The translations under genes and the position numbers were made by a program. Source: Bacteroidales bacterium (lineage in GTDB: Bacteria > Bacteroidota > Bacteroidia > Bacteroidales > JAADJA01). From it: DNA of 46,977 nucleotides. The stretch spans positions 1-46,977 of the forward strand of contig JAUVJI010000013.1 in assembly GCA_030596605.1 (NCBI GenBank), written 5' to 3'. Of this stretch, positions 1 through 46,977 are shown one piece after another (the stretch's first letter is position 1; every line of letters begins with the position of its first letter). Below the pieces are notes generated by a model. It did no database searches. It saw only the letters and a list, made by a program, of their open reading frames with translations, and had not been told where the DNA came from.

Positions 1-2147
1 TAACCTTCACCCTAAATTCATTTTCTTTTACTCCTCCTGACGAGGGGATGTGGTTACCGATGTTTGTCGACAGGCTGAATTATGAGGACATGCAGGAAAT
101 GGGGCTTCGTTTAACAGCGGAGGAGATATACAGTATTAACAACTCAAGCTTAAAAGATGCTATAGTAGGATTATCTGGAAGTGGAACACCCAGCGGTTAT
201 TTTTGTACCGGTGAAATTGTTTCAAACCAGGGATTGATGTTTACGAATCATCACTGTGGTTATAATATTATTCAGAAACACAGCTCACTTGAGCATGATT
301 ATCTGAAGGACGGATTCTGGGCAAAGAACTTTAGTGAAGAGCTACCAAACGAGGAATTATCAGCCTCATTTCTGATAAGGATGGGAAATGTTACAGATAG
401 CATCATGCCATTATTGTCAGATACAATGACTGAAGGTGATCGTCGGGGAAAGATTGGAGAAATCAGGGATCAACTTGAAGAAGATGCCTCGGAAGATGGA
501 AAATACCATGTTAAAGTCAGAAGTTTTTATGGTGGTAATGAATATTATCTTTTTGTTTACGAAGTTTATCAAGACGTGAGATTGGTCGGAGCACCACCTT
601 CAGCCATCGGAAAATATGGAGGCGATACGGATAACTGGATGTGGCCACGCCATACCGGAGATTTTAGCATTTTCAGGGTTTACTCAGCTCCAGATGGATC
701 ACCTGCTGAATATTTTGAGGATAACATTCCTTTGAAACCAAAACACCATATTCCAATTTCGCTTAAAGGTGTCGAAAAAGATGATTTTGCCATGATATGG
801 GGTTACCCGGGTGGAACCGACAGATATATGACATCTTATGGTGTGGAATACAATAATAATGATTTTGGGCCTGTTTTGGTTGAATTACTTGGAAGGCAGC
901 TAGAGATAATGAAAGAAGACATGGATGCTGATAAAGAGGTGAATATAAAATATGCCTCAACCTATGCTTCTTATGCAAATGGCTGGAAATATTATATCGG
1001 ACAAATACGCGGTGTAAAAAAATTAAAAGTTGCAGATAAAAAGCGTGATATTGAAGAACAATTTTCCAACTGGATAAATGCAGACGAAACGAGGAAAGAG
1101 AAATATGGAGAGGTATTAAATGATATTGAAGATGGATATAAAGAAATGGCCAAGCATGTTGGGCCGCTTATGTATATTAACCTGGGATTAATGAGTCCGG
1201 GTATTGTTGGTTATGGACGTGATTTCGGACAATTTGAACAACAATTATTAGATGCTAAAGAAAATCCGGAGGCGCCAATTGAAACTGCCGAGGCTTTAAA
1301 GGAAACAGCCAAGGAGCATTTCAAGGATTATAATGCTCCAACCGATCAGAAAATCCTTGCTGGACTGTACAGGCTTTATGCAACTGACATTCCGGAAGAC
1401 CAACACCCTGAATTCTTCAAGGAGATTACTAAGAAATATAAAGGAGATTATGATGTTTATGCTTCCTATGTTTTTGAAAAATCTGTTTTTACAAGCGAAG
1501 AAAAGGTAAATGCATTTCTGGATAAACCAAATGCTAAAAAGCTTGCCAAAGATCCGGCATATATTTTATCCAACCAGGTAATGGAAGCATTGATGGGATC
1601 AATGGGAGCTTACAAGGGTGCTCAATCTAATGTTAATAAAGGTAACAGGCTATTCATTGCAGGATTAAGGGAAATGGATTCGGAATTGGTAAAATACCCG
1701 GATGCAAATTCTACTTTGAGGCTATCCTATGGATCTGTTCAGGATTATTATCCGGCAGATGCGATACATTACGATTTTGTTACACATCTAAGTGGTGTCA
1801 TGGATAAAGAAGACCCAAACAATGATGAATTTATAGTACCTGAAAAATTGAAAGAGCTTTTTAAAAGCAAGGATTATGGACGGTATGGTACAGATGGAAA
1901 ACTGATTGTAGGATTTTTAACTACAAACGATATTACCGGAGGTAACTCAGGTAGCCCGGTTCTTAATGGCAATGGTGAATTGATTGGATTGGCTTTCGAC
2001 GGAAACTGGGAGGCCATGAGCGGTGATATTGCCTTTGAACCTGCACTGCAGCGCACCATTTGCGTTGATTCCAGGTATGTACTATTTATCATTGACAAAT
2101 TTGCTGGGGCGACTAATTTGATTGAGGAGTTGACAATTATACAGTAG
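1..2147 (+). CDS. S46 family dipeptidyl-peptidase (DPP7/DPP11 type), 5' partial
   Basis: Periplasmic serine dipeptidyl-peptidase that removes dipeptides from oligopeptide N-termini, feeding amino-acid catabolism. The reading frame is open to the left edge (first full codon at base 3). The typical near-N-terminal DEGMW motif lies just before the ATG at 48, so that ATG is internal and the true start with its signal peptide lies outside the window. Counting from the ATG at 48, the chymotrypsin-like catalytic residues are visible: His in TNHHCGY (68/69), Asp in RHTGDFS (about 204) and Ser634 in GGNSGSP. The residue 18 after the serine is Gly (FDGNWE). In characterised enzymes Gly here goes with DPP7-like hydrophobic P1 preference and Arg with DPP11-like Asp/Glu preference, so DPP7-like specificity is inferred. 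A strong terminator follows. Confidence 0.93.
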   Translation, partial: TFTLNSFSFTPPDEGMWLPMFVDRLNYEDMQEMGLRLTAEEIYSINNSSLKDAIVGLSGSGTPSGYFCTGEIVSNQGLMFTNHHCGYNIIQKHSSLEHDYLKDGFWAKNFSEELPNEELSASFLIRMGNVTDSIMPLLSDTMTEGDRRGKIGEIRDQLEEDASEDGKYHVKVRSFYGGNEYYLFVYEVYQDVRLVGAPPSAIGKYGGDTDNWMWPRHTGDFSIFRVYSAPDGSPAEYFEDNIPLKPKHHIPISLKGVEKDDFAMIWGYPGGTDRYMTSYGVEYNNNDFGPVLVELLGRQLEIMKEDMDADKEVNIKYASTYASYANGWKYYIGQIRGVKKLKVADKKRDIEEQFSNWINADETRKEKYGEVLNDIEDGYKEMAKHVGPLMYINLGLMSPGIVGYGRDFGQFEQQLLDAKENPEAPIETAEALKETAKEHFKDYNAPTDQKILAGLYRLYATDIPEDQHPEFFKEITKKYKGDYDVYASYVFEKSVFTSEEKVNAFLDKPNAKKLAKDPAYILSNQVMEALMGSMGAYKGAQSNVNKGNRLFIAGLREMDSELVKYPDANSTLRLSYGSVQDYYPADAIHYDFVTHLSGVMDKEDPNNDEFIVPEKLKELFKSKDYGRYGTDGKLIVGFLTTNDITGGNSGSPVLNGNGELIGLAFDGNWEAMSGDIAFEPALQRTICVDSRYVLFIIDKFAGATNLIEELTIIQ

Positions 2148-2160
2148 AATAAATAAATTA

Positions 2161-2203
2161 AAAAACAAAGGCCGGTATCATTCGATACCGGCCTTTGTTT
2201 TTT
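2161..2203 (+). terminator. Rho-independent terminator of the S46 peptidase gene
   Basis: A perfect 19-bp stem (2161-2179 with 2184-2202) encloses a 4-base loop. The arms begin with A-rich and end with T-rich sequence, so it could work in both directions. It starts 13 bases after the peptidase stop. Confidence 0.9.
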
Positions 2204-2269
2204 ACCATAGCTGTGCTGTTATAAGATGAATTTATATTATTATATTTTAGATCTGAAATTGGTTAAAAC

Positions 2270-2302
2270 AAAACAAGCTATCCTTTTTGGATAGCCTGTT
2301 TT
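2270..2302 (-). terminator. Terminator of the rhodanese lipoprotein gene
   Basis: A 14-bp stem (2270-2283 with 2289-2302) has a 5-base loop. The single imperfect pair is A-C on the plus strand but G-U in minus-strand RNA, so it fits a terminator for the minus-strand gene that ends at 2326. Confidence 0.85.
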
Positions 2303-2325
2303 ACATTTAAATATTGGATAATTCT

Positions 2326-3336
2326 TTATGGAGTCCAGTAAGTGTATCCCATAATTTGGGCATCACTCCATACCGACGTTATACCGGCGGTTATCATATT
2401 ATCATATATCATTCCGTTTGCGCCATACAGTAATGATTTTGCATCATAACCTAACAAGCGAAGGTAAGCTGTCATAAATGAACTTGTTTGACCTGTATAA
2501 CAATACACAACAACAGTTTTATCGGTTGGTAAAGTTTTCAGATCAGCATCTAATGCAATTGCTTCTTTAGGAGTATATTGCATTGCACCAGTGATATGTC
2601 CCGGATCTGTATAATGAGCTTCTGACCAATAATTAACGATATAATAGTTGTCCAGATTAGCAAAAATTGTTTGATTGCTAATTTTTGCCGGAGTATATCC
2701 TTCGGCTAACAGATCATCAACACGTGCTTCCAGGATTGCCTGCCCGGTTGTTTCGCCTGTTGATAAATCAGGTAAATCTCCTTCAGTTCCTTTTGCTGTA
2801 GCATCTGCTGTAAATTGGTAAGCATAAGCATTACCAATGTTTGTGTTCCACTTTCCGGCAAAATCTTCATTCCATGAGCACATACCCCACTTCATAGAAA
2901 ATACATTGTCATATCCTAAAAGTCTTAACAAACTAGTTGCAAATCCAGCAGTTTGGCCGGTATAACAAACAATTGCAACCTTTTGATAAGTTGAAATATT
3001 AACACCTTCGATATGTGTTAGTAAATCAGCAAGTGTTACATTTACTGCATTCTCAATATGAGCTGTATCATAATCTCCAGCCCCTCGGATATCAATGATA
3101 TAAATATCTCCAGTTGTATTAAACGTTTTTACATCCTGAGCCGTAATGATAGACGGCAAATCAGTGTTTACATAATATTTCCCTAATGGGCTATTTGTAG
3201 ACTCAAGGTACGTCGCCAGTACTTCTGATTCATTTACCGGTGGTGGCGTTGGTTCAGGTTCATCATCATCGCCACAAGCTGCAAAAAACAGGAAAGCGAA
3301 AGCAATAAAATACCATAAAATTTTTGTGTTTTTCAT
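2326..3336 (-). CDS. Lipoprotein with two rhodanese domains
   Basis: Predicted surface or periplasmic lipoprotein with two sulfurtransferase-fold domains. I choose the ATG at 3336 because it gives a compact signal peptide with lipobox FFAAC (Cys21) and an acidic linker; the upstream in-frame ATG at 3363 would add nine unneeded residues. Domain 1 has the active-site loop CYTGQTAG, domain 2 has CYTGQTSS, so both keep the catalytic cysteine. Each domain ends in the same pattern (LLRLLGYD, YLRLLGYD), indicating an internal duplication. It lies directly downstream of, and co-directional with, the decaheme cytochrome gene, about 50-90 bases away, and probably shares its transcript. Rhodaneses move sulfane sulfur or act in sulfide, thiosulfate or polysulfide handling; the substrate here is unknown. 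Its place in a cytochrome cluster suggests a role in surface respiration or cytochrome maturation (inference). Confidence 0.87.
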   Translation of the reverse strand: MKNTKILWYFIAFAFLFFAACGDDDEPEPTPPPVNESEVLATYLESTNSPLGKYYVNTDLPSIITAQDVKTFNTTGDIYIIDIRGAGDYDTAHIENAVNVTLADLLTHIEGVNISTYQKVAIVCYTGQTAGFATSLLRLLGYDNVFSMKWGMCSWNEDFAGKWNTNIGNAYAYQFTADATAKGTEGDLPDLSTGETTGQAILEARVDDLLAEGYTPAKISNQTIFANLDNYYIVNYWSEAHYTDPGHITGAMQYTPKEAIALDADLKTLPTDKTVVVYCYTGQTSSFMTAYLRLLGYDAKSLLYGANGMIYDNMITAGITSVWSDAQIMGYTYWTP

Positions 3337-3423
3337 AGAAAAAAATTTAATTAAATTAGACATAGTTTATTTATATAAAATTATTTTATTTTTCTTCAAA
3401 CCAAGATGGCGGTAATTTGTCAT

Positions 3424-4749
3424 CTACAGTATACCTGATGTTGCACTTAGTTCCCATTCTAGCAGGTCATCCTGGAATAAGAATAATTCTTTATTAATTA
3501 ATTCTCCACCTTCATTTCGAATATGACAATTATTAGAGCATGATTTTCCATTACCTACTTGTGTCCTGTCAGTCCATCTCAACAGGTTATGTGGTGATGT
3601 ATAATTATAAGTAGGAAATACATCGAAGTTCGAATATTCAGGTACTCCATATAATTCCCAATTATCAGGTGCAGCCAGGGTTCGGCGAACCAAAGTAAAA
3701 TCGAATTCAGTAACCACATCAGGGATGGGATTTCCAGCTATTTTGAAACCCATGTATGATGGAACTCTGGCGCCATCACCGTGGATATGGCAACTGCCAC
3801 AATTATTATAAACTTGTGAGTGGCACACATGGCAATTAAAATCACCCATGTGAGAAGCATGATAAAAATTCTTTGATTTTAAATCTGAATGGCAATCTTC
3901 ACATTCAGGTAGTTTTTCATAGGCATACCTTTGTTGCACATTAGTACCGTCTCCATGTAATTCATCACCATCATGGCAATCAATACATTTAAAATTCAAT
4001 GAAGTTAAATGTACATCAGGTTGTGTTCCGGCAGCTACACCCAAATACGCATGTCCGCCTCTCGATACATGACAGGTAACGCAAACATTTAACATATCAG
4101 GAGTTTTGTTGAAAGCATGACCATTGGATAGGCCACCACCGCCAATCGGAGGACGAACAATATGACAATTACCACAGGTACCATGACATGTTGCACAGTT
4201 TGCATTGTATCCTTCAATTTGATGTTCGGGAAGTTGATCAAAATATTGGGGGCCATTTAATCCGCTTCGCCTGGTTACTGTTCTCTTTTGCCCGGTACCA
4301 TGATGAAGACTTGTAGCATGATTATTAACAATCGCCTGGTGACATGAACCACATTTTTCATCTGCATAATCTGACGGATGTCTGATGAAATCACCGGAAT
4401 GCGCAGTTTCTTTTTCTGAAGTATTATCAACCCCGTTATGACAACCCACACATCCTATTCCGTAATGCCCGGAATTTTTATAAGAATCATATCCATCGCC
4501 ATCCATATAAACCCTGTCGTAAGGTTCATAGTGCGGGGCCGTACCACCACAGCCACCCGGAGGAGCTGCTGTATCGGGGGTATAAACTTCTTGCAAGTGA
4601 GCATAGTTGGTATGGCATCCTTCGCAGGATGCTGTTGTATCAGGAACCGGATCAGGATCTGCCTCATCTTCTGAACATCCTATTATGATCCATGCCGAAA
4701 ATGTCAGAATCAGCATTATTCCTGAGATTTTAATTACTTTTGAATACAT
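3424..4749 (-). CDS. Multiheme (decaheme) c-type cytochrome lipoprotein, apparent C-terminal frameshift
   Basis: Predicted outer-membrane multiheme cytochrome for electron transfer. The N-terminus has a hydrophobic segment and lipobox-like IIIGC (Cys25) followed by an acidic linker. I count ten CxxCH haem-binding motifs (CEGCH, CVGCH, CGSCH, CATCH, CGNCH, CVTCH, CIDCH, CEDCH, CHVCH, CGSCH) plus one CSNNCH, which would be a CX3CH variant near the C-terminus. Many extra histidines could be distal ligands. The frame stops at 3424, but one extra base near 3430 would continue it as SGYTVDDKLPPSWFEEK to a stop at 3386. That reads like a genuine C-terminus, so a one-base deletion or sequencing error is likely. 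The gene is divergent from the Crp/Fnr regulator and lies upstream of the rhodanese lipoprotein gene. Confidence 0.9.
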   Translation of the reverse strand: MYSKVIKISGIMLILTFSAWIIIGCSEDEADPDPVPDTTASCEGCHTNYAHLQEVYTPDTAAPPGGCGGTAPHYEPYDRVYMDGDGYDSYKNSGHYGIGCVGCHNGVDNTSEKETAHSGDFIRHPSDYADEKCGSCHQAIVNNHATSLHHGTGQKRTVTRRSGLNGPQYFDQLPEHQIEGYNANCATCHGTCGNCHIVRPPIGGGGLSNGHAFNKTPDMLNVCVTCHVSRGGHAYLGVAAGTQPDVHLTSLNFKCIDCHDGDELHGDGTNVQQRYAYEKLPECEDCHSDLKSKNFYHASHMGDFNCHVCHSQVYNNCGSCHIHGDGARVPSYMGFKIAGNPIPDVVTEFDFTLVRRTLAAPDNWELYGVPEYSNFDVFPTYNYTSPHNLLRWTDRTQVGNGKSCSNNCHIRNEGGELINKELFLFQDDLLEWELSATSGIL

Positions 4750-4904
4750 AGTGAATTTAGTATTTTTGTTTTCTGAAAAATAAGAAATATCTAAAAATCC
4801 AGTGTTATTTAATTCACAGCAAAGATTGCTGATTTGGGTGAAATACCAAAGTAATTCACGCTGTTTTTGGTTCTATAACAGACTGCTCTGTACCATAAAA
4901 ATAT

Positions 4905-4946
4905 TTGATCCGAATCATCTTTTTATATGATAAAATTGTATATTTG
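4905..4946 (+). promoter_or_regulatory. FNR/CRP-like box plus Bacteroidota -7 element upstream of the Crp/Fnr gene
   Basis: TTGATCCGAATCAT at 4905-4918 matches the FNR consensus TTGATN4ATCAA at all but the last base. A Bacteroidota -7 element, TATATTTG, lies at 4939-4946. With transcription starting near 4950-4953 the box is centred close to -40, the usual place for direct activation. It lies in the space shared with the divergent cytochrome gene. Confidence 0.6.
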
Positions 4947-4970
4947 CTGATTGTTTTGAAATTAGAAGGA

Positions 4971-5666
4971 ATGGAAAGTAAGCACCCCTATACAAGTTGT
5001 ACCATAAGTTCGCATCATTGCATGTGTTTTGAAAAACTTACTGATGATGAGCGTAAGCTATTGGATGAGCATTCAGTGTTTATTGAATACAAAAAGAAGG
5101 AAGTCATTTGCAAACAGGGCAGCTTTGTTTCGCATATAATGTTTGTGGAAAAAGGCCTGGCAAAAGTATTTTTAGACAATGGATCGCATACGCTGGTTCT
5201 TAAAATTGTTCCGGAGGGAAATCTACTTGGATTATCATCGATTTCGGAAGAAAATAATACCTTCCAGTATTCTGCATCAGCCTATATCGACTCTGAAATC
5301 CGTCAAATAGATATCAAAATATTCAGACAATTATTAAGTCAAAATATTAGTTTTTCCAAAGAGGTAATAGAAATATTAAGCGCAAACAGCGTACAGGTAT
5401 ATGGGCGGTTTTTTTGTTTGACACACAAACAATCTTTTGGCAGACTGGCAGATATTTTACTTTGTCTTTCTGACAGAATTTTTAAACTTTCTGAATTTGA
5501 GTTACCGCTTTCGCGTAAAGACCTGGCCGATTTATCGGGTATGAGCCCGGAAACTGTCATCAGGATACTAAAAAAATTCAGTGAGGATGGTTTGATCAGT
5601 ATGAATGGAAAAAACTTTAAAGTGCTCGATTATCCCCGTCTGCAACGAATAAGTGAAACCGGATAG
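4971..5666 (+). CDS. Crp/Fnr family transcriptional regulator
   Basis: Cytoplasmic DNA-binding regulator of 231 residues. I choose the ATG at 4971, preceded by AGAAGGA; an upstream in-frame TTG at 4905 would bury the promoter and FNR-like box. The cyclic-nucleotide-binding-fold domain spans about 20-140 and the winged helix about 150-225. The recognition helix reads SPETVIRIL, keeping Glu and Arg of the FNR/CRP signature (ExxSR in FNR) with Ile in place of Ser. Cysteines at 10, 17, 19 and 47 are clustered N-terminally. This resembles the Fe-S-ligating arrangement of oxygen-sensing FNR proteins, though the spacing differs from E. coli FNR, so cluster binding is an inference. Position between cytochrome genes suggests it controls anaerobic electron-transfer genes, and the upstream box suggests autoregulation. 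Confidence 0.88.
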   Translation: MESKHPYTSCTISSHHCMCFEKLTDDERKLLDEHSVFIEYKKKEVICKQGSFVSHIMFVEKGLAKVFLDNGSHTLVLKIVPEGNLLGLSSISEENNTFQYSASAYIDSEIRQIDIKIFRQLLSQNISFSKEVIEILSANSVQVYGRFFCLTHKQSFGRLADILLCLSDRIFKLSEFELPLSRKDLADLSGMSPETVIRILKKFSEDGLISMNGKNFKVLDYPRLQRISETG

Positions 5667-5747
5667 TTTTTTCCAGAAAATTTCTGTCACTGTCTTTGAT
5701 ACAGCGAGTAAATTTAAAATTTAAAAAAGAGTTAAGGCAAAGAAAAT

Positions 5748-6488
5748 CTATTCCACATTATTGGGTTCATTTTTTTTCTTCTTATTTGCCCCTATCGGTA
5801 TTTCTACATGGAGATATAACACAGAATTGTTTCCATTCCTGGTGTCTTTGTATATATTTACCAGGCCAAAATAATACCTGACACCAATGCTCATCCCCAT
5901 GCCTTTCATAAACTTATATCCAAATCCTCCCGCAACACCAGCATCAATTCTATTGATCTCATCCCTGATATCCTTTGCATAGGTTAAGTCGTCTTTATTC
6001 TCAACAGTATTTACGAATTCATCATTAGTAGTATACCTTAAACCAAGCTGACAACCTGCGTCAACAAAAAAATTATTTTTAAAACGGTATTTAATTTCGA
6101 TAGGGACATTAAAATAACTGATTTTACGGTTGATACTGCCACCATCAAACACACTGTCCATTTCAGGATCATCAAGATCATATATCGGGATACCACTAGC
6201 TCCCATCCTCGACTTCACCAGCACTCCTGTATTCAGGTACCAATTCTTCTCCTTCTTCAATAGAAAATCGAAATAAAAGCCCAGGAAGAAAGTATTCAGG
6301 TGTTTTGAATCGGGTTCATTAAATATTTGGGCCAGGCCATATCCACCTGTAAGTCCGAATTCAATCTGGCCGGTATTGAGTTTGTCGCCCAATAACAGTG
6401 ATATCAATATTTGTGATCGTGCATTCATGGAAATGAAAACACTCATTCCAATTGCAAGAAAGATTGTAATAGCAAGTTTGTATTTCAT
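5748..6488 (-). CDS. Outer-membrane beta-barrel protein (PorT/OmpW-like fold)
   Basis: Exported 246-residue protein with signal peptide MKYKLAITIFLAIGMSVFIS followed by a cleavage region ending NARSQ. The mature part shows alternating hydrophobic and polar residues, aromatic girdles and glycine-rich turns (FGLTGGYGLAQ, GGFGYKFMKGMGMSIGVRYY), typical of an 8-10-stranded outer-membrane barrel of the broad outer-membrane beta-barrel family. The C-terminal end (NKKKKNEPNNVE) is charged and may be a tail after the last strand. It lies 95 bases downstream of the FadL-like gene on the same strand and may be co-transcribed with it. No specific function can be read. A barrel beside two multiheme cytochromes could be a conduit component, but the barrel looks too small to be an MtrB-like sheath. 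Confidence 0.75.
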   Translation of the reverse strand: MKYKLAITIFLAIGMSVFISMNARSQILISLLLGDKLNTGQIEFGLTGGYGLAQIFNEPDSKHLNTFFLGFYFDFLLKKEKNWYLNTGVLVKSRMGASGIPIYDLDDPEMDSVFDGGSINRKISYFNVPIEIKYRFKNNFFVDAGCQLGLRYTTNDEFVNTVENKDDLTYAKDIRDEINRIDAGVAGGFGYKFMKGMGMSIGVRYYFGLVNIYKDTRNGNNSVLYLHVEIPIGANKKKKNEPNNVE

Positions 6489-6583
6489 GTGGATTAATAT
6501 TTTTTATTATAAATTTCTTTAATAATAATATTTTATTTCATTTCATATAGGTTCACAGACATGGTAAATTGAGATTTCCACAG

Positions 6584-8107
6584 TTACTTATTATTCCCGC
6601 CACCAAAATTAAATGTAGCGCCAAAATAAATACTGATGGAATTGTAACCGGTATTCATATTATTTTCGAGTGTGCCTTGTAGGGGAACTAATTCATTTGT
6701 ATTAAATTCAGATGGATCAGATAGATTCGCCCATTGCTCCTGATTTTTATCACGTCCAAAAGAATACTGCAGCCCGGTGATCAAATCCTGACCTAAAATC
6801 CTCCATGATAAACCTGCGGTGATATGATAAACATTAAGGTCAAAACCTTTGATACTCATATTCTCCAGATAGGGATTATAATTTAGATTTTTACGGAAAT
6901 TAAAATCTGTCCGGAATCCTGCCATCAATAAAATATTCTCTTTCACATTCCAACTATATCCAACAGCAGCATTTAACACCGGTTTTGCTCCACTAATATA
7001 TGTCAACCATTCGTTAAATACTATTTCTTCGAAAATTGAACCTGCAGCCAGATCAGGATTTTCATTGGCCTCAACCAGTCTGTAAGGGTCAAGACCATCA
7101 AAATATTCGATTGTTGAGTAAAACACTTTTGATCCGTCTGCGGTATAGTAGGTAAACCCTGCCGCCACCGATAAAGGACTTTTTGAATTTACAAAAACAT
7201 CATTTTTTTCTTTGTATTCAACAAGTACATAATCAGGTAAAGGTTCTCCTGTTTCCAATGTAATATTACTTTGTTTCTCATTTCGTGTCACTATTTTACC
7301 ATCTGAATAAATGCCGCCGATGGAAGGAGTCGTAAAATTAATACCTATACTGAACCTATCCGTTTTATATAACAATCCGATCTTAAAAAGCAATCTGTAA
7401 TCGTTGTAACTTATATAGTCCATTTTTAAGTAGTTAGCAGAATAGAACGGGACGTATTGATTATTAATAAAAACAGAATCCAGGGGGAAAGCTTCAATCT
7501 CCAATGCATACCTGTAATCAAGTGACTTAACGGAGATAAACATGCTGGTGCCTATATAAAATTTTGGACTTAATTTCAATGAACCTCCTATACCTAACCA
7601 ATCATCACGATAACTATTTGAATATTGAAAAAATGAATAGTATCGCTCATCGCCTGGCAGTTCTTCTAATATATCCATGTTTTTATCAACCGATTGAGTT
7701 ACTTCCAAATGATAATTTTCATTATTTAAAAAAGCAATCTCAAGGCTCCATTCAGGATGATTTTTTGGCTTGATCATGTATGAAATAAACCGCGGTTCAA
7801 TAATTCCTCTTGAGAAATTTAAATCAATACCATCACCTAATGCATTTTGAACCTCCCAAAAATTATAAGAGAATAAACTGGCATGTAAAGAAAATTTCGA
7901 TTCGTTTATTTCCGCAATGCTGGATGGGTTGTAATAAATGGCTGCAGGGCCAGAACCACCACCAACCACAGCACCTGATAAAAGTGAGGATTCTTCATTG
8001 AAACTTCGGGTCCAATGATTGTGTGATTGGCCCAATGCTAAAAAGGGTATTAGCACGAAAAATAAACAAACTATCTTTTGCCTTTTGTTATACCGATACG
8101 AAATCAT
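6584..8107 (-). CDS. FadL/OmpP1-like outer-membrane transport protein
   Basis: Predicted large outer-membrane beta-barrel of 507 residues. The signal peptide spans about residues 10-27 (cleavage after ALG in FLALGQS). The N-terminal stretch SGPAAIYYNPSSIAEI matches the NPA-type motif of FadL/TodX/OmpP1 proteins, which pass hydrophobic substrates across the outer membrane. Many amphipathic beta-strands follow, ending in SIYFGATFNFGGGNNK. The length is typical of the family (about 450-550). Within a cytochrome cluster it could be either a substrate channel or a structural barrel; the sequence does not decide. A -7-like TAAATTTG lies on the minus strand at 8134-8141, about 27 bases upstream of the start, with no clear -33 partner. 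Confidence 0.75.
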   Translation of the reverse strand: MISYRYNKRQKIVCLFFVLIPFLALGQSHNHWTRSFNEESSLLSGAVVGGGSGPAAIYYNPSSIAEINESKFSLHASLFSYNFWEVQNALGDGIDLNFSRGIIEPRFISYMIKPKNHPEWSLEIAFLNNENYHLEVTQSVDKNMDILEELPGDERYYSFFQYSNSYRDDWLGIGGSLKLSPKFYIGTSMFISVKSLDYRYALEIEAFPLDSVFINNQYVPFYSANYLKMDYISYNDYRLLFKIGLLYKTDRFSIGINFTTPSIGGIYSDGKIVTRNEKQSNITLETGEPLPDYVLVEYKEKNDVFVNSKSPLSVAAGFTYYTADGSKVFYSTIEYFDGLDPYRLVEANENPDLAAGSIFEEIVFNEWLTYISGAKPVLNAAVGYSWNVKENILLMAGFRTDFNFRKNLNYNPYLENMSIKGFDLNVYHITAGLSWRILGQDLITGLQYSFGRDKNQEQWANLSDPSEFNTNELVPLQGTLENNMNTGYNSISIYFGATFNFGGGNNK

Positions 8108-8213
8108 TTATTTAGTAGCCTTCATTCAGTGCTCAAATTTAATTTAAATTTTGAAGATTAGGAATCTTTTATGAGAAATTTGCGTGAAAAGTGATATTCC
8201 CAATTAACTATTC

Positions 8214-8254
8214 TTAAAAAAACAACCTCGTTTCCGTAATAGGAAACGAGGTTG
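8214..8254 (-). terminator. Terminator of the octaheme cytochrome gene
   Basis: A perfect 13-bp stem (8223-8235 with 8242-8254) has a 6-base loop and is followed on the minus strand by a T-run (A-run at 8216-8222 on the plus strand). It separates the octaheme gene from the downstream FadL-like gene. Confidence 0.88.
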
Positions 8255-8307
8255 AAAAACAACATTTTTTAGACTTGGAGAGTCAATAAATGTTTTATCT
8301 GAAAATA

Positions 8308-9831
8308 TTATTTGACCAACACTAGTTTTTCAACTGATGAAAAATTGTCAGATGAAATATTTACGAAATAATATCCTGATGTTATGTCAGATCCGGTGTT
8401 ACTATTACCATCCCATGAAATATATTGGTCACCGGCTGATTTTACTTCATTGATTAATGAATAAACCACTTGTCCTGAGGCATTGTAAATAGTAAGTGTA
8501 ATGCTTTCAGAATTTGGCAACGTAAAGTTTATTTTAGTCGGGCCAAAAGTTGGATTTGGATAAATTCCAATTTCAATGCTTTCCCTTTCGGCTATTGAAG
8601 TCTCATTATGCATTCCGGCGGCCTGTTCAGCTGCATCTTCAAGGATTTTGTCCGGAATATCATCATCAGGATCATCATTATGACAACCTAGGCAGGCATA
8701 GGCAGGACTTAAGGCAGCCGGTCTGTTTTCATCATCTTTTACTGCACTTCCATCTTCTGTAAACATTGACTCAGTATCAGGAATAATTTTCACAAGATGT
8801 GATCTTACATCACCCATATAACCACTTTCACCTCTGGTAGTTCCTGATTTGGCTGCAAAGGGCATGTGACAATCAAGGCATGTAGCATCTCCATTATGAT
8901 CGATATGGTTTACCTGATTGGGATGACAAGTTCCGCAAGTCATTATTATACCATCACCATCCCAGATAACCCTTTTGTGTGGATTATGGCATTGAGAACA
9001 ATCCATACCTTGTTCTTTAAAATGTTTTGTTGCAACAAACTCATCCCATTGTTCGTGATGTTTGATAAAGCCACCGCTTGAATTAATCGGGCTCGTGTAA
9101 CTTCTGTTATGGCAAGTACCACATAGAAAGTTAATATCATCGCTGCCTGGGTCAGGGGTTAGAACATCATCTCCAATTTGTAATCCGCCAATACTATTAT
9201 CCTGATGTGCAAATTCATAAACTTTGTCTATATCATCGGCTGAGAGGGTGTTAACGTGGTCTCCTCCCGGGCCATGGCAACTTTCGCAACCAACTCCACC
9301 TTCGGTAAAATTGCCAAGATCATCAACACCATCCAACCAGGTTCCAGTCATAGTACCTCCTGTTGTATGGCACTTAAAACAACCATAATTATAAACTTTA
9401 TTTTCATTGGTTGCCTCATAGTCAACCCAACCGTGATCTTCTCCGCCATAAAAATTGAATTGATTATGACCTAATCCGGTACTGTATGCACTTCCCGCTG
9501 TACCCACGATATGGCCATCATTTCCAACAAAACGGGATTTCCATCCATAACCGCCAATAACGCCGGCAATATCATCCCATGTGTGTGAACCATCACCTAG
9601 ATTTGTCATCCAGGAAACCTGATAATTGAAAGCTTCTGGTGGATAAACTGGTGGCTGACCATTTTCAATTACGGTAAATTTGTAAGGATGCCCTGATGTT
9701 ACCCAAAAATTGTATTTTTCTGAATGACATTGCTGACACGCATCTGATCCAACCCAGTCCTGTGCTGTTAACAACCCACTGCTGGATAGTAAAATCGTTG
9801 CTGAGAAAAGAAATAGTAGAAGTTTTTTCAT
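8308..9831 (-). CDS. Octaheme c-type cytochrome with T9SS C-terminal sorting domain
   Basis: Predicted cell-surface or secreted multiheme cytochrome of 507 residues. The signal peptide is MKKLLLFLFSATILLSSSGL with cleavage near TAQ. Eight CxxCH motifs follow: CQQCH (from residue 32), CFKCH, CESCH, CGTCH, CSQCH, CGTCH, CLDCH and CLGCH. The segment CESCHGPGGDH resembles the cytochrome c554 / octaheme family. After the haem region, about 80 C-terminal residues form a T9SS type A sorting domain: IGIYPNPTFGP start, FlgD-like WDGNSNTG, SGYYFV, and the end KLVLVK. Export through the type IX system would place the haem domain outside the outer membrane. A promoter and a palindrome lie upstream, followed by the response-regulator and kinase genes on the same strand, so phosphorelay control is plausible. 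Confidence 0.93.
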   Translation of the reverse strand: MKKLLLFLFSATILLSSSGLLTAQDWVGSDACQQCHSEKYNFWVTSGHPYKFTVIENGQPPVYPPEAFNYQVSWMTNLGDGSHTWDDIAGVIGGYGWKSRFVGNDGHIVGTAGSAYSTGLGHNQFNFYGGEDHGWVDYEATNENKVYNYGCFKCHTTGGTMTGTWLDGVDDLGNFTEGGVGCESCHGPGGDHVNTLSADDIDKVYEFAHQDNSIGGLQIGDDVLTPDPGSDDINFLCGTCHNRSYTSPINSSGGFIKHHEQWDEFVATKHFKEQGMDCSQCHNPHKRVIWDGDGIIMTCGTCHPNQVNHIDHNGDATCLDCHMPFAAKSGTTRGESGYMGDVRSHLVKIIPDTESMFTEDGSAVKDDENRPAALSPAYACLGCHNDDPDDDIPDKILEDAAEQAAGMHNETSIAERESIEIGIYPNPTFGPTKINFTLPNSESITLTIYNASGQVVYSLINEVKSAGDQYISWDGNSNTGSDITSGYYFVNISSDNFSSVEKLVLVK

Positions 9832-9884
9832 AGTACATATATTTAATTATTAATATAGATAGATAATTATTTTCTAATTCGAAG

Positions 9885-9915
9885 CAAAAATAGACTGATG
9901 TTCTATTTTATACAA
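9885..9915 (-). promoter_or_regulatory. Bacteroidota-type promoter for the octaheme cytochrome gene
   Basis: On the minus strand TATTTTTG (9892-9885) matches the -7 consensus TAnnTTTG, and TTG (9915-9913) lies 20 bases upstream, the usual -33 distance. The leader would be roughly 45-50 bases. The -33 element is only partial. Confidence 0.55.
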
Positions 9916-9945
9916 TAGCATCTTCTACGTAATTTTATATACCAT

Positions 9946-9959
9946 AAACTACGTAGTTT
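9946..9959. promoter_or_regulatory. 14-bp palindrome AAACTACGTAGTTT, candidate operator
   Basis: A perfect 14-bp palindrome with an ACGT core lies about 70-75 bases upstream of the inferred start of transcription of the octaheme gene. A second TACGTA-containing half (CTACGTAATT, 9925-9934) is about 20 bases away. It lies between the NarL-type regulator gene and the cytochrome gene and is a natural candidate for that regulator's site (inference). Confidence 0.45.
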
Positions 9960-10011
9960 TGTAATAAATAGTCGTATATGAAAAAAATAACTGGAAGGGT
10001 TTTGCTGTTTG

Positions 10012-10671
10012 TCAATCAAAGGAAATTATATTATGCTGTGCAGCATATTTGAGCAGTGCAACAACAGAATTAACTTTTAGCTTTTGCATTAAATTCCTGC
10101 GGTGGGTTTCAACTGTTCTCACACTTAAATGCAATTCATCCGCAATTTCCTGGTTGCTTTTATCATCTGCAACTTTTTGGATTATTTCTATCTCCCGTCT
10201 CGTAAGATGTATATCTTCCTGAACTGTTTTTTCTTGATCTGATAATTGCTCAAGAACATTATTGATCATCTGCTCCGATAATTGATTACTTAAGTACCGT
10301 TTGCCTTGGAGTACTGACTCTACAGCTTCAATAAATTCCTCCTTTTTTGAATTTTTAAGCAAATAACCGTGTCCACCGGCCCTAAGTATCTGAACAACAT
10401 ATTCGTTTTCATCATGCTGTGTAAGTGCCAGTATTTTTGTATTTGGAAGTTTATTTGTAATAACTTTAATGGCTTCGATACCACTGAGTATGGGCATTGA
10501 TATGTCCATGAAAATAATATCTGGTCTTAATTGTAGCGCCTTTTCAATCGCTTCTTCACCATCGTAAGCATTTCCAATGATGCTGTATCTTTTATGCGAT
10601 CTTAAAATATCCCTGATACCGTTATGAATGACTTCATGGTCATCTGCGATTAGAATGTTAATTTTTTTCAT
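10012..10671 (-). CDS. NarL/FixJ-family response regulator
   Basis: Cytoplasmic two-component response regulator of 219 residues. The ATG at 10671 gives the canonical start MKKINILIADDHEV; a longer frame to 10764 lies inside the kinase gene and adds a non-homologous 31-residue lead. The receiver domain spans 1-125 with acidic pocket Asp10/Asp11 and phosphoacceptor Asp56 (IIFMDISMP). The LuxR-type helix-turn-helix spans about 150-215 (LTRREIEIIQKVADDKSNQEIADELHLS, recognition helix VRTVETHRRN). The start overlaps the 3' end of the kinase gene by 14 bases, so the two are translated together. The octaheme cytochrome gene, on the same strand 180 bases downstream with a palindrome in between, is the likeliest target. 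Confidence 0.93.
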   Translation of the reverse strand: MKKINILIADDHEVIHNGIRDILRSHKRYSIIGNAYDGEEAIEKALQLRPDIIFMDISMPILSGIEAIKVITNKLPNTKILALTQHDENEYVVQILRAGGHGYLLKNSKKEEFIEAVESVLQGKRYLSNQLSEQMINNVLEQLSDQEKTVQEDIHLTRREIEIIQKVADDKSNQEIADELHLSVRTVETHRRNLMQKLKVNSVVALLKYAAQHNIISFD

Positions 10672-12463
10672 AAACAGCTTTTTTTCGACATGGAATTTCA
10701 ATGATAAGCTCAGTCCCTTTTTCCGCTTGTGAGTCAATGGAGAAGGTGCCGTTAAATGAAGCAATCCTTTCCCGAATACTTATTAATCCTATACCGATCT
10801 TCTTACTACCTGAATCATAAGCTTTCAAGTCAAAACCAACACCATCATCTTCAATTACTAAAACAATAAAACCTTGCGCTCTGAAAAGTTGGAAAGAGGC
10901 ATTTTTTGCCTTTGCATGTTTGATAATATTTGTCAATGATTCCTGACAAATTCTATAAATGGCTTTCTCAAGTTTAGGGTCAATACGATCATTAAAATCA
11001 TATGAATTGAACCTGAATTTTGTTTTATATACATCATTGGCTTTGTTTATGAGGTTTTCAATGGCTGCAACAAGGCCAAAATCCTTAATCATGATAGGGA
11101 TTAGGTTGTGTGCAAGGTTTTTTGCCTCTTTTATTGCTGAATCTATTTGTTCCTGAATTTTAACCACTGATGAGGAATTCTCCTTATCGTTTGTGTTTAA
11201 ATTCTGAATTGAAAACGAAATGGCCGACAGTGTTTGACCAAGGCCATCATGCAGATCAGTCGCTATCCTCATGCGTTCTTCTTCCTGTGCTTCATTGATC
11301 GCGATCAAATGCTCTTTGTGGATATGTTCCAATTCTTCTTCATAGGCTTTCATTTCTGCCAGATCATGTCCCACCAGGATTAAACCATCAGCTTCATCCT
11401 TTTGATTTTTCAAAATGGTACAGCTTATTAGCGCTGATATTTGTTTTCCACTTTTTGAAATAAAATAATTTTGTTTGTTAATGAATTGCTGATAATTGTT
11501 TAGTTTAGATTCCGTAGTTGAACTGTCATAATCCTTTGGAATATCATTGTTAAACAAAATTTTGATATTCTGATCAACAAGGTCAGGTTCCTTATATCCA
11601 AGCAATTTTAATGATGCGGAATTAACTGATCGGATGATGCTGTTTTTATCGGTAACCACCAACGGATCAAACATATTTTCCAGTATATTGTTAAGATAAT
11701 TTTTTGAAACTGTTGTTTCATCCAGTGCATCTAACATATTATTAAAAGAATCGGCTAATGTTAGAAACTCGTCATTGGAGTTAACGCTTACCTTTACTTT
11801 TCTGTCGCCTTTGCCGATTCTCTGGGTCACAGTCACCAGCTCCCTGATAGGATCTGTGAGATTGCGGATAAATCTTATTCCGCCAATTGATAGGATCAGG
11901 ATTAAGATAATCCCAAAAAAAACAACTGTAAATGTACCATGCAGAATTACTGTTTGGTTTCTTTTCTCGTATTTTTCAATTTCCACTTTTGTTTCATCCA
12001 CCAACAAATCTACTTTGCTGATACCATTTTTAATTTCACTCAGAATTAATCCATTGATAGATTTTTTTTCTTCTTCACCGGCTTGAAACAAATTATTGAC
12101 TGCATTTTCCACATTGGTCATCATTGTCTCAAATTCATTCAAAAGACTTAATTTATGCGATATGGTCAAAACTTGCTTGCAAGTATCAAGTTTCACTTTC
12201 GACTCCGTAACCAGTGCCTTGAATTCAATCTCAGCATAATCACCATTATCATTTAAACTATTTGCAAAAATCAATAAGTTGCTGAGCGACATTTTAAACT
12301 CCTGAACTGCATGTAGTTCATGATACTCAATAATAAGCTCTTCGGTGGTATTCTTAAAAAAACCAACGATGATCTGACTTCCCGCAACCATTAATATTAT
12401 GAGGGATAGCATGATCAATCCGCTTATTGTTAGTTTTTTTCTAATTGAGTATTTCATGCCCAT
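10658..12463 (-). CDS. NarX-like membrane histidine kinase (HAMP-PAS-HisKA_3)
   Basis: Inner-membrane sensor kinase of 601 residues. TM1 is at about 11-35. A periplasmic mostly helical sensor (36-170) resembles the four-helix-bundle sensors of NarX/MCP proteins. TM2 is at 171-198, HAMP at 199-250, and a PAS domain at about 255-370 (TDKNSIIRSVNSASLKLLGY). The HisKA_3 dimerisation helix carries the phosphoacceptor His405 in RIATDLHDGLGQ, and the HATPase_c domain (about 490-600) has the N box (CQESLTNIIKHA) and G box (EDDGVGFD). This domain order pairs with NarL/FixJ regulators, matching the overlapping downstream gene. The ligand is unknown. NarX homologues sense nitrate/nitrite, but the P-box is not clearly present. 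An alternative start is Met3 (12457). Confidence 0.92.
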   Translation of the reverse strand: MGMKYSIRKKLTISGLIMLSLIILMVAGSQIIVGFFKNTTEELIIEYHELHAVQEFKMSLSNLLIFANSLNDNGDYAEIEFKALVTESKVKLDTCKQVLTISHKLSLLNEFETMMTNVENAVNNLFQAGEEEKKSINGLILSEIKNGISKVDLLVDETKVEIEKYEKRNQTVILHGTFTVVFFGIILILILSIGGIRFIRNLTDPIRELVTVTQRIGKGDRKVKVSVNSNDEFLTLADSFNNMLDALDETTVSKNYLNNILENMFDPLVVTDKNSIIRSVNSASLKLLGYKEPDLVDQNIKILFNNDIPKDYDSSTTESKLNNYQQFINKQNYFISKSGKQISALISCTILKNQKDEADGLILVGHDLAEMKAYEEELEHIHKEHLIAINEAQEEERMRIATDLHDGLGQTLSAISFSIQNLNTNDKENSSSVVKIQEQIDSAIKEAKNLAHNLIPIMIKDFGLVAAIENLINKANDVYKTKFRFNSYDFNDRIDPKLEKAIYRICQESLTNIIKHAKAKNASFQLFRAQGFIVLVIEDDGVGFDLKAYDSGSKKIGIGLISIRERIASFNGTFSIDSQAEKGTELIIEIPCRKKAVYEKN

Positions 12464-12480
12464 TCAGACTTTGACTTATT

Positions 12481-12643
12481 ATTATTGAGCCTACTCTAAA
12501 AAGTCCATCGCTTTGGAATATTGAAAGAATGGAATATTGGCTCCCCCATTATTCCAGCATTCCAAATTTCCCTGCCCGTCCGTTCAGGCGGGCATTATAC
12601 CATTATTCTGTCAAAAATGACTTTTCGGAGTGGACTCATTATT
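12481..12643. mobile_element. MITE-like element with 19-bp inverted termini
   Basis: The termini 12487-12505 and 12619-12637 are inverted repeats of 19 bp matching at 15 positions, flanked on both sides by attatt (12481-12486 and 12638-12643), which would be a 6-bp target duplication although it is low in complexity. The inside has no ORF and holds a small G+C-rich inverted repeat (CCTGCCCG... CGGGCA, about 12571-12596). Confidence 0.55.
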
Positions 12644-13051
12644 AATGTATACTTCCTTTTTGATTACAAATTTAAACCATTTATTGATTATTGACTTTTG
12701 TGAAAATATATTTGCAAACCCCGTGCTTTTTTTACTTTATTACCGGGCCATCCACATCGTTAGGTCACCCTGAGAAGTGAGCCTGTCGAACTATCGAAGG
12801 GTAGACCGGGATTGATTGGTGAAGGGTGATTAGTGAAGAGTGAAGTGAAGGAACAAAGAGTTTAATGGTGCTTATCCGGATTTTAGAGCAGGCTAGTGGA
12901 CGAATTAATCCAGATAGGAATATTTCGGGGAATAATACAAATAAAAGTGAACAAAGTTTGATATTCAAATAAAAAATGTTATCCATCTTATAATGTATGT
13001 GAAAATTTAATAATTTTACCATGAAAATAAGAAGCATTAATTCTAAATTTC
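12644..13051. other. Gene-free stretch with a dispersed-repeat fragment
   Basis: No convincing gene. Bases 12774-12804 carry a degenerate copy of the TCACCCTGAG...TCGAAGGGT inverted repeat that is scattered through many Bacteroidota genomes. A short frame on the minus strand here has no coding signature. The last part is AT-rich and presumably holds the promoter of the following ATPase gene, but I cannot identify a clear element. Confidence 0.5.
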
Positions 13052-14224
13052 ATGGTTATGATGATTCAACGATTTGCATTAGAACGACTAAAAAGCTACT
13101 CTGAAGTTTTTCCAGCTATAGGTATTATTGGACCCCGGCAGGTAGGAAAAACCACACTGGTAAAAGAATTCCAGAAAATATTGGATATCGAAAGTATTTA
13201 TCTGGATCTGGAATTGTTCACGGATTTGGACAAATTGAAGGAACCTCAGATATTTTTATCTCAATATACTTCAAAGTGTTTAATTTTAGATGAAATTCAG
13301 TTAAAGCCTGATTTATTCCCCCTTCTTCGAGCCTTAATTGATCAACATCGAGTTCCATGTCGTTTTATTGTTCTTGGATCGGCGAGTCCTCAATTACTAA
13401 GGCAATCTTCCGAATCTCTTGCAGGGCGGATAGCTTACCTTGAGTTACAGCCATTTTCCTATCTGGAAATAGGAAGCTTAAAAAAAATTGAGAACCATCA
13501 TTTTTTGGGAGGATTTCCTGATGCTTTACTCAGTACTTCTGATACAGCCGGGAAATTGTGGTTAGATAATTTTATTCGTACCTATACGGAAAAAGACCTT
13601 CCGTTATACGGTTTATCTGCTGATCCGTACACAACCAGAAGGTTGTGGGAAATGCTGGCATGGATAAACGGAAATTTATTAAACCTGAATGCATTGGGAA
13701 AATCAATGGGTTTGTCTTACCATACTATTGCTAAATATATTGATTATCTTGAAAACACTTTTCTGGTGCGCAGGATTCAGCCTTTTCATTTTAACCTTAA
13801 AAAAAGGTTGGTTAAGACACCGAAAATCTATATTCGGGATTCGGGAATACTTCACCGCTTACTCCGCATAAATGATTATGACCAGTTACTGGGTCATGCA
13901 GGATTGGGTGGTTCATGGGAAGCCTATGTTATCGAACAAATATTCGGATTGAAACATCCTGACCTTGATTTGTTTTTCTACAGAACACATAATGGTGCCG
14001 AGGTGGATATTGTATTTGCAAAAGGACTACAACCTGTAGCAACAGCGGAAATTAAATTTACCTCTTCACCCAGCCCCGAAAAAGGAATGGTTAATTGCAT
14101 CGAAGATCTTAAAACCAAAAAGAACTTCATTATTACGCCTCTATCTGATGATTATCTGGCTAAAGAAAATATCAAGGTTTGCAATCTGCCAGTTTTCCTT
14201 GAAAAATATTTGCATGAAATATAA
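13052..14224 (+). CDS. AAA_14 / DUF4143 family ATPase
   Basis: Cytoplasmic ATPase of about 390 residues of the archaeal-type-ATPase-like group often found in bacterial genomes as lone mobile genes. The AAA_14 domain has Walker A GPRQVGKTT (about 27-35) and Walker B-like CLILDEIQ. The sensor region is IVLGSASPQLL. The DUF4143 domain in the second half has the signatures RDSGILHRLL and GGSWEAYVIEQI, then FYRTHNGAEVDIVF, which resembles a restriction-endonuclease-fold motif (E-V-D with TAEIKF). The cellular role of this family is unknown; links to toxin-antitoxin or DNA processing have been suggested. Starts at 13052, 13058 or 13061 are all possible. It stands alone among repeats, consistent with transfer. 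Confidence 0.88.
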   Translation: MVMMIQRFALERLKSYSEVFPAIGIIGPRQVGKTTLVKEFQKILDIESIYLDLELFTDLDKLKEPQIFLSQYTSKCLILDEIQLKPDLFPLLRALIDQHRVPCRFIVLGSASPQLLRQSSESLAGRIAYLELQPFSYLEIGSLKKIENHHFLGGFPDALLSTSDTAGKLWLDNFIRTYTEKDLPLYGLSADPYTTRRLWEMLAWINGNLLNLNALGKSMGLSYHTIAKYIDYLENTFLVRRIQPFHFNLKKRLVKTPKIYIRDSGILHRLLRINDYDQLLGHAGLGGSWEAYVIEQIFGLKHPDLDLFFYRTHNGAEVDIVFAKGLQPVATAEIKFTSSPSPEKGMVNCIEDLKTKKNFIITPLSDDYLAKENIKVCNLPVFLEKYLHEI

Positions 14225-14246
14225 AAGAATAAAGAAAGTGTTTAAA

Positions 14247-14321
14247 ATGAAAATTATAACAATAGTGCTATTAATCCCTATGGCTATTTCGCTTGTAGCT
14301 CAAAAAAGTAATGAGGATTAA
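14247..14321 (+). pseudogene. Orphan signal-peptide fragment
   Basis: A 24-codon frame (MKIITIVLLIPMAISLVAQ then KSNED and a stop) has the exact form of a Bacteroidota Sec signal peptide ending in VAQ, but no mature protein follows. It looks like the 5' remnant of an exported-protein gene whose body is lost, although a tiny peptide cannot be excluded. Confidence 0.35.
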
Positions 14322-14386
14322 ACTGCCCGCTAGTCTTAACTCAAACTAAAAAGAGCAGTAGTTCACTTTTTTGTATCAGCAGTATT

Positions 14387-16363
14387 TTATTGAAAAGATT
14401 TCTTTTTGTACGGAATCCAAACCAGCATATCTCCCGGTCCACGGTTTGCCCAAACGTAATAGGGAATGGCTTTGATTTTGTGTTTCGTTCGATCCATTTT
14501 AACTGAACCATCCGGTTCTTCGAATAAAGAATGAACAAAAAAGTCAATGGTTTGAATGCCATTGAGAAGGTCGGGTTCGAATTGGGTTGTAAAACCGGTT
14601 GACCGTACAGAAACAATTTTTTTGATGTTTATGCTATCCTGGTCCTTATCTTCGATGCAGTAAACCATTGGCCCCCGTTGAATGGCAAACCGAGCTTCAT
14701 TTTCTTTTACGTTTTTATGTGCTATTACTTCTTCAACAGGCATGGGGAGGTAAACTTCGACTTTGTCATTTGTATTCCATTCACGGTCAAGAACTGCATA
14801 GCCATTTTTTATTTTAAAGTCTATCTCAATTCCATTTACATGAATGACGACCTGTCTGTCCAAAGTTCTTTTATAGTGATACAAATTACCTGGGACAGGT
14901 TTGTTTCTTGCCCAACCCGGAATCCTGATATAAATTTCCCGATGACCGGGGTATTCCGGGTAAATATTTATAGTAACCCTACCATCCCAGGGATAATTAC
15001 TGTGTTGAGTAAGGGTTATTTTTTCGTTGGAGGTTTCAAAGGAAGTTTCACTCTCAACAAACAGATTCACATAGATCCTATTATCTTTAAAGGCATAAAT
15101 ATATCCCGGAACAGAAGGTAGAAAACGGCTGATGTTTGATGGGCAGCAGGCACAACCAAACCATTCTTGCCGTTGATGGCTGCTATCCGATTCGAGCGGA
15201 TTGGGATAAAAGAATAGATCACCCGAAAGAGATACTCCGGATAAAAGTGCATTGTACATTGTTCGCTCCATCACATCTATGTATTTGGCATCACCACTGA
15301 GCAGGAACATTCGATGGTTCCAAAAAACGTTGGCAATGGAGGCGCATGTTTCACAATAAGCAGTTAAGTTGGGTAATTCATAATCAGGTCCAAATCCTTC
15401 ATTGCCACCAGCCTGCCCGATGCAACCTGTTACGTACATTTTTTTATTTACCACATTCTCCCAGATATTATTAATGGCATTAATGTATGCCGGGTCGCCT
15501 GTTAAAGCAGCAACATCGGCCATGCCTGAATACATGTAAAGCGCCCTGACTGCATGTCCAACCGGTTCTCGTTGTTCAATTACTTTTTGGTGAGCCTGGT
15601 TATATTCCCATCCTTCCGGTCCACGAACATCAAGGAAAAATTTGGCAAGATCAAGATATTTTTTGTCACCGGTAGTCCTATATAGTTTAACCAAACCAAT
15701 CTCAATCTCCTGGTGACCGGGATATTTTTCGATCTTCCCCCAACCGAATTCTTTGTCGATCAGGTTGGCATTTTTTATGGCTACATCCAGATATGTTCGT
15801 TTACCGGTTGCCTGGAAATAGGCTACAGCCGCTTCGTACATATGTCCTACATTATATAACTCATGGCTGTGTTCGCTTACCTGTGACCAGCGCTCTGTTC
15901 CGGCCATTTTATGGGCACTGTCCCCCAGGATGGTTCGATTGGTATAAATATATCCATCGTCTTCCTGGGCTGCTGCAATTTTATAAATCAGTGAATCCAA
16001 ATATTGCTCAAGTTCAGGATCAGGTTTTATCATAAGCGAATAAGAAGCACCTTCTATAATCTTAAAAACATCCGAATCATCGAAAGCATATTTTGAGCAA
16101 AATGTTCCTTTAGTCAATCCTCCGGCAACTTCAAAGTTTTTAATCCTTCCGGTTTCCTCACTTTGCTGAAAAGCAATGGGAATGGTTACTTCTGTATTCT
16201 TTAAAATACGGGGCAACCAGAAATTGTCCTGAAGTTTAACCTGTGTAAAAGGGATGGGAGTAATGGGGTAGCCTTCTGTTGATTTATCCTCTTTGATATT
16301 ACATGCTGCAGCAACCAATAATAAAAGAATAATTAGCTCTGAATGGATTTGTTTGTATTTCAT
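14387..16363 (-). CDS. Glycoside hydrolase family 127 beta-L-arabinofuranosidase, lipoprotein
   Basis: Predicted exported lipoprotein glycosidase of 658 residues that releases beta-L-arabinofuranose from plant or algal glycans. The signal peptide ends in lipobox VAAAC (Cys21). The DUF1680/GH127 (alpha/alpha)6 barrel spans about 35-500, with beta-sandwich domains C-terminally. The zinc-binding and catalytic set of the family is present: Glu338 and Cys340 in YCETCAS, and the Cys pair 406-407 in CACCPSN, corresponding to Glu338, Cys340, Cys417 and Cys418 of the Bifidobacterium enzyme HypBA1, whose Cys417 is the nucleophile. No SusC/SusD or other glycan genes adjoin it, so it is not in a visible polysaccharide-utilisation locus. 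An independent transcription unit is likely. Confidence 0.92.
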   Translation of the reverse strand: MKYKQIHSELIILLLLVAAACNIKEDKSTEGYPITPIPFTQVKLQDNFWLPRILKNTEVTIPIAFQQSEETGRIKNFEVAGGLTKGTFCSKYAFDDSDVFKIIEGASYSLMIKPDPELEQYLDSLIYKIAAAQEDDGYIYTNRTILGDSAHKMAGTERWSQVSEHSHELYNVGHMYEAAVAYFQATGKRTYLDVAIKNANLIDKEFGWGKIEKYPGHQEIEIGLVKLYRTTGDKKYLDLAKFFLDVRGPEGWEYNQAHQKVIEQREPVGHAVRALYMYSGMADVAALTGDPAYINAINNIWENVVNKKMYVTGCIGQAGGNEGFGPDYELPNLTAYCETCASIANVFWNHRMFLLSGDAKYIDVMERTMYNALLSGVSLSGDLFFYPNPLESDSSHQRQEWFGCACCPSNISRFLPSVPGYIYAFKDNRIYVNLFVESETSFETSNEKITLTQHSNYPWDGRVTINIYPEYPGHREIYIRIPGWARNKPVPGNLYHYKRTLDRQVVIHVNGIEIDFKIKNGYAVLDREWNTNDKVEVYLPMPVEEVIAHKNVKENEARFAIQRGPMVYCIEDKDQDSINIKKIVSVRSTGFTTQFEPDLLNGIQTIDFFVHSLFEEPDGSVKMDRTKHKIKAIPYYVWANRGPGDMLVWIPYKKKSFQ

Positions 16364-16601
16364 TTACTTAGAATGAATATTTATTAGCTGTGAAATTAGT
16401 AAAATTCATTCAAACATTACCGAATCTATTTATAAATTTGGTCCAAAATAGTCATTTTTGAGAAATGGTTTAGGCGGATTGTGGCAGTGATCTTTATTAC
16501 TGTGGGAATTTATTTTGTTTTTATCTTCTATTTTTGATAATATTAAATTGCTGTTATCAAGTATCTTAACTTGTAATCCAAAATTTTTCTTAAAAAAATT
16601 A

Positions 16602-16645
16602 ACGTAAAAATACGTCAGTTTAAAATATTTGACGTACTTTTACGT
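16602..16645. promoter_or_regulatory. Inverted-repeat operator of the ars operon
   Basis: Two 16-bp arms (16602-16617 and 16630-16645) match as inverted repeats at 15 of 16 positions around a 12-base centre. Each arm itself contains two ACGT/ACGTC cores, giving four regularly spaced half-sites, 24 bases before the arsR start. The arrangement fits an ArsR-dimer operator covering the promoter; TACTTTTA at 16635-16642 resembles a -7 element. Confidence 0.72.
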
Positions 16646-16668
16646 CGAAATTATAAAACAAACATTAA

Positions 16669-17004
16669 ATGCCTACAGCAAAAGTTGAGTTATTTGAACA
16701 GGAATTACAGGAAAATGCTATTTATTTTAAAGCTCTTGGGCACCCGGCACGCTTAATGATACTGCAATTTTTGGCGGAAACCAACAGTTGTTTTACCGGT
16801 GATATTTCCAGTATTTTACCACTGGGCCGTACAACTGTTAATCAGCATCTGGATGAGTTGAAAAAGTCTGGCTTGGTTCAGGGTCATATTTCTGGAATTA
16901 AAACTAATTATTGTTTGAATCCTGATAAAATTGATGACTTGAAATCAGTAATGGAAAAATTTATTGATGTTATAAATAGTTTTAAAAATTCAAATTGTTG
17001 TTAG
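16669..17004 (+). CDS. arsR: ArsR-family metalloregulatory repressor
   Basis: Small winged-helix repressor (111 residues) expected to shut off the ars operon until arsenite or another thiophilic metal binds. The helix-turn-helix spans about 20-90 (ALGHPARLMILQFL, recognition helix LGRTTVNQHLDELKKSGL). The classical CVC pair of E. coli-type ArsR is absent. Candidate ligands are Cys41 (NSCFTGD), Cys82 (NYCLNP) and the C-terminal Cys110-Cys111, so it belongs to an atypical sensor subgroup. The gene is followed with no gap by arsC (stop codon at 17002-17004, next ATG at 17005). The inverted-repeat operator just upstream implies autoregulation. Confidence 0.92.
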   Translation: MPTAKVELFEQELQENAIYFKALGHPARLMILQFLAETNSCFTGDISSILPLGRTTVNQHLDELKKSGLVQGHISGIKTNYCLNPDKIDDLKSVMEKFIDVINSFKNSNCC

Positions 17005-17415
17005 ATGCGAATTCTTATTATTTGTACAGGAAATACATGCAGGAGCCAGATGGCGGAAGGCTTTTTAAGATCATTTGATCCTCAGCTTGAAGTTTATTCA
17101 GCAGGTACTATTGCCGAAGGAAAAGTGAATCCTTATGCTGTTGAGGCTATAGCAGAATTGGAGATAGATATCAACCAAAAAACACCTGAATCTGTTGAAA
17201 AATATCTCGATAAAAGTTTTGATTATGTGATTACTGTATGTGATGGTGCAAAAGAGGTTTGTCCGGTTTTTACGGGAAATGTTAAGAACCGATTGCACAT
17301 TGGGTTTGAGGATCCGGCCAAAGCAAGAGGAACAGAGGAGGAAGTTTTACCGGTTTATCGAAAAGTAAGAGATCAGATTAAAGAATGGTTTTATGAATTT
17401 TATAAACAATTATAA
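17005..17415 (+). CDS. arsC: Arsenate reductase, thioredoxin-coupled (LMW phosphatase fold)
   Basis: Cytoplasmic enzyme of 136 residues that reduces arsenate to arsenite. The N-terminal P-loop is CTGNTCRSQ with nucleophile Cys7, Cys12 and Arg13. The redox pair is Cys79 and Cys86 in VCDGAKEVCP, the same spacing (seven) as Cys82/Cys89 of the pI258 enzyme, so recycling through thioredoxin is expected. The acid Asp lies in the FEDPAKA motif. It directly abuts arsR and precedes arsM. No ArsB or Acr3 arsenite pump is present in this stretch, so arsenite would go to methylation or to a pump encoded elsewhere. Confidence 0.94.
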   Translation: MRILIICTGNTCRSQMAEGFLRSFDPQLEVYSAGTIAEGKVNPYAVEAIAELEIDINQKTPESVEKYLDKSFDYVITVCDGAKEVCPVFTGNVKNRLHIGFEDPAKARGTEEEVLPVYRKVRDQIKEWFYEFYKQL

Positions 17416-17417
17416 TA

Positions 17418-17500
17418 GAACACAGATGACGCAGATATAGCAGATTGCCATAGATAAATAAAATCAGCGAAAATCGACTGGATCAGCGTCATCAGCGTTC
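17418..17500. repeat. Imperfect inverted repeat between arsC and arsM
   Basis: Arms 17418-17436 and 17482-17500 are imperfect inverted copies (GATGACGCAGAT against ATCAGCGTCATC). The 83-base unit looks like a dispersed intergenic repeat rather than a terminator, as no T-run follows. Confidence 0.55.
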
Positions 17501-17524
17501 CATTAACCTTAAACATATACTAAA

Positions 17525-18325
17525 ATGAATGAACGACTAAAAGACATTGTAAGAAGTAAATACAATCAGATTGCACTGCAAAGCAAAGAACAAAATCAAT
17601 CCTCATGTTGTGGGAGTACCGGTTGTTGCGATGACATGGATTATACCATCATGAGTGATGACTATACAGAATTAAAGGGTTATAACAAAGATGCAGATCT
17701 GGGATTGGGTTGTGGATTGCCTACAGAACATGCTGAAATATCTGAAGGTGATACCGTGATTGACCTGGGTTCCGGGGCTGGTAATGATGCTTTTGTAGCC
17801 AGAGCCATTGTAGGCCATAAAGGAAAAGTATTGGGACTTGATTTTGCTGGAGCTATGTTGACCAAAGCCAGAAACAATGCTAAGAAATTGGGATTTAAAA
17901 ATGTTGAATTTAAAAAAGGCGATATTGAAGAAATGCCTTTCGATAATGACATTGCTGATGTGATTGTTAGTAATTGTGTTTTAAACTTGGTACCGGATAA
18001 AAACAAGGCATTTAGTGAAATGTACAGGGTAATAAAACCGGGAGGCCATTTTTGTGTTTCTGATATTGTTTTATCCGGTGATTTACCGGATGCTTTAGTT
18101 AAGGATGCTGAAATGTACTCAGGTTGTGTTTCAGGTGCTGTTCAAAAGGAGGAATATTTGGATATTGTCAAAAAGGCAGGTTTTAAAAACATCCAGATTC
18201 GAAAGGAAAAGGAGATCATTTTGCCTGATGAGATATTGGTCAATTATCTTTCGGAAAAGGGACTGGAGGAATTTAAAAATAGCAATACAGGGATTTATAG
18301 TATCACTGTGTTTGCAGAGAAATAA
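17525..18325 (+). CDS. arsM: Arsenite S-adenosylmethionine methyltransferase
   Basis: Cytoplasmic enzyme of 266 residues that methylates As(III) to methylated and volatile arsenicals. The SAM-binding motif I is VIDLGSGAGND (about 78-88), followed by the acidic residue in GLDFAGAML. The three cysteines required for arsenite binding and methylation are present: Cys63 (GLGCGLPT), Cys151 (VSNCVLNL) and Cys201 (YSGCVSGA). An additional N-terminal Cys-rich segment (CCG, GCC, residues 28-35) may help capture As(III). It is separated from arsC by a 109-base repeat-containing gap, so it probably still belongs to the operon but may be expressed less. Confidence 0.94.
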   Translation: MNERLKDIVRSKYNQIALQSKEQNQSSCCGSTGCCDDMDYTIMSDDYTELKGYNKDADLGLGCGLPTEHAEISEGDTVIDLGSGAGNDAFVARAIVGHKGKVLGLDFAGAMLTKARNNAKKLGFKNVEFKKGDIEEMPFDNDIADVIVSNCVLNLVPDKNKAFSEMYRVIKPGGHFCVSDIVLSGDLPDALVKDAEMYSGCVSGAVQKEEYLDIVKKAGFKNIQIRKEKEIILPDEILVNYLSEKGLEEFKNSNTGIYSITVFAEK

Positions 18326-18458
18326 AACCTTTGCATCGAATGCCTGCCTGGTTCGGCAGACAGCACAAATTAAAACGAGAAATTCGTGAATTCGTGGCTT
18401 TTACACTTACAACAAAAATATTTTACCCCCGTTTAAGAATGAACCGGAAGCCATCTGT

Positions 18459-18490
18459 TTTGTTTAACTATCACAAAATGTATAGCTTTG
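18459..18490 (+). promoter_or_regulatory. Bacteroidota-type promoter of the His-rich protein gene
   Basis: TTTG at 18459-18462, 20 bases, then TAGCTTTG at 18483-18490: a full match to the Bacteroidota sigma-factor consensus. Transcription would begin near 18497, only a few bases before the ATG at 18505, which supports that start over longer in-frame starts at 18331, 18439 or 18478. Confidence 0.7.
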
Positions 18491-18504
18491 CAGCCATTAT
18501 TATT

Positions 18505-18936
18505 ATGATCATTATTCGGAAAATAGCACGTATTTTTTTACTATCGGCAGCCTCTTTGCTGATAATGAATAGTGTATTGCCCCACCATCACCATCATGAT
18601 GAAGTATGCTTTATCAGTACCCATTGTTCGGATAATGAGGCTGATCATCATGATACTGATGCTGAACACAAAGGTGTTGATCATGATCATCATAATGACG
18701 GTACGGATTTTTGCCGGCTCAATATATTTTATCTTGCACCATACGGACAGAACTCTTCTGGTAAAATCAAACTTAGTAATATTAAAAAGGATCAATCTTC
18801 ATTTACATATTCCAATTCAAGTCAGATTGCATTACCTTTTTCATCCTATAATCCAATAAAGATATTTATAGGTGACAAAAAGGGATTGACTGCAAAATTC
18901 CTTACAAGGGCTCTTCGCGCACCACCTTACTGTTAA
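18505..18936 (+). CDS. Exported His-rich protein at the head of a metal-efflux operon
   Basis: A 143-residue protein from the ATG at 18505, chosen because a complete promoter (18459-18490) lies immediately upstream. The N-terminus is a signal-like segment (IARIFLLSAASLLIMNSVLP), followed at once by PHHHHHDEVCF, then CSD and a second His/Asp-rich stretch (HHDTDAEHKGVDHDHH) and FC. The C-terminal half is basic and hydrophobic, ending APPYC. This composition suits a periplasmic metal buffer or sensor for Cu, Zn or Ni. It resembles the small uncharacterised Bacteroidota proteins (DUF6769-like, as I recall) found before CusA/CzcA operons. The efflux genes begin 92 bases downstream on the same strand, so co-regulation is likely. 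Function is inferred only from composition and context. Confidence 0.72.
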   Translation: MIIIRKIARIFLLSAASLLIMNSVLPHHHHHDEVCFISTHCSDNEADHHDTDAEHKGVDHDHHNDGTDFCRLNIFYLAPYGQNSSGKIKLSNIKKDQSSFTYSNSSQIALPFSSYNPIKIFIGDKKGLTAKFLTRALRAPPYC

Positions 18937-19028
18937 TAAATCTTTCCAAATTTCAAATTGCTTCACTCCTAAAGGATTACAAGCAATTTTCATTTATTAT
19001 TTATCAGTAAAATAAAAATTTTATACAG

Positions 19029-20543
19029 ATGAAAAATTTATTATTTGTCATAATAGGTGCATTGATAATAGGCGGGTGCAATCATAACACAAACCATACC
19101 CATCAGGCAGACAACAAGCATCAGAGTCCTACTGATGAAGAAAGTCATGAAATAGAATCCCTTACCCTTTTTTCTGAACATTTTGAAGTATTTACTGAAT
19201 TTGATGTTCTCAGAATTGGCCATGAATCTGAATTTCTGATTCATGTCACACAACTGGATGATGATTACAGTGCCTTTACCGGAGGGACTGTAAAGGTGGT
19301 TTTGAATATTGGTGGTAAAGAACAAGCTATAAATGCTAAACCAGACGAAGTTGATGGAATCTATAAATTAACACTGGTTCCGGAAAAGGTTGGAGTGGGT
19401 AGCCTGATGTTTGATGTTCAAAAAAATTCAAACAATGAGCAACTTGTAACCGATCATATTCATGTTTATAAAGAAAATGAAACAGACTTCTATCCTCATG
19501 GATCAGGGGCTGGTGGCCTGATTAGATTTACTAAAGAGCAGGCATGGATCAGCCGGTTCAATGTAATACAAATCAAACCCGATAGTTTTGCCAGAGTCAT
19601 TACTGCCAGCGGTGAATTTTTGGCCATGCCGGGAGAAAAACAAAATGTGATCGCCAAATCGCAGGGAAGTGTACTTTTTGCCACAAGAAATCTGGTTCAG
19701 GGCAAATATGTAAACAAAGGTGATGTGTTGTTCACCTTGAGTGGTCAGGGGCTGGCCGACAATAACATCATGGTACGCTTTAATGAGGCCAAAATTAATT
19801 TCCAGATAAGCAAAAGTAATCTTGCCCGCCATGAGACATTGCGCAGCGAAAAAATTATCTCTGAAAGGCAATATCAGGAAACGAAAAGCAAATACATCAC
19901 TGACAGCATCTTGTTTTATTCGCTCAAGGAAACCGTGGGTGATGCAGGGATGAAAATTAATGCACCTATGAGTGGTTACCTTCATGAGTTGAATGTTTCT
20001 GAAGGGCAATTTGTAAAACCGGGCGAACTAATGGTTACGATTTCCACTAATAAAGTGATTTTACTCAGGGCTGATGTTCCTCAACAATATTTCGATGTCC
20101 TTGGAAAAATTACAACCACTCATTTTCGTCCGGCCTACACTTCGCGGGTATATACACTTGAAGAACTATCGGGTAAACTGATTGCCCGGGGTGCATCGGT
20201 TGCGGAAAATAATCATTATATGCCGGTGTATTTTGAGGTGGTCAACGATGGCACTATACTCGAAGGCGCTTATGCCGAATTTTACCTTAAAACTGATCCT
20301 GAACCCAGAAAACTAGTCATTCCTGTATCTGCCCTAATTGAAGATCAGGGTAATTACTATGTATATATACAGGTTTCCGGTGAGGAATTTCAAAAACGTA
20401 CTGTTTTATTAGAAGCCAATGATGGTATACAAGTTTCTGTTGCATCAGGATTGTCTTTTGGAGAACGTATCGTTTGTGAAGGACCAATGCTTATAAAGAT
20501 GGCGACTTCTTCGGGTATTCCGGCTCATAGTCACGAACACTAA
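19029..20543 (+). CDS. cusB: RND efflux periplasmic adaptor (CusB/CzcB-like lipoprotein)
   Basis: Membrane-fusion protein of 504 residues that links the RND pump to its outer-membrane channel. The signal peptide ends in IIGGC (Cys17), followed by a His-rich tract (NHNTNHTHQADNKHQ) that may bind metal. An N-terminal extra domain (about 50-160, FTGGTVKVVLNIGG) precedes the HlyD region: lipoyl halves at about 190-235 and 315-345 (SPMSG-like NAPMSGYLHELNVSEGQFV), a short helical hairpin between, then beta-barrel and membrane-proximal domains. The C-terminus ends in HSHEH, another His cluster. The next gene starts 17 bases downstream after a good Shine-Dalgarno (AAAGGAG). The exact metal (Cu/Ag versus Zn/Co/Cd) cannot be fixed from this sequence. 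Confidence 0.9.
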   Translation: MKNLLFVIIGALIIGGCNHNTNHTHQADNKHQSPTDEESHEIESLTLFSEHFEVFTEFDVLRIGHESEFLIHVTQLDDDYSAFTGGTVKVVLNIGGKEQAINAKPDEVDGIYKLTLVPEKVGVGSLMFDVQKNSNNEQLVTDHIHVYKENETDFYPHGSGAGGLIRFTKEQAWISRFNVIQIKPDSFARVITASGEFLAMPGEKQNVIAKSQGSVLFATRNLVQGKYVNKGDVLFTLSGQGLADNNIMVRFNEAKINFQISKSNLARHETLRSEKIISERQYQETKSKYITDSILFYSLKETVGDAGMKINAPMSGYLHELNVSEGQFVKPGELMVTISTNKVILLRADVPQQYFDVLGKITTTHFRPAYTSRVYTLEELSGKLIARGASVAENNHYMPVYFEVVNDGTILEGAYAEFYLKTDPEPRKLVIPVSALIEDQGNYYVYIQVSGEEFQKRTVLLEANDGIQVSVASGLSFGERIVCEGPMLIKMATSSGIPAHSHEH

Positions 20544-20560
20544 ACGGAAAGGAGAAAATT

Positions 20561-23500
20561 ATGATAAATCGAATGATCAAATATTCATTGGATAACCGTC
20601 AGTTGATTATCTTTCTTTCTGTGATCCTCGTGGTTGGCGGAATTTATACTGTCACAAAGGTTGAGATTGATGTATTTCCTGACCTGACAGCCCCAACTGT
20701 TGCTATCCTCACTGACGCTCATGGAATGGCAGCTGAGGAAGTTGAGAAACTGGTTTCTTTCCCTATTGAATCTGCCATGAACGGCGCGACAGATGTCAGG
20801 CGTGTTCGTTCAACATCTTCATTTGGAATGTCAATTGTTTGGGTGGAATTCGATTGGGGTACCGACATTTATAAAGCACGGCAGATTGTAAGTGAAAAAC
20901 TTTCAATAATTGGGACACAATTCCCTGAAAATATTGATACTCCTGTATTAGCGCCCCAAACCTCTATCATGGGTGAAATCATGCTTATTTCAATTACCTC
21001 CGATTCTTTGTCTATGTTTGAATTAAGAACTATTGCCGACAGGCAGGTCAAACAACAATTGTTATCGGTCACCGGTGTTTCACAGGTGGTAAATATCGGG
21101 GGACTACCCAAACAGTACCAGATCCTTGCCAATCCTTATAAAATGCAATACTTTCAGGTAAGCCTGGATGAATTGCTGGCCGCTTCCAATAATACGAACG
21201 CAAATGCTTCGGGCGGATTTATAAATGAATACGGTCAGGAATATATCATACGCGCCACGGGAAGATCAACTGATACTTCTCATATTGCCAATTCAGTAAT
21301 TAAAATAAGGAATGGTAAACCTGTAAAGATAAGTGATGTGGCAAGGGTTACTATCGGACATTCTCCGATTATCGGGGAAGCTTTCCTGGATAAAAAACCG
21401 GCTGTAATCATGACTGTACTCAAACAGCCCAATACCAACACGCTTACTTTGTCAGATGATATCGACGAAGCCCTGTTAAACTTAACAACTTACCTGCCCG
21501 AAGGAGTGGAATTAAATGCACAAATATTTCGGCAGGCTGACTTCATTGACACAGCAATATATAATGTTTTGAGGGTCCTTTTGGAGGGAGGAATATTTGT
21601 GAGTATTATACTCTTCCTCTTCCTCCTGAATTTAAGAACAACTTTGATTTCTCTTACGGCTATTCCAATTTCCCTGTTATTATCACTGATAACTTTAAAT
21701 CTGCTTGGATTGACTTTAAACACCATGTCGTTGGGAGGCATGGCTATTGCCATCGGGGTGCTGGTGGATGATGCCATTATCGATGTGGAAAATGTATTGA
21801 AACGGTTAAAACAAAATTATAGAAAGCCGTCTGGAAAGTGTGAGAATTCCTTAACAGTTATTTATCAAGCTTCTGTCGAGATACGGTCTTCAATAGTCCA
21901 AGCTACTTTGATCATCATTGTGGCATTTATTCCCCTGTTTTTCCTGTCGGGAATGGAAGGACGTATGTTAATTCCTCTTGGACTAACCTTTATTGTTTCT
22001 TTGTTTGCCTCATTATTGGTTGCAATAACCTTAACACCGGTTTTATCGAGTTATTTACTTATTTCCAAGAAACAGTTAAAATCGGATGAACGGGGAGATA
22101 ATAAGCTGGTTCAGAAAATGAATGCACTTTACTCACGAAGTCTTACATCAGTGCTACGAAATCGAAAATCCATAATTGGCTTGTCAGTTATATTATTATT
22201 GGGAGCTATTTTTATTTTCACAAAATTTGGAAGAAGTTTCCTGCCGGAATTTAATGAAGGAACACTTACCATCACGACCATTGGACTTCCGGGGATTTCT
22301 CTAAATGAAAGTAACCTGATCACATCCAAAATTGATGAAGAACTCCTGAAAATTCCGGAGGTGAAGTATGTTAGCCGGAGAACCGGAAGGGCAGAACTCA
22401 ACGAACACAGCCATGGTGGGAGCAATTCCTCAGAGATAGATGTTCCCTATAACCTTGATGAACGGAATAAGGATGAATTTATGGAAGATGTTCGGAGCAG
22501 GTTGGAAAAGATTCAGGGGATTAGTATCAACATAGGTCAACCATTGGGGCACCGGATTGATCACATGCTTTCGGGTACAAGGGCGAATATCGCCATTAAG
22601 GTGTTTGGAGAGGACCTGTCAACCATGTACAACCTGGCAAATGAAATTCGGGATAATATCGAAGGCATTGACGGGTTGGTTGATTTGAATGTGGAACAAT
22701 TGGTCGAGATACCTCAGATACAGATCAGGCCACGAAGGGAAATGCTTGCCCGATACGGCATACCAATGAATTCCTTTACTGAATATGTTGAAACTGCCAT
22801 TGCAGGAAAGAAAGTTTCAGAAGTGTATGAAAACAACCTCAATTTTCCCCTGGTACTCCGTTATGATGAATCATTCCGAAATAAAATTGAAGATATCAGG
22901 AATGCATATATTGATACCTATACAGGAGAAAAAGTTCCATTACGCTTTGTGGCTGATGTGGTCTCATTTTCAGGACCAAATACCATTAACCGGGAAAATG
23001 TGCAGCGAAAACTGGTGGTATCAGCCAATGTTGCCGGCAGGGATGTAGGCAGTGTAGTAGATGAAATAAAAGAAACCATAAATAATGAAGTTGTTGTACC
23101 TGATAATTATTTTATCCATTATGGTGGGCAGTTTGAAAGTGCACAACATGCTTCACAAATGCTTTTATTCACTTCCATTTTGGCTATCATAATCATTTAT
23201 ATAATCCTTTACCAGGAATTTAAAAGCGCTTCCCTTGCCGGATTGGTTTTGATTAACTTACCTCTGGCTGTGATAGGTGGGGTGTTAGCTATCTGGTTTA
23301 CTTCAAACATGTTGAGCATCCCAGCCATTATAGGATTCATTACTTTGTTTGGTATCGCTACCCGTAACGGGATATTGCTTGTGTCAAGATATCAGCATTT
23401 AAGCCGGGAGGAAGGGAGTTCCGTGAAAGAAATTATCATTCGTGGTTCGTCAGACAGGTTAAACCCGATACTTATGACCGTACTTGCTTCTGCTCTGGCC

Positions 23501-23659
23501 CTGCTTCCGCTGGCGCTGAATGGCGGTAAACCGGGTAACGAAATAAAAAGTCCGATGGCAATAGTAATCTTGGGTGGACTGTTTACTTCAACCCTCCTGA
23601 ATTTATTTGTCATCCCTGCGGTTTATTTTATTATTCAAACAAAAAAAGTACAATCATGA
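20561..23659 (+). CDS. cusA: Heavy-metal RND efflux pump (CusA/CzcA family)
   Basis: Inner-membrane proton-driven exporter of 1032 residues, full length for the family. TM1 follows the N-terminus (QLIIFLSVILVVGGIYTV), then the porter domain, TM2-6 around residues 340-500, a long loop, a second periplasmic domain, and TM8-12 in the last 200 residues. The heavy-metal subgroup signature in TM4 is seen in AIGVLVDDAIIDVENVLKRL with the proton-relay acidic residues. Family motifs DVFPDLTAPTV and FGIATRNGILLVSRY are present. It is translated after a Shine-Dalgarno AAAGGAG and overlaps the next gene by ATGA. With the adaptor and TolC-like gene it makes a complete tripartite efflux system. Confidence 0.94.
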   Translation: MINRMIKYSLDNRQLIIFLSVILVVGGIYTVTKVEIDVFPDLTAPTVAILTDAHGMAAEEVEKLVSFPIESAMNGATDVRRVRSTSSFGMSIVWVEFDWGTDIYKARQIVSEKLSIIGTQFPENIDTPVLAPQTSIMGEIMLISITSDSLSMFELRTIADRQVKQQLLSVTGVSQVVNIGGLPKQYQILANPYKMQYFQVSLDELLAASNNTNANASGGFINEYGQEYIIRATGRSTDTSHIANSVIKIRNGKPVKISDVARVTIGHSPIIGEAFLDKKPAVIMTVLKQPNTNTLTLSDDIDEALLNLTTYLPEGVELNAQIFRQADFIDTAIYNVLRVLLEGGIFVSIILFLFLLNLRTTLISLTAIPISLLLSLITLNLLGLTLNTMSLGGMAIAIGVLVDDAIIDVENVLKRLKQNYRKPSGKCENSLTVIYQASVEIRSSIVQATLIIIVAFIPLFFLSGMEGRMLIPLGLTFIVSLFASLLVAITLTPVLSSYLLISKKQLKSDERGDNKLVQKMNALYSRSLTSVLRNRKSIIGLSVILLLGAIFIFTKFGRSFLPEFNEGTLTITTIGLPGISLNESNLITSKIDEELLKIPEVKYVSRRTGRAELNEHSHGGSNSSEIDVPYNLDERNKDEFMEDVRSRLEKIQGISINIGQPLGHRIDHMLSGTRANIAIKVFGEDLSTMYNLANEIRDNIEGIDGLVDLNVEQLVEIPQIQIRPRREMLARYGIPMNSFTEYVETAIAGKKVSEVYENNLNFPLVLRYDESFRNKIEDIRNAYIDTYTGEKVPLRFVADVVSFSGPNTINRENVQRKLVVSANVAGRDVGSVVDEIKETINNEVVVPDNYFIHYGGQFESAQHASQMLLFTSILAIIIIYIILYQEFKSASLAGLVLINLPLAVIGGVLAIWFTSNMLSIPAIIGFITLFGIATRNGILLVSRYQHLSREEGSSVKEIIIRGSSDRLNPILMTVLASALALLPLALNGGKPGNEIKSPMAIVILGGLFTSTLLNLFVIPAVYFIIQTKKVQS

Positions 23660-24834
23660 GACTGAAGAATATTATATCATTGACAGCGATTTTTCTGGTA
23701 TGTTCTTATTTATATGCACAACCTTCACTTGATACTCTTTTGATCCTGGTGAATAAAGATAATTCTATGCTAATAACTGCACAGAGTTTATTAGAAACCA
23801 GGAAGTTAGATGCCAGAACCGGACTAACACCATCGAATCCTGAAGTGGAGTTTGGTTATATGTGGGGAAATCCCGTTGATATTGGGAACAAGATTGATTT
23901 CGCAATAACCCAGTCCTTCGATTTCCCAACGGCCTACTCCTCACGGTCTAAGTTGGCGAAGATCAACCGGCAGCAAGCCGAATTGGAGTATAAAGCAACC
24001 CGGCAGGCAATTTACCTGAAAGCCCGTCAGGTATGGATTGAGCAAGTGTATCTGAATAAAGTGGAATCATTTTACACCGGTCGGCTGGATTATGCTTTGA
24101 CTGTATTTAAGGGATTTGAAAGAAAGTTAGAGACCGGTGAAGCTAACCGGTTACAACTGAATCAGGCACGTATGAAAGTGATGGCATTAGAGAATGAGGT
24201 CAGTCTTTTGCGACGGGAATTTAGCAAGAATAAGGCTGAAATACTGAGCTTGACCGGTAATTATGAGTTGCGAATTTTGGATACCATTTTTCCGGCATCT
24301 GTTCCTATTATTTTTGATTCCATATTATTACAATACAAGGAAAGTTACCTGAACCGGTTGTACCAGGTGGAAATTGAAAAAAAGGCTAAGGAAGTGGATG
24401 TAGTATTCAATCAAAAATTGCCAAAATTAAAGGCCGGATATTATTCTGAAAGCATACTTAATACTAAGCTTCAAGGAATACAGGCAGGCATTACCATTCC
24501 ACTTTGGGGAAATGCACGGGCAGTAAATACTGCCAAAGCTAACCTGGCTTATGCCGAAGCTGATGCAGAAGGTTATTGGCAACATCAGCAAAACAAACTA
24601 AAAAATATGTATGAGCAATGGGTTTATCTTCATGAGCGGGTAACAGACCTGGATCAAATGCTTGCGGTTGCAAATGATGAAGCCTTACTTCGTCGGGCTA
24701 TGGATGCAGGGGAGATATCATTAACCGAGTATTTTTATGAATCGGATTTCTATTTTCAGAATATCATAAATTTGCTTCAATTCAAGAAGGAAATGTTTCT
24801 TCTTGAAGCTGAATTGAGAAAAGTATATTATTAA
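23656..24834 (+). CDS. TolC/CusC-family outer-membrane efflux protein
   Basis: Outer-membrane channel subunit of 392 residues. The signal peptide spans 1-21 (cleavage after YAQ). Two tandem halves rich in long amphipathic helices follow, with the OEP-family motif TPSNPEVEFGYMWGNP and heptad-like stretches. It starts within the stop of the pump gene (ATGA, 4-base overlap), which implies coupled translation. The protein is slightly shorter than E. coli CusC and lacks an obvious lipidation cysteine (Cys16 lies inside the hydrophobic core). Confidence 0.9.
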   Translation: MRLKNIISLTAIFLVCSYLYAQPSLDTLLILVNKDNSMLITAQSLLETRKLDARTGLTPSNPEVEFGYMWGNPVDIGNKIDFAITQSFDFPTAYSSRSKLAKINRQQAELEYKATRQAIYLKARQVWIEQVYLNKVESFYTGRLDYALTVFKGFERKLETGEANRLQLNQARMKVMALENEVSLLRREFSKNKAEILSLTGNYELRILDTIFPASVPIIFDSILLQYKESYLNRLYQVEIEKKAKEVDVVFNQKLPKLKAGYYSESILNTKLQGIQAGITIPLWGNARAVNTAKANLAYAEADAEGYWQHQQNKLKNMYEQWVYLHERVTDLDQMLAVANDEALLRRAMDAGEISLTEYFYESDFYFQNIINLLQFKKEMFLLEAELRKVYY

Positions 24835-24842
24835 AATTGAAT

Positions 24843-24877
24843 TAGGGTTTCCAACATTTGGAAGGTTGGAAACCCTA
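24843..24877. repeat. Short palindromic repeat at the dsrE truncation point
   Basis: A 13-bp perfect stem (24843-24855 with 24865-24877) encloses a 9-base loop. No T-run follows, so it is a palindromic repeat rather than a simple terminator. It sits exactly where homology to DsrE-family N-termini should begin. Confidence 0.6.
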
Positions 24878-24894
24878 TAGCCAACGCTTTAAGA

Positions 24895-25182
24895 ATGGCT
24901 ATGACCCTTCAAAAAGAACATCAGGAAGTGGAAGTAAAGATTTTTCTTCTTGCGGATGCAGTATTCTGTGGTCTGCCAAATCAAAAAACACCTGACGGAT
25001 TTTATAATATCGAACGGATGTTAAAATCAGTGATAAACAAAGGCAGCGAGGTGAAATCTTGTGGTGGTTGTTCAAAAGCACGAAGCATTGATTCCCTGGA
25101 ATTTATCAAAGGTGTTCAATCAAGCAATATGAAGGAGTTTGCCCAGTGGACTGTTGAGTGTGATAAAGTACTTACTTTCTGA
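24895..25182 (+). pseudogene. DsrE-family sulfur-relay-like protein, 5' truncated
   Basis: The 95-residue frame matches the DsrE/F fold from its second element on: ALRMAMTLQKEH, VKIFLLADAVFCGLPNQKTP, FYNIERMLKSVI, then SCGGCSKARSI with the family cysteine, and ending WTVECDKVLTF. Family members begin with a first beta-strand and an NDPPYG-type loop about 20 residues earlier. Here the frame upstream of the ATG continues as GNPIANALRMA back through a palindromic repeat to a TGA at 24838, with no usable start. The protein from 24895 would lack the first strand. It is therefore probably a 5'-truncated relic, though internal starting cannot be ruled out. It follows the efflux operon by about 60 bases. 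Confidence 0.65.
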
Positions 25183-25185
25183 TAA

Positions 25186-25326
25186 GAGGATGTCTCATAA
25201 GTCTTAGTGAACCTTTGTGGTAAAATCTAAAAGGCTGAACCACAAAGTATCACGAAGGATGCACAAAGTTACACAAAGCAAATTTAACTATAAATTTTTC
25301 AATTTTTAACTTTTGAGACAGCCCCT
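25186..25326. mobile_element. MITE-like element, about 140 bp, with imperfect inverted termini
   Basis: The left end GGATGTCTCATAAG (25188-25201) and right end CTTTTGAGACAGCCCC (25310-25325) are inverted copies matching at about 12 of 14 positions. GTCTCAAAAG-type ends are common on Bacteroidota insertion sequences. The inside has no ORF but an inner inverted pair (CCTTTGTGGT / ACCACAAAG). It directly follows the stop of the truncated dsrE. Confidence 0.6.
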
Positions 25327-25410
25327 TGGTTTCTGCTTGTGTCATATTGACGCAATTATTTATTTGGATTTGTTTTTGATATGCTCCCCAAAAACAATTA
25401 AAAATTTATC

Positions 25411-25887
25411 ATGATGAAAAAATTACATTTTTTATTAGCCGGTTTACTGTTATCGGTTTTTATTGCAAATGCACAGGTGGGTGCAGAGCCAAAAACAACT
25501 GATAATTATTACTTCAGTAAGAATGTGGAAGGTACCATTGAATCAGTAACTATGGCATTGAAAGAAAGCTTAAAAGCAGAGGGATTTGATGTGGTTACAG
25601 AAATGGATATGGATAAAACGCTCAAAGAAAAAATTGAAGTGAATTTTAAGCCATATCGTATTTTTGGAGTTTGTAATGCAACTTACGCCTATAAAATTTT
25701 ACGTGTTGACGAAAACATTGGGGTGTTTTTGCCTTGCAAAATGGTTTTAAAGCAAATGGATGAAAAAACTGTAGAAGTAGTTTCTTTAAACCCCTCGGCT
25801 TTAATGCAGATGATGGGCAATATGGATTTAATACAAGTTGCTGATCAGGTTACCTTAAAATTAAAAAGAGTGGTTGAAAATCTGTAA
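25411..25887 (+). CDS. Exported DUF302 domain protein
   Basis: A 158-residue protein with signal peptide (cleavage after NAQ, about residue 21) and one DUF302 domain (about 40-150). Family signatures are seen: SVEEA-like TIESVTMALKESLKAEGF, the central VCNATYAYKIL, and GVFLPCKMVL with its conserved cysteine. The fold is known; the biochemical role is not. DUF302 genes are often found beside sulfur- or metal-related genes, and here the neighbours are a DsrE relic and a metal-efflux operon, but no operon link is shown. The start may be either of two adjacent ATGs. A good terminator follows. Confidence 0.88.
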   Translation: MMKKLHFLLAGLLLSVFIANAQVGAEPKTTDNYYFSKNVEGTIESVTMALKESLKAEGFDVVTEMDMDKTLKEKIEVNFKPYRIFGVCNATYAYKILRVDENIGVFLPCKMVLKQMDEKTVEVVSLNPSALMQMMGNMDLIQVADQVTLKLKRVVENL

Positions 25888-25905
25888 AAAGAAAAAGCAG
25901 GATAT

Positions 25906-25944
25906 AAAGGTTATCAATTGTCAAAGTTGGTAACCTTTTTTTAT
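25906..25944 (+). terminator. Terminator of the DUF302 gene
   Basis: A 12-bp stem (25906-25917 with 25927-25938, one G-T pair) has a 9-base loop and is followed by a long T-rich run. The 3' end of the convergent minus-strand gene reaches 25941, so the two convergent genes share this region. Confidence 0.8.
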
Positions 25945-27758
25945 TTTTTTAAAATCAACTCCCGATACTTTTTATCATTCCAAATATCCACCATTTCTTT
26001 AAAATCTGCAAATGATGAAACAGGAACTGTATTTGTCGAAACCCTCAACATTCGTTTCACAACAATCGTATTTTCTTCTTGTACTATGGAAATTAGAACC
26101 TCTCCAAAATCAGATGTAACTTCAATGTTTTCAACAGGATTAACCAGTTTCACATCTTCCGGTAACATGATAGTGAAATCATAATGTTCAGAAACCGGAA
26201 ATGGAATTTCAAATTCAGTATCCCGATTTGGATTTAGATAATTGATGTGCCAGTTCTCCGCTCCGTTTTTACAATTGGGTAATTCAAAAAAGTAATAATT
26301 GGATTGATTTCGCAATGAATCTTTCTTTTCAAAATTATACTTAATGCTGGATCTCACCTGAGCACAATTAACCAGCTCAAAAGATTTAATATCCCCTTTG
26401 GAAAGTCCTCCCCCTATTAATTTTTTCAAATGACTGCTGTCTTCTATTATTTTGTAATAAGGATTAGCTTTTTCGAATATTGTTAATTCAACATTTCCTG
26501 TTAATTTCATGTTAGAATCCAATATCATTTCTCCTGTCATGCTTACCTGGTTTTCATAATTTTCTGTATTTGTAAAAACGTTCAGTTTGGAAGGATTTAA
26601 TTCAAGCATGGTGTTCCCTGTCAGGGAGTAAATAAGATTTTGTTCTGTTGTTGCAGTTGGGGAAAGGATCATTTGTTTATCATCATAAGGATTGACCTGT
26701 ACGTAATAATTTGAAATCTGATCTAAGCAACCGATGTTTTCATCGCTTAAATTTGATGGAATGACGGCCAGTGGTTCGGCATGAATTCCTGCCTCTCTGA
26801 ATAAAGTAACCAGTAAAATACTTTTTTCAAATGGTGTGCCGCCATTACTTTTCCAAACATCGATGGGATGCCTCGCTAAGTAACGTGAATAAACAGCGGG
26901 TACTTTATAAGTGTTTAATTCATCAGCTACCAATTTTTGTATTTTCAAAATCCGGGATCGCAAATCTGTTGAATCTTCTTTTATTTCACTCAAGGCATCC
27001 TGCATGTCTTTATCAGCTTTGTAATTCAGTGCATCCTGGTTGGATAAAAACTGATGGGCTTCAGATAAGTTAAATGTACTGAATACAAATCGTGGTAAGT
27101 GATTTTGATTATGAGGCTGATAATATTCATGCGACATCTCTTTAATCCCTTTAAAAGTAAACTTGTATTCATTAAACCCTTCCGATTCTGAAATTTCAGG
27201 ACCGGTTCTCAAATTAAATACACGGTAATGTAAATTTTTGTTTGCAGGAACTTTTACCAAAATAATTTCTTCCATAACAGGCGAAGACTCCGTAATCAGA
27301 TTATCTGCCATAAATTCAGGATAAAATCCATTTTCGGTATGAATTGTATAATCCAGTTCAATTACAGCATCCAACTCCAGGCCGGCATGGGTAACAACCA
27401 TTTCACGAAGATGGTTAAAATAGGGTGCATTTGCAGCAAACCGGGGTAATACTTCATTAAAAGCGTTATCGGGAGAAGGAACTACTTTACCGTCCTTCTG
27501 TATAACAATAGCTTTATTGATCTTTAATTCCTGGAAATTCGGATCATAGACTATAAAAGTCTCTCCATACAAGCGATTAAAAGAATAATGTGTATTCAGT
27601 TTTAGTTTTTTATAATAATGAAAATCCATACTGCCATCTTCATTCAAGGTATACTCCTTGATAATTTGCACATAAGTGGCATCAGACTTTGGTTGTTGGG
27701 CAATTACTCCTAAACTGAATACGGTAGCTAAAACAACGACTATTATTTTTTTCATCAT
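25941..27758 (-). CDS. DUF3857 / transglutaminase-fold exported protein, catalytic residues lost
   Basis: Exported protein of about 605 residues. I choose the ATG at 27758 (MMKKIIVVVLATVFSLGVIA signal peptide, cleavage after AQ). The longer frame to 27788 would overlap the upstream gene and has no signal form. The N-terminal DUF3857 beta-sandwich (about 50-230) is followed by a transglutaminase-like domain (about 260-370) and a C-terminal beta domain. At the usual Cys site the sequence reads GGTPFEKSILLVTLFREAGI with no cysteine, and the His and Asp positions are also replaced (SNYYVQVNPYD, ILSPTA). It is therefore probably a non-enzymatic paralogue of the upstream gene, 13 bases away, and the two form an operon. 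Confidence 0.85.
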   Translation of the reverse strand: MMKKIIVVVLATVFSLGVIAQQPKSDATYVQIIKEYTLNEDGSMDFHYYKKLKLNTHYSFNRLYGETFIVYDPNFQELKINKAIVIQKDGKVVPSPDNAFNEVLPRFAANAPYFNHLREMVVTHAGLELDAVIELDYTIHTENGFYPEFMADNLITESSPVMEEIILVKVPANKNLHYRVFNLRTGPEISESEGFNEYKFTFKGIKEMSHEYYQPHNQNHLPRFVFSTFNLSEAHQFLSNQDALNYKADKDMQDALSEIKEDSTDLRSRILKIQKLVADELNTYKVPAVYSRYLARHPIDVWKSNGGTPFEKSILLVTLFREAGIHAEPLAVIPSNLSDENIGCLDQISNYYVQVNPYDDKQMILSPTATTEQNLIYSLTGNTMLELNPSKLNVFTNTENYENQVSMTGEMILDSNMKLTGNVELTIFEKANPYYKIIEDSSHLKKLIGGGLSKGDIKSFELVNCAQVRSSIKYNFEKKDSLRNQSNYYFFELPNCKNGAENWHINYLNPNRDTEFEIPFPVSEHYDFTIMLPEDVKLVNPVENIEVTSDFGEVLISIVQEENTIVVKRMLRVSTNTVPVSSFADFKEMVDIWNDKKYRELILKK

Positions 27759-27771
27759 CCTGATTTTAAAT

Positions 27772-29736
27772 TTAATTTTCGCTCTCAATTCTTAATATCA
27801 CAGGTTCATTGGCCATCTTATTTTGTGAAGCAACAGCTTCCCTGAATGAACCCCAGTCATCCGGCTCATAAATTCGTTTCTTGAACTTTAAATTAGCGCC
27901 GACCGTAAGCTTATTATCTTCAATTGTAAAATTTCCTTTAAAAGAAGCGCCGGTTCCACTCATATCTGTTATAGCAGGAAAATATTCAACCGAAACACTG
28001 TCAGGTAGTGTAATTGTTTCATAAAGTTGAACATGCCTGGTGCATCTATCCCTGAAATTATATTTCCGTTCTTTCAGGTCAGTTTTAAAGTACAAATGCG
28101 ACATTGCCCTTTTGAAAATATTGGAAACTACCAATGGGGTGAAAATTATCTCCTCCTTAGTAATAATGGCATATTCAGGAATTTCATATTTTATTTTGAT
28201 ATGCAATGATTCCGATTGGTAGCTGTAAGGTGCGCTATATTCCATTTCAGTAATTTGTGCCCTTGGATGAACCCTTAAAAGTTCATTTTCAAGTGTGTGG
28301 TTCCAATTGCTGATATAGTTACTGGTATACATCCGTCTGATAGAAACGTCAGATTGACCCTCAGCATCAATTGTAAACTCTCCTGTTAAAGTGCCATCTC
28401 TTTTTATTTCTGATGAACCCTTAATTTTCAGGTAATGATTTTTAGGGTCAGAAAGGGGTGTGATCATAAGATCGGCCCCTTCCGGGACACCCATCAGGTA
28501 ATTTTGCTGTTGCTCCAGGCTCGACCAGAGTTCCCGCACAAATGGCACCCAGGTCGGATCAAGAATGTGGTATTCACCATCTGATAATTTAGCGATCGTA
28601 ACACTATGATTAAACTGATCTGCAGGAATGTAATCAATACGCGATCCTGCCATGGTCATGGCTGCATACGATTCAAATCCTGCTGCACGAAGCATGGTGA
28701 TCAGCATCCCTGCTTTATCTTTACAAACACCGCAACGATCAGAAAAGGTCATGTCTCCTTTATGTAAAGTGAATCCCTCTCCACATCCCATCGAAAGACC
28801 TGAGTACCTGATGTTGTCGGCAACCCAGTGGGTTAACAGGGAAATAGAATCCATCTCATTAGTTGCTCCCTCAAGTATTTCAGCTACTTTGGCATCTATA
28901 TCAGGAGTTGATTCGAAACTGCCAAAATCCTCATTTACACCATAAAACCATTTTGACTTGGCATTCCAATCTGGGCTTGTTGATAACAGTAATTTTGGAA
29001 ATTCATCCGAACTGGCAACCATACGGGGTTCCCGTTTAGGTTGCGAATAATCAGATTTGGTGAAAGTATAGATCATTTTATCCCCATTGGGAACTATTGA
29101 CGAGCGAGCCTCCCCATTATAAAACTCATATTGTAACAATTTATCCTTTGGCAACTTAAGCTGATAAACTTTTTCAATAACAGGTTCATTGCTCCAGAAT
29201 TCAACAATATCGTAATAGTGCCCTCTCATGGGGGGAATATACCTTTCATCCTCCCCCTCTTCTTGCAGCAAAGCATAGGTAAATCCTTTTCTGAACATAA
29301 AGATCTCTATGGCATCTCCAGGATTCAGCCTGCCAACTTCTATCATTTTTTCTCTGGCACCCCAATATATGTAGCGTGCAGGAGCTGGATAATCCATCAC
29401 TTTGGTCATATCCAACTCCTCAGTTTCACCTGATTTGCGATATATTTTCACACCTTTAATATCAACATATGCTGACAATGGATCATAACCAAATTTGATG
29501 ACAGCATTGTTTTTTGCTCCCTTAGCAGATAATATTTTTATTAGCTTGTGAATGTTCACATAGCTCAATCCGCTTTCCATTACATCCACAACGGTACTAT
29601 CAAATATGATCAATTCGGATTTTCCTGGGTAATCTTCAATGTTTCCCGATTTATTAATTAGCGCTTTGATTTCAGGATTTGCAAACAATGAAAAACCAAA
29701 AATCATTACAAACAGGTAAAGAAATAATTTTCTCAT
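27772..29736 (-). CDS. DUF3857 / transglutaminase-like exported protein, intact triad
   Basis: Exported protein of 654 residues with a signal peptide (MRKLFLYLFVMIFGFSLFA). The DUF3857 domain spans about 35-240. The transglutaminase core is at about 280-400 with a full catalytic triad: Cys338 in RCGVCKDKAGML, His377 in FNHSVT and Asp393 in ILDPTW. A C-terminal DUF3858-like beta domain follows. Such periplasmic proteins are common in Bacteroidota; whether they act as proteases, peptide N-glycanase-like enzymes or cross-linkers is unknown. It is the first gene of a two-gene operon with its degenerate paralogue. Confidence 0.9.
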   Translation of the reverse strand: MRKLFLYLFVMIFGFSLFANPEIKALINKSGNIEDYPGKSELIIFDSTVVDVMESGLSYVNIHKLIKILSAKGAKNNAVIKFGYDPLSAYVDIKGVKIYRKSGETEELDMTKVMDYPAPARYIYWGAREKMIEVGRLNPGDAIEIFMFRKGFTYALLQEEGEDERYIPPMRGHYYDIVEFWSNEPVIEKVYQLKLPKDKLLQYEFYNGEARSSIVPNGDKMIYTFTKSDYSQPKREPRMVASSDEFPKLLLSTSPDWNAKSKWFYGVNEDFGSFESTPDIDAKVAEILEGATNEMDSISLLTHWVADNIRYSGLSMGCGEGFTLHKGDMTFSDRCGVCKDKAGMLITMLRAAGFESYAAMTMAGSRIDYIPADQFNHSVTIAKLSDGEYHILDPTWVPFVRELWSSLEQQQNYLMGVPEGADLMITPLSDPKNHYLKIKGSSEIKRDGTLTGEFTIDAEGQSDVSIRRMYTSNYISNWNHTLENELLRVHPRAQITEMEYSAPYSYQSESLHIKIKYEIPEYAIITKEEIIFTPLVVSNIFKRAMSHLYFKTDLKERKYNFRDRCTRHVQLYETITLPDSVSVEYFPAITDMSGTGASFKGNFTIEDNKLTVGANLKFKKRIYEPDDWGSFREAVASQNKMANEPVILRIESEN

Positions 29737-29915
29737 ATAATATTATGCTAAAATTTAAAGATCGTAAAACTAAGAAAATAATAGGAAAGTTTATTTGAAG
29801 TTTATTATCAATAGTTTAATAAAGTATCATTTTTTAATACAATATGGCTATCCAATAAACTCAAAGACAAATATTTTCAAGCTTTTGAAATTATTAAAAG
29901 TTTTCAACATTTCCA

Positions 29916-29945
29916 TTTGGTAATCTCATTATATACCTATCTTTG
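29916..29945 (+). promoter_or_regulatory. Bacteroidota-type promoter of the OmpA-like/TPR lipoprotein gene
   Basis: TTTG at 29916-29919, 18 bases, then TATCTTTG at 29938-29945, a full -7 match. The start of transcription would be near 29952, about 37 bases before the ATG at 29989. Confidence 0.68.
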
Positions 29946-29988
29946 CAGCAATTAAATGATCATGTATCAACTAAAATTTTATATCATT

Positions 29989-31731
29989 ATGAAAAAATCT
30001 AGACGTATTTTTCAATTATTAGGTTTAGTAGCTGCGATTTTTTTGATCAGCAGTTGTATTACTACCAAATTACCCGACACCTATCAGGTTGAACCGGAAG
30101 TGCTGGAAGCCAAGGGGGAGAATGTTACATTTACAGTTAACGGAACCATTCCTGAAAAGACATTTCACAAAAAAGCTGTTGTTGAGTTTACACCTTTTAT
30201 TAAGTATAATGGCGAAACAAAAGAGTTAACAAAATTTGTACTCAGGGGTGAAAAGACTGAAGGAGAAGGTACTGTTATCAATTCAAAAACAGGTGGGAGT
30301 TTTTCATACAGCGAAACTTTTCCTTATACAGAAGAAATGCGGGCTGCCGAGCTTTATGTAAATGCAACTGTGACCAAAGGTGGAAAAGTAGTAGAATACA
30401 ATGACATTAAACTGGCCGACGGTATTATTGAAACTTTTAAAAATATTGTTCATGATGAAGAGTTGATATATGCCCCTTCTGGATATGAGAAAGTTACCGT
30501 CATTTCGGAAATGGCAACAGTTTATTTCAAGGTGAATATGGCCAACATCAACATGAACCTTCCACTTAATAAATCGGATGAAGCCAAAGCAGAGATGCAA
30601 AATCTTCATGAATTTATGATGAAAGGTTGGGAGATTAAAGATATCAATATTGATGCATGGGCTTCTCCGGAAGGTGAAATTAATTTCAATGAGAACCTGG
30701 CAGATGACAGGTCGGAATCAGTTCAGAAGTATATGGAAAGCCATGTAAAGAAAATGAATAAGAAAATGGCCAAAGAAATGGGTGTTGATGTCTCTGAGAT
30801 AGAGCAGGAGATTAATTATCTGGCTAAGGGACACGGCGAAGACTGGGATGGATTTATGAGTTCTGTGAAAAATTCAAACCTGGAAGATAAAAGCATGATC
30901 CTTAATGTCATCAATGCTCAGTCCGATGTAAACAAAAGGGAAGAAGAGATCAGGAATATGACTCTCATCTATAAAGAAATAGAGGATGATATTTTACCTC
31001 CTCTGCGTCGTGCTGATTTAGTGGTAAATTGCTTTGAACCAAAACGTACTGATGAGGAAATAGCAAAATTGGCTGTTACAAGCCCCGATTCTTTAAATTA
31101 TAAAGAAATATTGTATGCCGCAACACTTACTGAGGATCCGGAAGTAAGGTATACCATTTATAAGTCTGCTTTTACAAATCCTGATCGCGACTGGAAAGCA
31201 TATAACAATGCAGCTGCCGAAGCACTGGTTCTGCGCAAAAAAGATGAAGCCACAAACTTACTTGTTCAAGCTGAAAAATTATCAGCAAAGAATGGTAAAA
31301 TTGAAAACAATATGGGTGTTTTAGCTTGCCACAATGAAGATTATAAAGCTGCTGAACAGCATTTCCTGAATGCTATGGGGTATGGTGAAGATGAAAATTA
31401 TAACCTCGGTGTTGTGGCTATCCAAAAAGGTGACTATACAAAAGCACTGAATTATTTCAAAGGGATTGATTGTAATCACAATGTAGCCCTTGCGCAAATG
31501 TTATCAGGAAATATGAATGATGGCTTGAAAAATCTGAAATGCGCTCCTGAAGGACCAAAGACCAATTATATGCTTGCCGTATATGGTGCAAGGACAAATG
31601 ATGATGCCATGGTAATAGAGTATCTAGGAAAAGCAATTGCCAAATGCAAGCATCAAAAAGAACAAGCAAAAACTGACAGGGAATTTCTGAAATATTTTGA
31701 TAATCCCGAGTTTAAAGCCTTAGTTGAATAA
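29989..31731 (+). CDS. Lipoprotein with OmpA-like segment and TPR repeats
   Basis: Predicted periplasmic or outer-membrane lipoprotein of 580 residues. I choose the ATG at 29989, which starts MKKSRRIFQLLGLVAAIFLI with lipobox SSC. Earlier in-frame ATGs at 29956 and 29962 follow too closely on the promoter. An N-terminal beta-rich region (about 25-180) precedes an OmpA/peptidoglycan-binding-like stretch, INIDAWASPEGEINFNENLADDRSESVQKYM (about 215-245), and long helices. TPR-type repeats fill the last third (NAAAEALVLRKKDEATNLL, NNMGVLACHNEDYKAAEQHFLNA, YNLGVVAIQKGDYTKALNYF). Proteins of this make-up in Bacteroidota anchor envelope complexes to peptidoglycan; a PorE-like role is one possibility but is not shown. 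It is monocistronic with a good terminator. Confidence 0.83.
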   Translation: MKKSRRIFQLLGLVAAIFLISSCITTKLPDTYQVEPEVLEAKGENVTFTVNGTIPEKTFHKKAVVEFTPFIKYNGETKELTKFVLRGEKTEGEGTVINSKTGGSFSYSETFPYTEEMRAAELYVNATVTKGGKVVEYNDIKLADGIIETFKNIVHDEELIYAPSGYEKVTVISEMATVYFKVNMANINMNLPLNKSDEAKAEMQNLHEFMMKGWEIKDINIDAWASPEGEINFNENLADDRSESVQKYMESHVKKMNKKMAKEMGVDVSEIEQEINYLAKGHGEDWDGFMSSVKNSNLEDKSMILNVINAQSDVNKREEEIRNMTLIYKEIEDDILPPLRRADLVVNCFEPKRTDEEIAKLAVTSPDSLNYKEILYAATLTEDPEVRYTIYKSAFTNPDRDWKAYNNAAAEALVLRKKDEATNLLVQAEKLSAKNGKIENNMGVLACHNEDYKAAEQHFLNAMGYGEDENYNLGVVAIQKGDYTKALNYFKGIDCNHNVALAQMLSGNMNDGLKNLKCAPEGPKTNYMLAVYGARTNDDAMVIEYLGKAIAKCKHQKEQAKTDREFLKYFDNPEFKALVE

Positions 31732-31755
31732 TTGATCAATAAAACCATAAATACG

Positions 31756-31784
31756 AACCCCGGAATTTATTTCGGGGTTTTTTT
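31756..31784 (+). terminator. Terminator of the TPR lipoprotein gene
   Basis: A 7-bp G+C-rich stem AACCCCG/CGGGGTT (31756-31762 with 31773-31779) can extend inward by three weaker pairs and is followed by a T-run. Confidence 0.85.
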
Positions 31785-31907
31785 GTGTCATGTCGTATCC
31801 TTTTATCTTCCAGCCTTTAAGCAGGCGCTCGGCTCCAGCCGAGTGACTGATACTCTGTTACCTGAAATACAATGCCAAGTATTCAACTGTAATTTTTTAA
31901 ATAAAAA

Positions 31908-31958
31908 TACATTGGCAAATTTTGTGTGCTGGAATTACGGGAGGTTGACTTGTGACAG
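31908..31958 (+). repeat. Direct repeat copy A (flanks hydrolase-TPR locus)
   Basis: The sequence from TACATTGGC to GGTTGACTTGTGACAG is repeated at 33481-33533. Over the last 39 bases 33 positions agree, with 16 identical bases at the end (GGTTGACTTGTGACAG). Together the copies bracket the hydrolase-TPR locus. Confidence 0.7.
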
Positions 31959-31980
31959 TAGCTTTAGTTTTTACAAAAGA

Positions 31981-32274
31981 TCAAATCAGTTCTTTAAGTA
32001 CCTTTTTTCCATTCTCGTTTTTAGGATTTAATGTTATGGATTTGTTATAGTTTTCTTTCGCTTTTTCTATATTCCCGTTTTTTAAACAGGCTTCCCCTAA
32101 ACTATCATATACATTCCATGAATCGGGATAAGCATCAACATTCATTTCAAATAAACTTATGGCCTCTTCGTATGCCTCTTTTCCTAAATAGGTATAGCCC
32201 AGGTTGTTCATCCCGATTTCTGTAAATAGAAATTTACCCTGGTTTTCCTGTTTAAAACTAAAGTAATATTCCAT
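31981..32274 (-). pseudogene. TPR C-terminal part of an interrupted hydrolase-TPR fusion
   Basis: A 97-residue TPR protein: MNNLGYTYLGKEAYEEAISLF, YPDSWNVYDSLGEACLKNGNIEKAKENY and SITLNPKNENGKKVL are two to three TPR units. Such units usually form the C-terminal tail of Bacteroidota serine hydrolases. The frame is the same as that of the upstream alpha/beta hydrolase; only a TAA at 32293-32295 and six sense codons (reading QGVKKA) separate them. The likeliest reading is one fused gene split by a nonsense change. An AAGGAG 11 bases before the ATG could still allow separate translation, so it may be expressed as a small TPR protein. Confidence 0.65.
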
Positions 32275-32292
32275 CGCTTTTTTTACTCCTTG

Positions 32293-33414
32293 TTAATCAA
32301 TCATTCTGAAATAAGCTTTTTCATTTTCAAAAAGTATTTCCTGTGGACTTATTATTTTATTAGCCTGTATTTTCCATTTATTTAAATTTTCTTCCGGGGC
32401 AGGACTTAGGTTAATTGCAAATTCTTTTAAAGTGGAAAAAAATAATTCTGGTTCATCACAATATATACTATGCCCCGAATTTTCAAACATTACAAATTGT
32501 GCATTGGGATGGTTTTGATTGAAAATCTGAGCTTTGTTTTCTGACCATGTTAAGTCCCATTTGCCTTCACATATCAAAGTGGGAACAGGGCAATTTTCAA
32601 ACACATGTTTAAAGTCAAATTTACCATAACTATTACCCATTGTGCGATTAAATCCATCATCATTTACCCATTCGTATAAAGCTCCCCGGAAAAGTTCTTC
32701 TTTTGTAGGTTTGTAATAGTTCTGTCGTTTCCAATCGCCATTTAAATTTTTATTTACAAGAAGTTGAGTTAAGTTTAATTCACCTTTATTATGCAAAGCA
32801 TAAATCTCATTTATTTTATCTGATTCTTCCTCGCTGATAAAATCATATTGCCTCGTATCATTGAGCATCTCATCCTGTAAAAGAGTGGCCGAACCAATCA
32901 ATACCATTCCCAAAACATTTTCCGGATAAGTGGTGGTATAGTACTGTGCCAATGCCCCACCATACGAATAGCCACATACAATCCATTTGTCAATGCCAAG
33001 TTTTTGCCTGAGTTTTTCCAGATCATCAACTGCCTGCCTGAAAGAATAGCCATCCGCTTTTTCAAAATCTGATTGTCCGCAACCTCTCTGGTCATAATAT
33101 ATTACTTTACAATATTGTTTTGCCCTGGAAAACCATGGATGAAAACAATGATGTGTTCCTCCGGGCCCACCGTTGATCAATACAAAAGGAATTCCTTCTC
33201 CCTCAATCTCACAATAAAGTTTGCAATCTCCAATATCCACAAATTGTTTTTCCCCTTTAAATTCATCACAAAGCCTTGGCAGTACCGGAATATAATAATG
33301 GATACTGTCTTCAATAAAAGAGATGTTTTCCAAAACAGTTTCTCTTTTAATAGCTGCATCCTGACAGGATTGAATGGCTAAAATGAGTACGATTAAATAT
33401 ATGATTTTTTTCAT
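32293..33414 (-). CDS. Alpha/beta hydrolase, proline-iminopeptidase-like lipoprotein
   Basis: Exported hydrolase of 373 residues. The signal peptide ends in lipobox IQSC (Cys17). The S33-type alpha/beta-hydrolase fold spans about 50-330, with oxyanion motif NGGPGG, nucleophile elbow GYSYGGA, Asp in CEGKWDLTW and His in NSGHSIYCDEP, matching proline iminopeptidases and related esterases. About 40 further residues follow, ending FRMID at a TAA, beyond which the same frame continues into a TPR segment, so the protein may be a truncated form of a larger fusion. Similar 50-base repeats lie on both sides of the locus. Substrate unknown; peptide N-terminal proline is only the family default. Confidence 0.87.
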   Translation of the reverse strand: MKKIIYLIVLILAIQSCQDAAIKRETVLENISFIEDSIHYYIPVLPRLCDEFKGEKQFVDIGDCKLYCEIEGEGIPFVLINGGPGGTHHCFHPWFSRAKQYCKVIYYDQRGCGQSDFEKADGYSFRQAVDDLEKLRQKLGIDKWIVCGYSYGGALAQYYTTTYPENVLGMVLIGSATLLQDEMLNDTRQYDFISEEESDKINEIYALHNKGELNLTQLLVNKNLNGDWKRQNYYKPTKEELFRGALYEWVNDDGFNRTMGNSYGKFDFKHVFENCPVPTLICEGKWDLTWSENKAQIFNQNHPNAQFVMFENSGHSIYCDEPELFFSTLKEFAINLSPAPEENLNKWKIQANKIISPQEILFENEKAYFRMID

Positions 33415-33480
33415 CTCTGTAAAGCTTGTTAATTAAAATGCCTGACTTCTTTTAGGCTCAATAAAAGTATCAATTTTAAC

Positions 33481-33533
33481 TACACTGGCGCAAGTCTTGT
33501 GTGTTGGATTTGTGGGTGGTTGACTTGTGACAG
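33481..33533 (+). repeat. Direct repeat copy B (flanks hydrolase-TPR locus)
   Basis: The second copy of the repeat at 31908-31958 (TACACTGGCGC to GGTTGACTTGTGACAG). It lies just upstream of the hydrolase start. Confidence 0.7.
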
Positions 33534-33575
33534 AGTTTAATTATATATTCAATAATGGTGTGGTAAGTAATCCAA

Positions 33576-33616
33576 GGTACAAGTCTCGCCATTGCTAAAC
33601 CCTAGCTGGAAGACTT
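33576..33616 (+). repeat. Repeat copy downstream of the ROCO gene
   Basis: A 41-base sequence, GGTACAAGTCTCGCCATTGC to GGAAGACTT, with inverted ends AAGTCT / AGACTT. A related copy lies at 36391-36431 on the other side of the ROCO gene. The left 21 bases agree at 18 positions and the right 10 at 9, while the middle differs. Confidence 0.55.
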
Positions 33617-33629
33617 TCGCCTGTTGGGT

Positions 33630-36161
33630 TTAATCATTTTTTAATAAAAAATTTATTTTTTTTCGAAACCAATTTGTCTCAGATAATTCTATTTGTGATA
33701 ATTGATATTTCGATAAAATTTCTTTATTGAATTTATCTTTCATATTGAAAGATTTAAAGAATTCTTCAACTTCATTAGATTCCAGATAATTAATTATTTC
33801 GTTCTCGTTATGTTTATCGCGTAATTTTTCAGCTTCTATTCTAAACTCTTGATAAGAATTACGTGAATTTTTATAAATTGAAATTATTTGATTTTTGTTT
33901 TTATTTTTTTGATAAATAATTTCATCAATATATTCTTGTTTGTTAAATCCTTCTAACTTCATTTCTTCAATGTTATCAGGATGATATAAATAATTTTCTA
34001 AACAATAGTAGTTGAGAATAAAGTAATTTGGATATTTTTTCCTTATCCTAATTATCTCGGCATCTATTAAAAAATCACGATCTCTAAGTCCATATATATC
34101 AGGATTAATTTTAACTTTCATAAAAACGGATGAGCTATCCCTTTCTGGGAAAAAACTAGTTTGAGATATTGTAATCCCATTTAGTAAACTTGCATTTTGG
34201 TTTTCACATACTATTATTTTTTCTTCAGAGATTGCTTTCCTTGCAATATCACTAGTTAACCCAAAAACTGAAACTTCATTTAAACTTATTTCACATCGTA
34301 TATTCATAATATTGTTGAATTCATATCTTCTCAATAGATTAAAATCGTAAAAATGAGGAATTCCACTAGTTGAGCATACTTCGCAATTGCATGGAATCAT
34401 TTCACTTACTTCTAATTTGTTAAAATCATTATGAATTTCAAATATAGTTTTTCTAATTAAATACAGAAATTCTCGTTTATTCTTACCACTTAATTCAATA
34501 GTTATTTTGCTATCAAAATATTTTTCTTTGATTATTGCATTTGTTTCATCGTATTGAAGCATTACTCCGTATCTCCAAAACTTTTCATCTAGAATATCTG
34601 AATTCATCTTAACAATTAGTCTTGCTACAATACCCTTTGGCATAAATTTATAACGGAATTCGAACTTTGTGTTTTCTGTAGATGTATGCCAATTATGTTC
34701 AACTTCATCAACTGGAAGCAATCTAGGAACTAAAAATTCGCCGTTTTCTAATTCGAAACACAAATCAAATTTTGTGTTTTTCATCAAAGAAATTAGTTCA
34801 CGTATTTTATTCTTATGTTCTTCATTTGACCATATTCGCTCAATATCATCATATGAAAACCTACCTTTTTGCTTAATTACTGATTTGTCATCAAGTACTT
34901 TGTATACACCTTTAGTTATCCATTCATGATTTAATATTACAATATCTTTTAAGTCTACATCTCTTTGAAAATGAATTATTACACCTAAATCATGAAAATA
35001 TTCGCTTAAGAATAAAGCACTATCTTTTTTCCTATAATGTTTTTTGCAAATATTTAGATACTCACATTGACTAATATAATTTAGTCCTGACAATTTTAAT
35101 TCTTCAATATCTCTTCTAATATCAACCCATACTTTTGGTAATGGATTTCCAATGTGTGGTAATTCTGAGGCAATCTTTTTTAATGAAGTTCTAAATTCAT
35201 TAAAATCCTTTCTGTTTTCATTTTTTAAACTTATTTTATCAAAAGAAATTATGTTATTGAAAGCTGATTGATATTCTTTAATAGGCAACTCTTTTGTCGG
35301 TTGGTCGCATTTGTTTAAAGCCATCATTACAGGGCTGTTATCGCCCAATAACTTTATTATATTTAACCAGTAAAAGAAGTCATCATGGCTATCCTCTTTT
35401 CTTGATTCAGTTACTAAGAGATAAATAGATCTCTTAGTTAAAAAAAATTGATGGGTCGAATGATAAATCTCTTGGCCACCAAAGTCCCAAATATTTATTT
35501 GAAAATCTCTTTCAATTTTTGGGTTAATTTCTTGAATTTCATCTTTAGGTATAACCCATCTACCAATATTTATTCCTTCAGTACTTGTTTCTTCTTCTAA
35601 TATATAATCCTCTTTTACAAGTGCTTTAGAAATACAGGTCTTTCCAACTCGCCCTTCTCCTACAATTAAAAGCTTAACCTCATAAATGAAATCTTGTTCC
35701 TTTAATTCTTTAAAAAAGTTCCTAACTGAGTCAATTCCTCTCGCGACTATCTCAGGCGGTAACATATCAAATGGATTATTAGATATCTTGAGTTCCTCAA
35801 TTCCATGCATGTTAGCCACTCTTTCTGGTAATTCTTTTAATTTATTGTTATTAAGGTTTAAGTATTTTAGCCTTTTAAGATTAGCTATATTCTCATTTAT
35901 TTTTATAACTTTATTATTTTCAAGATTGAGTTTTGCAAGTCTCTTTATTTTAACAATTTCTTTAGGAATTTCTTGTATTTTATTTCTTTTATCTTCATCT
36001 ATATAATCAGAATTACTAAGATCAATTGAAACTATATTTGGATGTTCAAATAGTTCTTTAGGGATTTCAGCAAGTCCGCAGTTTCTTAAGTCTACAACTC
36101 CCCAGCCATGAATAGTTACATTTTTTAGTGTTTCTTTAATCTTTTTTAAATTTCTCATCAT
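33630..36161 (-). CDS. LRR-Roc-COR (ROCO) GTPase with C-terminal TOPRIM/DUF4435-like domain
   Basis: Large multidomain protein of 843 residues without signal peptide. Leucine-rich repeats fill about 20-140 (LTKLNLENNKV-type units such as LKYLNLNNNKLKELPERV). The Roc GTPase follows: P-loop GEGRVGKT (168-175), DFGGQ (226-230), NKCD (283-286). The COR region runs about 340-620, with a Cys cluster CNCEVC (591-596). A last domain, about 625-740, has KIIVCEN (Glu653), GLRDRDFL (Asp694, Asp696) and YYCLENYLYHPDNI. This acidic pattern and the ENYL motif resemble TOPRIM nucleases of the DUF4435 kind, such as the PARIS effector AriB. A helical tail ends the protein. The gene is visibly more AT-rich than its neighbours and stands between repeats, suggesting transfer. 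The ROCO part is certain; the TOPRIM assignment and a defence role are inference. Confidence 0.85.
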   Translation of the reverse strand: MMRNLKKIKETLKNVTIHGWGVVDLRNCGLAEIPKELFEHPNIVSIDLSNSDYIDEDKRNKIQEIPKEIVKIKRLAKLNLENNKVIKINENIANLKRLKYLNLNNNKLKELPERVANMHGIEELKISNNPFDMLPPEIVARGIDSVRNFFKELKEQDFIYEVKLLIVGEGRVGKTCISKALVKEDYILEEETSTEGINIGRWVIPKDEIQEINPKIERDFQINIWDFGGQEIYHSTHQFFLTKRSIYLLVTESRKEDSHDDFFYWLNIIKLLGDNSPVMMALNKCDQPTKELPIKEYQSAFNNIISFDKISLKNENRKDFNEFRTSLKKIASELPHIGNPLPKVWVDIRRDIEELKLSGLNYISQCEYLNICKKHYRKKDSALFLSEYFHDLGVIIHFQRDVDLKDIVILNHEWITKGVYKVLDDKSVIKQKGRFSYDDIERIWSNEEHKNKIRELISLMKNTKFDLCFELENGEFLVPRLLPVDEVEHNWHTSTENTKFEFRYKFMPKGIVARLIVKMNSDILDEKFWRYGVMLQYDETNAIIKEKYFDSKITIELSGKNKREFLYLIRKTIFEIHNDFNKLEVSEMIPCNCEVCSTSGIPHFYDFNLLRRYEFNNIMNIRCEISLNEVSVFGLTSDIARKAISEEKIIVCENQNASLLNGITISQTSFFPERDSSSVFMKVKINPDIYGLRDRDFLIDAEIIRIRKKYPNYFILNYYCLENYLYHPDNIEEMKLEGFNKQEYIDEIIYQKNKNKNQIISIYKNSRNSYQEFRIEAEKLRDKHNENEIINYLESNEVEEFFKSFNMKDKFNKEILSKYQLSQIELSETNWFRKKINFLLKND

Positions 36162-36466
36162 TTAAGATTTTTCTATTATGCTGCAAACAACTCATTATAA
36201 TATAGAATTATAATTGATAAAATTATGCTGAAATATATAATTATAAAATAGCTTTTATAAATTCAGCAAACTCCCTTCATACTCAAAATATTCAACCCCT
36301 CTGTCCCATCTATAAAATTGTTACTTTCGGCTAATATCTATAGCAAAGATATAGATATTATTAATGTGATTTTTAAAGAGGTGAAGATTTGGTATAAGTC
36401 TCACCATGGCTTGGCTCGCATTTGAAGACTTACCCCTGGTAGTTCCCCCTCGATGGGGATACAGGG
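36162..36466. other. Intergenic stretch upstream of the ROCO gene
   Basis: Very AT-rich near 36180-36260, probably holding the ROCO promoter, though no full consensus is seen. It contains the repeat copy 36391-36431. No gene recognised. Confidence 0.5.
36391..36431 (+). repeat. Repeat copy upstream of the ROCO gene
   Basis: GGTATAAGTCTCACCATGGC to TGAAGACTT, in the same orientation as the copy at 33576-33616, so the ROCO gene is bracketed by direct repeats about 2.8 kb apart. Confidence 0.55.
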
Positions 36467-36735
36467 CATAGCCGTCAATTTAAAGCCGTAATCTTTTATA
36501 ATCAATAAATTATATCCCCCACGGGAAAGGGTTACTATGTTCATTTCGATTTTACAATAGTTTATCCCCTACGGGGATTAGGTAATTATAATAATATCAA
36601 TTTGTTTAATTTCTTACCGCGTAGCGGTTTTACTATTGTAAAAAAACGACTGTAAAAGAACGGATTTCGCCGTAGGTGATAAATAAATTTTCATTTTTTT
36701 CAAGACTTATTTTTATCCTTAAATTGACGGCTATG
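36467..36735. mobile_element. 269-bp inverted-repeat element (MITE-like)
   Basis: The ends carry a perfect 17-bp inverted repeat, CATAGCCGTCAATTTAA at 36467-36483 and its complement at 36719-36735. The interior has no ORF but further short palindromes (CCCCTACGGGG, ACCGCGTAGCGGT) and an inner inverted pair around TTTTACAATAG / CTATTGTAAAA. It is non-coding and probably a dispersed element or a structured repeat. Confidence 0.65.
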
Positions 36736-36872
36736 GGGTGTCATTTCACCCTATTTATCCTTCACTTCACCAACCAAATTCTTAACTCCACAGTTTTAAG
36801 GTTTCTTTGGCCTGCCCCAGGCAGTAGTTTTGTTTTTGAAAATTAAATTTTAAACCATTAAAAAATAAAACA

Positions 36873-37250
36873 ATGAAAACTTTAGTCTTAACAACAGCCC
36901 TGGTAGTTTTAACTACACTTACTTATGCACAAGTACAAAAAGGAACCCGGCAAAAGGTTTCTGATACCAAAACTGAGAATGTAAAATGTAACCTGGTGAA
37001 AGAATCACAGGATCAACTTACTTTGATAATAAAAAAAGTTACCGATCAGAAAGTAACCGTTAAACTGAAAAAGGAAAACGGAATGCTGGTACACCAGAGA
37101 AATTTGAAAAAAGCTGAGAACAACAGGATAACCTACGACATCAGCGCACTCCCTGAAGGTAAATACAAATTTGAAGTTACATCCGGTAAAGAAGTTTTGT
37201 ACACCCAAAAATTTAACAAAGGTGAGGGTATACTGGCCCTAACCTATTAA
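36873..37250 (+). CDS. Small secreted beta-sandwich protein of unknown function
   Basis: A 125-residue protein with a clear signal peptide (MKTLVLTTALVVLTTLTYAQ). The mature part is Lys-rich and predicted all-beta: pairs of alternating strands such as QLTLIIKKV, KVTVKLKKENGMLVHQRN and GKYKFEVTSGKEVLYTQKF. The ISALPEGKYKFEV pattern is like that of Ig-like DUF3244 proteins and the strands of T9SS sorting domains (SxLPxGxYxF), but the terminal KxxVxR-type end is absent. It lies about 90 bases upstream of a histidine kinase gene on the same strand and could be under the same control. No function is assigned. Confidence 0.78.
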   Translation: MKTLVLTTALVVLTTLTYAQVQKGTRQKVSDTKTENVKCNLVKESQDQLTLIIKKVTDQKVTVKLKKENGMLVHQRNLKKAENNRITYDISALPEGKYKFEVTSGKEVLYTQKFNKGEGILALTY

Positions 37251-37341
37251 TACTTCAGCAGGAAATTGCAATTAATTCAGTTTTTTGACATCCTGACCAC
37301 AAACCTATGAGCTTAATTTGTAAATTTGGTTGCTTATAATT

Positions 37342-38379
37342 ATGCTCAGCTATATTAAAAACATATGGATTCGCTGGGGAAGTATTTTACTTCTTGGGAT
37401 TTTATTCAGGTTTCTGCTGGATGTGATCTTCAGTTTATTATACCGCAACTATATCTTATTTCAGCCATTCGACAGCTATTTCTTTACCATTATAATTACA
37501 TTCCTGGTATTTGAAAGTTTATTTCACCTGAATAAAATTATAGACAAAAAGGCTATGTGGGATAAAAATCCATACAAGCGATTTTTAATTCAATGGTTGT
37601 TGAGTTTCGGCATAGGGTTGTTTTTTGCCCTGGTCATTCGCTGGATAGCTGTCCTGATATTTATAAAATTTACTTATGTAAACTTATTTGACGAAATAGT
37701 AATCGTTGTTTTTGTTCTATTGATTACAACTACCACTACGGTTGTGGACTTAAGCATGTTTTTATTGGAAAAGTGGAGGTTCTCATTAGCGGAACTGGAA
37801 CGCTTTAAAAAGGAAAATGCGGAATTCCGATTCGAATTTTTGCGGGCACAGGTGAATCCTCATTTTCTGTTCAATAGTCTGAATACACTTTCATCATTGG
37901 TTTATGAGAGCAAGGATAAAGCGGCTTCCTTTATCAGGGAATTGTCGGATGTTTACAGGTATATCCTGGAAAACAGGGATATTGAATTAATTACCCTCGA
38001 AAAGGAACTGGAAATGTTGCAATCTTATGTCAATTTGATTCATTTAAGGTTTGAACAAAATTTATTTGTTACTGTAGATGTTGGCAAAAATGCAGGTGGT
38101 TTTTTAATAGCGCCTCTAACATTGCAAATGCTGGTTGAAAATGCAATAAAGCACAATGTGATCTCTAAGAAGAAGCCGCTCAACATTCGTATCTTTACAG
38201 ATGATAATTATATTTTCGTAAATAATAACCTGCAGAAAAAAGAATTGAAAGAATATAGCAGTAAACTGGGTTTGAAGAATATAAAAAACAGATACGGATA
38301 CCTTACTGACAGGAAATTGGAAGTAATTGAGGAAGCGAACGAATTTAGTGTAAAAGTTCCATTAATACAAAACGCATGA
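37342..38379 (+). CDS. LytS/YehU-family sensor histidine kinase
   Basis: Membrane histidine kinase of 345 residues from the ATG at 37342 (an upstream TTG at 37330 is unlikely). Four transmembrane helices span about 7-150. A short coiled linker (LAELERFKKENAEFRFEFLRAQ) leads into the His_kinase (PF06580) domain with phosphoacceptor His in QVNPHFLFNSLNTLSSL. The ATPase region has LTLQMLVENAIKHN (N box). No extracellular ligand domain is present. The stop overlaps the start of the LytTR regulator by ATGA, so they form a unit. These pairs in Bacteroidota often control envelope or exopolysaccharide genes; the target here may include the lipoprotein gene directly downstream. Confidence 0.92.
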   Translation: MLSYIKNIWIRWGSILLLGILFRFLLDVIFSLLYRNYILFQPFDSYFFTIIITFLVFESLFHLNKIIDKKAMWDKNPYKRFLIQWLLSFGIGLFFALVIRWIAVLIFIKFTYVNLFDEIVIVVFVLLITTTTTVVDLSMFLLEKWRFSLAELERFKKENAEFRFEFLRAQVNPHFLFNSLNTLSSLVYESKDKAASFIRELSDVYRYILENRDIELITLEKELEMLQSYVNLIHLRFEQNLFVTVDVGKNAGGFLIAPLTLQMLVENAIKHNVISKKKPLNIRIFTDDNYIFVNNNLQKKELKEYSSKLGLKNIKNRYGYLTDRKLEVIEEANEFSVKVPLIQNA

Positions 38380-39143
38380 ATGTCCTGATAGTAGAAGATG
38401 AGCCCCATGCACAAAATGAATTGAAGCGTTTGCTGAAGAATTCAGAATTCGATATTCAGGTGCTTGAATGTATTGATTCTGTTGAGGATTGTGTAATGTG
38501 GCTAAAAGAGAATAAGAACCCTGAATTGATTTTTTTGGATATTCAATTATCAGATGGTTTGAGTTTTGAAATTTTTAATCAAATTGAGGTAAAGATTCCG
38601 GTTATTTTTACAACGGCTTTTGATGAATATGCCATTCAGGCATTTAAGGTAAACAGCATTGATTATTTGCTAAAACCAATAAAGCAGGCAGATTTGAACA
38701 ATGCGTTAAAAAAGTTTAAATCTATTTCGGAACAGTATGGAGAAAGCAGGACTACGCTAAACCTGGATCAAATTGAGCAATTATTAAAAATAAACAAACC
38801 GAAGTATAAAAGCCGGTTTATAGCCAGGGTTGGAGATCAGATAAAACATGTTGATATTAAGGATGTGGCCTATTTCCAGGCCGAAGACAATGAAGTTTTG
38901 TTAATCACAAAAAACAGCAATAAATACATTATCGATTACTCGCTCGACCAACTTGTTAACTTGCTGCATCCTGATCAATTTTTCAGGGTCAACCGTAGTT
39001 ATATTGTAACGGTTGAAGCCATTGAAAAGATCAGTAAATATTTTAACAGCAGGTTGCATCTGGAGCTGATCCCTTCCACAGAAGATGCTGTTTTGATCAG
39101 CAGGGTGAAAGTTCCTGAATTTTTGAAATGGATGGATAAATAA
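38376..39143 (+). CDS. LytTR-family response regulator
   Basis: Response regulator of 255 residues. The receiver domain spans 1-125 with phosphoacceptor Asp55 (LIFLDIQLSDG), Thr in FTTAFDEYA and Lys in LLKPIKQ. The LytTR DNA-binding domain spans about 150-255 (FIARVGDQIKHVDIKDVAYFQAEDNEV, FRVNRSYIV). It overlaps the kinase gene by 4 bases and the next gene by 1 base (TAATG), so all three are translated as one tightly coupled operon. Confidence 0.94.
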   Translation: MNVLIVEDEPHAQNELKRLLKNSEFDIQVLECIDSVEDCVMWLKENKNPELIFLDIQLSDGLSFEIFNQIEVKIPVIFTTAFDEYAIQAFKVNSIDYLLKPIKQADLNNALKKFKSISEQYGESRTTLNLDQIEQLLKINKPKYKSRFIARVGDQIKHVDIKDVAYFQAEDNEVLLITKNSNKYIIDYSLDQLVNLLHPDQFFRVNRSYIVTVEAIEKISKYFNSRLHLELIPSTEDAVLISRVKVPEFLKWMDK

Positions 39144-40801
39144 TGACTAAAAAACTAACACATATAATTCTTTTATTATCTGCAATCATTGTATTGTTTA
39201 CTTCCTGTGAGCAAGTTGTGGTGAGGGTTGTGGATATTCCACCCAATACCCCAACAGACCAGCCTGTTTTTATAACCGGTAATTTTAACAATTGGGATCC
39301 GGGCGATGAAAAATACAGGATGCAACTTCAACCCGATAGTTCATATATTGCAGTACTACCTCCGGGTTTTGGATCGCTTGAATATAAATTTACCCGTGGT
39401 GACTGGACAACGGTGGAAAAAGATTTATGCGGTCGTGAAATTGATAACCGCAGCTTGATTTTGGGAGAAAGTGATACTGTAATTAATTCCATTGAAAGCT
39501 GGAGTGATCTCGATCCTGTTAATTGTCCGAGGGTCACGCTTGTATTATCTGAAATACCTCGAAATACTCCCAAAAATGATCCAATTTCTGTTGCTGGTAA
39601 TTTTAATTCCTGGGATCCTGAAGAATCAATATTGCATAGGGACAGTACTGGGAAATACTTCATTACGATTGACCGCCCACATGGTATTTCGGAGCTGGAA
39701 TTCAAAATATTCCGGGGTAATCTGGCTTCTGCCGAATCGGATGAATATGGAAATATTTTGCCCAATCGAATCATTCAGTTTGGTAAGGCAGATACAATAG
39801 AAGTAAATATTGATGGCTGGATCGATGTAAGGGAAAAAATGGGAAGTTCCAATGTTATATTAATTGTGGAGAATTTTCCTGTATCAACACTTCAAAATGA
39901 TAACCTTTATTTTGCTAGCAGTTTGAGTAACTGGACAGCCAATGACAGGAATTTTATGTTCCTGAAAGATACGAAAGGAAATTATTTCTATTCCATACCT
40001 CGGAAAAGAAAAACGTTGGAGTATAAAATTACCCGTGGTAATTGGTCTTCTGTTGAAGTTGATAAATTTGGTTTTGATATATCCAACAGAACCTTAAATT
40101 TGGCAGAGGATGATACGGCTTATATTGATATACAAGGGTGGAAGGATAAAACTCCGATCAATGATCATGAGGTGACCATTATACTTAAAAGTTTACCGAA
40201 AACGACCCCTGATGATGCTGATATTTATATCACAGGTAATTTTAATGATTGGGCACAGCGGAGTAAAAAGCATAAGTTTAATCGCAATGAGCAAGGAAGA
40301 TATACGGTTGATATTCCGCGTCAAAGAGGAGTACTGGAGTTTAAAATATTGCGTGGATCATGGTCGACAATAGAAGTAGATAAATTTGGAGCAGAAATAC
40401 CAAACCGGGTTGAATACTACCGGGATGTTGATATTTTGAATGTTGATGTAGCCAACTGGCGCGACTTACCAACCCAGAAAGTAACAGACGTTACACTTGT
40501 GCTTAATAGTTTACCTGCCAATACGCCCCAATTGGAAGACATCTATCTGGCTCCTGATTTTAATGGCTGGGATCCGGGTGACAGAAATATGATCTTTACA
40601 AAACTAAGTAATAACAGACTTTATATTACAATCCCAAAGAATGGATATTATCTTGAGTTTAAAATTACACGCGGTAACTGGGGCAATGTAGAAGTGGATG
40701 ATCAAGGGAATGAAATTCCAAATCGCATTTTACATTACGGTTTTGCCGATACTGTTTTGATAGATGTAGTTAAGTGGCGTGATTTTGATGGAAACTACTG
40801 A
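39143..40801 (+). CDS. Lipoprotein of five tandem CBM48/E-set-like domains
   Basis: Predicted surface or periplasmic lipoprotein of 552 residues (lipobox LFTSC, Cys22), made almost wholly of five repeats of about 100 residues (roughly 22-123, 129-227, 236-334, 342-440 and 449-547). Each has the pattern GNFNxWDPGD, then LEFKITRGxWxxVEVDxxGxEIPNR, then a strand ending WxD. The GNFNxW motif and E-set fold are those of glycogen-binding CBM48/CBM20-type domains of AMPK and starch enzymes. Tryptophans at the expected sugar-stacking sites are present in most repeats. No catalytic domain is present. The 1-base overlap with the LytTR gene indicates a common function: a glycan-binding or sensing lipoprotein that may feed the kinase (inference). 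Confidence 0.85.
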   Translation: MTKKLTHIILLLSAIIVLFTSCEQVVVRVVDIPPNTPTDQPVFITGNFNNWDPGDEKYRMQLQPDSSYIAVLPPGFGSLEYKFTRGDWTTVEKDLCGREIDNRSLILGESDTVINSIESWSDLDPVNCPRVTLVLSEIPRNTPKNDPISVAGNFNSWDPEESILHRDSTGKYFITIDRPHGISELEFKIFRGNLASAESDEYGNILPNRIIQFGKADTIEVNIDGWIDVREKMGSSNVILIVENFPVSTLQNDNLYFASSLSNWTANDRNFMFLKDTKGNYFYSIPRKRKTLEYKITRGNWSSVEVDKFGFDISNRTLNLAEDDTAYIDIQGWKDKTPINDHEVTIILKSLPKTTPDDADIYITGNFNDWAQRSKKHKFNRNEQGRYTVDIPRQRGVLEFKILRGSWSTIEVDKFGAEIPNRVEYYRDVDILNVDVANWRDLPTQKVTDVTLVLNSLPANTPQLEDIYLAPDFNGWDPGDRNMIFTKLSNNRLYITIPKNGYYLEFKITRGNWGNVEVDDQGNEIPNRILHYGFADTVLIDVVKWRDFDGNY

Positions 40802-40947
40802 TGAAATTCCAAACAATAAAATTCAAAAAACAAATAAATTTCAATTACCAAACTTTCAGATTCCAAAATACAATGATCAAATTTTATCAGCAGTTTTTCG
40901 GGCATATAAAGTCGTTGGAAGTTTGATCCAAAAGTTTTTTTACTTTG

Positions 40948-41096
40948 TTATTCCCTGATGAGCTTTACTTCCACATTTATTTCATCTTTTAAATGACGTT
41001 TTACGGCGCAAAGACTTGCTGACTGAATTACTGCATTATCGTATGTCCGTTTACATTCGCAAATACTTTCTTTTTACCATCAAAATAAATTTCCAT
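40948..41096 (-). pseudogene. OsmC-family protein relic with internal deletion
   Basis: On the minus strand the ATG at 41096 opens MEIYFDGKKKVFANVNGHTI, which matches the N-terminus of OsmC/YhfA-like proteins, and then a frameshift and stop follow. In another frame the next bases read IQSASLCAVKRHLKDEINV then EVKLIRE and stop at 40948, matching the C-terminus (A..C.VKxHL). The middle of about 90 residues is missing. It is a deletion relic. Confidence 0.6.
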
Positions 41097-41138
41097 GAAT
41101 TGTTTTTTAAAAGTGTCTAAAATGCCTAAAGTACTTAT

Positions 41139-41289
41139 AGTGCCTAAAGTTTTAGCTTCTAACTATTGAGAAATAATTGTAATAGTTTCACTTCCTAAAA
41201 CCATCAGGATCATTTTCTCATACCTTAATTTTAAGTGAAGAGTCCGGTTTACTTCTTGACAGATTTGTTTCCCAATAACTTTAGGCACT
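41139..41289. repeat. Inverted repeat pair AGTGCCTAAAGTT
   Basis: AGTGCCTAAAGTT at 41139-41151 and its perfect complement at 41277-41289, 125 bases apart. A further AGTGTCTAAAATGCCTAAAG lies just to the left. A dispersed-repeat fragment; not coding. Confidence 0.5.
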
Positions 41290-41335
41290 CTAAATTTTAG
41301 TTCACTTTTTCCAAAGGAATGCCTTCGGCAAAGTA

Positions 41336-41525
41336 CTGATTAGTTACTTATTTAGTAACTAATCAGTCTGTTAGTAAATTGTGAAAACGATCAGGGAAAA
41401 TCAGAAAATAAATACCAAACCTCCCCTCTTGAGAGGGGTGTAGGGGTGTGTTATAATAAAAATATCATTTATTTTCTGATTTTCCCTTCAATATCTTCGT
41501 TTTTCTGTCTACACTGATTAGTTAC
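41336..41525. mobile_element. MITE-like unit with GTAACTAATCAG termini
   Basis: CTGATTAGTTAC occurs at 41336-41347, as its complement at 41355-41366, and again at 41514-41525. The segment 41355-41416 is an imperfect inverted copy of 41463-41525 (including the stretch AAAATCAGAAAATAAAT), so 41355-41525 can fold into one long hairpin around a CCTCCCCTC...GAGGGG centre. It ends 50 bases from the tadA stop. Confidence 0.62.
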
Positions 41526-41575
41526 CTTAATTTATTAATGATTGTATCTTATTTAGCAATTAGGTTACTTTATGT

Positions 41576-42022
41576 TTATCGCTTTAATTTAAAATACTCC
41601 TTCATCAATTCCCCGCATTCTTTCTCTAACACCCCAGCTATGACTTTTGTTTTTGGATGAAGTAATTTTCCCCTGATTTTTGTATATCCTTTTTTCTCAT
41701 CATTGGCCCCATATACTATTTTCCCGATCCTTGACCAATATGAAGCGCCTGCACACATAACACAGGGCTCAATGGTAACATACAACGTGCATTCCTCTAA
41801 AAATTTTGCTCCGAGATAATTAGTAGCAGAAGTAAAAGCCTGCATTTCTGCGTGGGCAGTTGCATCATTCAATCTTTCACTCAGGTTGTGCGCACGGGCA
41901 ATAATTTTTTCATTGCATACGATTATTGCTCCAACCGGAACCTCATCAGCATCAAATGCCTTTTTTGCCTCTTTTAGCGCTTCCTTCATGAAATATTCAT
42001 CTGAAAATACTGTTAAAGTCAT
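41576..42022 (-). CDS. tadA: tRNA-specific adenosine deaminase TadA
   Basis: Cytoplasmic zinc enzyme of 148 residues that converts adenosine to inosine at position 34 of tRNA-Arg. The cytidine-deaminase fold has the zinc and catalytic motif HAE (His57, Glu59) and PCVMC (Cys87, Cys90). N-terminal MKEALKEAKKAFDADEVPVGAIIV and TAHAEMQAF are typical of TadA, as is the length. It is a single gene with its 3' end next to a MITE. A related guanine or cytosine deaminase is less likely because the NDATAHAEM pattern and size fit TadA. Confidence 0.92.
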   Translation of the reverse strand: MTLTVFSDEYFMKEALKEAKKAFDADEVPVGAIIVCNEKIIARAHNLSERLNDATAHAEMQAFTSATNYLGAKFLEECTLYVTIEPCVMCAGASYWSRIGKIVYGANDEKKGYTKIRGKLLHPKTKVIAGVLEKECGELMKEYFKLKR

Positions 42023-42162
42023 TTGTAAAATTTTTTGCCAAAATTATAAACATTACTTGATTTCAATGAAATAAATTTAGAACACTTCTAAATATATAAA
42101 AATGATCAATACTTCGGAACAAGTGTTTAAATTTGTATTCGATTAACCATAAAATTTAAATC

Positions 42163-43635
42163 ATGAAAAAACTTCCTTCTTTTTTTTCGACTTTAGTGAT
42201 TTTCTGCTTTTTATTTCAAACCACACTTTTTGCTGAATTTGTAGAAATCAGCACAGCACGGCAAGTTGCTGAAAATAAAATTAAATTATCTGATCAAGAT
42301 TGTGAATTTACAATCAAGTTTGAAAGAACATTTGTTGCAGAAGCGCAGACAAAACCTTTGTTTTATGTCTTTGAACTTTTGCCCAAGGGTTATGTTGTTA
42401 TTTCAGCCGATACAGATCTACCTCCGGTTATTGCTTATTCGTTTGAGAGTAACTTTGAAATTTCAGAAAATTTGAAGAATCCATTAACCGAACTCTTAAT
42501 TGCAGATTTACAAAATCGAAAGAATAATATTCCAAACATTCCTGATGAAATTATTTCGGTACGTAATCTTGAATGGGAAAATCTATTTCAGGGCATTGAC
42601 GAGATAAGTTTTGAGAAATCATACGGGCCTTATATACAAACCGCTTGGGGACAGGGTGCTCCATATAAAAATTTTTGTCCCATGGATCCTGTTACCAATG
42701 AGCGAAGTATAGCAGGATGTCCGGCAGTGGCCATGGCACAGATCATTAACTATTATGCCGCCATTAATGAATCAGTTTTTACAGATCTGGATGATTACTA
42801 TCATTCTTATGCAGGAAGAAATTACTGGATTGATGACGAATACGAAGATCTTGATTTCCCATCTTTTCCTCTGCTCAATATGTACCTTGACACCCTGGTC
42901 GAATGCTGGCAAAATCAAACTTCATTAAAAGATAATGAAAAAGCAGCCCTGAATTTTGCCTGTGGAGTAGCGGCCAAGCAAGTATATACATCAAGCGCTT
43001 CAGGAACATTTGGTGTAAACCAGGCCTTTGATGCTTATTTACGTTTGGGATTTAATGAGGCGATCTTATTGGATGATAATGATACATCCCTTTACACCCA
43101 ATTAACCCAAAATATGATAGATGGCCGGCCTGCCCATCTGGCTGTTGTTGATGAGGGCTGGACAATGGGACATAACGTGGTAGTGGATGGTTATGATATT
43201 GGTGGATTTTATCATCTGAACTTCGGGTGGAACGGATCATATAACGGATATTATTTGCTTCCCGATGAAATCCCATATGGATTGACCGTCATTGAGGGAT
43301 TGATACTGAATATCGAATATCCTCCTGTTTATACAAATGCTCCGAATTATAGTCAACAATTTCAATCCGGAGAAATTGAAATATTTCCAAATCCTGCAAA
43401 TGATCATATTTATATAAATTATTCCATTTCAGATGCTGAACCTGTCTGTATCAATATTTATGCAGTGAATGGTGCCTTGATCTCATCATTAATAGATGAA
43501 AATCCAAATGAAGGACTGAATATTATTAGGTTGGATTTTAATGAATCAGGAATAGCTAAATTTCAAAAGGGAATGTACTTCTGCATACTGAATTCAAATG
43601 AAGGATTTAGAACAGGAAAATTTATCGTTCGATGA
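42163..43635 (+). CDS. C10-family cysteine protease (streptopain-like) with T9SS sorting domain
   Basis: Secreted papain-like protease of 490 residues. The signal peptide is about 1-24 (ends TLFA). An inhibitory Spi-type propeptide (about 27-110, YVFELLPKGYVVISADTDLPPV) precedes the mature domain with catalytic Cys186 in AGCPAVAMAQIINYY and His337 in MGHNVVVDGYD, followed by HLNFGWNGSYNGYY. From about 405 a T9SS type A sorting domain begins with IEIFPNPANDHIYI and ends with GKFIVR, so the protease should reach the cell surface. Related enzymes include SpeB and interpain. Its stop overlaps the start of a methyltransferase gene (ATGA). TAAATTTG at 42128-42135 is a possible -7 element. Confidence 0.93.
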   Translation: MKKLPSFFSTLVIFCFLFQTTLFAEFVEISTARQVAENKIKLSDQDCEFTIKFERTFVAEAQTKPLFYVFELLPKGYVVISADTDLPPVIAYSFESNFEISENLKNPLTELLIADLQNRKNNIPNIPDEIISVRNLEWENLFQGIDEISFEKSYGPYIQTAWGQGAPYKNFCPMDPVTNERSIAGCPAVAMAQIINYYAAINESVFTDLDDYYHSYAGRNYWIDDEYEDLDFPSFPLLNMYLDTLVECWQNQTSLKDNEKAALNFACGVAAKQVYTSSASGTFGVNQAFDAYLRLGFNEAILLDDNDTSLYTQLTQNMIDGRPAHLAVVDEGWTMGHNVVVDGYDIGGFYHLNFGWNGSYNGYYLLPDEIPYGLTVIEGLILNIEYPPVYTNAPNYSQQFQSGEIEIFPNPANDHIYINYSISDAEPVCINIYAVNGALISSLIDENPNEGLNIIRLDFNESGIAKFQKGMYFCILNSNEGFRTGKFIVR

Positions 43636-44396
43636 GCGATAGTTGCGAATACCCCGATTTTTTTGCCAGATTTTATGATGTTATTTATGATCAAGTCAGA
43701 AATGATGCTGACCATGATTACTTTTTAAATAAAATGCTCAAGGTTAAAGGTCCTGTATTAGAAGTAGGAGTGGGAACCGGGCGGTTTTTTATAAAAGCCT
43801 TAAATCGGGGAGTGGATATTTTTGGAATTGACCTTAGCCCATCAATGATCAAAATTTTAAAGGACAAATTGCCACAGAAAGAACATCAGCGGGTTTGTGT
43901 TCAGGATTTATGTAAACTTGATCTCAACAGGAAGTTTGATCTTATCATTGCCCCTTTCAGAGTATTTATGCATATTATTTCAGTTGAAGATCAATTACAA
44001 GCGCTGAATAAAGTTTATGAACATCTTGTTCCGAATGGTCAATTTATTTTTGACCTGTTTGTGCCCAACCTGAAAATGTTGCTTGAAGGCCTGGATAATT
44101 TCAACGATTTTGAAGGTGAATATAAACCCGGTAAAAAACTCAAACGATATTCATCCATGCAGGCCGACCTGGTCAACCAGATTAGTCACGTGACATTTAA
44201 ACTTGTTTGGGATGAGGATGGAAAAGAAATATCAAAAGAATGGAACACAGACCTGCGATTCTTCTTCAGGTATGAAATCGAACATCTCATCAATCAATCG
44301 AAATTAGAATTGGTTAAGATTTGCGGCGACTTTGAGGAGAATGAGTTAAATCAAAACTCGAAGGAGTTTATTGTTGTTTGTAAACGCAGTAGCTAG
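43632..44396 (+). CDS. Class I SAM-dependent methyltransferase
   Basis: Cytoplasmic methyltransferase of 254 residues. It begins FFARFYDVIYDQV, typical of small-molecule methyltransferases. Motif I is VLEVGVGTGRF, then the acidic residue in FGIDLSPSMI (SAM ribose), LIIAPFRVFMHI (motif IV) and the post-II region NGQFIFDLFVPN. The substrate is not evident. It overlaps the C10 protease gene by four bases, which couples its translation to an exported protease, an odd partnership. The stop codon (44394-44396) lies inside the left terminus of a MITE, so the present C-terminus, KRSS, may have been set by that insertion. Confidence 0.88.
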   Translation: MSDSCEYPDFFARFYDVIYDQVRNDADHDYFLNKMLKVKGPVLEVGVGTGRFFIKALNRGVDIFGIDLSPSMIKILKDKLPQKEHQRVCVQDLCKLDLNRKFDLIIAPFRVFMHIISVEDQLQALNKVYEHLVPNGQFIFDLFVPNLKMLLEGLDNFNDFEGEYKPGKKLKRYSSMQADLVNQISHVTFKLVWDEDGKEISKEWNTDLRFFFRYEIEHLINQSKLELVKICGDFEENELNQNSKEFIVVCKRSS

Positions 44397-44522
44397 TGTC
44401 AAGTCATTTCTAAATGACGGTTGAGATTGCTTCTTCCTCGTTCCTCGTCATCGCAATGACGTCACTGCGAGGAAGTATGACGAAGCAGTCTCCTCGACTA
44501 AATACATATGACTTGACACTAG
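44393..44522. mobile_element. 130-bp MITE with perfect 15-bp inverted termini
   Basis: CTAGTGTCAAGTCAT at 44393-44407 and its exact complement at 44508-44522 bound a 130-bp unit. The middle (CGTCATCGCAATGACG and GCGAGGAAG...GAAGCAGTC) is a widespread type of genomic repeat. No ORF. It gives the upstream methyltransferase its stop codon. Confidence 0.75.
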
Positions 44523-44743
44523 AGCCTATTCCTGATAAATTTTCCTTGACAATTTTATTACAATAATGTTTCTATCTCATATTGTTTGTATTGAACATTT
44601 CCTCAAATGAAGCAACTCTACATATTTAATCCAAAACTTTGTTAATTAAAAGTTAAATATCTGAAAACCTAAATGTTTTAATTTAATTTTGTTTAGAAAT
44701 ATTCTAAATAATAAACAGTCATTAACTAATAAAATTAACTAAC

Positions 44744-45493
44744 ATGAAGAAATCATTGATATTAATTGTAACACTTATTGCCTTTGTTTTTACAAGCTTT
44801 GGGCAGGAAGAAGATTACAAAATGTGGGAATTGATGTATGTTAAGCCCAAGTATGATAAATTAAAAGAGTTTGGTGAAGCTATGGCTCATCACAACAAAA
44901 CGTATCATAATGAAGGTCCATATAAAGTTGATATGTGGATGGCCTTGACAGGTCCGCACACTGGGGAATGGGTTTGGGCTATGGGTCCCTGCAAATTTTC
45001 TGATTTGGACAATCGCCCTGAGTCGAAAGAACATCTGGAAGATTGGCGTGACAACGTAATGCCATACATTGATGAAATCTCAGAAGGGGAATACTGGAAG
45101 CTGGATGAGAAAGTATCTTATATGCCTGAAGGTTCATTTTCCGGAAAAGAAGTCTGGGCTGTATACGATATCAAACCATTTGAAGGCTATCGTTTTACAG
45201 TACTGCTTGAAAAAGTAGTTGAAGTTTATAAAGAGAAAAGTTACCCTAATTATTTCACAGTATTTAGAACACAATTTCATTCCGGTAGCGGTAGAGACAT
45301 CGCAATTGGTTTCGGATTTAAAAACTGGGCATTTTTTGATGAGGAAGATAAATTCTGGAAAGACTATGAAGATGTTCATGGAGAAGGCTCCAAATGGAAA
45401 TTTTTTGAAGAATACAGGGAAATCGTTGTTAGCACTTTTGATGAAGTTTCAGAATTAGTGCCTGAACTCAGTGGAGGTAGAGATGAAGAATAA
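44744..45493 (+). CDS. Secreted NIPSNAP-like (dimeric alpha/beta barrel) protein
   Basis: Exported protein of 249 residues with signal peptide MKKSLILIVTLIAFVFTSFG and cleavage before QEED. The mature part has two similar halves, MWELMYVKPKYDKLKEFGEAMAHH and AVYDIKPFEGYRFTVLLEKVVEVYK, each followed by a strand containing VWAMGP or IAIGFGF. This fits a tandem ferredoxin-like dimeric alpha/beta-barrel of the NIPSNAP/ABM kind. Tryptophan- and acid-rich. Role unknown. A canonical terminator lies about 30 bases after the stop, so it is a single-gene unit. Confidence 0.78.
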   Translation: MKKSLILIVTLIAFVFTSFGQEEDYKMWELMYVKPKYDKLKEFGEAMAHHNKTYHNEGPYKVDMWMALTGPHTGEWVWAMGPCKFSDLDNRPESKEHLEDWRDNVMPYIDEISEGEYWKLDEKVSYMPEGSFSGKEVWAVYDIKPFEGYRFTVLLEKVVEVYKEKSYPNYFTVFRTQFHSGSGRDIAIGFGFKNWAFFDEEDKFWKDYEDVHGEGSKWKFFEEYREIVVSTFDEVSELVPELSGGRDEE

Positions 45494-45521
45494 TCATTGA
45501 AAATCAAGAAGGAAAATGAAA

Positions 45522-45547
45522 GAGCCGGGTGAAAGCCCGGTTTTTTT
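45522..45547 (+). terminator. Terminator of the NIPSNAP-like gene
   Basis: A hairpin with 5-bp core CCGGG/CCCGG (45525-45529 with 45536-45540) and a GAAA-type loop, extended by weaker flanking pairs, is followed by seven Ts. Confidence 0.85.
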
Positions 45548-45670
45548 GTTTTATGACTATAGGTTATTTCAATTAACATTTAACTGTTAACTTAATCCTT
45601 TACAAATATTAGCAGTTCCATTGATTTGTTCTAACTTTGTTTTAAACTAAGAACAGATACCAAATAATAG

Positions 45671-46977
45671 ATGTCAGGATTCTGGAGAATATTTATTATA
45701 GTTTGTGTTTCGGTGATAGTAATCGCTGTAGGATTTTGGGGGTATTCTTATTACCAAAAAATTAAAAATCCCACATCACCTGCTTTACATGCTATTTCAT
45801 CCAATACTTTTTTATTTGCCGAAATAAAGAATCTCCCGCAATCTTTTTATAAATTAACGTCAAAAACCGAATTATGGAAGGAACTCATTGGTATTTCGTC
45901 AGTAAATAAACTTCATCAGGAGATAATGTATTTTGATTCTGTTTTCAAAACAGACTCATATATTAATGAGCTATATGAGCAAAACAGGCTTGTAATTTCA
46001 TTGAATGATAATCTTCGGGGAGAGGTAACACCTGTTTATATTTTTGAACTTCCGGCAACAGACCAGGGATTAGCCATCGAAAGTTTTATAAAGAAGATAA
46101 ATGGTGCGAAGAGCATTGTAATGCAGAAATCGTATGAGAAAGCTGAGTTAATGATGGTCAACATTTCAAGCCTTGAAAGGATTTTTAATTATACCATACA
46201 TAACGGTTTATTTGCAGGGAGTTTTGATGAGCGGGTTCTAAAAGAGGTTGTTGATCATTTAAATTCAGGAGAGCCGGTAAATACAAATGAAAGGTTTAGG
46301 CGGATTGAGCAAACCGCAGGAAAAAATGTGGATGCCAATATTTATTTCAATTATAACGTTTTTGGACGGTTTGCTGAAAAATTCTTTAACCATGATAAAT
46401 TCCCTGATCCGGAAAGTCTGTTTGACTTTGGTGAATGGACTGAAACAGATTTAATTATTAAGAGTGATGAATTACTTTTTAACGGTTACACGATAACATC
46501 AGATACAGGACAATCTCTGTTAAACCAATTTACACAAGAGCCCCAGGAAATCAAACTTCAGCAAATCCTTCCATTTGATATTTCGCTTTTACTACATTTG
46601 GGTTTTGAGAATTTTGAGCAGCATTTTCTGATTCGCTCTAAAACCCCAGCATATAAGGTAAGGTTCAGCAAGTTTGAATCTTCATTCAGGAAAAAGTACC
46701 ATATTGATATTCAGCAGGAATTTATTTCGTGGATTGGAAATGAGGTAGCGCTGGCTGAAAAGCATTTAATAGGATCAAACAAGAAAACTTCTTTTGTGGT
46801 TGTTCATTCAAGCGATATTAAAACAGCTGAAAAAGCCTTGTCTCAAATTATAATAAAAATTGATAAGGCAAAAGGCCTTAATTCATTCGTTCGTGAATCT
46901 GGTGAGTACATCATCAGGAAAATAAATGATCCGGAGATTTTGGATAAAGTCTTTGGTCATTTTTTCTCAACCCTGAA
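45671..46977 (+). CDS. DUF3352-like membrane-anchored protein, 3' partial
   Basis: An open frame of 435 codons starts at the ATG 45671 (MSGFWRIFIIVCVSVIVIAV) and runs to the right edge without a stop. The N-terminus is one transmembrane helix with a short cytoplasmic tail; the rest faces the periplasm. Repeated features (FAEIKNLPQSFYKLTSKTELW, TPVYIFELPATDQGLAIESF, FISWIGNEVALAEK) are those of DUF3352-type Bacteroidota proteins, which have no known activity. TAACTTTG at 45632-45639 may be its -7 element. The preceding gene has its own terminator, so this begins a new unit. The C-terminus is beyond the window. Confidence 0.82.
   Translation, partial: MSGFWRIFIIVCVSVIVIAVGFWGYSYYQKIKNPTSPALHAISSNTFLFAEIKNLPQSFYKLTSKTELWKELIGISSVNKLHQEIMYFDSVFKTDSYINELYEQNRLVISLNDNLRGEVTPVYIFELPATDQGLAIESFIKKINGAKSIVMQKSYEKAELMMVNISSLERIFNYTIHNGLFAGSFDERVLKEVVDHLNSGEPVNTNERFRRIEQTAGKNVDANIYFNYNVFGRFAEKFFNHDKFPDPESLFDFGEWTETDLIIKSDELLFNGYTITSDTGQSLLNQFTQEPQEIKLQQILPFDISLLLHLGFENFEQHFLIRSKTPAYKVRFSKFESSFRKKYHIDIQQEFISWIGNEVALAEKHLIGSNKKTSFVVVHSSDIKTAEKALSQIIIKIDKAKGLNSFVRESGEYIIRKINDPEILDKVFGHFFSTL

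Follow-up and report, generated by a model that had tools for sequence, protein, structure and literature searches.

An octahaem cytochrome bearing a type A sorting domain: a candidate haem-loaded cargo of the type IX secretion system in Bacteroidales

The octahaem gene and its surroundings

The window analysed here is the whole 46,977-nucleotide stretch of DNA from a Bacteroidales bacterium, whose source assembly comprises 4.3 Mb in 218 contigs (88% complete, 5.6% contamination). At positions 8308..9831 its minus strand carries a complete open reading frame of 507 amino acids with an ATG start, the plus strand being full of stops. The first-pass annotation had placed here an open reading frame combining eight CxxCH motifs with a complete type A sorting domain of the type IX secretion system (T9SS), and our analysis bore this out: we counted exactly eight motifs (Cys 32, 151, 182, 237, 278, 299, 318 and 380), and the domain, running from IYPNP to KLVLVK, scores above the curated cut-offs of both Pfam and TIGR04183. 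The N-terminus, MKKLLLFLFSATILLSSSGLLTAQ, looks by eye like a typical Sec-type signal peptide, and a putative peptide of about 23 residues, read from the sequence as ending in LLTA ahead of a Q, occupies 9763..9831 (minus). A check of the cysteines in this region found no lipobox Cys ahead of the first haem motif. The haem core with all eight motifs follows (residues 24-409; 8605..9762, minus), and the sorting domain (residues 421-507; 8311..8571, minus) comprises seven predicted strands and ends in EKLVLVK. The nearest public record of the gene, at 95%, is from a Bacteroidales metagenome assembly.

Just after the gene lies a terminator-like hairpin (8223..8254, minus; 13 pairs, a loop of 6 and a T run), which matches the consensus and is among the three strongest of the region; together with the 180-base gap upstream, it indicates that the octahaem gene is probably transcribed as a separate unit. 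On this strand, the genes upstream encode a LuxR/NarL-type response regulator (10012..10764, minus) and its partner, a sensor kinase with HAMP, PAS and HisKA_3 domain matches (10658..12463, minus). Homologues of the kinase, the NarL-type regulator or both lie upstream on the same strand at ten related loci. A CRP/FNR-type regulator, likewise recognized by domain matches, is encoded at 4905..5666 (plus), with homologues divergently adjacent to the octahaem gene at five other loci. The conservation of these regulators suggests that expression of the octahaem gene may be under acceptor or redox control, the adjacent two-component system being its probable controller.

A second multihaem cytochrome (3424..4749, minus), with about 10 CxxCH motifs, a lipobox and an acidic mature N-terminus (C-SEDEADP) that we compared with the published export motif (PMC5080379), is by its proximity a possible surface electron partner of the octahaem protein. 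It is adjoined by a double-rhodanese lipoprotein (2326-3363, minus), the mature N-terminus of which (C-GDDDEPEP) also resembles an export signal. The gene immediately next to the octahaem gene (6584..8107, minus) codes for a predicted outer-membrane-type, barrel-like protein of 507 amino acids with no match in Pfam, NCBIfam or PDB. Its homologues are almost confined to the genus, with two genomes (G011 and G016) having homologue and octahaem gene on different contigs, and adjacency to the octahaem gene was found only in this species pair, so that the protein probably lies outside the system. We therefore rejected the idea that it forms an electron conduit or serves as a dedicated shuttle, given the missing family and PDB matches, the unconserved adjacency and the intervening terminator. 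The genes next to the octahaem gene include none for an outer-membrane electron conduit, and multihaem gene clusters adjoin the octahaem locus at three related loci (L054, L060 and L066). Elsewhere in the window, a bacterial Roc-COR protein with leucine-rich repeats is encoded at 33630-36161 (minus).

The sorting domain and its exchange for a lipid anchor

The Pfam profile Por_Secre_tail (PF18962) matches residues 423-504 over profile positions 1-74 of 75, with 38 bits against a cut-off of 27 (E 2e-9), and TIGR04183 scores 43.6 bits against a cut-off of 23. Since FlgD_ig, with 41.7 bits, slightly outscores Por_Secre_tail in Pfam, the identity of the domain was examined further. An AlphaFold model of residues 421-505 (pLDDT about 80-91) folds as a seven-strand immunoglobulin-like sandwich, and its Foldseek partners are PorZ, PorU, FlgD, the C-terminal domain (CTD) of mirolase and the CTDs of RemA and RemZ bound in the SprA-PorV translocon. 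The profile of the octahaem family also matches the solved T9SS CTD chains 8glk and 8glj. Structure and profile comparisons thus place the domain with the true T9SS CTDs; a type B CTD was rejected, CHU_C scoring below its cut-off. The conserved lysine in the last residues (motif E), which is required for secretion in the CTDs studied (PMC10202324), is present in the terminal VEKLVLVK. In the closest pair of relatives, pN/pS is 0.15 in the CTD as against 0.11 in the core, two other pairs of near relatives have no amino-acid change in the CTD, and a more distant pair gives 0.35 and 0.12, respectively. By these ratios, purifying selection on the CTD between near relatives is similar to that on the haem core. 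As at least 150 CTDs above the cut-off are found in the source genome, a CTD by itself tells little about function; among the other multihaem genes of this genome that were inspected by eye, none ends in one. The window also codes for an ordinary T9SS protease, a C10 peptidase with a Spi inhibitor domain and Por_Secre_tail (42163-43635, plus).

Relatives were sought with residues 23-410 only, leaving out the CTD because circularity had to be avoided. A single scan of 84,980 genomes with this haem core returned 33 loci, and a phylum sample gave matches in 8 of 395 genomes (the source genome included), which makes the protein uncommon. The relatives, from some 35 other genomes, carry either a CTD or a lipid anchor; they range over Bacteroidota, Calditrichota and Neomarinimicrobiota, where nearly all are CTD-ended, with further homologues in Planctomycetota. 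The spacing of the haem motifs is nearly constant among them. The similar fusions that the first-pass annotation had proposed to look for do recur: relatives retrieved by the core search show the same order and near-fixed spacing, so that the pairing of haem core and CTD is not a chance one. Nor is the CTD lost in all homologues, as would have spoken against the earlier proposal; Por_Secre_tail is kept in 24 of the 27 aligned relatives, FlgD_ig in only 17.

The three aligned relatives without a CTD (L036, L053 and L065), the genomes of which bear a T9SS, stop about 30 residues past the last haem, at the point where the CTD linker starts in the others. Each has an N-terminal lipobox instead (VSC-KDDDP, SAC-SNETIDE and TSC-SKDDDP, respectively), and the acidic motifs of L036 (C-KDDDP) and L065 (C-SKDDD) resemble the lipoprotein export signal that directs Bacteroidota lipoproteins to the surface (PMC5080379). 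A planctomycetal homologue from a genome without SprA (L077) likewise has a lipobox and no CTD. A tabulation by regular expression gave 31 proteins with a CTD and no lipobox, 4 with a lipobox and no CTD, and one exception of each kind (Fisher p 4e-4, which serves only as a guide, the sequences being related); of the exceptions, the 'lipobox' of L074 is false, being part of the signal peptide, and L075 is truncated by the end of its contig. In the tree, L053 and L065 are placed together within the CTD-bearing clade, which implies a swap of the anchor, and L036 and L077 sit on long, insecure branches. As the CTD-less members have a lipobox, the family itself appears to use both routes, and CTD and lipid anchor look like interchangeable ways to place the same haem core outside. 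The pattern thus suggests that the protein works outside the cell.

The source genome encodes SprA (2611 bits) and PorV (490 bits), together with three long PorU-type matches, two side by side on one contig and the other elsewhere, which may be paralogues or in part contamination. A cytochrome c assembly protein (PF01578) is present in a frame of 1062 amino acids. A SprA match was found in every CTD-bearing genome searched, that of one genome (G502) being partial and below the cut-off. Five Planctomycetota genomes with homologues gave no SprA match, and none of their homologues carries a CTD. Such a restriction of the CTD to genomes with SprA would be expected of a domain that depends on a T9SS to function. 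Although the T9SS is described in reviews as confined to Bacteroidota, six records bearing the labels Calditrichota, Neomarinimicrobiota or FCB group have SprA homologues and T9SS CTDs, with SprA over the cut-off in all their genomes except one from Calditrichota.

Several relatives are larger. Two octahaem units are joined in tandem ahead of a single terminal CTD in L054, L061 and L066, giving 16 haems; 15-23 haems precede the CTD in L060, L072 and L073; and L075, with 15 haems, ends at a contig edge. The 23-haem proteins, of about 1555 amino acids (L072:263-4930 and L073:6777-11450), combine tandem octahaem units with a third haem region of another type, and they end in a CTD. A separate multihaem protein of another kind, with 5 CxxCH motifs in 640 amino acids and a Por_Secre_tail end, is encoded at L050:2360-4282 (minus). 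With these fusions and the L050 protein, T9SS export of haem proteins may extend beyond the octahaem family. In a Lewinellaceae assembly, the octahaem gene is split into two frames with 4 and 9 CxxCH motifs (L062:1691-4341), a frameshift or sequencing error. Collagen-like GxxGxx repeats follow the lipobox Cys in two multihaem lipoproteins, one from the source genome (L083) and another at L068:6410-7483.

The haem core, a model of export and its alternatives

Against PDB, the family profile matched MccA (3.9e-14), 6qvm (7.8e-14), OcwA (4.3e-13) and cytochrome c554 (4.5e-5), these E-values being of partial coverage and possibly inflated by motif bias among CxxCH-rich sequences. The similarity to MccA peaks over residues 260-356 and does not extend over the full length. 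Pfam's Mtrc-MtrF_II-IV also matches residues 298-400 (34.7 bits against a cut-off of 30). The C-terminal three-helix bundle of NrfA, HAO, MccA and OcwA is absent, only about 30 residues separating the last haem from the CTD linker, and the CTD-less relatives, which end at the same distance, have no place for it either. No CxxCK or other non-canonical active-site motif was found, all eight being CxxCH. As both the bundle and CxxCK are missing, the haem core is best described as distantly related to cytochrome c554, MccA and OcwA rather than as a member of the NrfA/HAO/MccA type.

Outside the motifs, His 48, 192, 258, 285, 345 and 408 are invariant (H408 with the exception of one gapped row) and H270 nearly so. 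Six invariant histidines and one near-invariant for eight haems would be consistent with an open haem. In the AlphaFold model, the core has a mean pLDDT of 58.7, and this low confidence led us to reject it as a source of haem ligands. All members of the close family have a His-His pair (H258-H259); of the eight distant members, five have His-Arg in its place. OcwA, a cell-surface terminal reductase that also reduces nitrite slowly, has its open haems 2 and 5 beneath His-His motifs (PMC6703420). The T9SS is established as a carrier of folded proteins (PMC9251779), and its CTDs are captured by PorV inside SprA and then released outside (PMC10994853).

In our favoured reading, which we consider fairly probable, the octahaem holo-cytochrome is exported folded by the T9SS and works at the cell surface, as a redox protein or a terminal reductase. 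Covalent assembly of haem in c-type cytochromes occurs at the inner membrane. The precursor would leave the cytoplasm via Sec, receive its haems on the periplasmic face from the cytochrome c assembly system of the cell, and then fold. With PorV as shuttle, the folded cytochrome would pass through the SprA translocon in the outer membrane with its CTD in the lead, after which PorU-type processing would remove the CTD and the protein would stay on or near the outer surface. Its most likely role there would be that of a terminal reductase or an electron-exchange protein similar to cytochrome c554, MccA and OcwA, and substrate might have access to at least one of the haems. The data show the gene, its haem motifs, the CTD and its conservation, a T9SS and a cytochrome c assembly protein in the genome, and the alternation of CTD and lipobox among relatives; export with the haems in place, a surface location, a redox role, an open haem, the substrate and the electron route over the outer membrane are what we infer. 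The broader proposition, that the T9SS is a general surface route for c-type cytochromes in Bacteroidota, Calditrichota and Neomarinimicrobiota, taking fully loaded proteins of 8-23 haems through the SprA pore and being interchangeable in evolution with lipoprotein flipping for one and the same redox core, stands in our estimate at even chances.

Exported in the same way, the protein could instead be a surface enzyme acting on a soluble substrate, such as an oxyanion of nitrogen or sulfur, and not an electron exchanger for minerals, electrodes or partner cells, a reading we regard as possible but somewhat unlikely. It would account for the sulfite reductase MccA being the best PDB profile match, for the H258-H259 pair with its counterpart above the open haems of OcwA (PMC6703420) and for the NarX/NarL-like layout of the adjoining regulators; however, the likeness to MccA is strongest only over the stretch given above and comes with neither CxxCK nor the helix bundle, the His-His pair gives way to His-Arg in most of the distant members, and soluble substrates are usually reduced in the periplasm. 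An extracellular haem wire or matrix, with the octahaem unit as a modular bead strung in fusions of 16 to 23 haems, seems improbable to us: the tandem proteins with a single CTD, the 23-haem proteins and the multihaem gene clusters beside L054, L060 and L066 point in this direction, but most members, including the protein from the window, consist of one octahaem unit and are about as large as an enzyme.

More doubtful still is a periplasmic location of the cytochrome, in which case the domain would be a vestigial or misannotated immunoglobulin domain of the FlgD type with no part in secretion. The slight lead of FlgD_ig in Pfam would fit it, yet across the relatives Por_Secre_tail is the more widely kept of the two, and the matches to translocon-bound CTDs, the conserved terminal lysine, the purifying selection, the lack of a CTD in homologues from genomes without SprA and its replacement by a lipobox in CTD-less relatives all run counter to it. 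We give very little credence to secretion of an apo-protein that acquires haem outside, for example by haem capture. The haemin-binding cargo HBP35 of Porphyromonas gingivalis, cited in PMC10202324, shows that T9SS cargo can bind haem, but eight CxxCH motifs of fixed spacing with conserved histidines are typical of covalently matured c-type cytochromes, and the source genome has the PF01578 assembly protein.

Implications and comparison with known systems

What is understood of extracellular electron transfer comes mainly from Shewanella, Geobacter and Gram-positive thermophiles, and the T9SS has been associated mostly with proteases, adhesins and gliding. If folded export of the octahaem cytochrome holds, Bacteroidota and neighbouring phyla would dress their cell surface with haems by a route of their own, the T9SS, and research on this system would gain a coloured, covalently loaded cargo; as haem could be attached only before export, its detection outside would be direct evidence of transport in the folded state. 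The swap between CTD and lipobox within one family likewise offers a ready comparison of two routes of surface delivery.

With the T9SS type A cargo RgpB, PorZ, RemA and HBP35, the protein shares a Sec signal peptide (putative here), a seven-strand CTD, the terminal lysine and a genome with SprA, PorV and PorU; it differs in being an octahaem c-type cytochrome, which would need folded, haem-loaded export. HBP35 binds haemin and, unlike the octahaem protein, is not described as a c-type cytochrome. The octahaem sulfite reductase MccA (PDB 4RKM; NrfA/HAO/OTR superfamily) is similar in its eight haems, a CxxCHMP-type motif and the best profile E-value (4e-14), but has 732 rather than 507 amino acids, whereas our protein has only CxxCH motifs, no C-terminal helix bundle and an extracellular tag. 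OcwA (PDB 6I5B) and 6QVM are surface multihaem cytochromes of Gram-positive bacteria. The likeness to OcwA comprises a profile match across haems 1-7 (E 4e-13), a c554-like start, a long insert between haems 1 and 2 and the His-His motif; unlike these two proteins, ours has eight haems rather than nine or eleven, no terminal helix bundle, a Gram-negative host and a T9SS tail in place of cell-wall placement.

Shewanella MtrC and OmcA are also multihaem proteins of the outer face, a location that in our case is predicted; they are lipoproteins of ten haems that have split-barrel domains and belong to a porin complex, whereas the octahaem protein lacks a lipobox and is not homologous to them over its full length. 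Type II secretion has been proposed for the export of these ready-made surface cytochromes (PMC1974784), which is the nearest conceptual precedent. The first-pass annotation had called T9SS export a distinct way of placing haems on the surface compared with lipoprotein flipping; the use of both routes within the family agrees with this, but the proposed type II export of MtrC and OmcA calls for a qualifier. The CTD-less L036 and L065 would follow the route of Bacteroidota surface lipoproteins (PMC5080379), by lipid anchor and flipping rather than the T9SS, and the octahaem protein itself has no lipobox with an acidic export motif. In searches of open-access literature, which covered neither subscription papers nor preprints, none of the papers listed joined the T9SS and multihaem cytochromes. 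The components are of known kinds, and what is new is their combination and the natural exchange between CTD and lipid anchor.
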